A stretch of 64,000 bases of DNA from the NCBI GenBank assembly GCA_022575985.1, contig JAKSXM010000040.1, forward strand, positions 15,704,001 through 15,768,000. Direction: 5' to 3'. Position numbers and translations under genes: made by a program. Positions 1-64,000 of this stretch are shown piece by piece (the stretch's first letter is position 1; every line of letters begins with the position of its first letter). The notes under the pieces are model-generated. The model did no database searches. It was given only the letters and a program-made list of their open reading frames with translations, and was not told where the DNA came from. This stretch comes from Anagrus nilaparvatae. Its lineage: Eukaryota; Arthropoda; Insecta; Hymenoptera; Mymaridae.

Positions 1-35
1 GAAATCGTACTTTCGTGGCCACTTTCCAGAAATAG
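1..35 (+). repeat. Dispersed repeat fragment (GAAATCGTACTTTCG family)
   Basis: The first 35 bases match two other places in the window, about 40205-40245 and 54900-54945. All three share a GAAATCGTACTTTCG-like core followed by a CCAGAAA run. The two internal copies are preceded by a GGGGCATTCTTT motif. The window edge cuts this copy. Confidence 0.5.
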
Positions 36-41
36 TATATA

Positions 42-368
42 TGTTACGCCCGAAATGAGGTAACGGCCGGTTCCGCGGAACGGGGCAGTCATCAGCCGGT
101 TTAATGAAATTATGAATAAAATTTGATAAGTCAAACAAATTTTTTATCTTATAATTAATCAGTATCATTCAAAATTGTATTTTAAATGTAAAAGAAATTA
201 AATAAAAATTTTTTTTCTTAGAAATGTTTCTTATTTTCAATGTATTAATTTATTTAATTTGATGCCCCGTTCCGCGGAACCGGGCGGTTTGATGTTCCAT
301 TCCGTGGAACCGGCCGGTTTACTGCCCGATTCCGCGGAACCGGCCGTTACCTCGTTTCGGGCGTAACA
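42..368. mobile_element. MITE with ~46-bp terminal inverted repeats and TATA flanks
   Basis: The element starts TGTTACGCCCGAAATGAGG and ends with the near-exact inverse. The arms are about 46 bp with about three mismatches. The same TATA tetranucleotide flanks both sides (38-41 and 369-372), as expected for a short target duplication. The arms and the region inside the right arm hold four copies of a palindrome TTCCGCGGAA (one as TTCCGTGGAA) set in CCGGCCGG-rich sequence, far richer in G+C than the surroundings. There is no coding capacity. Its superfamily is unclear. Confidence 0.75.
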
Positions 369-372
369 TATA

Positions 373-1885
373 CATTCGGTGATTTCAATATTCAAAACTG
401 AATACAACAGGTTTTACAAAGCTATATTTTATATACGTAAATATTATTTCGAAGTGAGACCTAATGTCACAGTCTATCTAACAGTTTATGAACGTACCCT
501 TATCCAAATGCAACTCTTACAATTGAACATATTATTTTTTTTTAAACATAGAACGTACACTGTAAATAAATGTAGAGTAGAAATTACTTTTAATGATAGT
601 AAAAATATTAAAAATTACCATACCTAACTTTAATTGTAATATTTACGAGTTTCAGTTTAAAAATAACTATTAATCAGAGTAAAAATTGCTTCAAAAAATA
701 GAATAAATTAGTGAAAATTCTTGTAGATGTCTCTTCCAATATTTTTACAAACATTAAGGGTAATTCCTACTCTTCATTCATTCACAGTGTACGGTACCCC
801 AGAAGATCTAAAAATTAAGGGAGGTTTAACGGTTACAATTGAAAAGGGGAATAGAGCAAAGGGGATTTAGAATAATTTTAATTTAAGGACTTTTTTGATT
901 GTAACATTTTGGGTTTTTGAAGGTACTATAGGAAGTATAAGGATATGTATATTATATAAGAAATCACTATTGCTCCATGCAAGTTATTTGTGTACTGGTT
1001 ATAAGTTGATTAAAATATATTATATTAACTAAAATACGATGATTTTATAAACCATTTTAAAAAAATATATATACTTGTATACACAGGACCATTTGCAACA
1101 GGTATAATTATGAATGAAACAAATGATATAGAACATGAGCCAGAATCAAATGAGACTATATGAATTAACGACAGTTAAGGTAAAATATATGCAATATTTT
1201 TTATTGATTCTTAAGATTTCGCAAATTTTTTTTTGCTATATGTTTGTTATTAAGTGCTTTTCCAGAATTCAAATTTTGCAATATTTTCGAACAAATGATG
1301 CAATAAATGCCATATTTTAAAATTAATTAACAAATTATTGGGTTTATTTGATTCTGTATCAAAAGTAGAATATTAGAGCAAATTATTGACGTTGAAAATT
1401 TGAAAACTACCAAAAAGTAAGAAAAGGTTGAAAAAAACACGATATAATTTAATTTGCTTCATTATTTTGTAACCGTGTTTTTTAAAATATTTTTTGTATT
1501 TTAGCATTTACATTATTTACTGAACTTTCAAAAGGATTAAACATAGGTTTAAAGTATTCCTAAATAAAAAAAAAAAAACAAAATAACAAAAAAACGCTCA
1601 TAATTTATTTATTTATTTTAAAAAAATTTTTTTAAATTTATTTAATTAACTCTCTAGGTCAATATATTCACCAAAATAATATGATATTAAATAATATTTT
1701 TCAATCATTTCATAACTTTTGCGGTATAAGAAACGTTCTGTTTTGACATAGTAAATAAGAAAATGGAGGAGTAATAGACATTGAGGAAATTTTTTTTTTT
1801 AATTCTGGAAAATACATATGATAACAAAAATTTGCAGGAAGCTATAAACTGTAAACTAAGTAATTATAAATTAATATGTTTACAG
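373..1885. other. Gene-poor AT-rich stretch
   Basis: No gene can be supported. An AG-flanked candidate exon near 1087-1180 contains in-frame stops. A fragment of a dispersed family with TTAGAATAATTT phrases lies at about 830-920. Confidence 0.5.
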
Positions 1886-1957
1886 GTGGTGCAAGGTACA
1901 ACTTTTCTTTAGAATTTTTACTTCATGCATTTCATCAAAATTCAATTATTTCCGAAG
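1886..1957 (+). CDS. Micro-exon 1 of an unrecognised plus-strand gene
   Basis: A 72-nt segment lies between an AG acceptor (1884-1885, after a TTTACAG tract) and a GT donor (1958-1959, GTAAATG). It is open in a frame that begins at codon position 2 and ends at position 1, so both borders are phase 1. It reads GARYNFSLEFLLHAFHQNS and then IISEG. The phase and AG/GT context match the exons that follow at 2191, 2773, 2998 and 3166, which is why I treat it as part of one gene. No domain is recognised. It could be a pseudogene, because two of the later exons are broken. Confidence 0.4.
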
Positions 1958-2190
1958 GTAAATGATTATAAATACATGTATAATGTTTTGACATTTTTTG
2001 TCTGCAATTAAACAGTTTTAAAGCTTTATTTTCTAAAGAAAATGTAAAATATATTTTTTTTTAATTTGATAATTTTAAAGTTTAAGCTCAATTGGGGTTT
2101 TATGATTTAAATAACTAATGCCTAATTTTAATAATGAACAGTTGAAAAATTTAATCTTGAAAACCAAAAATTTAATTTTAAATATTTCAG

Positions 2191-2277
2191 AAAGTCAAGA
2201 TAATGCAAATGAAAGAGCTTATAACTTTTAGAGATCATTTGAGATAAATTCCCAAGAAAATTTTCTGTTAAATGAAG
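2191..2277 (+). pseudogene. Micro-exon 2, with in-frame stop
   Basis: An 87-nt AG-flanked segment (acceptor after AATATTTC) ends before a GT. It has the same phase 1-1 layout as its neighbours. The reading begins ESQDNANERAYNF, meets TAG, and continues RSFEINSQENFLLNEG. The donor (GTTATT) is weak. The ENxxxxNEG ending resembles the endings of exons 3 and 4. It is probably a decayed exon of the same gene. Confidence 0.35.
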
Positions 2278-2772
2278 GTTATTAATGCTATCTTACATTA
2301 TTCATTTGAAAATGTATCAACATGCAGAATCGTGTATGTATAAAATTGTCGTAAAAATTTACTTTTAGCTTCCAATGATAACTCTATAAATAATCAGAGG
2401 CGATTTTAAAATCATATAAAAAGTTTCTCTTATTATTTATTTTAAGTTGTTTAAAGAGTATAATTTTTGATAATAGAAACGAATGAAAGTTTCAAAATAT
2501 TAAAGATAAAGTCTTTAAAACCTGGAAAAAAATTTGATGAAAACTTTGATAACGTAATTTTTGTGAAATTAAGAATATAAATTAGGGATTTTACATTGCT
2601 CTTAAAGAATTAAGGTCATCTTTTGGCTGCATAAAAAATTAGTGATAACAGAATTAACAAGTTATTGAAATTAATAAATATGAAAGAAGATTAGTACACT
2701 ATAAACATTAAACACCTTAAGATGTTTCTTTAAAAACAAATTTAAATTAAAAAGAAATTTAAAATTTTGCAG

Positions 2773-2902
2773 ATAATATGAATCATAGAGAATCGGATAT
2801 ATCAATTTCTCAGTCTGTCCGTGGATTTGTTGAAGAAGATGCAAATGAAAATGGAAATGTCTGTCCGTGGATTTGTTGAAGAAGATGCAAATGAAAATGG
2901 AG
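2773..2902 (+). pseudogene. Micro-exon 3, broken by a 46-bp internal duplication
   Basis: The AG acceptor is at 2771-2772 and the GT donor at 2903-2904. The first part reads DNMNHRESDISISQSVRGF and then VEEDANENG, paralogous to exon 4. A 46-bp stretch (CTGTCCGTGGATTTG onwards) occurs twice in tandem inside the exon. Without the second copy the exon would be 84 nt and phase 1-1 like the others. With it the exon is 130 nt, is frameshifted and reaches a TGA. Exon and downstream intron are both duplicated from exon 4, or the reverse. Confidence 0.45.
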
Positions 2903-2997
2903 GTAAAATATTTTTTATATTTTATAGTAAAAAATCAATGAAATTGTTCTTTTATGATATTTATGAAATATTATTCTTAAAATTTTAAAATTTGCAG

Positions 2998-3084
2998 ATA
3001 ATATAAATGATGCAGCAGACATGGAAATATCAATTTCTCAGTCAACCCATGGAATTCTTGAAGAAGTTCCAAATGAAAATGATG
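2998..3084 (+). CDS. Micro-exon 4, paralogue of exon 3
   Basis: An 87-nt exon with an acceptor after TTTTGCAG and donor GTAAAAT, phase 1-1. It encodes DNINDAADMEISISQSTHG and then ILEEVPNENDG. The ISISQS and EE...NENG positions are shared with exon 3. The intron behind it (3085-3165) is alignable to the intron behind exon 3 (2903-2997), so the duplicated unit was exon plus intron. The protein is acidic and hydrophilic, with no recognisable domain. Confidence 0.5.
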
Positions 3085-3165
3085 GTAAAATATTTTTTGT
3101 ATTTAATAGTAAAAAATCAATGAAATTGTTCTTTTATGATATTGATGGAATATTATTCTTAAAAG

Positions 3166-3249
3166 GGCCAGATAGAATGAGCATCACAGTTTTTGTATCA
3201 CCGGTACAAGAAACGGAAAGAAGAGACATCGACAGTGAAAATAGTGCAG
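3166..3249 (+). CDS. Micro-exon 5 of the same unrecognised gene
   Basis: An 84-nt segment lies between AG (3164-3165) and GTAAATAA, again phase 1-1. It reads PDRMSITVFVSPVQETERR and then DIDSENSAG. The upstream 81-nt intron happens to be open in the same frame, so retention would also give a continuous protein from 3021 to 3258. No later exon was found before 3535. Function unknown. Confidence 0.4.
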
Positions 3250-3534
3250 GTAAATAATATATAAATTTTAAAGAACGGATTACAAAATTTCCCAATAGAG
3301 TAGATTTAAATATTTCTGTATGAGTCTTTCTTAGCCAAAACAGCAATGGTTGGCAGGTGGGGTCGTCGGATCGGCCTCAAATTTTCCCCATTTTTTTATA
3401 ACACTAAGATAGGAAAATCCTGAAATTTTTAGCCTTCTAGGTCTCAAACAGCCTATTTGTACATAATACTATCTACTTAAAACAATAATTTAATTATATT
3501 AAAAGTACTGGGTATGTGCCACATTGGCGCATTT

Positions 3535-3815
3535 AACCTGCTACGATCATATTTTAGGTTTAATCGCAATAAAACTGGTTGAATTCATGAATAAAAGCAA
3601 TTGAACAGTAATATGTCAATTGCAAATAATGAACTTTTTTCGTAATTTTAATAAAACATTATTATTTTTATTTCTAAAATTTATCTCAAGAAAAAAATTT
3701 TTAATACGTATCTGAATGAAAATACTGAATAATTTTTTTTATGTCCATGACTGCGAAATTTTTAATACGACGATGAAATACTCGAATGAATTTTCATATG
3801 TTATAGGTCGCATCT
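3535..3815 (-). repeat. Decayed copy of a Helitron-like repeat family
   Basis: This stretch aligns by eye with 53510-53880 over several blocks: the AATAAAACATTAT block, the TTATCTCAA-run, the ATCTGAATGAAAATA block and the ATGAAATACTCGAATGA block with GTCGCATCT at the end. It is the same orientation as the 53.5-kb copy and more diverged. It lacks the intact short ORF. Confidence 0.5.
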
Positions 3816-4967
3816 CTTAATTTAAACAATTTGTACTAAAATTTATTGTTAATTTTAAAGTATTAAATTAAAAAATGACAGTAAGTTTACCCAAAATTAA
3901 GCATACGTTAAGCTTCATCTTTTTACGTGGGTACGTTTCGATCGAGAAACATAAGTAAAACTTTTTTTGCGGAAGACAGGACAGGGAAGATAGTGAAAAA
4001 TAGTTTTTAATTGTGAAAATTATTATAATAAGCTTTCTACGTGCCTTTTAATTATATCAACCTTTTATCAGTTTCATTTTTCTTTTTTAATTTTATAACG
4101 TCTTGTTTAAAATAAAATGAATAAATAATGTTTAATATCTATCTTTAGTTTCAAATTTTTAGTGTTAAAACGTCCATAATTTCTAGAAATAAATAAATTA
4201 TTTGAGTATAGGTATCACATGATTCAATAGTGAATGTATTCATGATCCGCTAAACCGAAAGTGTGTATTTATATATTTGCATGGGTGGTTTTTACAGGAA
4301 CTGTATATTTTGTCCAAAAGTGTCAGAATGGCCCAAGGGTGTCATTCGACTGCGGCGACAGCGGCGACAGCGGTTATAACTATATAATATATAGAGATAT
4401 ATCATTCATATTATATTAAAGATTCAACTTAAAATCGTTTTTTTTTCGCTTTTTAAAAATTAGTTTTGTTTTGGAGTTTGAATATAATAAGTGCTTAAAA
4501 AATATATATCTTAATATTTTTTTAAATGAATATATTTTACTTAAGTACATAAAATGTGCTTAATTAAATTTTTTGCCGGTGGTAGAAATTCACAGAATTC
4601 GTCGAAAAGTCTCTCCATTCTTGCCTTAATTTAAAGTTGCAGTCCTATTTTGTCCGACAGAAAAAAACTCTAAAATCTGAATTTTACTTATTTAAAGATA
4701 TATTTTACAATCTTAATTTTTTTAATAATATTTTATACTAATTAAGCTTGCTGCTAAAATAATTTTCATTTCTAAATTTTGCATGAAAAGCTGCATTTGT
4801 GCCTTAATAAAGCTTTAAACGCAAAAAAAAAATAAAAATTAAAAACATTAGTATATTTATGCAGCTTGCGGTGGAATCGCATAAGAAAAAACTCAGTAAA
4901 ATATGCAGACTGGTGCTTTTCATAGGAACTGTGGATTTTTTATTATCTATGACGCTTTTTTTTATGG
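3816..4967. other. AT-rich intergenic sequence
   Basis: No gene or complete element is visible. A short GC-rich patch near 4350-4375 repeats CGGCGACAG twice. Confidence 0.4.
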
Positions 4968-5099
4968 CTGCTTCCACAGACCTCCGCAACCGCAAGGCAA
5001 CGCGCACAACACAACACGCATATGCACAGACGAAAATCGGGTTATGCGCGTTGCGTTGATGCTGCGGTTTCACGTTTGGAAAAGGTCTGTGGAAGCAGC
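4968..5099. repeat. Long imperfect hairpin, GC-rich
   Basis: GCTGCTTCCACAGACCT (4968-4984) is inverted at 5083-5099. The inner part also pairs: CCGCAACCGCAAGGCAACG against the reverse complement of the segment ending at about 5070. Arms are about 55 bp, with a loop of about 25 nt around GCATATGCACAG. It could be a small foldback MITE or a precursor hairpin. The small ORFs read through it on both strands are by-products. Confidence 0.5.
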
Positions 5100-6420
5100 G
5101 TAGATCTTTTTAACATTTGTCTATTTTTTGAGGTCTAAACAGCTAAAAATTTGAATGGCATTGTTAAAAATTAAATATTAAATAATTATCAAATTACATT
5201 GAAACATTTAATTTTTTTTAATTAAATTTTTTTAAGCAAAAAAAACTGACAGAAACAATTGTGAACAGGAGGAATAGAATTCCCTCTACAACTTTGCCAG
5301 CAATTTGATTTAATTTCTATACATATAGAATTGTCTTTAACTATAAAATTTCGCTATTTTCACTATGTTCAAAGACACTTAAATTGGTACCCGTATGTAA
5401 AAATTTCCGGGGAATGATATTTTTTTATTGGGTTCTAATTTGGTCACCTGACTTGGCAACAAATTTGAAATTTGTACCGAATATTTTTTTAAATATTACT
5501 ATTTTGCGATCTAGCTTCAAAATAAAATGGCCCAAAAAACGGATTCAAGATATGGAAAATACATGAATAAACAAATATTTTCAGACCAAAGGAAAAAAAT
5601 GGATCTATCTGCGACAGATTTATTAATGCTAAAAATGCTGAAGCATAAATGTATAAAAGAAAAATTTCAAGCGTGCGAAGTTTATAAAAAATGTTTATCC
5701 TAGAATCGGATTCTATGAGAAAATTTCTATGGACTCTTAGAAGGAAAAAAAAAATTTACCCAAAGATACATGTTTTAGATAAAAAAAGAAGAAAAAAGTC
5801 ATGTCTGAAATCCAGAAATGATCAAAAAATGGTATAATTGTAACTGCTGTAAAAAAGAGAGAATCGGATCTAGAAGGCTAAAAAATGTGCGTATTTTTTT
5901 TTTTAAATACATACTTTCACTGTTTTGTGACATTTTTGCAGTATCTAAACAGGTGCACCTAGCGAGTTTGAATCAATTATTTTTCTTTTGTACGTTTTTT
6001 ATGTTGTTTTAGACGTCATTTAATGTTTTACGAGAAAAAACAGTATGGGCGTGTTCCATCCATGTTTTGTTTTGTTTACCTAATTTTTTAGTAATAGAGT
6101 GTTTATGCATAAAAAATATTTACAAGTTATGATTATTTAAGTAATTCTTTAGTAATATAATATTATATACATATTGTAAAAATGTGAAAATTTTTAAAAT
6201 AGTTTTGAAAACAATCCTACTTTAAACTTTTAAAGAAATATCATTAATTAACCCTTAACTACCCATAGAAATTGTATACAATTGAATTCAACATATATTT
6301 TTCGTATAGTAAATAAGAAAAAAAATGTATAAAATATTTTTTTTTTAATTTACTTTCGGAACCTGAATACGTTATATGGATTAAGTTGTAAACCAAATAT
6401 TAATATCAAAAGTTTGGCAT
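5100..6420. other. AT-rich intergenic sequence without recognisable genes
   Basis: Only short unsupported ORFs and A/T runs are seen. Confidence 0.4.
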
Positions 6421-6428
6421 ATATATGC

Positions 6429-7949
6429 TAGTGATGGACGAGACCGAGACGAGACAAGATTTTGGGTCAGTCTCGTCTCGGTCTCGAAAATTTTCAAAAA
6501 TTGAGGTCTCGACTCGGTCTCGTCTCGGTCTCGCCTCGGTCTCGTCTCGATTTTCGAGACAGTCTCGAAAAAAACTTAAGTTATCTTTATGTGCATTTAA
6601 AAATGTATATTGCGATATTTTAGGCATTTAAACTGGTTAACCTTATTATTTTCTGATTGTAGATCATTTTTCATATCCGGTGACAATTTCAGAAGTATTT
6701 AATTAATATGCATCAAAATATACCAGATCAAATATTTCACAATATCAATAATTAATCAAGACAAATAATTTTCATGAATATTAGACAAATTTAATAACCT
6801 TGATAACATTTTTGGGATAAATTTTTTTATATTTAGCATGTAGTAAAGGAAATTAACACCCCTCTCGCAAAGGACTTAAAATTAAATTGCTATATTTTTA
6901 CAAAACATGAAATTATGTCAATTTTAAAAATTAAATATAAAATTATATAATTATATTCATTTTCCTATCTATTATAATAGCGAATTTATTTATACCTGTT
7001 CAATATTATTTTGATAAAGTTATATATTACCTCTTTTATAACTTTATTATTCTAAATAATCCAATATTTTTTTTATTTATTATGAAGAATTTTTTAATTT
7101 TAATTCGTTAAATGAATTTATGATTTAAGTTGAACTGTTTAAAAATAAAAAATTTATATTAGGGCAGCTGCGAACTTTATAGCAAAAATTAATAATTCCA
7201 TTTTTTTTATTATACATAATAATAATAGTTATTAATTATCTTCAATTCGTATTAGTACTGAATGTACAAAAAAAATAAGAATAAATTTTTTTATTTCATT
7301 TTTTTTGTCAAAGTTTGATCCTACCATGAATATACATTTATTAGGTATGCAATAAAAGCTTACGTAAGACTTCTTTGTACTTAAGGGGAAGTACAGGTTA
7401 AAATCCGACTTTTTTGAAAAAACCTAATTTTCAGAAAATGTTAACAAAAAATTGAAAATCGAAGAAGAGGAAAACATTGCCAAGACTTTGGCGGATTCAA
7501 AACTGTGGGTTTGGGTCTTTTTATAGTACGTTTACTCGGAGAATTTTTTCTTTGAAAATTTATCCTTAATTTTTTAAATATAAATTTTCAAAGAAAAAGT
7601 TCTCCGAGCAAACATACTATAAAAAGACCCAAACCCACAGTTTTGAATCCGCCAAAGTCTTGGCAATGTTTTCCTCTTCTTCGATTTTCAATTTTTTGTT
7701 AACATTTTCTGAAAATTAGGTTTTTTCAAAAAAGTCGGATTTTAACCTGTACTGCCCCTTAAATTTAAATTTGTCATATAAATTATTTTTCAAAAAAAAT
7801 TTCGAGACCGAGACGAGACCGAGAGTCTCGGTGCGATAATCTCGCCTCGTCTCGAAAAATTCTTGCTTGGTCTCGACTCGGTCTCGTCTCGAAAACGAGA
7901 CGAGACCGAGACGAGATCGAGACCAGTCTCGTGGTCTCGTCCAGCACTA
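6429..7949. mobile_element. hAT-like non-autonomous element, 8-bp target duplication
   Basis: The ends are TAGTGATGGACGAGACC and its inverse GTCTCGTCCAGCACTA. The 8-bp ATATATGC occurs directly outside both ends (6421-6428 and 7950-7957). An 8-bp duplication with a YAGTGNTGG terminus is the signature of hAT transposons. Both subterminal regions (6440-6570 and 7800-7945) are dense in GAGACGAGACCGAG-type repeats, probably transposase binding sites. No transposase remains. The middle is AT-rich, and a 374-bp TTAA foldback has inserted at 7385-7758. Confidence 0.85.
7385..7758. mobile_element. Foldback MITE with TTAA target duplication
   Basis: The element begins GGGGAAGTACAGGTTAAAA and ends with the inverse (one mismatch near the tip). 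The two arms are each about 170 bp and nearly perfect inverted copies, joined by a ~35-bp AT spacer around 7560-7590. TTAA flanks both sides (7381-7384 and 7759-7762). TTAA duplication is typical of piggyBac-type transposition, though the GGGG terminus is not the classic CCCT. The high arm identity suggests recent insertion or arm conversion. Confidence 0.8.
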
Positions 7950-8143
7950 ATATATGCAGTAGGGTAATGCCTCATAAAATGTTTTTACGATCTTAGTTGT
8001 AAATGTGCAGCAGTTTGGGGCTTTAAAAAAATAATATCTAACAACTTTTACTAAGTAATATTCAAATAAAATTTAGCCAAATTAAAAAAAAAAAAAATGA
8101 AATTCTATTAAAATCAAAGCGCTTTTGAACTTAATAAAATAAT

Positions 8144-8686
8144 GTGGCATATAATGTTCCAATGAAGGCGATCCAGGTTGTTGCTTCGGTGATACCCATT
8201 GACCTGCTAGCGTTGGAGCGGAAATTCATCTACGAGAGCGTAGATGAGCGCGAAGTGGCTTCCACTCGCGCCCGCTTCAACTCTATGAAAGCATGGAAGA
8301 AGCGATGGAAAAAGAACCAAGAAAAAAAAGCCCTATGGACGCGCAGACTGATCTCAGACCTGCAGGCATGGATGGGACGACAGCATGGGGAGGTGGATTT
8401 CTACCTTACCCAGTTCTTAACTGGATATGGGTACTTCCGTGTCATTTTGAAGCATTGGCATAAGGTGGCAACAAAGGAGTGCTTGCACTGTCCGGGCGTG
8501 GATGATACAGTAGAGCACACATTCTTCGAATGTGTTCGCTACTCGGGGGGGCGCCCGCCCTTCCCGATTTGGAGGCCGGAGACGGTGGTCCTGGAAATGC
8601 TACGGAGTTCCGAAAACTGGAACAAATTAGTAGAGTACATAAGGACCACCTTGTTGCAGAAGAAGGAGGAGGGCTTTCTATCGTAG
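8144..8686 (+). pseudogene. C-terminal fragment of a LINE reverse transcriptase (R1 type)
   Basis: The 180-codon reading carries the features seen downstream of the polymerase domain in R1/I-type LINE ORF2 proteins. Near the N-terminus is a PIDLLALERK segment, followed by an Arg/Lys-rich helix. Then comes the zinc-binding motif CLHCPGVDDTVEHTFFEC, a C-X2-C...H...C arrangement at about residues 112-129. It ends with a short tail ELLRS-like (EMLRSSENW). The catalytic reverse-transcriptase and endonuclease domains are missing because of 5' truncation. The first Met is arbitrary; the frame simply enters from the truncation point. Codon use is much richer in G+C than the host surroundings. The family assignment rests on the motif order and is secure at the LINE level, less so at clade level. 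Confidence 0.75.
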
Positions 8687-8965
8687 AGAGCTCTCCTGCC
8701 CCTAGGCAGGGGGGAAGGCAGTGGCCAGCTGCCTAGGCTGCGCGTCCCAAACTGAAGTTATACCTGAAAAGGGAGTTCCGGTTTGGGACAAACAAGCGCG
8801 GGGGGTTTAAAGTGTGTTTATCCAGTAAGAATCTGGGGCGTAGCCGGCGACGCTGGTGGTCTCCCAGTTGTACACTTTGTACAACTGGGCGGTCATGGAA
8901 ATTTGCGGGTCTTTAAGGCCCGCGAACACTCCATGGCTGATGTAAGATTCACATATTTCCCTTAA

Positions 8966-9681
8966 GGGGCCTGTCTCAAAATTGAAATTTTTTTTTTCAT
9001 TTTTTTTTTATTTCATTATCTTATGTTAAAACATTTGAAGAATCTATAAAACAAATTTCAAGCAAAAAAAAAATATGTTTTTTAGATATTTTGATTTTTA
9101 TGGGCCGTAGTCATATGAAAACATAAGCATTTAAAAACTTTAAACGCGTTTTTCTCAAAACTACTTTTTAAAATCGGTTCCCACGCTAGCTCAAAAACGA
9201 ATTGAGCTATCAACATGAATTTTGTTTCATTTTTTTTATTATTGCAACACCTAGTGTGTGAACCAACAATATCAGCTTATTATGCATCAAAAAAAATTTT
9301 AATGTCCGTTTTAGGTGAATTTTTCAACGTCAAAAACTGCATTTTTAGTTTTTGGTTCACCAAATGGTCAATTTTTTGTATTTTTTGCTAAATGTTGGTT
9401 CACACACTAGAGGACACTTTTGAGATTAATATATCTTTTTATTTTTTTGTTTTGATGCCTACAATAGGCGCTATGATGGGAACCGTTTTTTAATTTTTTT
9501 TTCTACTTTCACGCCATCTACAAAATGTAAAAAAAAAGCAAATGAAACAAAAATTTTTTTATGTTATCTAGAATAGTTTTGTAATTATTTAAAACAAAAT
9601 TTGTAAACTTTTATAATAAAACAGCTGAGAAAAAAAATGTTGAAAATCCTTTAAAAATCGACACAATTTTGAGACAGGCCC

Positions 9682-9682
<1 letters not shown>
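8966..9682. mobile_element. TTAA-flanked MITE nested in the LINE tail
   Basis: The terminal inverted repeat GGGGCCTGTCTCAAAATTG is exact at both ends (8966-8984 and 9664-9682). TTAA lies on each side (8962-8965 and 9683-9686). The site is the exact 3'UTR/poly(A) junction of the LINE, where CCCTTAAAA supplied the TTAA. Inside are two inverted copies of a GTGTGTGAACCAACA-like phrase (about 9257 and 9395). Non-coding. Confidence 0.85.
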
Positions 9683-9716
<34 letters not shown>

Positions 9717-10507
9717 CCTATGAAAAGCACCAAGTAAAGCAGTTTAAAGCTTAAAGAAGTTTGTGAAACTACATTTTTTTTTTCTAAATGATCACCTTAA
9801 ATTTAATTTAGTTGTCGAAATACTCAAATTTACCTACCTCCTTATGTTGATTTTTAAAGTTTACATAATAGTTGAGCAACATCTCAAAAAATAGTAACTG
9901 CAGTTATTTACTATAATCTAGCAAACTGAAAATTAAATGAAAAATAAAAATTTTAGTTTATTTTTCAGTTTAAGTAATATGTCGAAAGAAATACTTTTTT
10001 TTTTACGACAACCCTCAAGGCCGTAAATAAATAGTAGATTAAACTTTCCCTAGACTCAGCAAAAAAGAATGTTTTTATTTTCATATTTTAAATCGTGATA
10101 AGACGTTAAATATTTTAAGTAATTTAAATTTGATTTATTTATCATTTTTTTATAACTGAGTTGTTGAAATACACAAGTTTTTCTCCGCGTGTTGTTTTTT
10201 ATTCAAGGGTTTATTTAGCAGAAAATTATTTTACAGAAATTATAGGTAGATACTGAAATCTAGTAAAATTAATAATTTTTATTACTCGTTTGTAATTCTT
10301 AAACAATAATATTTATAATCGACCTTTTTACGAGTACATAGTATTAAATGAATTTACAAATTCATCGCCCACGCTTTTTATATGCGGATGCTTATCGTCA
10401 TCTCTTTTTTTATTAAGGCATACAAAGCGGCGACATTAGATGAATTTTTAAACTTATTTAAAAATTTGAATTTACGCGGATTTTAAATGTCGGTACAGAA
10501 GGTACCT

Positions 10508-10581
10508 AGCGTTTCGATCAACACTAACACATAGATCTCATCAGTGTAGTTGTGTGTGTTAGTGTATGTGCGACAGACGCT
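10508..10581 (-). ncRNA. Hammerhead ribozyme, left-arm copy
   Basis: Read on the minus strand, the order is the same as in the right arm: stem III AGCGU, cleavage base C (10576), stem I, the core CUGAUGA (10544-10538), stem II GAUC/GAUC, GAA and the closing ACGCU (10512-10508). Core bases are all intact. Stem I is weaker than in the other arm: the UGUCGC strand faces ACUACA, so only three base pairs form at the cleavage end before a mismatch. Activity may therefore be reduced. Confidence 0.65.
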
Positions 10582-10735
10582 GATGTAAACACGTCCTTAT
10601 TTAACTCGCATTTCAATAAATATATATATATAACATCATTTCTTATATACAGAACAGATGGCTAAAGCAATGTGAGTCGTCCTCACAAGTGCTAAAATCG
10701 CCATTTGTTAACTATAATAAGGACGTGTTTACATC

Positions 10736-10809
10736 AGCGTCTGTAGCACATACACTAACACACACAGCTACACTGATGAGATCTATGTGTTAGTGTTGAT
10801 CGAAACGCT
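10736..10809 (+). ncRNA. Hammerhead ribozyme (type III), right-arm copy
   Basis: All conserved elements occur in order. Stem III 5' strand AGCGU is at 10736-10740. The cleavage-site C is 10741, giving GUC before the cut. Stem I is UGUAGC/GCUACA (10742-10747 with 10767-10772). The core CUGAUGA is at 10773-10779. Stem II GAUC/GAUC is at 10780-10783 with 10798-10801. GAA is at 10802-10804. The stem III 3' strand ACGCU is at 10805-10809, with the A15.1-U16.1 pair intact. The open helix is III, so this is a type III topology. Loop I and loop II contain 11-nt complementary stretches (10752-10762 and 10786-10796), suitable for the loop-loop contact that natural hammerheads use. The RNA would cut itself after 10741. 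Assignment rests on matching the consensus by eye. Confidence 0.85.
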
Positions 10810-11639
10810 AGGTACCTTCTGTACCGACATTTAAAATCCGCGTAAATTCAAATTTTTAAATAAGTTTAAAAATTCATCTAATGTCGCCGCTTTGTATGCC
10901 TTAATAAAAAAAGAGATGACAATAAGCATCCGCATATAAAAAGCGTGGGCGATGAATTTGTAAATTCATTTAATACTATGTACTCGTAAAAAGGTCGACT
11001 ATAAATATTATTGTTTATGAAATCTAGTAAGTTGGTTATTAAACGTAAAATAAAAATTTCAGTTTATTACCCAGTTTATGTGATGTGTCGAATGGTGGAA
11101 TCTAAATAGAATTTTGCTGTTTGTACGATCACCCTCTGAAGATTTTAGTAGTGTATATAATTTCTGTGACTTAATTTTCTCAAAAATAAACGTGAAAAAT
11201 TTTTTAAATTTAAATGTTAGTTGAGCATCTCATTAAATAACAGTAATTGCAGGTATTTACTATAATCCAGTAAACTGAAAATTAAATGAAAAATTTAAAT
11301 TTTAGTTTATTTTTCGGTTTATGTGATGTGTAGAATGGTAGGTTCTGAGAAGCACTAGGCTGTTTGTACGATCACCCTCTGAAGATTTTAGTGAATTGTG
11401 CGATTCCTGCTGATTTATGTGTTTCTCAATTTACAATTTAAATTTTTAGAGTTTTTAGAAGAACGCGATAATTAATAAATTATTTCTATATAAAATACTT
11501 TACAGAAATAATAAGTAGAAGCAAAAATCTAGTAAGTTGGATATGAAACGTAAAATGAAAATTTTAGTTTAATATCGAACTTATGTGATGTGTCGAATGG
11601 TGCAGTCTAAATAGAACTTTGCTGTTTAGATTTTTGTTT

Positions 11640-11785
11640 AATTTTTTGGTATTTTGGCTCTGGAGGGGCATGTCGGGCCATTGAAGACCTGCCGTTTACC
11701 CGCGCTCTTAGCGTTTATAGTATACATGATTTTGAGCTCTGATAAATGTCTTCAATGGCCCGACATATGCCTTTCCAGAATTAAA
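11640..11785. repeat. Small inverted repeat interrupting an array unit
   Basis: GGCATGTCGGGCCATTGAAGAC (11668 onward, 22-bp arm, here GCATGTCGGGCCATTGAAGA) is inverted at about 11749-11771 as GTCTTCAATGGCCCGACAT. It follows directly on a 240-bp unit cut at GCTGTTT, so it probably marks an insertion of a small hairpin element there. Confidence 0.5.
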
Positions 11786-12420
11786 ATACTGAAAAATTTA
11801 AAATATAAAATAAGTATATTTTTGTCTTAGTTAAAAACCTAGACTATTCCGGGGTTTCATACTTTTAATTTTTTTTCAAAAATTGGCTATTTTTGTGGAC
11901 CCATAACTTTTTTCAGAACTTGCGGCCTTTTTAAATACTAAATTAATTTTAAAACTAATATTTATGTAAAATTCCAAAAAATATTCCTAAAAACAAATAA
12001 TCTACTGCTCCTTGTTTTTAGTCATTTTTTTGCAATTCTCTATCCGCCATTTTGAAATTATCTTAAATGTTTTAAAACACACAAAAAATGAAAATTTTAT
12101 AAATCTTCATTAAATATACCTTTTTTTTATGCTAATTACAATACTGATAAGCGACGTGTCGATTTTTTTTTAGTATTTAACTTTTACCCTAAATAATGGG
12201 TTTCCGGTTAATTTTATAGTAAGTTTGAAATCAAATTCTGATAATAGAGACTTTCTAACTTTGGGATACATTTTAAGAAAAATAAACTTTTGTGTTAAAA
12301 TTAATGTAGAACTCGTAGATAGGCTCTTGGGCGTTAAATGTTTAATTCAATAAAATTCGGATTAATTAATAAACAATAAAAATCGTAAAGAATTATAAAA
12401 AAGCTAAGGCTTTTTTATTT

Positions 12421-13130
12421 CAGGCACGATCACATATTTATTGAGTATTTTCTCTTTAATAACGTTGATGGTATCTAAACCCTCGTAAATTGAAAACTAT
12501 TATTTATTAACACACACAAAGGCAATATAAGCATGTAGAGGTATCGGAATGACCTGGGGACCAAATTCCTTATTAATTGGACAATTTAAAGACTTTTTCA
12601 TTTTTTAACCTGATGAACTTTTAAGACACGATTTTATTTATGTATTACATTGATAGCGTGATCGTGCCTAAAAAATAAATTTCAATTAATTTAGTTATTT
12701 TCTGATTATTTTAGATCATTAACCACATTTTGGATGTATTAAATTCAAAACCAATTCATTTTTCACCATTTTTATCATTTTTTCATAATTTTTTTTAAAT
12801 ATCTCAAATCAGTTTGTTGGGCATTTCTCTACAAGGACTCGTGAAATAACTTGAAACTGAAAACCCTGCAACTAGATTTAATTTCAAAAAATTTGGTCTA
12901 AGGAATTTTGTATTCATCGAGTAGGTTCTGAGATCTTGAGGCTACACTTTCTCAAACATACATCCCTAAACACACCAAGGCAATATAAGCATTTAGAGGC
13001 ATCGGAATGACCTAGGGGCTAAATTTCTCCACGAATTTGACAATTTAGAAACTTTTCCTTTTTTTAACCTGACAAACTTATAAGGCACGATTTCATCCAT
13101 GTATTGCATACATAGGGTGATCGTGCCTAC
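12421..13130. repeat. Repeat with CAGGCACGATCAC ends and an internal 160-bp duplication
   Basis: CAGGCACGATCAC (12421) has inverse copies GTGATCGTGCCTA at about 12660 and 13119. The blocks 12515-12671 and 12970-13128 are alignable direct copies, sharing GGCAATATAAGCAT, ATCGGAATGACC and the terminal GATCGTGCCT. It is probably a non-autonomous element with a duplicated right half. Non-coding. Confidence 0.55.
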
Positions 13131-13950
13131 AAATATAAGTATCTTGTGTTATTTTGCATTTCTATGATATTACATCGATGCAAAGTTTATACAAAAGCTA
13201 TGAAATTTATTGCGCAGTTGACATTTAGAAGGTTTTTCACCTCTGTGAAGCGAAAATACAAGAACAAACATGCCTTTATAAATGCCGGATTGGGCCCAAA
13301 CTTATAGATTCCATCAACTCGATAAAAAAAAACCAGATTTAAAAAATGAAAGGAATCCGATGTATCGTTGTTGAGATATCGTGCCCACAAGGTGTCGACT
13401 TTTGTATCAATTAAGGTAGAGCTTCGCTCTATAATAAAACTATAAAAAAACAGTTAGATTTTAAAAAAGATTGCTTAGTGGAATCTAAAAAATCAAAATT
13501 AATTATTGTAGGACAGGGCCTAATAAAAAAAAAATCTATTAAGTGAGTTTTTAATAATGGTCAAATGACGTAAGTGACATTAATAAAATATTATAAAACT
13601 CGAGCCATAAAAACTAATTGTTAATCTGATAGGGATTTTTTTTGACCTGTGTGTTCAATATCAAAATGTTTAAATTACTGAATGTGATTACTGATCCTTC
13701 GAATTAACCCCCTCTAATCCGTGAACCTTTGCATCCAGAAAAATATACATTTTTACTGTATGCTAAAAAAGCTGTTTTTACAAACTCATGTAACCATAAA
13801 TAGAATATATTATCAATTAAAAGTGATTTATTTATGTTATTGAATGCAATTAAAATTATAAAGGAAGATCTTCTTTAGCTTATTGCCTATTAAAAATATT
13901 TTTATATAACAACGGATTGATTTGTGTCGAAAAAAAATTTCCTTTTAAGC
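13131..13950. other. AT-rich sequence with a repeat-like segment
   Basis: Nothing coding is supported. The segment 13187-13400 has a short minus-strand ORF with no domain and ordinary non-coding composition. Confidence 0.4.
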
Positions 13951-13957
13951 CATAAAT

Positions 13958-15060
13958 AAATACTAGATCAATCTTTCTCTAGAGTGACCAAAAAAGAATG
14001 TTTTTATTTTCATATTTTAAATCGTGATAAGACGTTAAATATTTTAAGAAATTTAAATTTGCTTTTTTTATCATTTTTTTATAACTGAGTTGTTGAAATA
14101 CACAAGCTTTTCTTTACGTGTTGTTTTTTATTCAAGGGTTTATTTAGCAGCAAATTATTTTACACAAATTATAGGTAGATACTGAAATCTAGTAAGTTGG
14201 TTATTAAACGTAAAATGAAAATTTCAGTTTATTACCCAGTTTATGTGATGTGTCGAATGGTGGAATCTAAATAGAATTTTGCTGTTTGTACGATCACCCT
14301 CTGAAGATATTAGTAGTGTATATAATTTCTGTGAATGAATTTTCTAAAAATTAACGTGAAAAATTTTTTAAATTTAAATGTTAATTGAGCATCTCATTAA
14401 ATAACAGTAATTGCAGGTATTTACTAGAATCTAGTAAACTGAAAATTAAATGAAAAATGAAAATTTTAGTTTATTTTTCAGTTTATGTGATGTGTCGAAT
14501 GGTAGGTTCTGAGAAGCACTAGGCTGTTTGTACGATCACCCTCTGAAGATTTTAGTGAATTATGCAATTGCTGCTGATTTATGTGTTTCTCAATTTACAA
14601 TTTAAATTTTTAGAGTTTTAAAAAGAACACGATAATTAATAAATTATTTCCATATAAAATACTTTACAGAAAGAATAAGTAGAAGCAAAAATCTAGGAAG
14701 TTGGATATGAAACGTAAAATGAAAATTTCAGTTAAATATCGAACTTATGAGATGTGTCGAATGGTGCAGTCTAAATAGAACTTTGCTGTTTGTACGATCA
14801 CTCTCTGAAGGTTTTTGAATTTAATATACTCTCTGTGAAATATTTATATTACGAAATAAGTTTGAAACACTTGATAATTTTAATGTTTATAGGGTAAAAC
14901 ATTAATTTTCAAAATGTGCATCTAATTTTTACAATCTAGTAACCTGAAGTTTATATATACAATGAAAATTTCAGTATAATATTCAGTTTATGTGATGTGT
15001 CGAATGTTGGTTACTGGAAGGTACCTAGCCGTTTGTACGATCACCCTATGAAGATTGTAC
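13958..15060 (+). repeat. Tandem array 2 of the ~240-bp unit (segmental copy of array 1)
   Basis: GTTTGTACGATCACCCTCTG or close variants occur at 14283, 14525, 14788 and 15031, spaced 242, 263 and 243 bp, the same spacing order as array 1. The upstream flank (AAATCGTGATAAGACGTTAA) also matches array 1. This copy lacks the foldback insertion and shows the intact site at 14184-14195. A short diverged piece of the same unit also lies at about 20110-20155. Confidence 0.7.
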
Positions 15061-15264
15061 TATTTAATGCTATTTTTGTTTATTTTTTTATTACTTTGTT
15101 AATAAATTACAATTTCAAGGTTCTCAGTAACAGTTTAAAGTTCCTTATTATAAAGTAAACCCCTGGAAAGAGTCTAAAATTTCAAACCTTTGATGAATCT
15201 CCTTTATAATTCTGATTTTTATCAGAATGCATGTTTTAACGTAAATTGAAAATTTTAAGTATTA

Positions 15265-18200
15265 GGGTAGATGAACCAGTGAATGACCAGTTTCACATTT
15301 TTTTAACTTTCGGTGGATTAATTTGTATAAAAACTTAGTTGGAAAAAAAAAATATTTTTGATAAAACTTTTTTTTAAGGTCTAAAAAATACATTAAAATG
15401 GTTTTTTTGTTAAATAATTGAATATTTTTTTAATTATGAATATTTTTGTTTAAGACCATGAAAAACGCCAGTGAATGACCGGTTAATCCTAGTAAATGAC
15501 CACTAAGGAACCAGTAAATGACTAATTTTTAAATAATGATTTTGATATGAAATTTTTTAATTTTTTAAAAAACTATTAATAATTTTAATATTTCTTATGG
15601 AATTTAGTGAATAGGAAATGTAATTTTTTTTTTTAGTAAACAAAAGGAATATGATCAATATTAATTTTCTCCTGTATGAGAAACCTAATAATATTTATTT
15701 ATAAATATAATTTGTAATTTTAAATACAATTATTATCACATTTTAATAAATAGGTAATGTAATTTTATTATAGTCTTTATAATTTTTTAAATTTTTACTA
15801 TAACGTAAAAAACATAATACACTTGTATAACTTTTTAATAATTTTCATTAATCATTTTTTAACTTTCAATATTCAACAATATATCACAATTTTTAAATAA
15901 CACTGGTAAATAACTTTTATTTTTCAAACATATTTTTAAATTCAATTATTTTAATTATATTTCAATAACTTTATTTTTTTATTTATAATTTACTTTGGTT
16001 CACTAAGTCTTAATTCTCTTTTCTTTAACTCTTCTTTTTTGTTCTTTTTCTTCAAGCTTAGGCTACCTTTTTTCAGCTAATTCTTTTTTTTTAGCTTCTG
16101 CTTCTTCTTGCTTAATTTTTTTATTTAATGCACGATTCTCTTTTTTCATCTCCTTTTCAAGCCTTTCTTCTTCTTTTTTCTTTAAATTTTCTAGCTGCAA
16201 AGCTCTATATTTTTTAGATGTTATAGCGTATATTTCAGGAGCCTTTGCTTTTTTCCCCTTTGATGTTATATTTTTTGGAAAGTGTAGGTGACTTTCCCAA
16301 ACCTCGTCAATTTCTTTTTGGGTTATAATTTTTAATTTATTATCTACAGCGACATCAGTTAATGATGAATTTTTATTCTCAGAGTTTTTTAAAATGTCCA
16401 ATTCGTTTATTTGAACAACATGAGTATTAGCTACAGCATCTGTAAATGTTATAAAATTATTGTAGGAATAAAGCGAAAGAAATGTATTCAAAATACATTA
16501 CTAATAACGGTATTCTCAGTTGCACACCCTTGGTGATTTAAATTGTTTACATTGACCTCTGGAACAGTTGTAAGAGATTTAAATTCTCCTGGAATGTCTA
16601 TAATTTCAAGAGTAGAAGAATCCTTATTTAAATTGATATCTTGGATCTCCGGAGCAGTTGGCCTGAATTCATTATCCAACTGTTTATTTACCATAATATC
16701 TCCTGGAATATCCATAATTTGATGACTAGAATAATCCTTATTAAAATTGTTACTTTGGACCTCAGAATCTATTAAATTATCTGCAAGAGTCTCATTGGAA
16801 AAAGGCTCATTACTCGAATCAATGCAGGAAATTTCTATGGGATGTGAAGGCACTTCAACAAAAAGAACAGTTTCATTATTTGAAGAACTAACTGTTGACA
16901 AATGCAGCTGATCCTTCTGAGTTTTCCAATACCTAAATAAAATTTTTTCATTATCTGGCTCTAAGTCTGCATTATAAGAATCTTGAAATGCTTATAAAAT
17001 TTCATCAGGTATACTTGACTCTAAACTACTTAAAATATTTTTGTTTAAACTAATTAATTCTTCATTATGTAATGCATTTGAAGATTCATTTTCACAATTA
17101 TTTCCATAACTTTTAAATCTGTTTGACATACATTTCTTGTAATCGACTGAGTCAGGATTAAAAGGATATAATCCACAGCAATTAAAAGCTTTTTGGATCA
17201 CATTACTATTTGATGATTGACGAAAAGCAATATCAAATAAAGAAGCAAAATTTCTTTTAGTTATGGGTACGTTGGATTTTTGAGAATGTTGCTGAACTAC
17301 TTTCTTCCAAGCTATTTTCAAAGGCCTAAAAATAACAACATCGCAAGGCTGAAGAATGTGTGTAGCATGAGGTAAAAAACAAAAAATAAGAATCCCATGT
17401 TTTGAACAAAAGTCACTTAGTTCTAAACTAACATGTGATTTATGGCCATCTAAAATTATCACAATAGGAAACTTCACTTTATTAGTAACTAGTTGCGGAT
17501 AAAAGCAATTCACAATATATTCGTAAAATGTGCATGATGTCATCCATCCATTTTCACTATGACCTAAAGCGTATCCATTAGGTACAGAAGAAGCAACATC
17601 ACTAGGAATTTTCCTTTTATAAGGATACACTATTAAAGGTCTAATTGATCGACCATCTGCAGCATAAGTACATAAAACTGTTATATTTTCTTTTTCTTGT
17701 CCTGGTGAAATTGAATACAAGTTTTTTTCTTTACGCACTCCAAGTACTTTACCTGTTGAATAATATTTGTATAATTTTTTTGCATTTAAAATACCTTTAT
17801 TAAAATATTTTACCTGTTTTAGGGCATAATTGCATTCCTGTTTCATCCATATTGTATATCCTAGAAGGATCTTCTAAAATTTCAGAAGCATTTTCTTCAT
17901 TGAGGTATCGTCTAAAATCCTTAAACCATTCTCTTATCCTTTGCTCAGTTACTGCTGCTCTACTTTTGCATAATACTTCTGTATTTTTTAAGCCAATTTG
18001 AGGATGTCTTCGTAAAAACAAGTTCATCCATTTCTTGCCTGGTCTGTTATTAGTAAATGGATTTTTACGTTTTAACTTGACTAAAATATTTTGAACAGAA
18101 TCTTTGACTACTTCAGGATGCATAGGATAACCAATCATGGCTTTAGCGATGATCCAGTGTTCAATTCTTTTTTCTTCGTCATTAGTTAAAACTGGTGGAG

Positions 18201-19191
18201 GTCCCATTCTCCTATTTAGAGGAGTAGTTTCATGCAGCTTATTTATTAAAGTGCCCTTTGGAATATTGTATTCTTGTGAAGTTCTATTTGCAGTAAGGAT
18301 GTTATTCCTAACAGAATTTAATGCTTCATTCAACTGCTCCTGGCTGTAAGAGAATCTTTTCCTATATTTTCTTTTGCATTTTGGAGTTTTATTTATTTTT
18401 TTTTCAAATTTTTTTGAAATATTCTTATCTTTTTTTGCTTTGCCTTTCATCTTTTACTGATTTCAACTGGAAATAATTAAATTGTAAGTGAAATTTTTAA
18501 AAAACTAACTTAACAATTGACATTATAGTATTTTAGTATATTTTAATAAATTAGGTAAAAAATTAAGTAAAAAAAATTAACTATTATTTGAAATTAATTC
18601 ATAAAGTAAAAAAATTATATTTTGATTCATGCAACATGCAGAAATTATTTAATTTAACAAAAAATTAAATATATACTTACACGTCAACTTTAACAGTCAT
18701 TTACTGGTTATATAATTTACCATCGGATCCAGTAATTTGACTAGTGGTCATTCACTAGAATCACCTACATTACCGATTCCCAATAAATGACTGCTGATTA
18801 ATTTAAATTAAAAGTCAAATGGCGGTAATTTTCGATTAAAATATCTTTAAAAATTATTTTTCAAACACTTTTTAATAATATTAAAGAAAGAAACACCTTT
18901 TAGTGGCATTTTATTTTTCTAAATAGAATTTCCCAGTTTGGACGATGTTTCATACTTTTACTAAAAAAATGGCGTTTTTTCGTAATCCTTGAATAGCCTA
19001 ATCATTATTATTTTTTACTCGACTGCGGTAGACGCTGGGTATAATATAATTATGCGAAATGGAAACTTATACATTTATTTATGAAATCATGGTTTAATAT
19101 TTACATTTTTATAAAATAATAAAATTTAAGAATTAATAAATCGTGATTCGGTCATTCACTGGAGGCCGGTCATTCACTGGTTCATCTACCC
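15265..19191 (-). mobile_element. Nearly complete pogo-type DNA transposon
   Basis: The ends are GGGTAGATGAACCAGTGAAT and its exact inverse, 24-bp terminal inverted repeats (15265-15288 and 19168-19191), flanked by TA on each side (15263-15264 and 19192-19193), as in the Tc1/mariner/pogo group. Subterminal copies of CCAGTGAATGACC occur several times inside both ends (about 15469, 18700-18760, 19150), presumably transposase binding sites. One three-exon transposase gene fills the element on the minus strand, interrupted by a single stop codon. Confidence 0.9.
16063..18450 (-). pseudogene. pogo/Tigger-like transposase, three exons, one premature stop
   Basis: Exon 1 is 18450-17814, exon 2 is 17752-16502 and exon 3 is 16439-16063. 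Both introns (about 61 and 62 nt) have GT-AG borders and phase 1. Joined, they give about 754 codons. A Psq-type helix-turn-helix lies at about residues 33-75 (TSQEYNIPKGTL). A CENP-B-type DNA-binding domain lies at about 85-160 (PGKKWMNLFLRRHP). The DDE domain has acidic residues D202 (YNMDETG), D314 (ILDGHKSH) and D350 (LQPCDV), a DD35D spacing usual for pogo elements. An Asp/Ser-rich stretch and a Lys/Glu coiled coil close the C-terminus. TAA at 16994-16992 (codon 466) interrupts the frame just after the DDE domain; the reading resumes in frame beyond it. A protein truncated there would keep all catalytic residues. The start was chosen as the only ATG before the Psq domain. Confidence 0.85.
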
Positions 19192-19193
19192 TA

Positions 19194-20390
19194 AGTAATA
19201 TTTTTTTTGGAGAATCCTGAATTTCGTGCTTGCTTGCCTGGGGCTTCTGATTTTCTTATACTACCATGAAAGCATTTGTTAATACTGAATTTATGTATTT
19301 AATTGAAAGATACGTCTTGAATTCTAACACTACCATAATTAATATTTTTTATTTAACATTTTCCATCGGTAAAACTTATTCTCTACAGGCATTTAGATGT
19401 TTATTTAAAGAATCCTTCAACCCTGTTATTTACAAGTTATTTTGTTTTAACATGGAACATGTTCATTGGATGGGGGATTTGAAAATGTTTGGTTTGGCAG
19501 AGGGTGGGGGGTGATAAAGTGACATTTTTAGGGGGGGTGCGAAAAATGGACGCTTTTAGGGGGAGGGGGTAAAAATTGACGATTTTAGGGGGGGTGAAAA
19601 AGTGACGTTTTTAGGAGGGGTGGGGGTGAAATAGACTTATAATATTTTCGATGTAGTGACTTAGAATAATTTGAAGTGGGAGTCAGGCCTTGATAACAGC
19701 AAAAACTTAGAATACTTTAAGTTTATGGACTTTATTGTAATTTCGGTTTTTGGATTTATTACTGTTATGAGTGAACATGTTCCATGCTTGTTGGTTGTGT
19801 AGTTACACAAAACGGTTATAAATTTTTTTAATACTGTTATCAGATTTAATTAAACCCTAAACTAATATAATGTTGAATCTAACGATCATATGAGAGCTGT
19901 AACTATTATGGAAAAATTACAAATTTTGTTGGTTATAATTTTTTTATGTAAGCAAATGAGTTTGTCACTTTTTTTCTCGTAAAACAAAAATTTGTCTAGT
20001 TGCAAAAGGTAATCGCTTTGGACACGCTTAACGTTTTACTCCAGTTTTAATAATATGTTTTACACATACAAGACATATAACGTCCAGTTCCGGTTAAGAA
20101 ATATATTCTTTTGAAATATAGTAGGTTGGTTATTAAACGTATAATGACAAATTTTTAATGACGATTTTTTTGGCCTATAAGGTACATGGCAGGAATTTTA
20201 CCGAACGCATGATAAAATCAAAAATTAACTTGTAAAAATATTGTATAAGACACGATTTCTCAATTGCTGTATATTATTTTATGTTAAATATAATTAATCT
20301 TAACAAAAAAATATTAAAATATTATTTTCTAAGTTACCTATTTATCTTTTTAAATTTTATGAATAAATATACTAAACAATTTTTTTTTAG
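19194..20390. repeat. Dispersed family with GGAACATGTTC ends and G-rich minisatellite
   Basis: At 19450 and 19770 there are inverted AACATGGAACATG / CATGTTCCATG phrases. Between them, 19500-19640 repeats a ~36-bp unit of the type TTTTAGGGGGGGTGAAAAA. The right side continues GTTGGTTGTGT..TACACAAA..GGTTATAAA. Related copies occur at 22895-23140, 46690-46770 and 59905-60340. No gene is seen. Confidence 0.5.
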
Positions 20391-20568
20391 AGATGAGAAG
20401 ACATGTCCTATTTGCTTTGATCGGGAAATTGAATACATTTACGAAGAATGCGGGCATTACTGCTCTTGTGAATTATGTATGTTGCGTATTGTTGAAATTA
20501 ACGGATATGACTGTCCGTATTGCCATGTTATTAGTAAGCATTGTATTAAGCTAAGGAGAGTTAAATAA
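20391..20568 (+). CDS. Terminal exon with an IAP-type RING finger
   Basis: After a T-rich acceptor ending TTTTTTAG at 20390, the reading gives DEKTCPICFDREIEYIYEEC followed by GHYCSCELCM and DCPYCHV, ending at TAA 20566-20568. The cysteine/histidine order CPIC...CGH...C..C...CPYC is a C3HC4 RING of the type that closes inhibitor-of-apoptosis and related E3 ubiquitin ligases, including a short basic tail after the last cysteines. Entry phase is 2. A polyadenylation signal AATAAA lies about 40 bp downstream. No upstream coding exon was found in the preceding kilobases, so this is either the 3' exon of a gene with long introns or an isolated fragment. All zinc ligands are present. Confidence 0.55.
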
Positions 20569-21580
20569 AATACATTATTTGTAATTAAAAAAATATTGTA
20601 TGTTAAATAAATATGTATTGTAAAATTCAAACGTATAAAATTTTTTATAATACTAAGCACTTTATTAATTTTTAGTACAGGGCTAGATTCCGTTGATTGA
20701 AAACGAAACCAACATTTCAGTTTTTAACCTAAAAGATTATATTTGCATCTTTAGCAATATTTTTAAATAAATATTTTAGGACCTACCTTATTCTGTTCCA
20801 AAATAAATAAAATATCATAATTATGCCTTTGCACTTTCAGTTTTTGTAACTAAATCACTTGGTATAACACGCGTCTGAGTACAATTTTTTCAATTGATTT
20901 ATTTAAAAAAATAATGTTGCAAATTAAAACAAAAATTAAATATTAAAGAAATAATTAAATGAAATGAAAATGAAAATGAAATAAAATGAAATGAAAAATG
21001 AATAAATGAAAATGAATAAATAAAAATTATAAATAAAACTTTAACTTACCTTTGTTATACTGCTGAAAGTAAAATATTTAAGAGAAAAATATTGATTTAA
21101 ATAAGATAATTAAAAGCAGTAAGTAAGGCGAAATATATATAAAACTTGCATGAGATTTTCGTGGGTATAAATTTTTACAATTTATAATCTACCTATCTTA
21201 TGAATTAACTTTTTCTCTTATAATCCAGAAAGCTTAAATTTAAAAATATTTTTAGGTGTTATTTATTTAAACTACTTTAATAAGATCAAATTTTGCCACT
21301 TACTCAAATGCTAGGGATCATATCCTTTTACCGTGCCTATTCCGTAATTTTTTTCTTTCTACAAAGTCTTATTTTAATACCTGGGTCATTTTTTTCCCAA
21401 AAAGTATGCATTATGCATTTGTTTTCTGCGACATTCCATATTTAACATGGTGGGAGGTTCCAATGTTCAAATTTTATTTATATTGCCCAATTTCACACGT
21501 TTTCATTTTACGCGGACCGATTTTACACATTTCCTTTTTACACAATACAAATAAAAAAATAGTATAAAAATACAATAAAA
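20569..21580. other. AT-rich intergenic sequence with (AAATG)n-like simple repeat
   Basis: A degenerate AAATGAAATGAAAATG-type simple repeat lies at 20955-21030. Nothing else is supported. Confidence 0.5.
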
Positions 21581-21589
21581 AAAAAGTAA

Positions 21590-21880
21590 AATGTATGTTG
21601 TGTAAAAGAGGGCTGTGTTAAATGGGACTCTGAAAAGTTTGTGTAGAAAGTTACTGTGTAAAACTTTTATAGTGCAAAATAATTTGTGTCAAATAGGACG
21701 TGTAAAACAATAATGTGTAAAACTGTTTTGTGCAACAAAACGAGTGCAAAAAAATACGTGTAAAATTTCCTATGTGTAAAATTGGTTTGTGTAGATATTG
21801 ACCTGTGTAAAATTCGGTTGTGTTAAAAAATCCGTGTAAAATCGTTATGTGTAAAATAATTTTTGTGTAAAAAAAATATG
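21590..21880 (+). repeat. Degenerate minisatellite with TGTGTAAAA core
   Basis: About 14 copies of TGTGTAAAA or TGTGTTAAA recur every 18-25 bp, with variable spacers. Inverse forms (TTTTACACA, TTTTACGC) lie just upstream at 21495-21540, so the array may be one arm of a larger inverted element. Non-coding. Confidence 0.65.
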
Positions 21881-24077
21881 TCGTCGTATGTATGTATTAG
21901 AGTGGACCTAATTTTGGACTTTGTAAAAAATCTTTGCTCCCCAGGATTTTTTGTGAACTTTTTGTCATAAAAAGTCTACAGCTCCAAGAATTTTGCTTTT
22001 TCTTTGCAAAAATACGTGCCTGTAAGCACCTAAATTTTCCCATTTAAATAACATGGAAAATAAAATGTTTAAAAATCGCAATTTTCACATTTAAAATACA
22101 TTACAAATAAATAGAATGTATTTTAAATGGGAAAATTGCGATTTTTAAAAATTTTAATTTGATAAAACAAAGTGTTTTGGGAATTCGACAATTTTAGGGA
22201 TCAGTTTTTATATGTCTAAAAATCATTTTTTATCTGTTTGGTAGTGTTTAAAAAAATTTTCCAGCACGTTAAATAATTAGAAAGCTGAAAAGTTAAAATT
22301 CCCTTGTTATTTAAATAACTATTGGTGAAAAATGTCTAAAAAATCTGGTTTGGACTTAATAAAAAAAAAATTTTTTATTTTCATTTTTTGGAAGCTATTT
22401 TTTCAAAAAAAATGAAAACGAGCCTTATTTATGTAACCAATGATATCTCACAACCATTATGACGTATTAAGATCAAATTTCTTCATAAAATATCTCAAAC
22501 TGCTTTCTTTTTTAATTTCGATGTAATACTTAAATATTCCTGTGGGAGTACTAACTATAGAAATATTATTTTTAAACGATTTCTCGAATCTGGTACCTGA
22601 TGATTAAAAAATTATTTTTTATTTTTCTTTACGTTTCAAGACATTAGCAATCGTCTGACGAGATAAAAATTTCCACTAGCCACAAGCGAAATTTTTTATT
22701 AGGTTAGTGCTAATAATTGGACAGTGTTTTTTTTTTATTGGAGTATATCTCGATAATTTTATCTAAAATGTGCACATTTAGGATTATTTCAAATGGTAGC
22801 TGAGAAATGCCGAAATTTTCAAAATATCTGAAGAAATTCATAGAATATATTGAGACTGAAAAGTAGACATAAATTTAACGTGAAAAAGTGATGTTTTAAG
22901 GCAGGGGGGGAATCGATTTACAATATTTTAGATTTAGAGACTTAGAATAATTTGAAAAGGGAGTCAGGCCCTGATTAGGCCCTGATAAGAACAACAACTT
23001 TGAATACTTTAGGTTTATGGACTTAGGATAATTTATATTTTGGGATTCATTATAATTTCGGTTTTTGGATTTATTACTGTTATGAGTGAACAGTTCCATG
23101 ATCGTTGGTTGTGTGAATACACAAACCAGTTATAAAATTTTGGTTTTTTTTTTTAGTCATTTTTCTTAAGATTTGTTGATATTGTATTACACATGTATAG
23201 ATTAAATGCATTTCGCCCAGTATAAACTTTTTGTCTTAATCTTAGGATCCATATCGAATCAATAAAATGTCAGTTTCCATACCAGTTAGGTCGAATACAA
23301 TTTTCGATATACCATTAAGTTATTTCAAATTTTTTTTCACATTTTTCTGGAAGATATTAATGCAAACATTAACCTTTCCTTTGGTTAGTGTGTGTGTATT
23401 TATGTATTTATATATGCAAGCATAGATGTATTCATGGATGCAACTGTTAATTTTCACAACCATTACGGCATTTTTTTTCCAAATTCTAGTGATAAAAAAA
23501 ACTGAAACAACTGTTTTTAAAATTTGGTTATGATACTTAATTTATTTTAATAAAAGTATTCGTATTATGAAAATTTTTGCTACACGACTTTTAGTATCTG
23601 ATACGTAAACTTAAAATTTTTTTGCTAAAATAATAAAAATACTGTTATAGTTTTGTAATTTTTGAGTTAAAATCAAATTGTTTCACATATAACATATTTT
23701 TTATCGCATATACCCAATATATTAAAATTTGTGTCTCAAAATTTCTCAAAATTTTTGACATCAAAAAGTATGATATCAATTTTTCTAAAACTTGGCTTCC
23801 CAAGTAAAAAATGAGGCGTATCACATGCGAATGAAAAAAAACAGTTCCGAATTTTTTGTTGAAAAATTTTGTAGGCAAAGACTTTTTCTTGACATACACG
23901 CACACATGTGTGCACACTTAAAGACGTGACGTCGAATTCAGTTATTTTGAAAGTGGAAGTAACAATTCGTACTTATATACTGAAGGTCTCAAATGCTCAA
24001 TGGCATCTCTATAATTTAATTAATTTCTGAAATTAATGCAAAATATCTAATTGAAGTGAATTTTATTTTTTGTAAAT
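21881..24077. other. AT-rich intergenic sequence with hairpin and family fragment
   Basis: AAAAATCGCAATTTTCACAT at 22073 is inverted near 22125-22150. A copy of the GTTGGTTGTGTG family lies at 22895-23140. No genes are seen. Confidence 0.4.
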
Positions 24078-24958
24078 TGTTACGTACTCTGAGGTTTAAT
24101 TCGGGATACGTAATATATAAATAAATATAAATAAGTTTTATCCTGGGGATATTGAGTGCCCAAGGTATTTTAATACTTATATATGGAATTAGAAGTTGAT
24201 ATGTGATGATAAATGTTGTGGATGTGTTGATGACCTCGGGTATTAAAGCTGGTTGAACTTAACTGCGTTAAGTTCTAGGTTACAGAAGGAAGTTATCACA
24301 ATTAAATAAATACACTAAACACTTTAGTTAAATTCGTTGACTTTATTATAAGTAATTATGAAAAACCGTCTAAGTCAATTAAGTCTGAATAGATAATTAA
24401 ACTGTAAGATAATTATACTCGAAGTTCGTTCTGATCGAATATAAGTCTCCTAAACTAGACCTGATGTTAGTAGGCCAGTTATCATGGGAGGATGTAAGAG
24501 TATCTGAGAGGAACTGACAGTGGCTAAGAGTCGAACTGACAGACTGGCTTTAGGGCAGTTGCGGGTATATTATATAAACTAATTAGTAACTGCCCAGGTA
24601 CTTGAATTTAGGTAGGATTTTACAATACGCGGAAGCGTCGGTCTCGTCACGTCCAATTAACGAAAGCGTCGTTGATTATTTCGGGCGAAATTGTGAGGGG
24701 ATTTATGCAACTCTTCATTGCCTAAAATGCTTCGATTTTGTATTTCTGTCAATTTATAAGGGACCGGATCTGAATTGGTGAAATGTGATATTAAAGAATG
24801 TATGGAATTGTCGGATATAAATTGGTTATTGTAATATTATATAAGCAGGAATAAGTTAACTATATAAATAAATATATAAATATTATAATCTAATTGAATA
24901 TATAAACATTAAAGAATGCGGATGCAATGGCTCGAATTATGACCTATCATACGTAACA
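24078..24958 (+). mobile_element. Solo LTR, 881 bp
   Basis: The unit begins TGTTACGTACTCTGAGG and ends CATACGTAACA, that is TG...CA with a short terminal inverted repeat TGTTACGTA. AAAT flanks both sides (24074-24077 and 24959-24962) as a 4-bp target duplication. Composition differs from the surroundings (GC-rich at 24620-24700). There is no internal coding region, so it fits a solo LTR left by recombination, probably of a Gypsy- or Pao-type element. Strand is given only by convention. Confidence 0.7.
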
Positions 24959-25425
24959 AAATAAATGAAACATTTTAAAAACTGTAGATGCAAAAAATGA
25001 AACAAAAATTAAAATTCAAGATTTTGAGGGAACAAATGTTAAAAACGGCTTTTCTTATTCCCTTATTCTGAACCAAGGTTCCCTTATTAACCCTAAATAT
25101 ATTTGTCTAATTATTGAGTCCAACTCTTATCCATTTTTAAGGATATTTTTTATCTCCTTTTTTATCTCCTCTCATTGTCGGATGTAAGTTCCGCACCTTA
25201 ACGTAACAGTTATTTTCGTTAACAGGGTCAATTTTAACTTTCTGTAATTAGTGCGGGATCAAAATGTAAATAAAACGCTGCGTCCTGTAAGACTGATGAA
25301 GGATTGAAATCAAATTAGGTGTATTTTATGTTTCTTTTACCATATTAGCAAAAGAAAGTGTTGTAGTACATATTTAATGAAAATTTCAAATTTTGATTAC
25401 TTTAAATACAATTTTTTTTTGTTAG

Positions 25426-25614
25426 AAAATGCAGAAGAAAATAAAGAAATTTCATATCTGAACCATGAACCAACTACATGCTCATCTGATGAAAGTTTAG
25501 AGGATTCAAACATTTTAGAAGTAGCATCGGACAGTAATTATAACAAAAACAGTAACGCGAGTCTAGTTGTAAAACAAAATATTCAAAATAATGAAAACAG
25601 TAACATAAACATTG
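25426..25614 (+). CDS. Phase-1 exon A of an unrecognised duplicated-exon gene
   Basis: A 189-nt exon follows a T-rich tract ending GTTAG (25421-25425) and precedes GTACTT. It starts at codon position 2 and ends at position 1, so it can be repeated without shifting frame. It encodes NAEENKEISYLNHEPTTCSS, then DESLEDSNILEVAS and an Asn/Ser-rich end. It is acidic, has one cysteine, and has no predicted membrane segment or known domain. It is clearly paralogous to the next exon at 25689. Confidence 0.55.
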
Positions 25615-25688
25615 GTACTTTATTACTTTAGATTATAAGTGTAAAAAAAAAATTTTGACTACCTTAAACAAAAATCTTTTTTTCTTAG

Positions 25689-25871
25689 AGAATGTAAGTA
25701 AAGAAATTTTATATCCAATGAATGAACCGACAACATGTTCATCAGATGAGAATTTGGAAGATTCAATCATCTTAGAACCAGCATCGAGCAATAATGGTAA
25801 CAAAAATAGTAGTGCGAGTCCAATTGAAAAACCAAATTTTCAAAATTATCAAGATCCAATCTTTAACATAG
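25689..25871 (+). CDS. Phase-1 exon B, tandem paralogue of exon A
   Basis: A 183-nt exon follows CTTAG and precedes GTATTT, phase 1-1. It shares NEPTTCSSDENLEDSIILEP with exon A (EPTTCSSDE.LEDS.ILE conserved) and the Asn/Ser-rich tail ending NIG. Changes preserve the frame and the protein motif, which suggests the exons were under selection after duplication. Neighbouring exons of this gene were not found. Confidence 0.55.
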
Positions 25872-26162
25872 GTATTTTACTAAATTAGCTTATAAAAGAT
25901 TTATGTCTTTATGTATATTATTATATCATATTATAAGATATATTAACTCCTTAGACTTACCACCAAATAAATAGGCACTTATGAAATGATTATACCTTTA
26001 CACAAGAAACAATATTATTTATTTCAAGTTATTCAAAGGACTATTAATTTGGCAATCTTATTTTCTGTAAAATGGAAATTAATTTAAGCCGATAATTGAA
26101 AATCCAAGAAATTTTTTCCAAATATTGGCTAAAATGCATGTAAGATTTTTATTCAATATTTC
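25872..26162. other. AT-rich spacer
   Basis: Nothing supported. Confidence 0.4.
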
Positions 26163-26740
26163 AAAAATGCGTTTTTTTTTACATTTTCAGTGCTTTAAAA
26201 TGTCTGGATCTTTCGGGAAAATAAGTTCAATGTATGTATTACTAATTTTATCCAAAATTTCTTTGCTTATTTGCCTTTGAAGACCTTTTTAGAGTCATCC
26301 AAATTCAATCTTTTCATTTTCCGGGTTCTCCTGTAATCTAATGAAAATTCTAACTCGATTTTTGGAAAAAAATTTTTAAAAAAATTTTTAATTTTATCAA
26401 TTTCAATTTCTTTTTTTTTTTTTTGATGTAATATCTTTTTTATATTTTTAATACAACATAACAGAGATATTCAAAAATTACTCAAAAAAGAGGGTCTATA
26501 GTTAAATTTCTCGAGGAATCCAAAAATTGAGTTAGAATTTTCATTAGATTACAGGAAAAGCTAGAAAATGGAAAATTCCGGAGAATGGAAAGGTTGAATT
26601 TGGATGAGTCAAAAAAGGTCTTTAAAGGCAAATAAGCAAAGAAAATTTTAATAAAATTGGTAGTACATACATTGAACTTATTTTCCTGAAAGATCCAGAC
26701 ATTCTAAAGCACTAAAAATGTCAAAAAACGCATTTTTCAA
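26163..26740. repeat. Foldback with ~200-bp arms
   Basis: Left arm 26163-26365 (GTGCTTTAAAATGTCTGGAT, TAATGAAAATTCTAACTCGA) is inverted at about 26520-26740 (AGATCCAGACATTCTAAAGCAC region). Sequence at 26720-27080 (GGTGCAAGAGGGC, GATGTAGGGTCAAC) looks like the continuation of a larger non-coding transposon. Confidence 0.6.
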
Positions 26741-27427
26741 AAACAGCCGCCACGAAAATCAAAATATCTCCGGTTTAAATCCACCGATTTTAAATTTTAG
26801 GGTTGTGTTTGAAAATTCAAAAAAAATTGTCGCTTTGAAATCCACTAAAATTTTTTGTACATAATGTAGATTTTTTTCAAAGGAATTACGTAATTTTGAA
26901 AATGGACTAAATCAGGCTATTTTCGGACCTTTAAACGGCCATATTTCGGCCCCATGAGGTGCAAGAGGGCTAAAATTTTGGCTTAGTGACTTGAACTACA
27001 ACGTGCCCACGAAAAGATGTAGGGTCAACTTTTGAAGGATCTGGAAATTATAAAAAAAAAAGTAAATTGGTGGATCGCCATATTTTTGCGTGTCCTTTCG
27101 ATTGGTGGTATCAAAAATTGGATAAATTTTCTGGATTTTTAAATAAAAACTCGATTTTTGCGAAAATTATTTGAAATCCAATTTTTTTTATTAAAATCAT
27201 GAATAAACCTATTAGAAAAATATTCCCCTACTTTTTATCATAAAAAACGAAATATTTATTGAAATATCTTAAATTAAAAAATCCAAATTTAATTGAAATT
27301 TTAAAAGTGTAAAAAGAGTGTGAACATAGAGTGAGAACACGGTAATTTTTTGAGACTACGTGATCCAAGATGAGAGAAAATAACCAAAATGAAAGGTAAG
27401 GTTAGGAACGTGTTTATTTTTTCAGGT

Positions 27428-27775
27428 GCAATGTACATTATTTTGGAGCTTTGTAGAAAAAGGGTAAGATAACATCTCTGATAACATCTTTATTTATAAT
27501 TATTTTTTTAACTCTCATTTCTTACTTTGCAGTCTATGATGGAATTACATAAACGTAGAAAAACTTTTATAGAATTTGAAACTAGATATTATAAATGAAG
27601 CAAATTTTTGATGGCGTTTATTATTTACATCAAAATAAAATAATTCATCTTGAAACTTGGAAATTTATTTTTAAATGATGATTTATAAGTTAAATTGGAT
27701 AGTTGGCCATTCTTTTATGAAGTAGGATGTATTATGTATACGCTTCTTTTTGGAAAATATATAGAAAGTAAGAAT
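27428..27775 (+). pseudogene. Partial polo kinase pseudogene, copy 1
   Basis: The reading VYIILELCRKR is followed by a GTAAGA...TTTGCAG intron (27464-27533), then MELHKRRKTFIEFETRYY, a stop and frameshifts. Remnants of [18 protein letters not shown] and the CIMYTLLFGK region follow, the kinase middle being deleted. It is a shorter duplicate of the copy immediately downstream. Confidence 0.7.
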
Positions 27776-27837
27776 AACAGTTCGGTATATAAATGAAATC
27801 AATTAGAATTTTTGATGATAATTTTAATGATTAAATT

Positions 27838-28850
27838 GTTTTGGAGCTTTGTAGAAAAAGGGTAAGATAACATCTTTATTTATAAGTATTTATTTCACTT
27901 ATTTCTTACTTTGCAGTCTGATGGAATTACATTAACGTAGAAAAGATTTAACAGAATTTGAAACTGGATATTATATGGAGCAAATTCTTGATGGCGTTTA
28001 TTATTTACATCAAAATAAAATAATTCATCGAGATTTTAAACTTGGAAATTTATTTTTGAACGATGATTTACAAGTTAAAATTGGAGATTTTGGTTTAGCT
28101 ACAAGGCTTGAACATGATGGAGAAAGAAAAAAGACATTATGTGGTACACCAAACCATATTGCTCCAGAAATTTTAACTAAAGTTGGCCATTCTTATGAAG
28201 TAGACGTTTGGAGCATAGGATGTATTATCTATAAGCTTATTGGGAAACCACCTTTAAAGAAACATCTAGTTTAAAAGAAACTTATGTAAGATTCAAAAAA
28301 ATTCAATATAAAATACCATCGCAGTTGCATAATTTACCAGCTATTAATATGATATCTAGTAGGTTACTAGGAAACCCAGCAAGAAGACCAAGTGTTTCTA
28401 AATTACACTCTAAATGACTATGGCTCCTCGTTTTAGATACTTTAGAATCTTATAATGATTGTTCGGATAAATATGGCTTTGGATACCAATTATCAGATGA
28501 TGGAGTTGAAGTTATGTACAACGATGGTACTTGGTTAATAATGTTAGCCAATAATTATAATATTCATTACATCGATCGAAATAGAGAATAATTAATGAAG
28601 TCAGGTGGTACTGTAAAGCAAAGCGATTCGCTTGCAAGACCTCCATATATGCATCAGTGGTTTAGAACACAGACTGCAGTTGTTATGTTATTAACAAATG
28701 GATCTTTGCAGGTAGAATTAACAATTATTGTAAACTCATAAATATTTTAATTTATTAATTTGCTTCAGATAAATTTCCAAGATCACACAAAAATTGTACG
28801 TTATATACATAGATCAAGAAAAGAATTTTTCTGCATACCATTTTAAAATT
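27838..28850 (+). pseudogene. polo: Polo-like kinase pseudogene, copy 2 (kinase and polo-box)
   Basis: After LELCRK and a retained GTAAGA...TTTGCAG intron, an open stretch at 27975-28274 shows kinase subdomains: [10 protein letters not shown] (catalytic loop), [10 protein letters not shown] (Mg-binding DFG) and [10 protein letters not shown] (activation segment). A frameshift after GKPP is followed in another frame by ETYVRFKKIQYKIPSQL and NPARRPSVSKL. A polo-box part reads DKYGFGYQLSDDGVEVMYND and later WFRTQTAVVMLLTNGSLQ, then an intron and INFQDHTKIVRY. This order is that of polo-like kinase 1, a mitotic Ser/Thr kinase. Stops and frameshifts rule out a working enzyme. Retained introns show it arose by DNA duplication, not retrotransposition. 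Confidence 0.85.
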
Positions 28851-29642
28851 ATTCATAGTCCGAGGTTATAATAACTTTTACTTCGATAATCATTAGGTGC
28901 GCCAAAAATTTCTAGCAAAAATGATGACCATATAAAAGATGGTTATAGCATGAAGGAGAAAGGCAGAGTTTCAAATTTGCTTTGTTAATTATAACGAGGA
29001 ATGAAATTTGATATACAAATTTTTAATTTAAAAAATAGTTTACTAATAAACATTTTCATATCCCAGGCAGTTATTTCAATGTCGATCATTTGGACTCATT
29101 ATCATCGATGGCTGCGTTGAATCAATGATGTTATTATGATTATTATTCTGTACTGGGATGATTATTTGTGATATTGAGCTTAAAAATTGTTGTTGAACAA
29201 TTTGCTTCTACATTTATGAAAGAATATATCATTAAGTAAGTTTTCATTAAAAAATGATTGATGAAAATTTTATTTCATATATTGCTGATCACATCATATA
29301 TTAATTTTTGATTATACTGAATTGATTTCAAATTTACTGAAGCCCCTGATACAATTAAATAAAATTTTTCATAAAAAACAATATTTTAGTTTTCTTAATT
29401 GTACTTATCAGTACATTTTTCTTACATTCAGTCCTAAATTATTAAAAAAGTAATTATAAAGTATTTTGTATATTTGATAAATAAATTTGATTAAAAAATC
29501 AAAATTAATTTTATGTAAATATATTATAAGATCATGCTTACTGATAATAATATTTAAGATAATAAAATATAGCATAAGAGGGGTTTTATTGGTGGTGCTT
29601 TTGAGAAAAAAAAATATGCTGGTTGTTGATACTAACTCTTAT
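28851..29642. other. AT-rich sequence without supported features
   Basis: Only low-complexity AT sequence is seen. Confidence 0.4.
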
Positions 29643-29957
29643 CAGAGATGAGGTTTAAAGAGATAGCTTACCCAATGTTAAATAAAAAGTCGACATCGCT
29701 CTAGCTATCACGTGGTTAATCTCTAGTCTCTTTGTTTGTCACTTTATTTTTTACATAAGTCTCTTCTTGTTTTTTTCTCCGCCAGACTCCCTACCATATA
29801 ATATTTTAAACTTTCTAAAAACAAGAAAAGACTTATGTAAAAAATAAAGTGACAAACAAAGAGAGTAGAGACAAGCCACGTGATAGTTTGGGCGATGTAC
29901 AATAAAATCGTCGCAGCTTCGCCTACCCCGTGAGCTATCTCTGTAACCTTATCTCTG
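29643..29957. mobile_element. hAT-like MITE with foldback core
   Basis: Termini CAGAGATGAGGTTTAAAGAG and the inverse of CAGAGATAAGGTTACAGAG are flanked by CTCTTAT on both sides (29636-29642 and 29958-29964), a 7-8-bp target duplication. The inner arms (TATCACGTGGTTAATCTC onward, and its inverse) pair over about 75 bp around a short GCC-containing loop. Confidence 0.65.
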
Positions 29958-29964
29958 CTCTTAT

Positions 29965-32357
29965 ATACACTGAAAAAAATTTTTTAATTGATAAAAGCAA
30001 AAATTATTCTCTAAAGTAAAAATAAATTTTTTTTTTTTTTGGCAAAATTTGTCCTTATTGGGTAAAATAGACTTTTGAAATCAATTTTTACTCCACAGTT
30101 CCATTTTTACTAAAGGTAACTTTCGCAAATGGATTTTTCATATAAAGTAATGGATAAAGCATGAAAATTAGCGGAATTTCGATATTAAAAGACATCAATT
30201 ACATTTTTTAGCTTTCATCCAAAAATACAAATTTTTTGTTCATATTTTAATTAATATGATATTTGAAAAATTAAATTATATATGAATAAATCCAACAAAT
30301 AAATGCTTCAATATAAAGCTTTAAATTTTAATTTAAATTTCAATTAATTGGATTTACTCATAAATTAAAAAAATGAATAATTATTTTAATCATGAAATGA
30401 TTTATTTATCTATTTCTTTTAATAAAATTATCAGATTATTGTATCTCTTTATATTTATCATAAAAAATTCTGCTAATTAAAAAAAAATATTTAAGATTCA
30501 TTTTGATAATTAAACATTTTTTTATAATAGTAAGTACTCTTTATTATGAAATTATGCAAATTTTTTTCTTTTAATATATTATTCAATAAATTAGCTAATT
30601 TTATATAAATATTCATGCAAAAAAATCAATACTAGCTAATATTTTTCGTGCTTTTGAATTAAACTAAATAAATAATGATTTATAATAATATTTTAATGAA
30701 AAAAAAAATTAATTACTCGAAATAAAGAAATAAAATTTTTTTACTCTATGTTTCTCTAAATATAATATTATTGTTGCAAAAAGAGGTAATATGCAAAAAA
30801 ATAAAATAAATGTTTTTTTAATTTAAGATTTCATTTATTTCATATGTATCCCTATGGCCAATTTTTTTGTATCATTCAAGCTATTATTTGCCCAAAATTT
30901 TTTGAATTTTCGCTTATTTTTGAGATATTTTGGCTTTTGCTTCAAAATTATAATCAGATAAAGTGAATGCAAAGTAAAATGGGATATTTTCCCATGAAAT
31001 AAAAAATGAAAGTTGTCAAAATCATGAAACTAGGTTAAAAATGGGGCCATTCATAAATTATGTAACGCTAAAAGCCTTTGAAAACTTTAAGTAGCAAAAT
31101 TTACATAATACAGTTTTTGACATAAAAATTGAAATTTGGTAAATAAAAATGATTGACATTCTATTGAAATAAGACTTTTTCTGAACTTAAAATATGCGTT
31201 ACTAGTTTGATTTTCATCGTAAAATAATAATTTTTTTTTAATACCGATTAATTTTTTCCGGAGTATTCATTTCTTTAAGAAAGAAATCATTTTTATTGAA
31301 AAAATTTTAATTCAAGAAACCTGTGAAAACTGTAAGTGGTAAAATGCTTAGCAATCAGAATTTCCTTAATGCTAAGCAATCAGGAATTTCCTTTATTAAT
31401 AGTATTTGAAAATACGAGATTATCAGACTGTGAATAAACACTTAAAATTGTTTTAGTAAATAAAAATATCACAGAAATTCGTTCTTTAGTCATAATAAAT
31501 AAAAAAATAAATTAAAAAACTGTTGCCTTTTTAAGCATCTAACATAAAATAAATTCTCCTAATAAATAAATATTGAGTAGGGAAACTACCCTAGAAAATA
31601 AAAAAACTTCGTGTTTTTTGAAGAAAAATAAATGAGATTTTGTAATCATTCCCCTGTAATCTCATATTCACGTAACTAAAATAGAAACAAATGATTTTTT
31701 GGCTAAGGAAAACTCTGGCTGAAAAAACTAGTGATTTCATTTATTTTCAGAGGAAAAAATATTTAAGTGACTCTTATTATTCTGAAATATTAATATTCAG
31801 AATATTATGCAGAAAATTTTTTCTTGAAATCTGCAAAACTTTAAAAAATTGGTTCCTTGAAAATTGAAACATTAAAATAAAAACGGATTTTTAGCTGAAA
31901 AAGCGTGGCAAAATGTTAATATAAAAAGCGAATTCGGATTGTACTGGAAAAATTACTATGGAATACGTCTTTAAATCCAATTTATAAAATCATTTGAATC
32001 TGATTGAAAAATCCCAAGTCAAATCATACTTTCAAATATAAGTACTTTTAAGAAAATAAATTAGGTATTACATCCAAAAAAAAAATAAAAAAAGTAGTTT
32101 CAGATTTTTTGATTAAACAATTTTTGTAAACAAAAATTTGGTCTTAATTCCATATTGGTTGTAAAATATGACCGGTTACATACTCACACATACACATACA
32201 CATACACACATACAGACTTTTTTTTAAAACCGGTTTTTTAGCTTGCTGAGGTCTCAAAGCATATGCTTATATGCCTAAAAATCAAAAATCAAAATTTGAT
32301 CCATCCCAATGGTTCCTCTATGGAGATACTTGCATGCGCAATTGATATTGATTGATA
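29965..32357. other. AT-rich intergenic sequence
   Basis: No genes. A CACATA simple repeat lies at 32183-32215 and a short tandem duplication (GCTAAGCAATCAG) at 31345-31385. Confidence 0.4.
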
Positions 32358-33114
32358 CGCTTGCATTATCCAAGGTTACCCCGCTTGAATTATCCAACAG
32401 GCCCCCAGATTGCATTATCCAACAGGTTATCCCGCTTGGATTATACAACAGGCCCCTCGCTTGCATTATCCAAGAGGTTACTCCCCTTGCATTATCGAAG
32501 AGTTTATCCCTCTTGGATTATCCAAGAGGCCTCCCGGTTGCATTATCCAAGAGGTTATCCCGCATGGATTATCCAACAGGCCCCCCGCTTGCATTATCCA
32601 ACAGGTCCCCCGCTTGCATTATGCAAGAGACCCCCGCTTGCATTATCCAACAGGCCGCTTGCATTATCCAACAGGTCCCACGCTTGCATTATCCAAGAGG
32701 CCCCCCGCTTGCATTATCCAAAAGGCCCCCACTTGCATTATCCAAGAGGCCCCCCCGCTTGCATTATCCAAGGCGTTATCCCGCTTGGATTATCCTAGAG
32801 GCTCCCCGCTTGCATTATCCAAGAGGTTATCCCGCTTAGATTATCCAAGAGGCTCCCCGCTTGTATTATGCAACAGGTCCCCCGCTTGCATTATCCAAGA
32901 GGATTTCCCGCTTGGATTATCCTAGAGGCTCCCCGGTTGCATTATCCAAGAGGCTCCTTACTTGCATTACCAAAGAGGTTATCCCGCTTGGATTATCTTA
33001 GAGGCTTCCCGCTTGCATTATCCAAGAGGTTATTCCGCTTGCATTATCCAAAAGGTTACCCCGCTTGCATTATCTAAAAGGTTCTCCCGCTTGGATTATC
33101 CAAGAGGCCCCTCG
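32358..33114 (+). repeat. GC-rich ~25-bp minisatellite, left part
   Basis: Units alternate between CTTGCATTATCCAAGAGG and CTTGGATTATCCAACAGG cores joined by TTATCCCG or CCCCCCG spacers, 24-26 bp each. About 30 units lie here. All three plus-strand frames are largely free of stops, which generates several spurious ORFs. The array resumes at 37910 after the Transib insertion. Confidence 0.9.
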
Positions 33115-34734
33115 CACAATGGGACGAAGTCCTATTGTGCCACCCAAATTACTCTACAGGTCGTATATTTTTAGTTTATGAATAAATTTTTTTTTTTAAA
33201 TATTTGTTTTCGATTTCTCTTGTTAGAGGGATTGTTATCCCTCATTCCAATTTTTTAATTAGAACTTGCAGTTTTTTTTTTATTTGTTAGAAACTCATTC
33301 TTTTTCTAAAAAACACATTTTTTATGGTAAAATTAACTCTAAAATGCTCAAAATTGAAGTTTTCACATCAAATATTTTTTTAAATTCGTTGTCTTGATGA
33401 GCTTTTGAAAGTGTTCTAACAAAAAGCTTAAAAACAAATTTAATTATTTCAAAAATGGCCAAAAGTGGCCAAAAATGTGTTTATTATTAATATTTCCTAG
33501 CAAAACTATTTAAAAAGTATATGATTCATAGTATCATTCTGAAAAATATATCTGCTTTTATTTACACGATTATTGTTGAACTTTTTTTTATTGAAATTTT
33601 AATATTTAAAATGGTGGACACAAAATATCGATCAATTTTCAAATATATTCCATTTTTTAACCCATTAAATCCTAAGAAGAATCTGCATTTGCCAGAGCTG
33701 TAAAACCTAATCTATTTAGGGCATTTGAATAAAATTAGTAAAATAAAACAAAAAGAAATTTCAAAATGGTGGACATTTAAAAATGGCGGATTAATATGGT
33801 AGTCAGAAAAATTTAAATTTTGATATTTTTTGATAATAATTACGGAATTAATAATTACGGAACCAATATGGCCACTGAAAAACGCGAAATTTCGAGATTT
33901 TTGACTATTTTGAGCCTGAGAAGAAACTGTAAGTTGTATAACCATATAACCGGTTTCATTTACGGCATTTGAACAAGTTATGTGAAAAAATAAAATTTTT
34001 TTCAAAAAATTCAAAATGGCGGATCAATATGGCGGACACAAAAAACTAAATTTCGTTATTTTTTTGTAAAAATTTGTGTACAGGGTATTTTTGGGATGCT
34101 CATTACGAATATCTGTCTATTTTAAAATGCGAAATTTCAAGATTTTTAATGATTTTGAGCCTTAGAAGCTTCTGTAAGTTTATAAAATAGCGATCAATTT
34201 TCAAAATTAATCCATTTTTTAATGATTTATAGCTTCTAGAGCAAGGCAGTCTTCTAATTTGTAAAATAAATTCAAAATATATTTTTTCCAACGACTTCAA
34301 AATTAAATATTTTAATGGCTACAGAATCTTTTTTTTTCTTTAATGCCTTCACATTTATTAAGTACCTCATTTTGTGTCAGAATTTAAAGTAAATATCAAA
34401 AATCGATAATCTAATTTGCTGAATAATAAATTTAATTTTCATAACCTTGTTACTTGAAGCTTAAATTAAAGATTAAAAAAAATACAATAAATATATTTTA
34501 ACGTAGAATTGTATATAATTATATCTCTAGTATATAAATAATCGAAATAAAACAAAGTTGCACTTATTTCATGAAAATAGGCAACATCGCATTTGTCTTT
34601 GCAAACTTCCTTCAAAATGTGTGGCAACATTGTTGAGCAGCAGAATTATTATTATTATTATTAAATTTATTTCAGAATTGAAAGAATTATATAATAAGGA
34701 AATAAATCAAATATTAACATAATCTAGAACTAAT

Positions 34735-35931
34735 TACCAAATACGGATGTGATGGTACTTCTGGATTCTCGCAGTACAAACAAATTTTTAGTGAATCAAA
34801 AAATATTGAAGGCAGTAGTGTTTTTATTATGTGCATGGTTCCTCTTTTATTGCGCTTTACTCAAAGAAGGAGTAATGAAATCATGTTTTGGGAGAATTAA
34901 AACCCGTCCTCAACTAGACTTTGTCGACCAGTGAAATTTACGTATGAAAAAGAAACTCAAGAATTAATTAAGCTTGAAATGGATAACCTTCAAGATCAGG
35001 TCCGCAAACTTATTCCTACAACAGTGTTATTAGATGGACGTAAAATAATAATAAAATACACATTGTTTTGTACAATGTTAGATGGTAAAGTTCGTCAGGT
35101 TTTAACAGAGACAACTTCGTCACAAAGATGTTCGATTTGTGATGCTCTGCCCAAAGAAATGAACAATTTAGAAACTGTATTGAAAAAAGAAATAAAAAAT
35201 GAATCCTATACATACGGACTATCAAATTTACATGCTTGGATACGATGCATGGAGTGGATACTTCATCTTCCTACAGATTCTCGGCAAAGGTATTCAAATA
35301 TTATGAAAAATTGACTGCTGACGAAAAATTAGAAATCGCATTGAAGAAGAAGGAAGCTATAGATAATTTTAGAGAAAATTTGAATATGCTTGTAGATACT
35401 GTGGAACAAGGAGCTGGAAATACTAACGATGGAAACACTGCTCGTAAATTTTTTCAAAACTATAATGATGTTGGGGATATAACAGGAATTGATAAAGAGT
35501 TTCTTAAAAAACTCTACATCATTTTACAAACTATATCATCAAAACATTGTATTAACATCCCAGCCTTCAAAAATTACTGTTTAGATGCTGCAAAAATATA
35601 CATAAAAAATTATTCTTGGTATCCTATGCCTTCTTCTTGTCACGCACTCTTAATCCATGGACCAGCAATCATAGAAACGTTTGCGGTACCAATTGGATTT
35701 CTATCTGAAGAAGCGCAAGAAGCGCGTAATAAAGATTTTAAGAAATGTCGAGAAAACTTTACTCGTAAAGCAAAATCAGAATTTACTAATGAGGATATTA
35801 TGAGATATTTGTTTGCATCTTCTGATCCATATATTTTTAAATTAAGAAATTTAACTAGTAATAAAATAAAGGAACTTCATCCAGAGGCAAAGAATTTAAT
35901 TATTTCTGAGGAAAATTATGATTCAGTATAA
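34735..35931 (+). pseudogene. Transib transposase core fragment, frameshifted
   Basis: The first frame reads YGCDGTSGFSQYKQIFSES and then MVPLLLRF..; an in-frame TGA stop (near 34900) follows EIMFWEN. The frame returns as RLCRPVKFTYEKETQEL, runs to TMLDGKVRQVLTET and a zinc-type pair CSICDALPKEMN, then LHAWIRCMEW. A frameshift near 35265-35290 leads into KLTADEKLEIAL, GNTNDGNTARKFFQNY, MPSSCHALLIHGPAI and LSEEAQEARNKDF. These are the hallmark blocks of Transib and the RAG1 core. The three catalytic acids are preserved: Asp at 34751-34753, Asp at 35081-35083, Glu at 35719-35721. The N-terminal part is missing upstream, and the reading ends at TAA 35929-35931. It is inactive as it stands. Confidence 0.85.
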
Positions 35932-36613
35932 TGAATTTATTACAAAGAATTAAAAAAGAGTATTTTATAATTCTATTCATTTATATTAATTAATTAAAAA
36001 AAAAGTATGATCAGCTTTAAATTTATTTATTAATAAAAACATTAGAATTTTATAAGATATAAGTTCTGATATTTATGTTAAACATTTTTAATTTTTTAAT
36101 AATTTTTTAAATGTGTTGTAAAGTGACTACCTTGAAAATATATTCTGTGTTACTTTTTTGTATATTAAAAATATTTTTTAAAAACAAAGATTAAACTAGA
36201 ATTAATTAATTAGTTATAAAAATATAATTAAGAATTCCTATTCAATGATACATATTCATTTAAAATTCAAGTGAAAAATTGGTATCACCATTTAAAAAAT
36301 TATTCAAATATATATTATTGTCTCATTCTCAATAAATAACATTTTTGCATATTGTATACAAATTGAACGAGCATACTAAGAAACAATTAAGGCTTACTAG
36401 CTATTATGTGATCTATTGTTGACAGATTAAATTTATACACCCATCAAATAAAATTATAAAGAAGCATTTAAATCAGAATAGTTCTTCGTCCTAATTAAGA
36501 CAAGATACTTATATTGAAATGTACCTGAAATTTTTACGTGTGTCTTTTTAAAATATTCCTGCAAAATAATATCTTTTATGTTAGTATATTAACAGTCATA
36601 GAATATAATAATA

Positions 36614-36678
36614 CGACCCGTAGAATAATTTGGGTGATAGGATGAAGTCCTATTGTGACACCCAAATTACTCTAATTT
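36614..36678. other. Internal head-to-head Transib terminus
   Basis: Sequence CGACCCGTAGAATAATTTGG then GTGATAGGATGAAGTCC then TATTGTGACACCCAAATTAC is one palindromic terminus with subterminal sequence on both sides. It equals an inverted right end fused to a left end. It may mark a nested element (36640-37909) or a joined pair of ends. Confidence 0.55.
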
Positions 36679-37909
36679 TAATCAAAAAATAGCAAAATTT
36701 AGCTTTTTATGTCCGTCATATTGATCCACTATTTTAAATTTAAAAAAAAAAATCTCGTTTTTTATTACATTTTGTTCAACTATCCTAAACGAAGCCGATT
36801 TTTTTTTTATTTTATTTTCAGCATCCATATTGGATCCGCTATTTTGAATTTTTGTTAAATAGACAGATATTCGTTATGAGCATCCCAAAAATACCCTGTA
36901 CACAAATTTTTACAAAAAAACAACGAAATTTAGTTTTTTGTGTCCGCCATATTGATCCGCCATTTTAAATTTTTTGAAAAAAATTTTATTTTTTCACATA
37001 ACTTGTTCAAATGCCCTAAATGAAACTGGTTATATGGTTATACAACTTACAGTTTCTTCTCAGGCTCAAAATCGTCAAAAATCTCGAAATTTCGCGTTTT
37101 TCAGTGGCCATATTGGTTCCGTAATTTAAAGTTTTTTAAAAATAATTCTGTATTCGTAATAAGTACCCACAAAATACCACGTAAACAAATTTTTATCAAA
37201 AAATATCAAAATTTAAAAAATCAAAATCTGACCACCATATTAATCCGCCATTTTTAAATGTCCGCCTTTTTGAAATTTCTTTTTGTTTTATTTTACTAAT
37301 TTTATTCAAATGCCCTAAATATATTAGGTTTTACAGCTCTGTCAAATGCAGATTCTTCTTAGGATTTAATGGGTTAAAAAATGGAATATATTTGAAAATT
37401 GATCGCCATTTTGCGTCTGCCATTTTAAATATTAAAATTTCAATAAAAAAAAGTTCAACAATAATCGTGTAAATAAAAGCAGATATATTTTTCAGAATGA
37501 TATTATGAATCATATACTTTTTAAATAGTTTTGCTAGGAAAAAATAATAATTAACACATTTTTGGCCACTTTTGGCCATTTTTGAAATAATTAAATTTGT
37601 TTTTTAAACTTTTTGTCAGAACACTTTCAAAAGCTCATCAAAACAACGAATTTAAAAAAAAATTTGATTTAAAACTTTAATTTTGAGCATTTTAGAGTTA
37701 ATTTTACCATAAAAAATGTGTTTTTTAGAAAAAGAATGAGTTTCTAACAAATAAAAAAAAAAACTGAAAGTTCTAATTAAAAAATCGGAATGAGTGATTG
37801 TTAGAAAAATCAAAAACAAATATTTAAAAAAAAAAATTTATTCATTAACTAAAAATCTACGACCTGTAGAGTAATTTGGGTTTGTACAATAGGACGTCGT
37901 CCCATTGTG

Positions 37910-40118
37910 CCCCGCTTGCATTATCCAAGAGGTTATTCCGCATGGATTATCCCCCCCGCTTACATTATCAATAAGTTTACCCTGGTTGGATTATCCAACA
38001 GGCCCCCCGCTTGCATTATCCAAAAGGTTATCCCGCTTGGATTATACAACAGGCCCCCTGCTTGCATTATCCTTGAGGTTATCCCGCTTGCATTATCCAA
38101 GAGGCCCCCGCTTGCATTATCCAATAGCCCCTCCCACTGGAATTATCTAAGAGCCCCCCCCCCCACTTGCATTATCCAAGAGGTTTTCCCGCTTGGATTA
38201 TCCTAGAGGCTCCCCGCTTGCATTATCCAAGAGGTTATCCCGCTTGGATTATCTTAAAGGCTCCCTGTTTGCATTATCTAAGAGGTTATCCTGCTTGGAT
38301 TATCTTAGAGGCTTCCCGCTTGCATTATCCAAGAGGTTATTCCGCTTGCGTTATCCAAAAGGTTACCCCGCTTGGATTATCCAAGAGGCCCCCCGCTTGC
38401 ATTATCTAAAAGGTTATCCTGCTTGGATTATCCTAGAGGCTCCCTGCTTGCATTATCTAAGAGGTTATCCTGCTTGGATTATCTTAGAGGCTTCCCGCTT
38501 GCATTATCCAAGAGGTTATTCCACTTGCGTTATCCAAAAGGTTACCCCGCTTGGATTATCCAAGAGGCCCCCCGCTTGCATTATCTAAAAGGTTATCCTG
38601 CTTGCATTATCGAAGAGGCTCCTTGCTTGCATTATCTAAGAGGTTATCCCGCTTGGATTATCTTAGAGGCTTCCCGCTTGCAGTATCATAGAGGTTCCCC
38701 CACTTGTATTATCTAAGAGGCCCCCCCGCTTGCATTATCCAAAAGGTTATCCCGCATGGATTATCCAACAGGCCCCCCGCTTGCATTATCCAAGTGGTTA
38801 GTTATCCCGCTTGGATTATCAAAGAGGTCCGCCGCTTGCATTATCCAAGAGCTTATCTCGCTTGGATTATCCAAAATGTTACAGCCCTTGCGTTATCCAA
38901 GAGGTTATTCCGCTTGGATTATCCAAAAGGTCTGCCGCTTGGATTATCCATGTGGCACCCCGCTTGCAATATCCATGAGGCACCCCATTTGTATTATCCA
39001 AAAGCTTTCCCCGCTTGCATTATCCAAGAGGTTATTCCGCATGGATTATCCCCCCCGCTTACATTATCAATAAGTTTACCCTGGTTGGATTATCCAACAG
39101 GCCCCCCGCTTGCATTATCCAAAAGGTTATCCCGCTTGGATTATACAACAGGCCCCCTGCTTGCATTATCCTTGAGGTTATCCCGCTTGCATTATCCAAG
39201 AGGCCCCCGCTTGCATTATCCAATAGCCCCTCCCACTGGAATTATCTAAGAGCCCCCCCCCACTTGCATTATCCAAGAGGTTTTCCCGCTTGGATTATCC
39301 TAGAGGCTCCCCGCTTGCATTATCCAAGAGGTTATCCCGCTTGGATTATCTTAAAGGCTCCCTGTTTGCATTATCTAAGAGGTTATCCTGCTTGGATTAT
39401 CTTAGAGGCTTCCCGCTTGCATTATCCAAGAGGTTATTCCGCTTGCGTTATCCAAAAGGTTACCCCGCTTGGATTATCCTAGAGGCTCCCTGCTTGCATT
39501 ATCTAAGAGGTTATCCCGCTTGGATTATCCTAGAGGCTCCCCACTTGCATTATCCAAAAGGTTATCCCGCTTGGATTATACAACAGGCCCCCCGCTTGCA
39601 TTATCCAACAGGTTGCCCGCTTGTATTATCGAAGAGGCTCCTTGCTTGCATTATCTAAGAGGTTATCCCGCTTGGATTATCTTAGAGGCTTCCCGCTTGC
39701 AGTATCATAGAGGTTCCCCCACTTGTATTATCTAAGAGGCCCCTCCGCTCGCAGTATCATAGAGGTTCCCCCACTTGTATTATCTAAGAGGCCCCCCCGC
39801 TTGCATTATCCAAAAGGTTATCCCGCATGGATTATCCAACAGGCCCCCCGCTTGCATTATCCAAGAGGTTAGTTATCCCGCTTGGATTATCAAAGAGGTC
39901 CGCCGCTTGCATTATCCAAGAGCTTATCTCGCTTGGATTATCCAAAATGTTACAGCCCTTGCGTTATCCAAGAGGTTATTCCGCTTGGATTATCCAAAAG
40001 GTCTGCCGCTTGGATTATCCATGTGGCACCCCGCTTGCAATATCTATGAGGCACCCCATTTGTATTATCCAAAAGCTTTCCCCGCTTGGATTATTATCTA
40101 AGAGGCTTTCCACTTGGG
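37910..40118 (+). repeat. GC-rich ~25-bp minisatellite, right part with 1.1-kb higher-order repeat
   Basis: The unit is as in the left part. A block starting CCCCGCTTGCATTATCCAAG followed by GTTATTCCGCATGG occurs at 37911 and again at 39010; the later part (ACTTGTATTATCTAAGAGG...) recurs about 1.07 kb further on. The array therefore doubled as a ~1.1-kb block. Long ORFs here are side effects of absent stop codons. Confidence 0.9.
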
Positions 40119-40204
40119 GCATTCTTTATTTATGGACAAGGGTTGTATAAAATTTTTCTGCGTCTGTGTCGAGAAAAGACGTCGTTGCCGGACGCGCAGC
40201 GTCC

Positions 40205-40245
40205 AGGAAATACGTACTTTCGGGCTGCAGATCAGAAAAAAATAT
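40205..40245 (+). repeat. Copy of the GAAATCGTACTTTCG family
   Basis: GGAAATACGTACTTTCGGG is followed by CTGCAGATCAGAAAAAA. It is preceded by GGGGCATTCTTTATTT at 40117, the same order as in the copy at 54877. Confidence 0.5.
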
Positions 40246-40738
40246 TGTAATTTTGTTTAGCTATATGGTAGTGCATTTTTTTTTTTATAAGATTCGATAT
40301 TCATAGAAAACTTTTAAAATCAAAATAAAATCCCATAAGGGACGCGTGTTATATCAAACAATTTTCAATTAAATATTTTTGCTTTTTTTTATCAAAAAAC
40401 TAGAAAGTTTTTGGGCTCTTTGGATTTCTTTTTAAATTTTCATTAATACTGGTTTATCTTAGCTAGTATTGTTGGATTTTTTATAACCGATAGGGCTACC
40501 TTAATCATTAATAAAATTTTGTGTTTTTATTATTATAATTATAAATTTAAAAATAGGGATATAAGTATGTGATATGGAATACAATAAATCCTCATTTTAT
40601 TATAAAATCTTCTAAAAATTTCTAAGAGAATTATAAATTTTAATTTTTGTATTTTTTATAATGTAAAAATAATTATAAATGTTAATTAAAATGTTTATAC
40701 TAATAGAATATTACATCTGTAAACGCCTTACATAATAT

Positions 40739-40960
40739 ATGAAATCTCATTCGAGTATTTCATCATCATATTATAAAATTTCGCTCTTGATTTCGCCTAC
40801 CAGGACGAAAGAAAAATTTATTTTGAGGCATGAAAAGGGCTCTGGTCCGAGGTGCGTAGCACTGAAGAACATTAAAAGATATTTGTATTCAAATGCGCAA
40901 TATTTAAAATTTTTTTCTTGAAATAAATTTTAAAAATAAACATAACAATGTTTTATTAAA
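40739..40960 (+). repeat. Copy of the Helitron-like family with a 60-codon ORF
   Basis: The 60-codon frame 40739-40921 begins MKSHSSISSSYYKI and contains SPTRTKEKFILR and GPRCV. A minus-strand copy at 53662-53847 shares about two-thirds of the residues. The conservation may reflect repeat age rather than a protein, but the frame is intact in both. Confidence 0.5.
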
Positions 40961-42320
40961 ATCATTCAAAATCTTCATTATTAGCAATCTGCATCTTACT
41001 GTTTCATTTTTTTGCCTGACTATTGATAAAACTACTGACAAAAGATTAATAGAAAAAGTACAAACAGCAAGATCACTTTTGACTATTGAAAATAGCTTTT
41101 TGCAGGAATCTCTCAATTAAAATATCAAACTTTACTAAGTCAATGCTATATTAAATTTTTCTATTATTAACTAGTTTTGTTCAGTCAAATAGTGTTAAGA
41201 TATGATAAAATCACGTAAAAATAACAGACTAAATGAAAATGGGTGAAAAATCCTAAAAGATCCAAAAATTTTAAGACTCATTTAAATGCATTTTTATCGA
41301 ATTTTTGTAGTTTTCTTACCCAGTGAATCAGATTGATTCAAGTTTAAAAAAATTTTTAACCTTTTTCAGTACAAAATAAGGAAAAATTTAAAGAAAAAAA
41401 AATCTGTCTTTTTCTATATATATTTATATATTTTCTATACTAGCAAAAGTTGGAGGAGGGGCTCCGCCCCCCCTGTACTGCATTTCCTACTGTTTATGTT
41501 GCTTAAGAAAATCATGTTTCACGGCAAATTTATAATTATGCAAACACATTAAGAATTTTCAGAGGAGCCTAGTTCTGTCCCCAGTAAAGTTATAATTATT
41601 AATTACAGAAACATATTTAAAAATGTATTGGAGAGACTATTTCTAATCCCGAAGATAATTTCTTTCTTATGGAATCGACGTATTTCTCCCGCACTAACAA
41701 AATCTAGCATATCCCTATCTAATATCTCGTGTACTATTTTGGTATACTATAGACTTAGAGACTTCAAGACCTATTATGAATCATGTTAGTCAGCTAGTGC
41801 TTTCATAATTGAAACTTCGTGTTATTAACTGGATTTGCAATTTTTTCGGTATTTTTTGATCTAGTGAATTTAAGGCCTGATAATGAAAAATTATCAAATA
41901 ATTTTCAGGGGGGCCTCTTTATAGTCCTAATAGTTTGTTGCGTAAACAATATAAATTGCAAATAATACAGTCATTTTTAAAATAAACAATCGTGCGTTTG
42001 ACTTCTGGATACGCAAAATCTAGTTTTTCAGAGGGCCCTAATTTTTCGTGAATACGATAATAACGATTAACTAATTTAAAAAAAAATTAATTTATGATAC
42101 ACCAATCATGTTTTTGTTTTCTGATTAGTAAAGAATCTATAAAATTTCTTGAATTTTTCTCTGGTTTTTTTATTTTTACTGAAACGTCCGTTTTTTATAC
42201 AAATTTATCAGAATAAGTATAAATTAGTGCCGAGTCGAATAAAATTTTATCATCTTTAGAATTTATTTCACTTTTTAATCAAATTTTCAAAATATTTTTT
42301 TTTTTCCAAAAATTGAAAAA
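40961..42320. other. AT-rich sequence; Helitron-like 3' end at 41443-41485
   Basis: Read on the minus strand, 41485-41443 gives a GGGGCGGAGCCCC hairpin, then TCCTCCAACTTTTG, then CTAG before T. A GC hairpin about a dozen bases before CTRR is the Helitron 3' signature. No other feature is seen. Confidence 0.45.
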
Positions 42321-42329
42321 ATTGAATAT

Positions 42330-42870
42330 GTCTAAAAGTACGGTAGCTGAGTTGCAAAACTATGGCCTATGTCACCCACAGACTTTTTTTCTATATGTTG
42401 ACACTTCTTTTTGACATTGATTCGACCCTGATGATGAAGCACATACCCACACAGACCCACAAATAGATGATTATAAATACCATAAAAAATAAAAAAACTT
42501 AAAAAAATTTTTTAATCAGCTCAAAAAATATTTTATAAAATTTTAAAGATACCTCCGTTTTGAATAAAAATTTAGGAGATTACGCAAAAATTGGTGCCAA
42601 ATTGAATACTTCATAGAGCGACCGTAGAATTTTTCGATTGTCTCAAGATATTTCACTTTTTGTTAAAAATTTTTAAAAATTTTATGAAGTTCGAAAACAC
42701 TAAAAATTGAATATCTCCAAAAGTACGGTAGCTGATTCGCAAAACTATGGCCTATGTCACTCGCGGACATTTTTTCTTTAATTTGACACCGGTTTTATAT
42801 AATTTCGTTTACTGGTTTGACCCTGATGATGGAACACACAGACACACAGACACACAAATAAATTTTCAAA
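42330..42870 (+). repeat. Two direct copies of a ~150-bp repeat
   Basis: AAAAGTACGGTAGCTGA, AAAACTATGGCCTATGTCAC and GACCCTGATGATG recur in the same order at 42335-42470 and 42718-42860, each followed by a CACACAGAC run. Confidence 0.6.
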
Positions 42871-44268
42871 TATATATAGTAGTAAGGTAAGATAGTAGTA
42901 AGATATATTGCCCTTTCGATTTTGGGCATAATAAAAATTGACAAAAAGTTTGAAAAAAATAAAAGGTCATAATACCATAATGCTTTTGGCATGTTTTATG
43001 CAGATTTATATTCATTTTTAATATAAGTTTTTTATTATTAATTATTAATTAATAACACTTGTAATAATTAGAAGTAAAATAAAAATCTTTAACTTTTAAC
43101 ATTAACAACATAAATAAATATTTTTAACAATATTTTATATATTTTTTAGTAAACACAGTTTCAAACAGTTGTACGATTTTACAAATTTAATTAGTAAATT
43201 CCCCATGAGATACTGGGGACCTAACCGAAAAAAGTGATTTGAAATCACATAATTATTTGTGAAAGTGCAAATGATTTGTAAATTTACATAAAAATAGGTT
43301 AATAGATATAAAAATGAGTGCAATCACATACAAAATTGTTCAATCACAAATTAATTTGTGTATTCACAAAAAAGTTTTGTAAAATGTACCCAATCAAAAA
43401 ACCGTAACAACATAGGTAACAATCAGCTCTAATAAACAGTTCCCTAAAATTTTTTTAATTCACTCATTTTTATCAATTTATGTTAAGGCAAACAGCAAAT
43501 TTACATTAAAGTGCGTCCTCATATGACGTAAATTTGACATCAAGTAGGTTAGATGTTTTCAAATTGAATACAATTTTACAACAACGTAAGATTTCATTAG
43601 GGAATAAAATTCTTGATGGAATATTGTATTCATATTGTTGTCATGTTTTTTTTTAATGCAATTTTAATTTAAATAAAAATGCTTGAATATTTGTGTTTTG
43701 TAAATAATAATTCAAATAAGGACCTAAAAAATATATTAAATTTACAATAAAATTTGAAATAAATAATACATGTCTCCGCATTTTAAATTTATATGGTGTT
43801 GTCTAACCTGTAAATTACACGCGATATTATTATTTAAATAGTAAATCATACTATCGTTTAATATTTAATTTATAATTCATATAATTAATAAGATTATATT
43901 GACAACAAATTCACAGCAAGGTGTATCCTCATGTGTTTCAAATTTTACGTAAATTAATGCTTACATTCATGCCAACAATATAACAGCAATATTAAGTCCA
44001 CTTTCATTTCATTATTATTGATGCAATATTCACGTAATTAATTGCATGAAAAATGCTGTAAAATTGAGTAATTATATTTTGTTGCTGTTGAATTGCAGAG
44101 AAATTGTTCTGAACAATTATGGAGCAATGGATGCACCCGTATTGAAAATCAAGGAATGCTATTGGGGATCTTTATTATAATTTTTAAATTCTTAACTATA
44201 TATAACTAAACTTTTATTACTTAATTAAATCTTTGTAATCATTTGCCTTTGAAAATAAAGAATATAAA
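42871..44268. other. AT-rich intergenic sequence
   Basis: Nothing coding is recognised. Confidence 0.4.
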
Positions 44269-44467
44269 TTAATTATCATAAAGTAAACACTGATCGCAGG
44301 CCAAACCTTCGAACTGCCTTCCATTCATCTGTATGCATGGTCGACATCTTTTGATAAAATTCCCTACAACTCTTTGTACTTCTAACGGATTTATCTCGTT
44401 TATAGCTCTATGGATTCTTTGCCTCATATCTTCTTTTGTTGTAGGATTTGTTGTATATATTTTGTCT
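44269..44467 (-). pseudogene. C-terminal remnant of a mariner-type transposase
   Basis: The minus-strand frame reads RDKIYTTNPTTKEDMRQRI, then HRAINEINPLEVQRVVGNFI and KRCRPCIQMNGRQFEGL, ending at TAA. The TTKEDMRQRI...VVGNFIKRC..CIQMNGRQFE pattern is the conserved tail of a mariner-like transposase common in arthropods. The catalytic part upstream is gone; a foldback element begins 30 bp upstream, at 44497. Not functional. Confidence 0.7.
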
Positions 44468-44496
44468 CTAATTTAACATTATTTTTTTAATGCGTT

Positions 44497-45141
44497 CTTG
44501 CGCAAAAAAACCATGCTGGTTTATCAGATGGTTAACCACCAGGTATTTAAAAAAAAATAGTAAGATCCCAGGATGAAAATAAACCTTGCAGGTAGAAGCG
44601 GATACCCTGGGGGTATAATATTCAATTTTTTTCGTATTTTTTCGTATTTTACGTATTTTCAGATTTTCCAAGATGGCGGACAATTTAATTTAAAAATATC
44701 AACTTTTCACTTTACAAGGGGGGGGGGGGAATCGAAAAATTTTTTGGGTTGAAAAATTGAATATTTTCCACCCTAAATTCATTTTTCTCACCCTCAAAAA
44801 CCCCCTTGTAAAGTGAAAAATTGATATTTTTTAATTTTATGGTCCGCCATCTTAGAAAATTGGAAAATATGTTGGTTCAAAAAATTGAATATTTTCCACC
44901 CTAAATTCATTTTTCTCATCCTCAAAAACCCCCTTGCAAAGTTAAAAGTTGATATTTTTAAATTTTATGGTCCGCCATCTTGGAAAATCGTAAAATATGT
45001 TGGGTTGAAAAATCGAAAATTATACCCCCAGGGTATCCGCTTCTACCTGCAAGGTTCATTTTCATCCTGGAATCTTATTATTTTTTTTTAAATACCTGGT
45101 GGTTAACCATCTGGTAAACCAGCATGGTTTTTTTTGCGCGA
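44497..45141. mobile_element. Foldback element with internal direct repeats
   Basis: TTGCGCAAAAAAACCATGCT...GGTTAACCACCAGGTATTT...CCTTGCAGGTAGAAGCGG (44498-44610) is inverted at about 45015-45138, giving arms of about 115-120 bp. Between them a block with CACTTTACAAGGGGG or CCCCCTTGTAAAGTG and GGTCCGCCATCTT recurs three times. Non-coding; target duplication not identified. Confidence 0.65.
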
Positions 45142-45463
45142 GTTTGAACACATGCATTACATTGTTGCATAAATATACCCTGGTACAAAAGATAGCGCTA
45201 AAAGCGGACCTAAACAACGTTTCTAAAACGTTTTGAAAACGTTCTATAAATGTTTCTGTTTGCAGTTTAGAAACTTTCTAGAAACGTTTTGTGCTGTATG
45301 TGTTGTTATAGGTTTGTTACGCTTGAGAAGTTGTACGTCATTAACAATTTTACGTTACAAATTCTTCTTCTTAAAAAAAATTTTTTTTTAATTTACCGCT
45401 AATACGAATACACAAAATTTAGAGTTAGATATTAGATAAAATATTATTTTGGTTACAAATTAA

Positions 45464-46308
45464 GGGGGGAAGGCTATGAAAATGAATTCCAAAATTAAAA
45501 ATTTTTTTTCATTTTTAAAAGTTAGTATAACACCTCAAAAGTATGTTAATAAATTTTTAGGTATTTATCTTAACTACTTTGGATGCTGTAGCCACTTTAC
45601 CGAGAGTAGTCGCGGTTCGATTATTTCACTATTTTCACTCGAAACCATTTTTTTGAGTGAAATTATTATCAGCAAAAACACTTTTTCAAAAAGTAATACT
45701 TTCAAAATTAGTAGAGCAGTTAGCTATTCTTAAGGGTTACTGTATGGTTCCAGTATCACTGAGTAATCGGTCAGTAACTTTTTCTTCAAATTTTTACTCT
45801 TTTAACTAATTTTTCTCGAAACTACTTCTTTCGAATTGGCGTGACAAATTACTCAAAAACGGTTAATCCTATCTGCCTGAAATTTTTTTTGGAACATTAT
45901 ATACCTATTTCGCACTAGTGAACCTACGTGTTGTAAAATATCTTAAGTTTAAGGCACCTTTTTGCCTATATTAAAGTCCGGAAAAATGTTCAATTTTCCA
46001 AAAAACGTTCCTATTTTTAAAAAATGATTTTATTTTTTTTTACGCTTATCTAGAAAATGTGTTTTAACAAAATTTTTTATTTTTTTTTTAAGACTTATAT
46101 TGGATGTTCCAGATGTCACCACAATTTCAAAACACGCCGACTTTCAACAGTTGTAACTCCGCCATATTGGAAAATTTTTTTCCCAAAATTTGGAATTTTC
46201 AAATTTAATATTTAAAAAATATTCTCATAAAATTTTATTCATTTATTTCTACTCTTTCATAAAAAAAATTATATTTCAAAAAACATAGCATTTCAAAGCC
46301 TTCCCCTC
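45464..46308. mobile_element. Third TTAA-flanked element
   Basis: Ends GGGGGGAAGGCTATGAAAATG (first 20 given as GGGGGGAAGGCTATGAAAAT) and the inverse of GAGGGGAAGGCTTTGAAATG are flanked by TTAA at 45460-45463 and 46309-46312. The short plus-strand ORF inside (45476-45733) has no domain. With 7385-7758 and 8966-9682 it makes three elements that share TTAA duplication and G-rich tips. Confidence 0.7.
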
Positions 46309-48205
46309 TTAAAAGATTATTGTAGAATAAAGAATTTCACTACACAAATAAAAAAATTTTCAAACACAATTTTTTCTTATATTTTTTGTTTACAATAATT
46401 ACGTATGAAATTTATTTTATCCATGTTACTTAAGGAAGTTATAGGGGATGGAGGGGTCAGATTATTTATTACGGTGTTACAATAGAAATTTTTTATGAAT
46501 GGCCCCTTTTTACAATTTTTGTAAAGAATATATACTTACTTATTTGTTTATGCAGACTTCTCACTCTCTGTATTGGTTGATTTTCGGGATATAGAATAAT
46601 ATGGATTTCAGGATCTTGAAATTATTTTATTTTGGTTTAAAATTATAAAGGACATAAATTTATACGTTTCAAGATTTCATAAGTTTCAAGATTCAAAATA
46701 TAAATTTAAACATTTTCCATGTACGTTGGTTGTGAGTTAACAAACCGGTTGCAGTTTTTTTATTTTTTTATACCATGAATAGTAGCCCAGGCTTCAAGGG
46801 GTAATTGTGCTGATTGGGGACTCGTGCAGTGAATAGTTTTTCGGTAAAAAATGTTTTTTTTAATTCTGTCGTCAAAGCTTGCCTTTGCAAACCAAATTCA
46901 CGAGACAAAGTGATATATTCCTTTATACTTTACTTTTCCCACAGTTTAATGAGAACTGTGGGGAAAGTAAAGCTGGGTAAAGCTGGCCTTAACTTTACCG
47001 CATTGTTTAGTTTCATACCTTAATTGAAGCTTTGACCCTAACCACTGACTCAGCCACAAATATCCTTCACTTCGATCTAGTATATATACAGAAGAAAGCT
47101 TATTTTAACACTTGCGAGAGCGATTTATACTAAGAAGCCACCTAATCCCCTCAAAATTTTAAAAACTCATATCGTTTTCTCTGCCAATTACATATAAAAA
47201 AAAGAGACAAAAAAAATCAATACTTTTTTACCATAAAAACAAGTTTCTTAACATACGTAATATAAAGAATCTATAATTTTGAATATACACAATCAAAATA
47301 CAACACGCGTTAGTCAGATTCTTTTATTTTATATTTTTTTTTTTATTCTGCGTTTTCTATCATTCTTTTTTTATTCTTTTACATATTTATGAATTTTTTT
47401 TTTTAATTTTTTGTATTACTTAAATTCAGTTACCTCGTGAATTATGATTTGCAAAGGCTTAAACTTTGACGACATCATTAAAAAAAGTACATTTCTAAAC
47501 TCGTGCGCAAATGTGATAAATCCCCAAATCGAAAGAAGAAATAATCATATAGTGAACTAGCGGCCTTCTTTATTAATAGTAATAAATAGTAATAAACTAG
47601 TCCTTTATATCCCTGTTTCTTCTTTCGATTGGAGAAGTATCACCTTGCGCACTTGTTAAGAAAACTACTATTTCCTAATCTATCTATTTCCTAGTCTACT
47701 TTATAAGTTGTTATTTTAACGCTTAACTATTTTGAGTATAATTGTAACTAAAAAAGTTGAATTAAAACAATATTTTTCAATAATAGCAGCTATTTTTAAC
47801 TTGAACGAGAAAAGGGTATGTATTATGTAGGATAACAATGTTAAAGTATATGTAAATTATGTGTAACTGATGTTATAACACTGTTTACGTACAATTTACA
47901 CATAATATAACTGTGTTATACACTGTTACAATGCCTCAGATGGGATCATAAGCAAAAAATATTTTGTATTGAAATTTCAAATTACATATTTATTTTCATA
48001 ATTGACAATAAAAAATTTATTTTTTTTTCTAAAATTCAAAAACCATTGGTCAAAATGTTAAAAATTTTACTGAACGAATTTATATGGTACATTCTTAAAG
48101 CTATGGAATTCGTAGAAAAAACATTTATATCCTTTAAACCCTATCAAGCATCTGTAATACTTTTTTTTTTTTTTTAATTATGTATAAGAATGCAAGTAAC
48201 TTTAC
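46309..48205. other. Repeat-rich non-coding stretch
   Basis: GTCGTCAAAGCTTGCCTTTG at 46868 is inverted near 47452-47480, suggesting a ~650-bp inverted element. A tight hairpin (CTTTACTTTTCCCACAGTT / its inverse) lies at 46927-46972. The block 47030-47290 is a direct copy of 53255-53490 (TATCCTTCAC, CACTTGCGAGAGCGATTTA shared). A palindromic ATTATGTGTAAC region lies at 47850-47930. Confidence 0.5.
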
Positions 48206-48479
48206 TTGGTAAATTTTTATTTTTGTTTTTATCAATATCCTTAATATTGATACGATCTTCTAAGGCTAATTGAGAAACATTAGAGCTTTTTTCAAAATTC
48301 ATATCTAAATTATCATTCATTTCAGCAGTATGCTCAGAAGTTAGTAACAAATTACTGTGAATAGATTTTAAATTATTCGGGTATAAATCATGTCCTAAAG
48401 TATTTATATTTAACACATTAAATTCCATTAGTTTTTTTTTCATTAGTTTCTTTTTGGTTTCCACTTTTTTCATTAAAAT
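48206..48479 (-). pseudogene. Minus-strand exon E3, Ser/Asn/Asp-rich
   Basis: Bounded by TTACAG before 48479 and GTAAAG after 48206. In one frame it reads ...LNINTLGHDLYPNNLKSIHS, then NLLLTSEHTAEMNDNL and DRINIKDIDKNKNKNLPS. The opening (FNEKSGNQKETNEKK) is in a different frame, so the exon carries a frameshift if its entry phase is 1. The ending AATTTACCAA/GTAAAG resembles the ends of E1 and E2. Domain unknown. Confidence 0.4.
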
Positions 48480-48609
48480 CTGTAAGAAAATTTAACAGTT
48501 TTTAAACTTGGTAAAATTTTATACAGTTTATTTACATAACCAATAATTTATTTAGCAATTATATATAACAATTTTTCTTTTCATGTAAATTTTAAAAAAA
48601 TGACTTTAC

Positions 48610-48845
48610 TTGATAAATTTTCTTTATCATTATCATATAAATGTGCAATAATTTCGGATTCGTCAAGGATTAATTTACAGAGTCAATGCTATTTTCAACA
48701 TTAATATCTCGTGATGTATGTGCAGAACAAGAATTTAATGAAAGATTAGGTGTCGAGAATATTAATTTATTGAAGCTCGTGCTATTTTCAGTTGGCTTGA
48801 ACAATAAGCCGTCCAATTCTATACTTACATCCTTTTCTTGATCAC
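48610..48845 (-). pseudogene. Minus-strand exon E2, paralogue of E1
   Basis: Bounded by GAACAG and GTAAAGTCA. It reads DQEKDVSIELDGLLFKPTEN, then STSFNKLIFSTPNLS and NVENSIDS, then a one-base loss puts a TAA in frame. The pattern D..KD.S...DG.L...T..STS.NK...S.P is shared with E1. Confidence 0.45.
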
Positions 48846-49020
48846 CTGTTCAAAGATAAGTGGCATTTATTTTTAAATTAATTTATTGAGTTAATCAAAA
48901 TTTAAAATTAAATTTATATATAAGACAAAATTCCAAAAATTGGCACAACCAAACAGGTATACTTTAGATCAGTGTGTAAAAAGTTTGTATTCATATAAAA
49001 AAAAAAGAAGATAACTCTAC

Positions 49021-49249
49021 TTGATAATGTTTTTTTTTTCATTATCATCAGAATCTGTAGTCCAGTCTGATCCATCAAGAAATAATTTATTAGATTGAAT
49101 GCTCTCATCATCATTACTGCCTCGTGATTCATATGTAGAAAAAGAATTAAATGGTATTGAGGACAAAAATTTATTCGACGTTGAGCTTCTTGTAGTTGAT
49201 TCTAACAATGAGCCGTCAAATTTTGTACTTTTGTCCTTCAGTTTATCAA
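49021..49249 (-). CDS. Minus-strand exon E1, Ser/Asn/Asp-rich
   Basis: A 229-nt exon lies between TTTTCACAG and GTAGAG. It is open throughout: DKLKDKSTKFDGSLLESTTR, SSTSNKFLSSIPFNSFSTY, then ESRGSNDDESIQSNKLFL and DGSDWTTDSDDNEKK. It is hydrophilic with no cysteine and no known domain. It is the best preserved member of three tandem exons (49249, 48845, 48479). Exit phase does not match the entry phase of E2, so the set may be partly decayed or the borders slightly different. Confidence 0.45.
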
Positions 49250-49464
49250 CTGTGAAAAGATAAGTGGCATATACATAAACAAAAAAAAATTTTACGTTGT
49301 ATTAACAAATAACTTTGTTAAAAGATGCACAGATAAAAACAGAGTGTATTTTGTTAAGAAAAAAAAGTAATTATTCAATTTTTTTTTTTTATTTATTTTT
49401 TTCTACTTATATTTATTAATAATTAATTATTTTTTAAAGGCAAAATCTGTTAAAAAAACTGAGG

Positions 49465-49556
49465 AAAAATTGAGACTCCTTCCGGGATTTGAATCATAGA
49501 CTCTTGGTTTCCGAGGCAGTGACGTTATTCATAACGCTAACAGGACACTTCGATTT
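49465..49556 (-). repeat. tRNA-derived SINE-like fragment
   Basis: On the minus strand GTTAGCGTTATGAATAACG resembles a pol III A box region and GATTCAAATCCCGG a B box, about 45 nt apart. The segment between (CACTGCCTCGGAAACC) does not pair as a proper anticodon stem, so it is a degenerate tRNA-like relic, not a tRNA gene. Confidence 0.4.
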
Positions 49557-50179
49557 AATAAAAATATTTTAAATACCATATGATACAGAGAATACTTTTA
49601 GAAATTATAGGCAGCGTAAGTTATGCATATCCAGTAAAATGCATATTTAAAAATAATAATTAAAACTATTATAAATAATTTTCAGGAAATTCAATTTCTT
49701 TATATTATAATAATAACGAATAAAAATATAAACAAAAGCACGCCGCTGAAAAACATGTTCTGAATTGCCATATATAAAATCGAAAATTGAAACTTCTTTA
49801 CATAAATAATGAAAAAATAAAAAAAAAGTATGTTTTAAGGCTACATAGTCTGAAAGTTGGGTGATAGTACTAATTACACATATCAAAACAACTTACTTTA
49901 TGTTACTAAAAATTTTATTTAAAAGTTATAATTTGTCTTAACAATACAAAAAAACATTAAACAATTGTCAGCTATAAATTGTATTAACATTTCATTGATA
50001 AAAAAGAGAATGTAAAACAGAATTATTTCCACACATAATTTTTGGATAAAAAAGAACAGTTATTATAGTTCTTAAATAATTAATATACGTTTAGTAAAAA
50101 AAAAATAAGATATAAATAAGATAATTTAGCATAAAAATATAAAAGTATAATGACTTAAAAAAAGATTTTTTTTTTATTA
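49557..50179. other. AT-rich spacer
   Basis: Nothing supported. Confidence 0.4.
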
Positions 50180-50600
50180 TTAAAAGCATTTTTCACAAAA
50201 CCATGCATGTTTAGGAGCAGTAACATTATTTGTGCATTCTAAGTGGTACCAAATCAAACATTTATCGCAACATAGACACAAATTACTTTTGTTACGGATA
50301 CTCTTAATTTTATTACAAATTGGTCATTTCCATAATTTTTTCTTTAAATGTATTATGATTTTTTGCAAATATGTAAATGCTTTTTTATCATATCCTTTAT
50401 AAGCTTAATTTCAACTTTTTTATCGTAAAATTATAATGAAATGTTAGTAATTGTTACTTCTAAGTCTGTTTTTGTAATTTTGTAATGGCCATCAATTGCA
50501 GATTTAACAAGGGCATTGGATAACTTTAACCATCTCAAAATTAGTTTTTTCTTTTCAGTATTTAACAATTTTAAAAATGGTTTTTATAATTTTTTTTGTG
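50180..50600 (-). pseudogene. PHD-type zinc-finger C-terminal exon, decayed
   Basis: The last part reads NLCLCCDKCLIWYHLECTNN and then APKHAWFCEKCF before TAA at 50182-50180. C..C....WYH..C plus WFC..C is the second half of a PHD finger, which usually binds histone H3 tails. Just upstream the frame shows WK-stop-PICNK; TGA sits where a CPIC motif would need its first cysteine. Further upstream, helical sequence KLILRWLKLSNALVKSAIDG is followed by a stop and then a frameshift into GYDKKAFTYLQKI. Two stops and one shift make it a pseudogene, unless a sequencing error or intron is involved. It lies downstream of exon 51113-50985 on the same strand and could be its 3' end. Confidence 0.55.
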
Positions 50601-50984
50601 CCTAAACATGTTTTCCTACAAAGAATGTATATTGTAAGAAAGATATGAATTTTTTTACATATCCATATTCAATATTTTTTCATATATGAAATCCAAATAT
50701 TATCAATATTTTTTCCATATAAATAAGGAATCCATATTATGACACTCATATTAATATGGAAAAAAAATGATCATATTTGGTTTTCATATTAATACGTATG
50801 ATATAGACATGAAAAAAATATGAAGTCCATAGGGGAGTCAAATAAGGCCCATAAAAATATGGTAAGCACAAATTTCATAAAGCTAAATTATAAACATTAC
50901 TATTTATTTTCTAAACCCTTCTCGGGTATTTAAAAAATAGATTTATTATGTAATAAAATATTAACGTAAAAAAGTATTTGGTAC

Positions 50985-51113
50985 CTTCCTCTTTTCTTTC
51001 TTCCAATGATAATTCAGATGAACTAGGAAAATTAGAATTATTATTTTCATTACCCTTGTTTAGTTTTTGCAAGTTGTTATTTTTCTCTTCCAATGTATTT
51101 CCTTTTTTGAATG
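50985..51113 (-). CDS. Lone phase-1 exon, Asn/Glu/Lys-rich
   Basis: A 129-nt exon (ATTTTAG before, GTACC after), phase 1-1. It encodes FKKGNTLEEKNNNLQKLNKG, then NENNNSNFPSSSELSLEERK and EEG. Low complexity and hydrophilic. The EEG/GT ending recalls the NENG and ISEG endings of the plus-strand exons at 1.9-3.2 kb. Function unknown. Confidence 0.45.
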
Positions 51114-53490
51114 CTAAAATATTATTAGTTTAAAGTAGTTTTTATACTTTTGTAAATAATAACAATTTTAAAAACTAGTTCTGCCATCTGTCTACTTAAA
51201 GGTAAAAGAAATTTACAAATAAGTACCTATATCTATATATTGGAATTAACGATTGAATGGTTAACGGGGAAGAGTAAAATAAAAAATCATAAAATCTTTA
51301 TTAATAGAAATATTAAAAAAAGGCAGAAAAATAAATTATTCCCTTCCAAATAGACCTGATGTGGAGTTGCATTTCATAGTCAAAATTAATCTTTAACAAA
51401 TTAATAATTTATCTTTAGCAAGAATATAATACCGGTTTTTACTGAATATGTTTTAGTTGCCCGCAAAAAACAACTTTAGATAAATTTGTTTCGTTTTTCC
51501 TATGTTCATAAACGTTACTTATGTTTTCGGCTTACTGAAAAAGATAGTGGTATCTGTTTAAATTGAATATGGCTCACATCCCCGCAATAGGCAACTTAAC
51601 ATTTTTTTTCCATTATTTTCTAAACATTTGTAATCAGTGACCAAATAAGCATAAGTAAAACTTGTGAATATAGAATAAACCCAAAAAATTAACCTAAAGT
51701 TGTTTATTGTGAACAAGTGGATCACATTCGCTAACATATATATTATATTCGTGTTCTGCAAGCTAAAAAACATAAGAAATAGATGAAAACGTTAAAACAT
51801 CTACAAAATATAACCTTTAAATTTCTATTGTGTGCCACTGGAACATATTTAGAAAGAACCGATATTATATTCCTATTCAGAGACTCAAAAAACGTAAGAA
51901 CCAGATGAATAATTGCATTAACTTATTAAGAATAAAATTATTCGACGTCTAAAACAATATAAAAAAAATGAAATCTGCGGCTCATAATATTTTATTGTTA
52001 TGAACTGTCAATTTTAGAATCGGAAATTTTATCTAAATTTTATTTAATTAAAATATAAATATTTTAAAGTTTTATGAAGGCTTCTTTACCTTAAAAATTT
52101 TTTTTGTCGTTTATAAATATAACACTGATTTACAAAACCTGAAATTAAAAACTTTACTGCGTTTTACATCTTTTAAAAAATCTGTTCAGTAAATGTGAAT
52201 TATTTAACAAAAAAAGTACAAACATTAAAAACAATAAAAAGATATTTATCGTTAACAAGTACTCTGTAGTTGTACTCTTTAAAGGACAAAATATTAAAAT
52301 AATAGTCTAATTTATAAAATTCACAAAAGCCCTGCAAGTAATTATTTTAAAAATAATTTTAGTATATGTTATTATAATTTCAAGGTTACTCTAAAAACTG
52401 GAAGGAAAACTAAATTTTAATGTTGCACAAGCGCATGCTACTGTCATAATTACCATGTATAATAAATAAATAATTTACAAAACAAAAATAAAAAGTAATA
52501 ACGGCTAAGCTGTTTAGCTTAAAATTTCAAGCATTTAAAGCAATTATCTTTTTTTTGAAAGCAATTGTTTCAATCCACTAAAAAAGTATTCAGGTAAGCT
52601 TTAATTTTATTCCCCTCCCTTATTAACAATTACTTGGAAAAAAAAATTAGGATTTCCTGATGTTATACCTAATTTTTGCCTTTTTTTTTCTTTTTTACTT
52701 ATGCAAATTTATGATTTATAGCTGCTGTTACATTATTTCAAAGGAATAGGGGGTAAATTTTATTGAAATTGCAAGCAAAGCAACCTAGCCGTGTATGCAA
52801 ACTTACTATTCAACAAATGATTTAAATATACACAAATTTCTTGTAAATTTGTTTCTGGTGGATTGTATTAAACTGCACTGTAAAAATGTTCTTCTTCAAT
52901 TTGGTTTGTTGGGACATAATTGTCTACGTAATCTCTGTTAATACTAGTCTCGTCGATGAAAAATTTAAACTCCCTTACAAAATGATCGATGTTAGTGTTC
53001 ATTAATGATTTTAACCTTAAAATTTTTTAAAATATTTAAGTAGATTAAAATATCTGAAACTTTTAGAAAAATACGTTCCTCCCAGAAACAGCACATCGCG
53101 GCCCGTGGCCAAAAAAAAGTTGACCCAAATTGCATAAACTTACATTGTTTTATAAAATTATTAATTTAATTTACGTAAATGGTTTAATGACAATTTAAGA
53201 TGATTATTCTACACACAAAACCTTAAAGATCCTTAATTAAAAAAGATCCATAATTTAAGCTATGACCGTAACCACAACCTCAGCCACGAATATCCTTCAC
53301 CTTGAGCTAGTATGTATACGGAGAAAAACTGGTTTTAACACTTGCGAGAGCGATTTATACTAAGAACCCACCTAATCCCCTCAAAATATTAAAACCTCAT
53401 TTAGTTTACTCTGCCAATTACATATAAAAAAAATACAACAAAAAATCAATACTTTTTTACTATAAAAACAAGTTTCTTACGTAATACTAT
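51114..53490. other. AT-rich intergenic sequence
   Basis: No gene. The last 235 bp (53255-53490) is a direct copy of 47030-47290. Confidence 0.45.
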
Positions 53491-53509
53491 CAAGAACTAG
53501 GGGGCAACC

Positions 53510-53880
53510 CCATGCGCGCTAAAGTGCGCCAACCCCCTCAAAATCATATTTTATGTTTAATCTGAGTAAAACTGACTAAATTAATTATAAAAAACAGTTA
53601 TACAGTAAGATCTACTTTTTCCATGATTTAAATAAAACATTATCATTTATATTTTCAAAACTTATCTCAATAAAAAAATATGAAATATTGCATCTGAATG
53701 AAAATATTGATTACTGTCCCTCGGTGTAACGCACCTCGGGCCATATCCCTGTCCATCCCTCAAAATAAATTTTTCTTTCGTCCTGGTAGGCGAAATCAAG
53801 ATCGAAATTTTATAATAGGATGACGAAATACTCGAATGAGTTTTCATATATTATGTGTCGCATCTAGAACTGATGTAATG
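53510..53880 (-). mobile_element. Helitron-like non-autonomous element with 60-codon ORF
   Basis: On the minus strand the copy ends with a GGGGTTGCCCC hairpin immediately before CTAG and a T (53515-53509), a Helitron-type 3' end. Near the 5' side is the ORF 53847-53662, which begins MKTHSSISSSYYKI and shares SPTRTKEKFILR with the copy at 40739. The copy at 3535-3815 is older. The 5' TC terminus was not located with certainty. Confidence 0.45.
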
Positions 53881-55335
53881 TACTATTAAAAATTTTTATT
53901 AAAATTTATAATTATTTAAAAATTATAATAAATTAAAAAATTTATATATAAAATTGTTTTAGCAATTTTTATACAATGACACTTTAGAGCATCAATGAAT
54001 CGACCAATTAGATTAAATGGATGACGAAATTTTAAGAAAATTTTATAATAAAACGAGAATGCATTGTATTCCCTACTTATTTCCCTATTTTTAAAAACAT
54101 TTAATTTTTTAATTTTAATTATAAATAAAGAAAATTTTATTAATAATTAAGTATTGTAATGATAATAAAAATTAAATAACACATATAATTAAATAAAGAA
54201 CTTCTTATTGTATCTTTCACCTAGCACGGTAGAGCTGCTGTGGTTGAATATTAAACCAACTGGTTGAATCTTCCAATTGGTTAAATATTAAACCAATTGA
54301 TTGAAAATTCAACCAACAACTGCGATATTCAAACAAAAATTGCGAAATTCAAGAATCTAGGGGTTTCTCTTCACGGCATTTCTCCCCACGACTATTTTCC
54401 CTGCGATATTTTTCCCCGCAACCAACTTCATGATGCTTCATTTAAAAATTTTGCGTTGCTAAGGCTAAATGAATAAAAAAAAAGAATAACTACAGGAAAT
54501 GAAAAAAATTTTTAAATAAGAATAATAAAATGTTAAATAAAAAATAAATAAAAGTGCTTAATAAATAAAAAAAAATTTTTTTAGCAAATAAATTTAAGAA
54601 TATTAGCTAGTTCATTATTTCAATTAGCATTTTTTTTATACTAGATTATTAGGAAATTGGCTAATTTATTATTTCAATTAGCATTTTTTTCTTTTTTGAT
54701 ACATTAGATTAAAATAAAAGATAAATTAATTTTTTATTTTGCATTTAATCAATTTGATATAAATGCTAAAAATTGTACAGTATGACCCCTGGTCAGAAAA
54801 ATAAAGAATAGCTCAAATCGCACGTAAATTACTTTCCGAGGTGAAGCCGAGAATGTATGGTAAACTGCAGTTTGGGGCATTCTTTTTTTGCATAGCGGTC
54901 AGGAAATCGTACTTTCTTTGCTGCTGTCCAGAAAAAAATATTTGAAATATTTTGAATTTAATAAAAAAATTTTATGGATCATTATAATTTAATTTTCAAT
55001 TAATTTTTTAAATTTCTACTTTACAAGTATAATAAGTTTTTAATAACAATAATTTGCAATAGATTTCTTTATTTTTTATTTATATATAACAAAGTTTTTT
55101 ACATAAAGTTTAATAATTTAGTAAATTCAATAATGTTAACTAATGAAATGAAATAAAGTCTCTTTATCTTTATAAATACGTAACAGTTACCAATATGAGT
55201 ATTAAAAATATATATAATTTTTTAAACGTCTTTAAACAATTAACATTTTATAACAATAATAAAATATATACAGATACAATACTAATCGTTAATTCTTAAT
55301 CCAAATTATTTAAATGTAATGCTTTTTTTATTTAT
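53881..55335. other. AT-rich sequence with short repeats
   Basis: A palindromic TTGGTTGAATATTAAACCAA-type repeat recurs four times at 54237-54330. A copy of the GAAATCGTACTTTC family lies at 54871-54945. Confidence 0.5.
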
Positions 55336-55565
55336 TAATCTTCAGGTTTAATAATAATGTAAAAAATAAATTTATATGCATCGTAAAATTTGACTCCCTT
55401 AATTTGTCGAGATCTATTTGTTCTTGATTGGTGCATTTCTTCTTTCTTATTTTCTTTATTACTACTTTCATTTTCTTCTTCGTTATTAGTCCTGGATTCC
55501 TTAGCTTTTTGTACATCATAATTATTATTTTTTCTTTTTGAAGCTTGACTAGGGCCATTATTTTT
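55336..55565 (-). CDS. Terminal exon C of the phase-0 repeated-exon gene
   Basis: It starts after TTTTCCAG and opens at codon position 1, matching the phase of the B2 exit. It encodes KNNGPSQASKRKNNNYDVQK, then AKESRTNNEEENESSNKEN, KKEEMHQSRTNRSRQIKG and ends IIIKPED at TAA, with AATAAA overlapping the stop. It is strongly charged, nuclear-localisation-like (SKRK) and domain-free. Read as the 3' exon of the gene formed by A1, B1, A2, B2. Confidence 0.5.
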
Positions 55566-55857
55566 CTGGAAAATTAAAAATGTACAAATTAGTTTTAATT
55601 TCAACGTACAAAAAAGCATTATAATAAACTACATTCTGAAATAAGTAATATGTAGCGTGTAGCGTCGATAATACAGTCTTTGAAAATGCTAAAAATTCAG
55701 TTAATTTTTTTTTAAATTACGCTAATAGATTTAAGAATAAAAAGTTTTTAAAAATCTCCATTTTATCTTATTATTCGGGTACTCTTCAATCACTAAATTC
55801 ACCCTTTTTATACCAATTTTTTATGCATTATAAGAGAATCCAAATAGTTTTTTTATA

Positions 55858-57267
55858 CCGTATAGGAGCCGGTTTTCGATCAGAAGTCACTTTCTTATAC
55901 CTAGCTGTATCTTTATTTGTTGAAAAATATACCTTAAAATTAATAATTCGAGTTAAATATTCTTGCATTTGATCAGGGAAATCCTATATTTTATTATCCC
56001 AATTAAAAAAATATCAAATTTATTGATGGGTAATTAATAATTTACATTTATTACAAGTGTACAAGGTAAGGTAATTTCGATAATGCAAATTCTATTATTG
56101 ATAATAGTATCATTTTGATCGAATTAATTTTCGATAATTTGAAAATCGTTAAAACTAAGTTTAAATCGCGCTCGTTTTAATAGAATTCTTATAGGTATAA
56201 CTATACCTATTTCTTAACTCCCTTTTCACTTCTTTTTTCTTGTTTTTTTAATATAAAATACCTATAATAAGAGTAAAATATAGTAAACAGCAGATGAACT
56301 ACACACTTGTATAATCATGTATTTTAAACATTTATTTATTAAAATTTGCTTTTTAATTTTAATTAACGAAAGATAATAGTTGATAATATAATGTTTTTAA
56401 AACTCAAGGAAACAAAATAGGCGCCTTATGTAAGCAACCTGCTGTATACGTTCAGTTTGGGCGCGACTTTATTAGGGGTCGTTTACCTGTTTAATTATTT
56501 GTGTATTTAAAAGTAAAAACGACATAAATTTTATGAAAAAAGTGTTGGAATATAGTTTTTATATATTTTTAATATTAAAATAAAGGTTTTTTTTCATTTC
56601 AAAGCGTGTGTACGTAATTTTTATTAAAATCAAAGCATTTACGAGCATTTATTGTGTTATAAACAAAGTGATACATAAGTATATAAGTACTTTAAATTGT
56701 GTTTATGTGTGTTAGTTTATTAAATATTCTATTAATTATTATAAAATATAGTATAAATAATGTAATTATGACAAATTTAGTGTATTATTATTAAATAAAT
56801 ATCGTTTAAATTAAAAAAAGTGTCATTTAACTGAAAATATAGAAAATACCCATACGTGTAAAAAAGTTCGGATTCGATTATCGATATACCTATTTAAAAT
56901 AAATTTGCAATAAATAAGTGAATATAACCCTTTCACTTTATTTATTAAAGCATCACAACGTAATTAAAAGCATTTTTAGTATTCGGCATAGAGTAGGTAT
57001 CTCTAAAACTCGATTTTAATAACACACGAGATTTGGTGAAAACGATGAGAAAAATCTCCTAAGGTTGTACAAGAGAGCATTTTTCTTATTTTTTTTATTA
57101 ATTTAAGTTGTTTTTTAATATCGGTAACGTAGAAATTAGTTCCTTAGGGTTTGTAGTTTCATAAGAAAATTCGGTTTTAGATAAATGATGCATGCTTTTT
57201 AATATAAAAGCTAATTTGTGTGTATTTGATCGAAAGCCAATACGTTCGAAAACTGGCTCCTATACGG
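55858..57267. mobile_element. TA-flanked non-autonomous element, 1.4 kb
   Basis: CCGTATAGGAGCCGGTTTTC at the left is inverted at the right (GAAAACTGGCTCCTATACGG, one mismatch). TA flanks both ends (55856-55857 and 57268-57269), as in Tc1/mariner-type insertions. No transposase is recognisable inside. It sits in the intron between exons B2 and C. Confidence 0.7.
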
Positions 57268-57663
57268 TAGTATCACAAAAAGAAAACATTTTTTTATTTT
57301 ATTTTACCATTACTTACAAATTATTGTAAAAAAAAAAATAGAAGTAGCATTTGTTGATATAAGAGTGTCACCCACGATTCTAGGTCTTTTGACCAACCCG
57401 GAAAACGTATATTAGGTCAAATCTACAAGTGGTCAGTTCCGTCCCACTATTTAACGCAGTTTTCTATAGTAATTTTACAAAGAGTGACTAAAATATCCAC
57501 AGACTTTTTTGCAACTTTGTTAATTTTTTTGCTGAAGCGAACTTAATCCTGCAATATTATTGTATTGTTTAACTTTCCCAGAATTAACAAAAAAAAATTT
57601 TTTTCACAGTTATAGTTTAAATACACGTAACAGTACACGAATGATTATGGATTTTTGTTTATT

Positions 57664-58365
57664 AAGGTAGGCGAATTAGAAAGGAACTTTTAAAGTCATT
57701 TTTTAAAATTAATTTTCTCATCTCCTTTATTAGTTATCACTGTACATTTGTTTTTAAACATTTTTATAAATAAAAAAATAATTTTATTTTTATATTAGTT
57801 GTATTTATCGAGGGCATGAAAGTACAGGTGCAGTCGGTATATGGTTGACAGCTAATCTTAGGATTTAAACCCCAAAAAAAAATTAAAAAAGATTCTTAAT
57901 GAAAGATGTGTCTCACGGCGCTATTCACCTAAAATAGAAACTAAAAACAAAAAGAAAAAAATAAGCCAGTCAGAAAGAGGTCAGTCGGATAAAAATTTTT
58001 TAAAATAGAGGTTGTTATTGACACTGTTACGCTTGGTAAAAGCATATTTAAATTAATTTTTTTATAATTTTATGGTGAATTGCCCTGTAATATACTTCGA
58101 TAAAAATAACGCACCAAACTTTTTGAAAATAGGTCCAATAAATGAGGAGATTAATTTTCGGGCAATTAAAATGCGGATTATCTACTTTGCTGCCATCTAT
58201 AAATGGAATTAATTGTTAAACTAATTTTTTTTCTGTCTTTTTTTAATTCAATTGTTATCAATAATGTAAAAAAAATTATAAGGTTATACTTAATAAAACA
58301 ACTGATAAAAAAAAAATAAGAACAAGCTTAAAAACGTCATTTCTAATTCACCCTTATTAAAGATA
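57664..58365. repeat. Possible MITE with AAGGTAGGCGAATTAGAAA ends
   Basis: AAGGTAGGCGAATTAGAAAG (57664) is partly inverted at about 58338-58356 (TTTCTAATTCACCCTT). Flanks TTAA and TTAT differ by one base. The evidence is weaker than for the other elements. Confidence 0.35.
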
Positions 58366-59369
58366 ACAAATTGGTTTTTAATAATTAGTTTATACCCTTA
58401 ATAATACATTAACAGAAAAATTTTGTCCCTTATCATTTTATTTTGTTAAATGAACGACCGAATTTTAAATGGGAAAACCATGCACGAGAAAATGCTCAAA
58501 TACCTGAATTACCTAAAATTTTCAATTCTTTATTTATCTGTTAATTCTGAAGATCATCGCTTAAATTTTTTTTTAACTGGTGATCGTTCATGTACTGGTA
58601 CGTGTACCTTATACTCCTCTCTTTGAAATAAGATATTTTAGTATAAAAATTGCTAAAGAACACAAGTAATAAAGGTCATTTATTGTAAGAAAAGATTATA
58701 AAATAAAATGTAATTTTTAATTTTATTTTTTGCATTTTTTTTAAATTTATGGTTAGTTTTTACCCACTTTCGCATTCTGGGAGGAATCAATAAATTATAT
58801 GAAATTGAAAATACGATAACACATTTTGAAATACAAAAGTAAAAAAAAAAATTGAAGCATATAAACTTACATAAAAATTTTCAATTTTTTTTTACCTTAA
58901 AGGTTTTCTGATATTTCGGTCTTGGTATATAGTCAAATGAACTGAATATTTAGCAGATATTTAGTCAATAACTTCTAAAAAATGCATTTTTTGGTTATTA
59001 TTTCCAAAATATTGCAAAAAAATCTTAAAAAGGGTACTTTTTGCTGAGTTTAGAGTTTCCACCTATTTGATAACCATATAAAACCTGACTATCAATTTTA
59101 GATCACTCAAAACCGTATTATGATTGGAGTATAAAACTAATTTACTATTCAAGAGGATTGAGAAGTATTAGAGGTGGGGAAAAAATTTATAAAATTAATT
59201 CTGCAAAAGAAACATAATAACAATGATTTTGCAAAAAAAAAATTATTGTGTGTTATTTCCCACAAAAAATTAACAATGTCGGAAAAAGGCGGATTTTTAG
59301 TGTCTTTTTCGGTCACTCTTTAATGTTTGGATTGCTCCTAAATATATCTGTACTTTTTTAAGTATGTAC
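58366..59369. other. AT-rich sequence, intron of the repeated-exon gene
   Basis: Nothing supported. Confidence 0.4.
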
Positions 59370-59543
59370 CTTCGTAATTTCCTTTTTCTTAGCCTCAACT
59401 AAAATTTTAATATTTTTTTTTTCTTTATTATCTGCTACTCTATCAACGCCTTTTGAAATCTTTGTAGCTACTTTATCATTCTTCTCATTACGTTTCGATT
59501 TTAGTTCTGCTATTTTTTTCAAAAGATCCATCTTATTATTTGT
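59370..59543 (-). CDS. Exon B2 (Lys/Glu-rich, phase 0)
   Basis: A 174-nt exon (TATATAG before, GTACAT after), 58 codons, phase 0-0. It reads TNNKMDLLKKIAELKSKRNE, KNDKVATKISKGVDR, ending EAKKKEITK. It is paralogous to B1 (KKIAEL.S...EKNDKV...K.IS.......AKKKEITK). The heptad-like LLKKIAELKS suggests a short coiled coil. Confidence 0.55.
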
Positions 59544-59630
59544 CTATATAGAAATAAACAAAATAATTATACAAATGCTTATTATTATAATAATAAATAT
59601 AATTAAAAAACTTTTTTTTTAACAATTTAC

Positions 59631-59854
59631 TTTTTTTTCTGATGTAATTTTGTTAGATTTTTCAGCTGACATTGGAATTATAGGAGAATTTGTACCCTTG
59701 AAATCATTACCTAATTCTACTTGATTGCTCTTGGCATTTTCAACGTTCTTTCTTTCTTTTTAGTATCAACTCTTATTAGTTTTTCAACAACTGAAGTTTT
59801 GTTTACAATTGATTCTTTTGTTTTTTTAGTACTTTTCATCTTTAATGATTTGTC
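59631..59854 (-). pseudogene. Exon A2 (paralogue of A1), frameshifted
   Basis: A 224-nt segment lies between CTATGTATAG-like acceptor and GTAAATTG. It reads DKSLKMKSTKKTKESIVNK, TSVVEKLIRVDTKKKER, then the frame shifts by one base to NVENAKSNQVELGNDFKG and TNSPIIPMSAEKSNK. Length is not divisible by three, unlike A1, so this copy is broken or the assembly lost a base in the AAAGAAAGAA run. Confidence 0.5.
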
Positions 59855-61603
59855 CTATGTATGATTAATGCATTTTATTTTATAATAAAAATGACATGTT
59901 TATTAACACGGAACATGTTTATAGGGAGAGGGTACTACAGAATTTGAAAACTAAGGGGCGTGGTCAAATTTGTCCGATTTAAGAGGGTGGACAAATGATA
60001 CTTAGAATAATTTCAATTTAGGGATTTTGTTCTGGGCTTAGGATCTTAGAATAATACAGGTTTAAGGACTTAAAATAATATCGATTGAGGGACTCGGAAT
60101 AATTTAGGTTTGAGTTTTAAAATAATTTTGATTAAGCGACTTGTAATAATTCGGGTTTAAGCAATCAGAATAGTTTGGGTTTAGAATCTTAGCATTCAGT
60201 ACGGTGTGACAATTACAAATTTTAAAACTAGAAAATCGTATTGTAACGTTGCGTAACATTTGCATTATTTCTAGACCTCAGCTGGAAGTAAACATGTTCC
60301 ATGCATTTAGGTTGTGTTTACACAAACCGTTTATATGTTTTTATATATTGTGGACAAAAAGATTGTACATAACTATCAAAAATTAACGAATATTTTTTTT
60401 ACGGTACCTAAATTAAATATGGCATAATTACAGTAAACTGTTTCTAAAATATGTATCAATCCATGAATCACTGAAATAGGATTAAATTTAAGGACATTTG
60501 CCTTACGGCAAAAATTGCCAGTAAAAATAGGACGAGGCTAGGTTTTATTTCGATTAATAACGACAAAAATTTTTTATAATAAAAAAACTAATTAAAAAAT
60601 ATATAAGTAATTGATAAAAAAAAAAATTTAACAAACTAAAAAAAATAGAAAAATTTTACTGTTTGAAAAAATTTCATTTAATTTCAGAATATTTTTTACG
60701 AATCCACGAAAAATTTTATAAGTTAATCGGTTTAAAAATTTTTTATAATATAAAAACGAATTAAAAAAATATATAAGTAATTGATAAAAAAAAAAAATTT
60801 AACAAACTAAAAAAAATAGAAAAATTTTACTGTTTGAAAAAATTTCATTTAATTTCAGAATATTTTTTACGAATCCACGAAAAATTTTATGGGTTAATCG
60901 GTTTGACATGTCAAAATTTTTTTAAAAACTATGAAAGTTTAGTAACTCATTATCATAACTAAAAGAAGCTTAAACAGCTATAATCAGGGAGAATCCTAGA
61001 TTCATTAGTTTAGGGAACCAATGACTAATCCTGATTTTAGGGAAGGGTAGCAAAGCTTTGATCACTAATTAGCTATCTGGTTTCCTATTCCCGTAAATTT
61101 TATGATTCAGTAAATAATTAGATAGATTTTTGGGTAAAAAAAGTTTATTGTACAAAATATTCAAAATATTTCGTAATCTATAACATTATTTCATTACAAA
61201 AATCAAGTTGGATCCAAGGGAGCACTGACCCCTGAGTGGATGCCAAAACGAGCGAAGCGAGGAGGCAGCTAGTATATACATGGACTTTTCTTTCTCAAGT
61301 CAGACACCTCCCTCTGTGTGTCCAAAAATGGAAGCAACTTAAAAGGATTGGGGTTTTCTAAAATTGGCGGTAAAAGGGTCTATTTTTTTTCTCATTGACT
61401 TTTTCTAATTTGTACATATAAAAAGAGCATTAAAAACACTAGGCCAGGGTAGGTTTTAAATTAGAGATCAGAAAAATCTCGATAAAAATAGGTTAAGGGT
61501 AAATTTTTCAAATAGTCCCTTATCCCTTTTGCTAGCTATATTACTGTGTAAAATTTTAATATCACAAAACGGTTAGTATATTATTATAAGCTTTTAAATG
61601 TAC
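59855..61603. repeat. Intron with dispersed and tandem repeats
   Basis: 59905-60340 is a copy of the family bounded by GGAACATGTT and AACATGTTCCATGC. A ~166-bp block is duplicated in tandem at 60569-60730 and 60735-60900 (AAAATTTTACTGTTTGAAAA shared). A Helitron-like 3' end (GCGAAGCGAGGAGGCAGCTAG before T) lies at 61242-61262. Confidence 0.55.
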
Positions 61604-61732
61604 CTTTGTTATTTCCTTTTTCTTAGCATCAACTGAAATTTGAATATTTTTATCTACTTTATCGTTTTTCTCATAATGTATTGATTCTAGTTCTGCTATC
61701 CTTTTTAGAAGAGCCTCCTTTTCATCATTTAA
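61604..61732 (-). CDS. Exon B1 (Lys/Glu-rich, phase 0)
   Basis: A 129-nt exon (CTATATAG before, GTACAT after), 43 codons, phase 0-0: LNDEKEALLKRIAELESIHY, EKNDKVDKNIQISVDAKKKE, ITK. It aligns with B2 except for a 15-codon stretch that B2 has extra. Borders, donor sequence and final codons are the same in both copies. Confidence 0.6.
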
Positions 61733-61900
61733 CTATATAGAAATAAATAAATTTATAATTATGCAAAAGATACTTATTATTATATGAAATATTTACGAGA
61801 AAAAATCAAAGTTTTTTGAATTTTCCCTTATAATTTGTCCAGTTTAAAGTCAATTTATTTAATGTATATTATAAAAGAAAAATTTATTATAAAAATTTAC

Positions 61901-62113
61901 TTTTTTTTCTAATGTAACTTCGCTAGATTTTTCAGTTGATATTGGAATTTTTGGAGAATCTGAACCCTTTAAATCATTAACTTCTTTTAGTTTTTCTACG
62001 GCTGAGTTATTCTTTTCAATTGATTCCTGGTTTTCTGGTACAGCGATTTTGGAGTTTGGTTTCAATTTTTTCAAATTTATTTTTCCAGAACTTTTTTTTT
62101 TTAATGATGAGTC
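61901..62113 (-). CDS. Exon A1 (Ser/Lys-rich, phase 0)
   Basis: A 213-nt exon, 71 codons, phase 0-0, after TATACAG and before GTAAATTTT. It reads DSSLKKKSSGKINLKKLKPN, SKIAVPENQESIEKNNSAVE, KLKEVNDLKGSDSPKIPIS, ending VTLEKK. It is basic in the first half, mixed in the second, with no known domain. Together with B1 it forms the unit that was duplicated as A2-B2. The gene's 5' end was not found upstream in this window. Confidence 0.6.
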
Positions 62114-64000
62114 CTGTATATAATTAAAGCCTTTTATTATGTTATGAAAATAATATGTTTATTATAGTTTGTGGACAAAAAGATTGTATAAGTAGTATAG
62201 ACCTCTACAAAAGTCAACTTTTTTATCAATTTGTGCGCATGCGCGAAAATAGGGGGTGGCCTCCCTTGCTAAAGCCCTTTAGGGTGCGCGTTGAAGTGGA
62301 AGTAATTAGGGGTTCTGTAGTTGTACGAGGGTGTTGATGCTTGATTAATGAGATAAGACATGGCCCAAATAATTAACTAATACATACACAATACATACAC
62401 AATACCTAGATGATTTTTCGTATACATGTAGTGTATATGTAGCGTCGGTAATATAGAAATCCTAAAAAATTTTATATAAGATAAGATACGACCCATATAG
62501 GGGTGTTACGTGTAGTTGTATGAAGGGCGGTGTTGTGCACTGAAGCTTATTTTCTTTTTTGGGAAGGGGAAAAAGATTTTGATAAATAAATAAATAAATA
62601 AATGTTTGTTTAAAAATCATTATTTTATTAAATTGAGATTTCTATACTACCGACGCTACATATACACTGTATGTATACGCAAAATCATGTATGTATTATG
62701 TATATGTATTAATTAAAAACACAATTTTTATTTAAAAACTAAACTTACTACATCACTCATTGATTTTTTTATAATTTTGTATAAAAATAAAATAACTTTC
62801 TTTTACAACTTTCACTACATAATTTTTATTTAATCAAAAAAAAAATGTAGGTAGCTCAACATTGCTCTTATAGAAAATCATCTTTGGAGTTTGTGAAAAG
62901 TATGATTGCAATCACACAGATTAATAAAACCTTAATAATATGGTAAATAAAAGCTCAAAAATTATATTTTCAACTTTTTTTACTTGTATCACTACATAAT
63001 TATTAAATAATTAAAAAAAAATGTGTTTTTAACTAATACATACACAATGTATACATGATTTTGCATATACATGTAGTGTATATGTAGCGTTGGTAGTAGT
63101 AGAAATCTTAAAAATTACAAAAAAAGAAGGTGGATTCACTGATGTTACTCTTTAATATAATTATATAAAAATATAAAATTATTACTATTGTTATTATTAT
63201 TATTACTCTATTAAAAAATAAATTTTCAACTAAACGAACAATGTGATTTCGATTGGAACTGATTTTTTTAAATAATTTTGTATAAAAATATAAAAAACAT
63301 AAACTACAATTAATGTTAAAAAATATGAAGTTACAACAACAATTAAGGACCTTTGAAATTGCACGTGCAGTTGTATGAGGGAGGTGTTTGTGAAGTGTGA
63401 CTAATGAGATAAGACATGGCCAATATAGGGGGTGAGGTAATTAAACTGATGCGCGACTAATGACAAGGCCCATATAGGTGAAGTACTTTTTTATCAGATC
63501 ATTGACGTGTAAGGTGTTTTGAAACTGCATGTATAGTTGTGCTAATAAGATAAGATAAGACAGGGTTGAAATGCGCATGTGCATTTTCATGAAGGGAGAT
63601 GTTTATTGAATCGTGATTAAGACAGGTCCTTGAGACAGTCTGGTCCCTGATGCGTAATTAATTTTCTAAGGTTGGTCCCATATTGTGTTGTTGAATGAAG
63701 GGGGGTCTTGATTGATTATATTTTTTCAAAATTTTTATATGTTAGCATAATTTTGTTTCTCTTGTTGTCGATGGAATTTGATATTTTCAGTGTAATGAGA
63801 GAGGGGTCTGATAGAGCCCTTGAAGGACTTTAAGAAAACAGATTTTTAATTTAAGGGGCCTTGGAAAGGTTTTTTACCGACTTTTAGCGTCTAGTTCCTA
63901 GTTACATAGTACGCAGCTTTTATTATGTTGGTATTAAAAGTAACTATACATATTTGTGCTCCGTCACAAACTACGTCTAAAGTTTATGAATAACATTCTC
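62114..64000. repeat. Non-coding stretch with dispersed ATGTAGCGTCGGTA repeats
   Basis: A ~90-bp repeat with ACATACACAATA, TGTAGTGTATATGTAGCG and GGTA occurs at about 62380-62470 and 63030-63105 (direct) and 62638-62712 (inverted); a fragment lies at 55650. GAGATAAGACATGGCC phrases recur at 62350, 63408. No gene is supported. Confidence 0.5.

Follow-up and report, generated by a model that had tools for sequence, protein, structure and literature searches.

Anagrus nilaparvatae carries a family of short, non-coding tandem arrays in which each unit of about 505 bp contains one type III hammerhead motif, and these arrays are likely the insertions of a retrozyme-like, non-autonomous retroelement that is moved by Penelope-type reverse transcription, probably from a circular RNA of the ~505-nt unit. 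One member lies in the window, that is, the whole stretch of 64,000 nucleotides that was analysed (C79:15704001-15768000, in an assembly of 489 Mb and 393 contigs that was searched for relatives). The kind of element is known; the variant and its anatomical link to the priming of Penelope-like elements (PLEs) appear to be new.

Results

The hammerhead at 10736-10809 (+) has 15 of 15 pairs and was recognized by sequence read, Rfam model and descriptor. The 5' strand of helix III (AGCGU, 10736-10740) is followed by C17 at 10741; helix I consists of UGUAGC (10742-10747) and GCUACA (10767-10772), the core of CUGAUGA (10773-10779) and GAA (10802-10804), and helix II of GAUC (10780-10783) and GAUC (10798-10801), and ACGCU (10805-10809) is the 3' strand of helix III. 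Everything that defines a type III hammerhead was found, namely, a CUGANGA core, GAA, the A15.1-U16.1 pair, H17, three helices, and an open helix III, and the cleavage bond is predicted between 10741 and 10742. The direct read thus bears out the original prediction of a complete hammerhead with GUC triplet, CUGAUGA, GAA, and A15.1-U16.1 in order and agrees with its helices of 5 (III), 6 (I), and 4 (II) bp and the open helix III.

A covariance search with the type III model, suggested as a check, did return the motif (RF00008, 33.4 bits; E = 3.4e-5 for the 901 bases searched), but below the gathering score of 48.5 bits, which is a curated threshold and no mechanistic feature; an Rfam scan of the entire 64-kb window gave no match at gathering level. 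The full descriptor (helix III ≥4, helix I ≥5, helix II ≥4, CUGANGA, GAAA, and UH) had a single match in the window, at 10736-10809, and was found in 0 of 471 dinucleotide shuffles. Searching the genome with RF00008 gave no match at E ≤ 1 among 68 scored candidates of 40,753, and this search is uninformative, since the known copies were missed as well. Exact ribozyme stretches were not found in the genome-contig and viral-contig collections; a pattern with a looser helix II matched in 28 viral contigs. Matches to the MIR2646 precursor on both strands (90.5 and 89.5 bits, gathering score of 245) were rejected and are due to the near-perfect hairpin of the insertion.

Loop I (19 nt) and loop II (14 nt) share a perfect 11-base complement, formed by ACACTAACACA at 10752-10762 (+) and its partner TGTGTTAGTGT at 10786-10796 (+), with about −15.4 kcal/mol for the free 11-bp duplex. 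Free-energy folding prefers a competing hairpin (−19.3 kcal/mol) over the plain hammerhead (−11.3 kcal/mol), and the 74-mer folds barely better than shuffles (z = −1.5). The competing hairpin is built on the same complement, which could instead form a loop-loop pseudoknot on the hammerhead; the free-duplex value makes a pseudoknotted hammerhead plausible, short of proof. Helices I and II that differ in length by 2 bp have been tied to pseudoknots in type III hammerheads (Perreault 2011, PMC3088659), and the wasp helices, alongside the loop complement, show this difference too (6 versus 4). That the motif is a chance look-alike within a repeat is, in our view, highly improbable: the RF00008 score, the folding preference, and the lack of a selection signal (see below) would agree with it, but neither the empty result with the shuffles nor the unit-length tandem arrangement, which is typical of hammerhead retroelements, nor the loop complement combined with the 2-bp helix difference would be expected.

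The motif was predicted to lie in an inverted-repeat insertion, and it does: two arms of 306 nt, 98% complementary, stand 114 nt apart. The inserted element spans 751 bp (10267-11017) and is flanked by a 13-bp target-site duplication, TGAAATCTAGTAA, at 10254-10266 and 11018-11030, whose right copy overlaps the last unit-matching bases (to 11021). When the flanks are joined with one copy of the 13-mer, they match a paralogous empty site at 14053-14326 (+), which has its single 13-mer at 14183-14195, with 96.35% identity over 274 bases and no gap. The ungapped empty site and the duplication delimit the element as a clean insertion, and the site that received 10267-11017 is, by this comparison, one of the copies of a local repeat. 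The inverted arm (10267-10601, −) runs from unit position ~337-339 at its outer, long end to position 1 at its inner end; the direct arm (10599-11021, +) covers unit positions 381-505 and then 1 to 302-306, its outer, short end, so that each arm holds less than one unit. A TATATATA-like run at 10620-10632 (+), 5' of the ribozyme, was read from the sequence as a possible promoter. In the inverted arm, the mirror hammerhead (10508-10581, −) keeps the core and 4 of 6 pairs of helix I, scores 28.9 bits with RF00008 (gathering score of 48.5), and fails the full descriptor. The claim of one hammerhead per arm is therefore true of the motif but not of two intact ribozymes.

Relatives in the assembly amount to at least 309 matches, with 40 of 601 candidates scored. 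From the matches listed we analysed 32 insertions, including the window copy (WIN) and L002, a sample that therefore leans to good copies. Left out were L043 (a duplicate of L042), loci overlapping sampled ones, and L003-L005 and L007-L009, which are copies of the L002 insertion in an amplified satellite (86 to 93% to L002). The insertion at L002:1350-2400 itself lies within a ~115-bp tandem satellite and was amplified with it at several places. Twenty-two of the 32 insertions have an inverted centre, nine are direct-only, and one (L037) is incomplete in the sampled stretch. Sixty-five full units of 501 to 509 bp were found, each with one hammerhead, and in inverted arrays the ribozymes point away from the centre. 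The arms reach about 15 units, the longest measuring 7,476 bp (C161). Hence, the foldback element assumed in the original prediction is not the design of the family, which consists of tandem arrays, inverted or direct, with the window copy as one of its short members. Short, non-coding tandem units with one hammerhead each are what is found in retrozymes, and the pointer to retrozymes and Penelope-like elements was in the right direction, given the arrays, the asymmetric ends, the duplications, and the empty site.

Two further family places, outside the 32 insertions, lie on scaffolds C62 and C95. Mitochondrial pieces in these scaffolds are 95 to 99.8% identical to the type of contig C18 and 72 to 74% to planthopper. 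The nearest relatives of the COX1 of C18 are hymenopterans, mostly chalcidoids (best 82%), and contig C146 is the mitochondrion of the brown planthopper (100%). The C18-type pieces assign scaffolds C62 and C95, with their family copies, to the wasp. In C146, C18, C244, and C264, the assembly has two insect sources of COX1, planthopper and wasp; further fragmented COX1 genes, some next to GIY-YIG frames, seem by their sequence to resemble fungal intron-bearing genes.

Of the inverted insertions, all but L053 and L057, which are incomplete in the sampled stretches, have two readable ends, and these 20 of 22 all have one long end (335-346 by BLAST) and one short end (297-310). Fortuitous similarity to the flanks makes BLAST ends imprecise, and we corrected them by the duplication; in the 18 inverted insertions with a duplication of at least 12 bp, long ends then lie at 333-346 and short ends at 294-302, with a difference of 34 to 46 bp (median, 40.5). 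A small extra left match in L034 and L041 and a 32-base trailing match in L056 were set aside. The direct-only arrays have either a long end (L048, L050, L051, and L060) or a short one (L047, L049, L052, L054, and L059). Duplications of 12 to 15 bp, end microhomology included, flank 21 of the 32 insertions, that of L051 being an A/T run. For 16 of the 21, no more than 2% of offset controls reached the same length; those of L033, L034, L036, L042, and L002 were matched by 5 to 13.5% of controls and are not clearly above them. Of the other insertions, two have 8 bp, two have 6 bp, and seven have no duplication (three of them incomplete in the sampled stretches). The ends inspected show no poly-A separating the unit from the duplication.

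This anatomy is that of Penelope-like elements. A purified PLE protein of Anolis cuts and extends both DNA strands, reverse transcription starts at two adjacent internal RNA sites, and the sequence between them is the 30- to 40-bp "tail" of genomic copies (Frangieh 2024, PMC11167929). Head-to-head inverted pLTRs that differ in length by 37 bp, with a tail of 31 bp and duplications of 8 to 10 bp, are also on record (Arkhipova 2013, PMC3846280). In the wasp, a tail of this kind is present at one of the two head-to-head ends in 20 of 20 readable cases, next to short target-site duplications and the empty site. Asymmetric ends, 12- to 15-bp duplications, and an empty site are, as far as DNA can tell, the mark of Penelope-type target-primed retrotransposition.

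Inversion and duplications of such size also occur in the twin priming of LINEs. A SINE-like RNA inserted in this manner, unrelated to PLEs, is nevertheless very unlikely here: although LINEs are named as an option by the authors of the retrozyme work (PMC7229834), outer ends on two fixed RNA sites ~40 nt apart are the signature of a PLE tail, and the ends inspected lack poly-A. Foldback elements have long inverted repeats with tandem subrepeats and a similar look. A true foldback or TIR DNA transposon, or a MITE, with an incidental hammerhead should have equal inverted termini and duplications of fixed length, whereas the termini here differ by ~40 bp, the duplications vary from 12 to 15 bp, the centre junctions are scattered, and 9 of the 32 sampled insertions are direct-only; we rejected it as extremely unlikely.

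Which RNA served as template can be approached through the divergence of the units (297 bases in 115 units from the 32 insertions). Mean divergence is lowest among units of the same arm (0.22%; 235 pairs), slightly higher when the two arms of an insertion are compared (0.30%; 128 pairs), and highest for units of different insertions (1.04%; 6,192 pairs). Full units are present in both arms of 16 insertions, and 7 of these (C161, L034, L035, L036, L042, L045, and L055) have a variant that is fixed in all units of both arms and absent from the other sampled insertions. Within-insertion divergence is 0.00% in L030 (9 units), L034 (11 units), and L040 (4 units) and 0.04 to 0.08% in C161 (17 units). 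It is as high as between insertions in WIN, L038, L041, L052, and L055, which, judged by this divergence, look older.

Furthermore, the inner cDNA ends are spread across the unit in a way compatible with a uniform distribution (KS P = 0.29), and the centre junctions are scattered. Only 1 of 53 inner ends lies within 10 nt of the cleavage site, with 2.2 expected (cleavage bond at unit position 26/27, count centred on 27.5, with the same count for both). A linear cleaved monomer that is copied to its 5' end was rejected as template, since no pile-up at the cleavage site was found. The homogeneous arms of many units are most simply explained by a circle; growth of the array after insertion is a possible alternative source of units.

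A rather unlikely alternative keeps the element and the PLE machinery but takes as template a long, linear multimer transcribed from an array already in place, with the ribozyme incidental to copying. The lengths of the two arms of an insertion correlate (rho = 0.66, P = 0.0009, 22 insertions), which fits a linear multimeric RNA as well as a circle; the Anolis PLE inserts ribozyme-mutant RNA equally well in vitro (PMC11167929); and the array of L035 arose despite a mismatched helix I. On the other hand, the near-identical units of L030, L034, L040, and C161 would need a brand-new source array each time, and 103 of 115 sampled units retain all 15 pairs, so that long transcripts should be cut.

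The integrity of the ribozyme across copies is high. Breakage of the core in other copies, named with the original prediction as a point against a ribozyme, is rare: the fixed elements of the descriptor are intact in 113 of the 115 sampled units, and the two misses concern one core base in L036 and helix III in L055. This retention is no evidence of selection, given the young age of the family and the lack of extra conservation in the ribozyme relative to the remaining unit sequence (variable sites, 5 of 74 versus 22 of 223 elsewhere; P = 0.49, no signal of purifying selection), and it may mirror youth as much as function. Compensatory changes were absent from a 12-row alignment (10 distinct rows). 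In L035, helix I is mismatched in both arms, yet an array was formed; either some loss of pairing is tolerated or the array was made without cleavage.

Discussion

In the cycle that we propose for a retrozyme-like element moved by PLE machinery, an array would be transcribed outward, unit by unit, and the hammerhead, whose motif is plainly present, would cleave the transcript into unit-length pieces, probably with the pseudoknot between loops I and II as a brace. The monomer may then be circularized by a host ligase. Next, both strands of the target would be nicked by a PLE enzyme, and each 3' end would start cDNA synthesis at either of two fixed positions in the RNA, ~40 nt apart, a step suggested by the two fixed ends and the 12- to 15-bp duplications. 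Both cDNAs would copy the same RNA, presumably by rolling circle, from part of a unit to ~15 units, and the joining of their free ends would give [<-unit]n[unit->]m; the arrays themselves, the variants shared by both arms, and the scattered centre junctions are consistent with this last step. We put forward more tentatively, as a possibility of rather less weight, that the two target strands prime on neighbouring sites of one circular RNA in a two-enzyme complex, with both polymerases circling. Inverted insertions always have one long and one short end (20 of 20), and direct-only arrays have either (4 long and 5 short), which fits paired loading and not an independent choice. If this is true, each insertion preserves a record of rolling-circle reverse transcription in both directions.

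Several observations weigh against a retrozyme-like element moved by Penelope-type reverse transcription: the RF00008 score under gathering and the folding preference for another structure, the missing extra conservation and compensatory changes of the ribozyme, the mismatch in L035, the high internal divergence in five insertions, the lack of a PLE sharing unit sequence in four loci (see below), and the five duplications that are weak against controls.

Metazoan non-LTR retrozymes (Cervera and de la Peña 2020, PMC7229834) resemble the wasp element in their non-coding tandem hammerhead units, low G+C, duplications exceeding the 4 bp of plants, and presumed movement by the enzyme of another element. 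They are described as having type I hammerheads (also in PMC11722881) and RNAs of ~170 to 400 nt, whereas the wasp element has type III and ~505 nt and in these two points departs from them. Its arrays are often inverted, and the word "inverted" is absent from the text of PMC7229834. Penelope-like elements (PMC11167929, PMC3846280) share with it the head-to-head inverted copy with one end 30 to 40 bp longer, the short target duplication, and a hammerhead inside the repeat; however, their hammerheads are described as minimal type I (PMC7761336), and the wasp unit has type III and, unlike them, no long ORF. Plant LTR retrozymes (PMC11722881, PMC7761336, PMC7229834) are alike in the type III hammerhead and in non-autonomy. 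The circular RNA reported for them would have its counterpart in the wasp element, whereas their LTRs, PBS, PPT, ~700 nt, 4-bp duplications, and proposed Gypsy helper set them apart.

Type III hammerheads are on record for insects: PMC7761336 names insects as carriers, and PMC7936874 describes motifs in a termite, Drosophila pseudoobscura, and other dipterans, with the atypical form not found in the hymenopterans searched there. The pseudoknotted type III motifs of HDV-like RNA and dipterans in that paper are alike in being insect type III with a Watson-Crick contact between loops I and II, which in the wasp is predicted. Their helices are longer and their loop contact involves 4 bases, in contrast to the 6- and 4-bp helices and the 11-base complement of the wasp, and the termite genomic motifs are described as isolated, whereas the wasp motif lies in tandem units. 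Searches of the open-access literature brought up neither a type III retrozyme whose arrays are inverted nor a retrozyme bearing a PLE tail.

The wasp element offers a lead on the question of which enzyme mobilizes the retrozymes of animals, as its ends carry Penelope-type marks; PLEs have been named a strong candidate for this role (PMC7229834). With insertions that bear the signature of a PLE enzyme, the link between retrozymes and PLEs becomes testable with purified PLE protein. Moreover, a type III hammerhead, usual in plants, is found here in a retrozyme-like element of an animal, and the young insertions allow the geometry of PLE priming, a long and a short end on the same template, to be read from a genome.

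As to a candidate helper, GIY-YIG matches are present in the genome, and some of them are not PLEs. At L044:1814-4471 (−), a PLE has an open frame of 885 aa with one relative at 95% and 27 others at 24 to 38%, many with RT domains; Pfam gave no family for this frame at 0.001. Nothing convincing was common to the unit and the PLE in four PLE-like loci of two families (L044, L064, L095, and L096), and a 702-aa frame at L063 was not recognized as a PLE by eye. Near position 1453 (−) of L044, ~360 nt past the stop of the 885-aa frame, lies a minimal type I-like hammerhead core, CUGAAGA ... GAAACGUC; a frame with such a hammerhead nearby is an arrangement that has been reported for other PLEs.

The window contains further features. 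At 35203-35931 (+), a 242-aa frame matches RAG1 of Pfam below threshold (E = 3e-4), and we take it to be, perhaps, a Transib-like transposase. Two adjoining frames at 16992-18453 (−) with Tc5/Psq-type HTH and DDE_1 domains are perhaps a broken pogo/Tigger-like transposon. A 51-bp minisatellite occupies 32358-33115 (15 copies) and 37952-40094 (42 copies), with several frames open.
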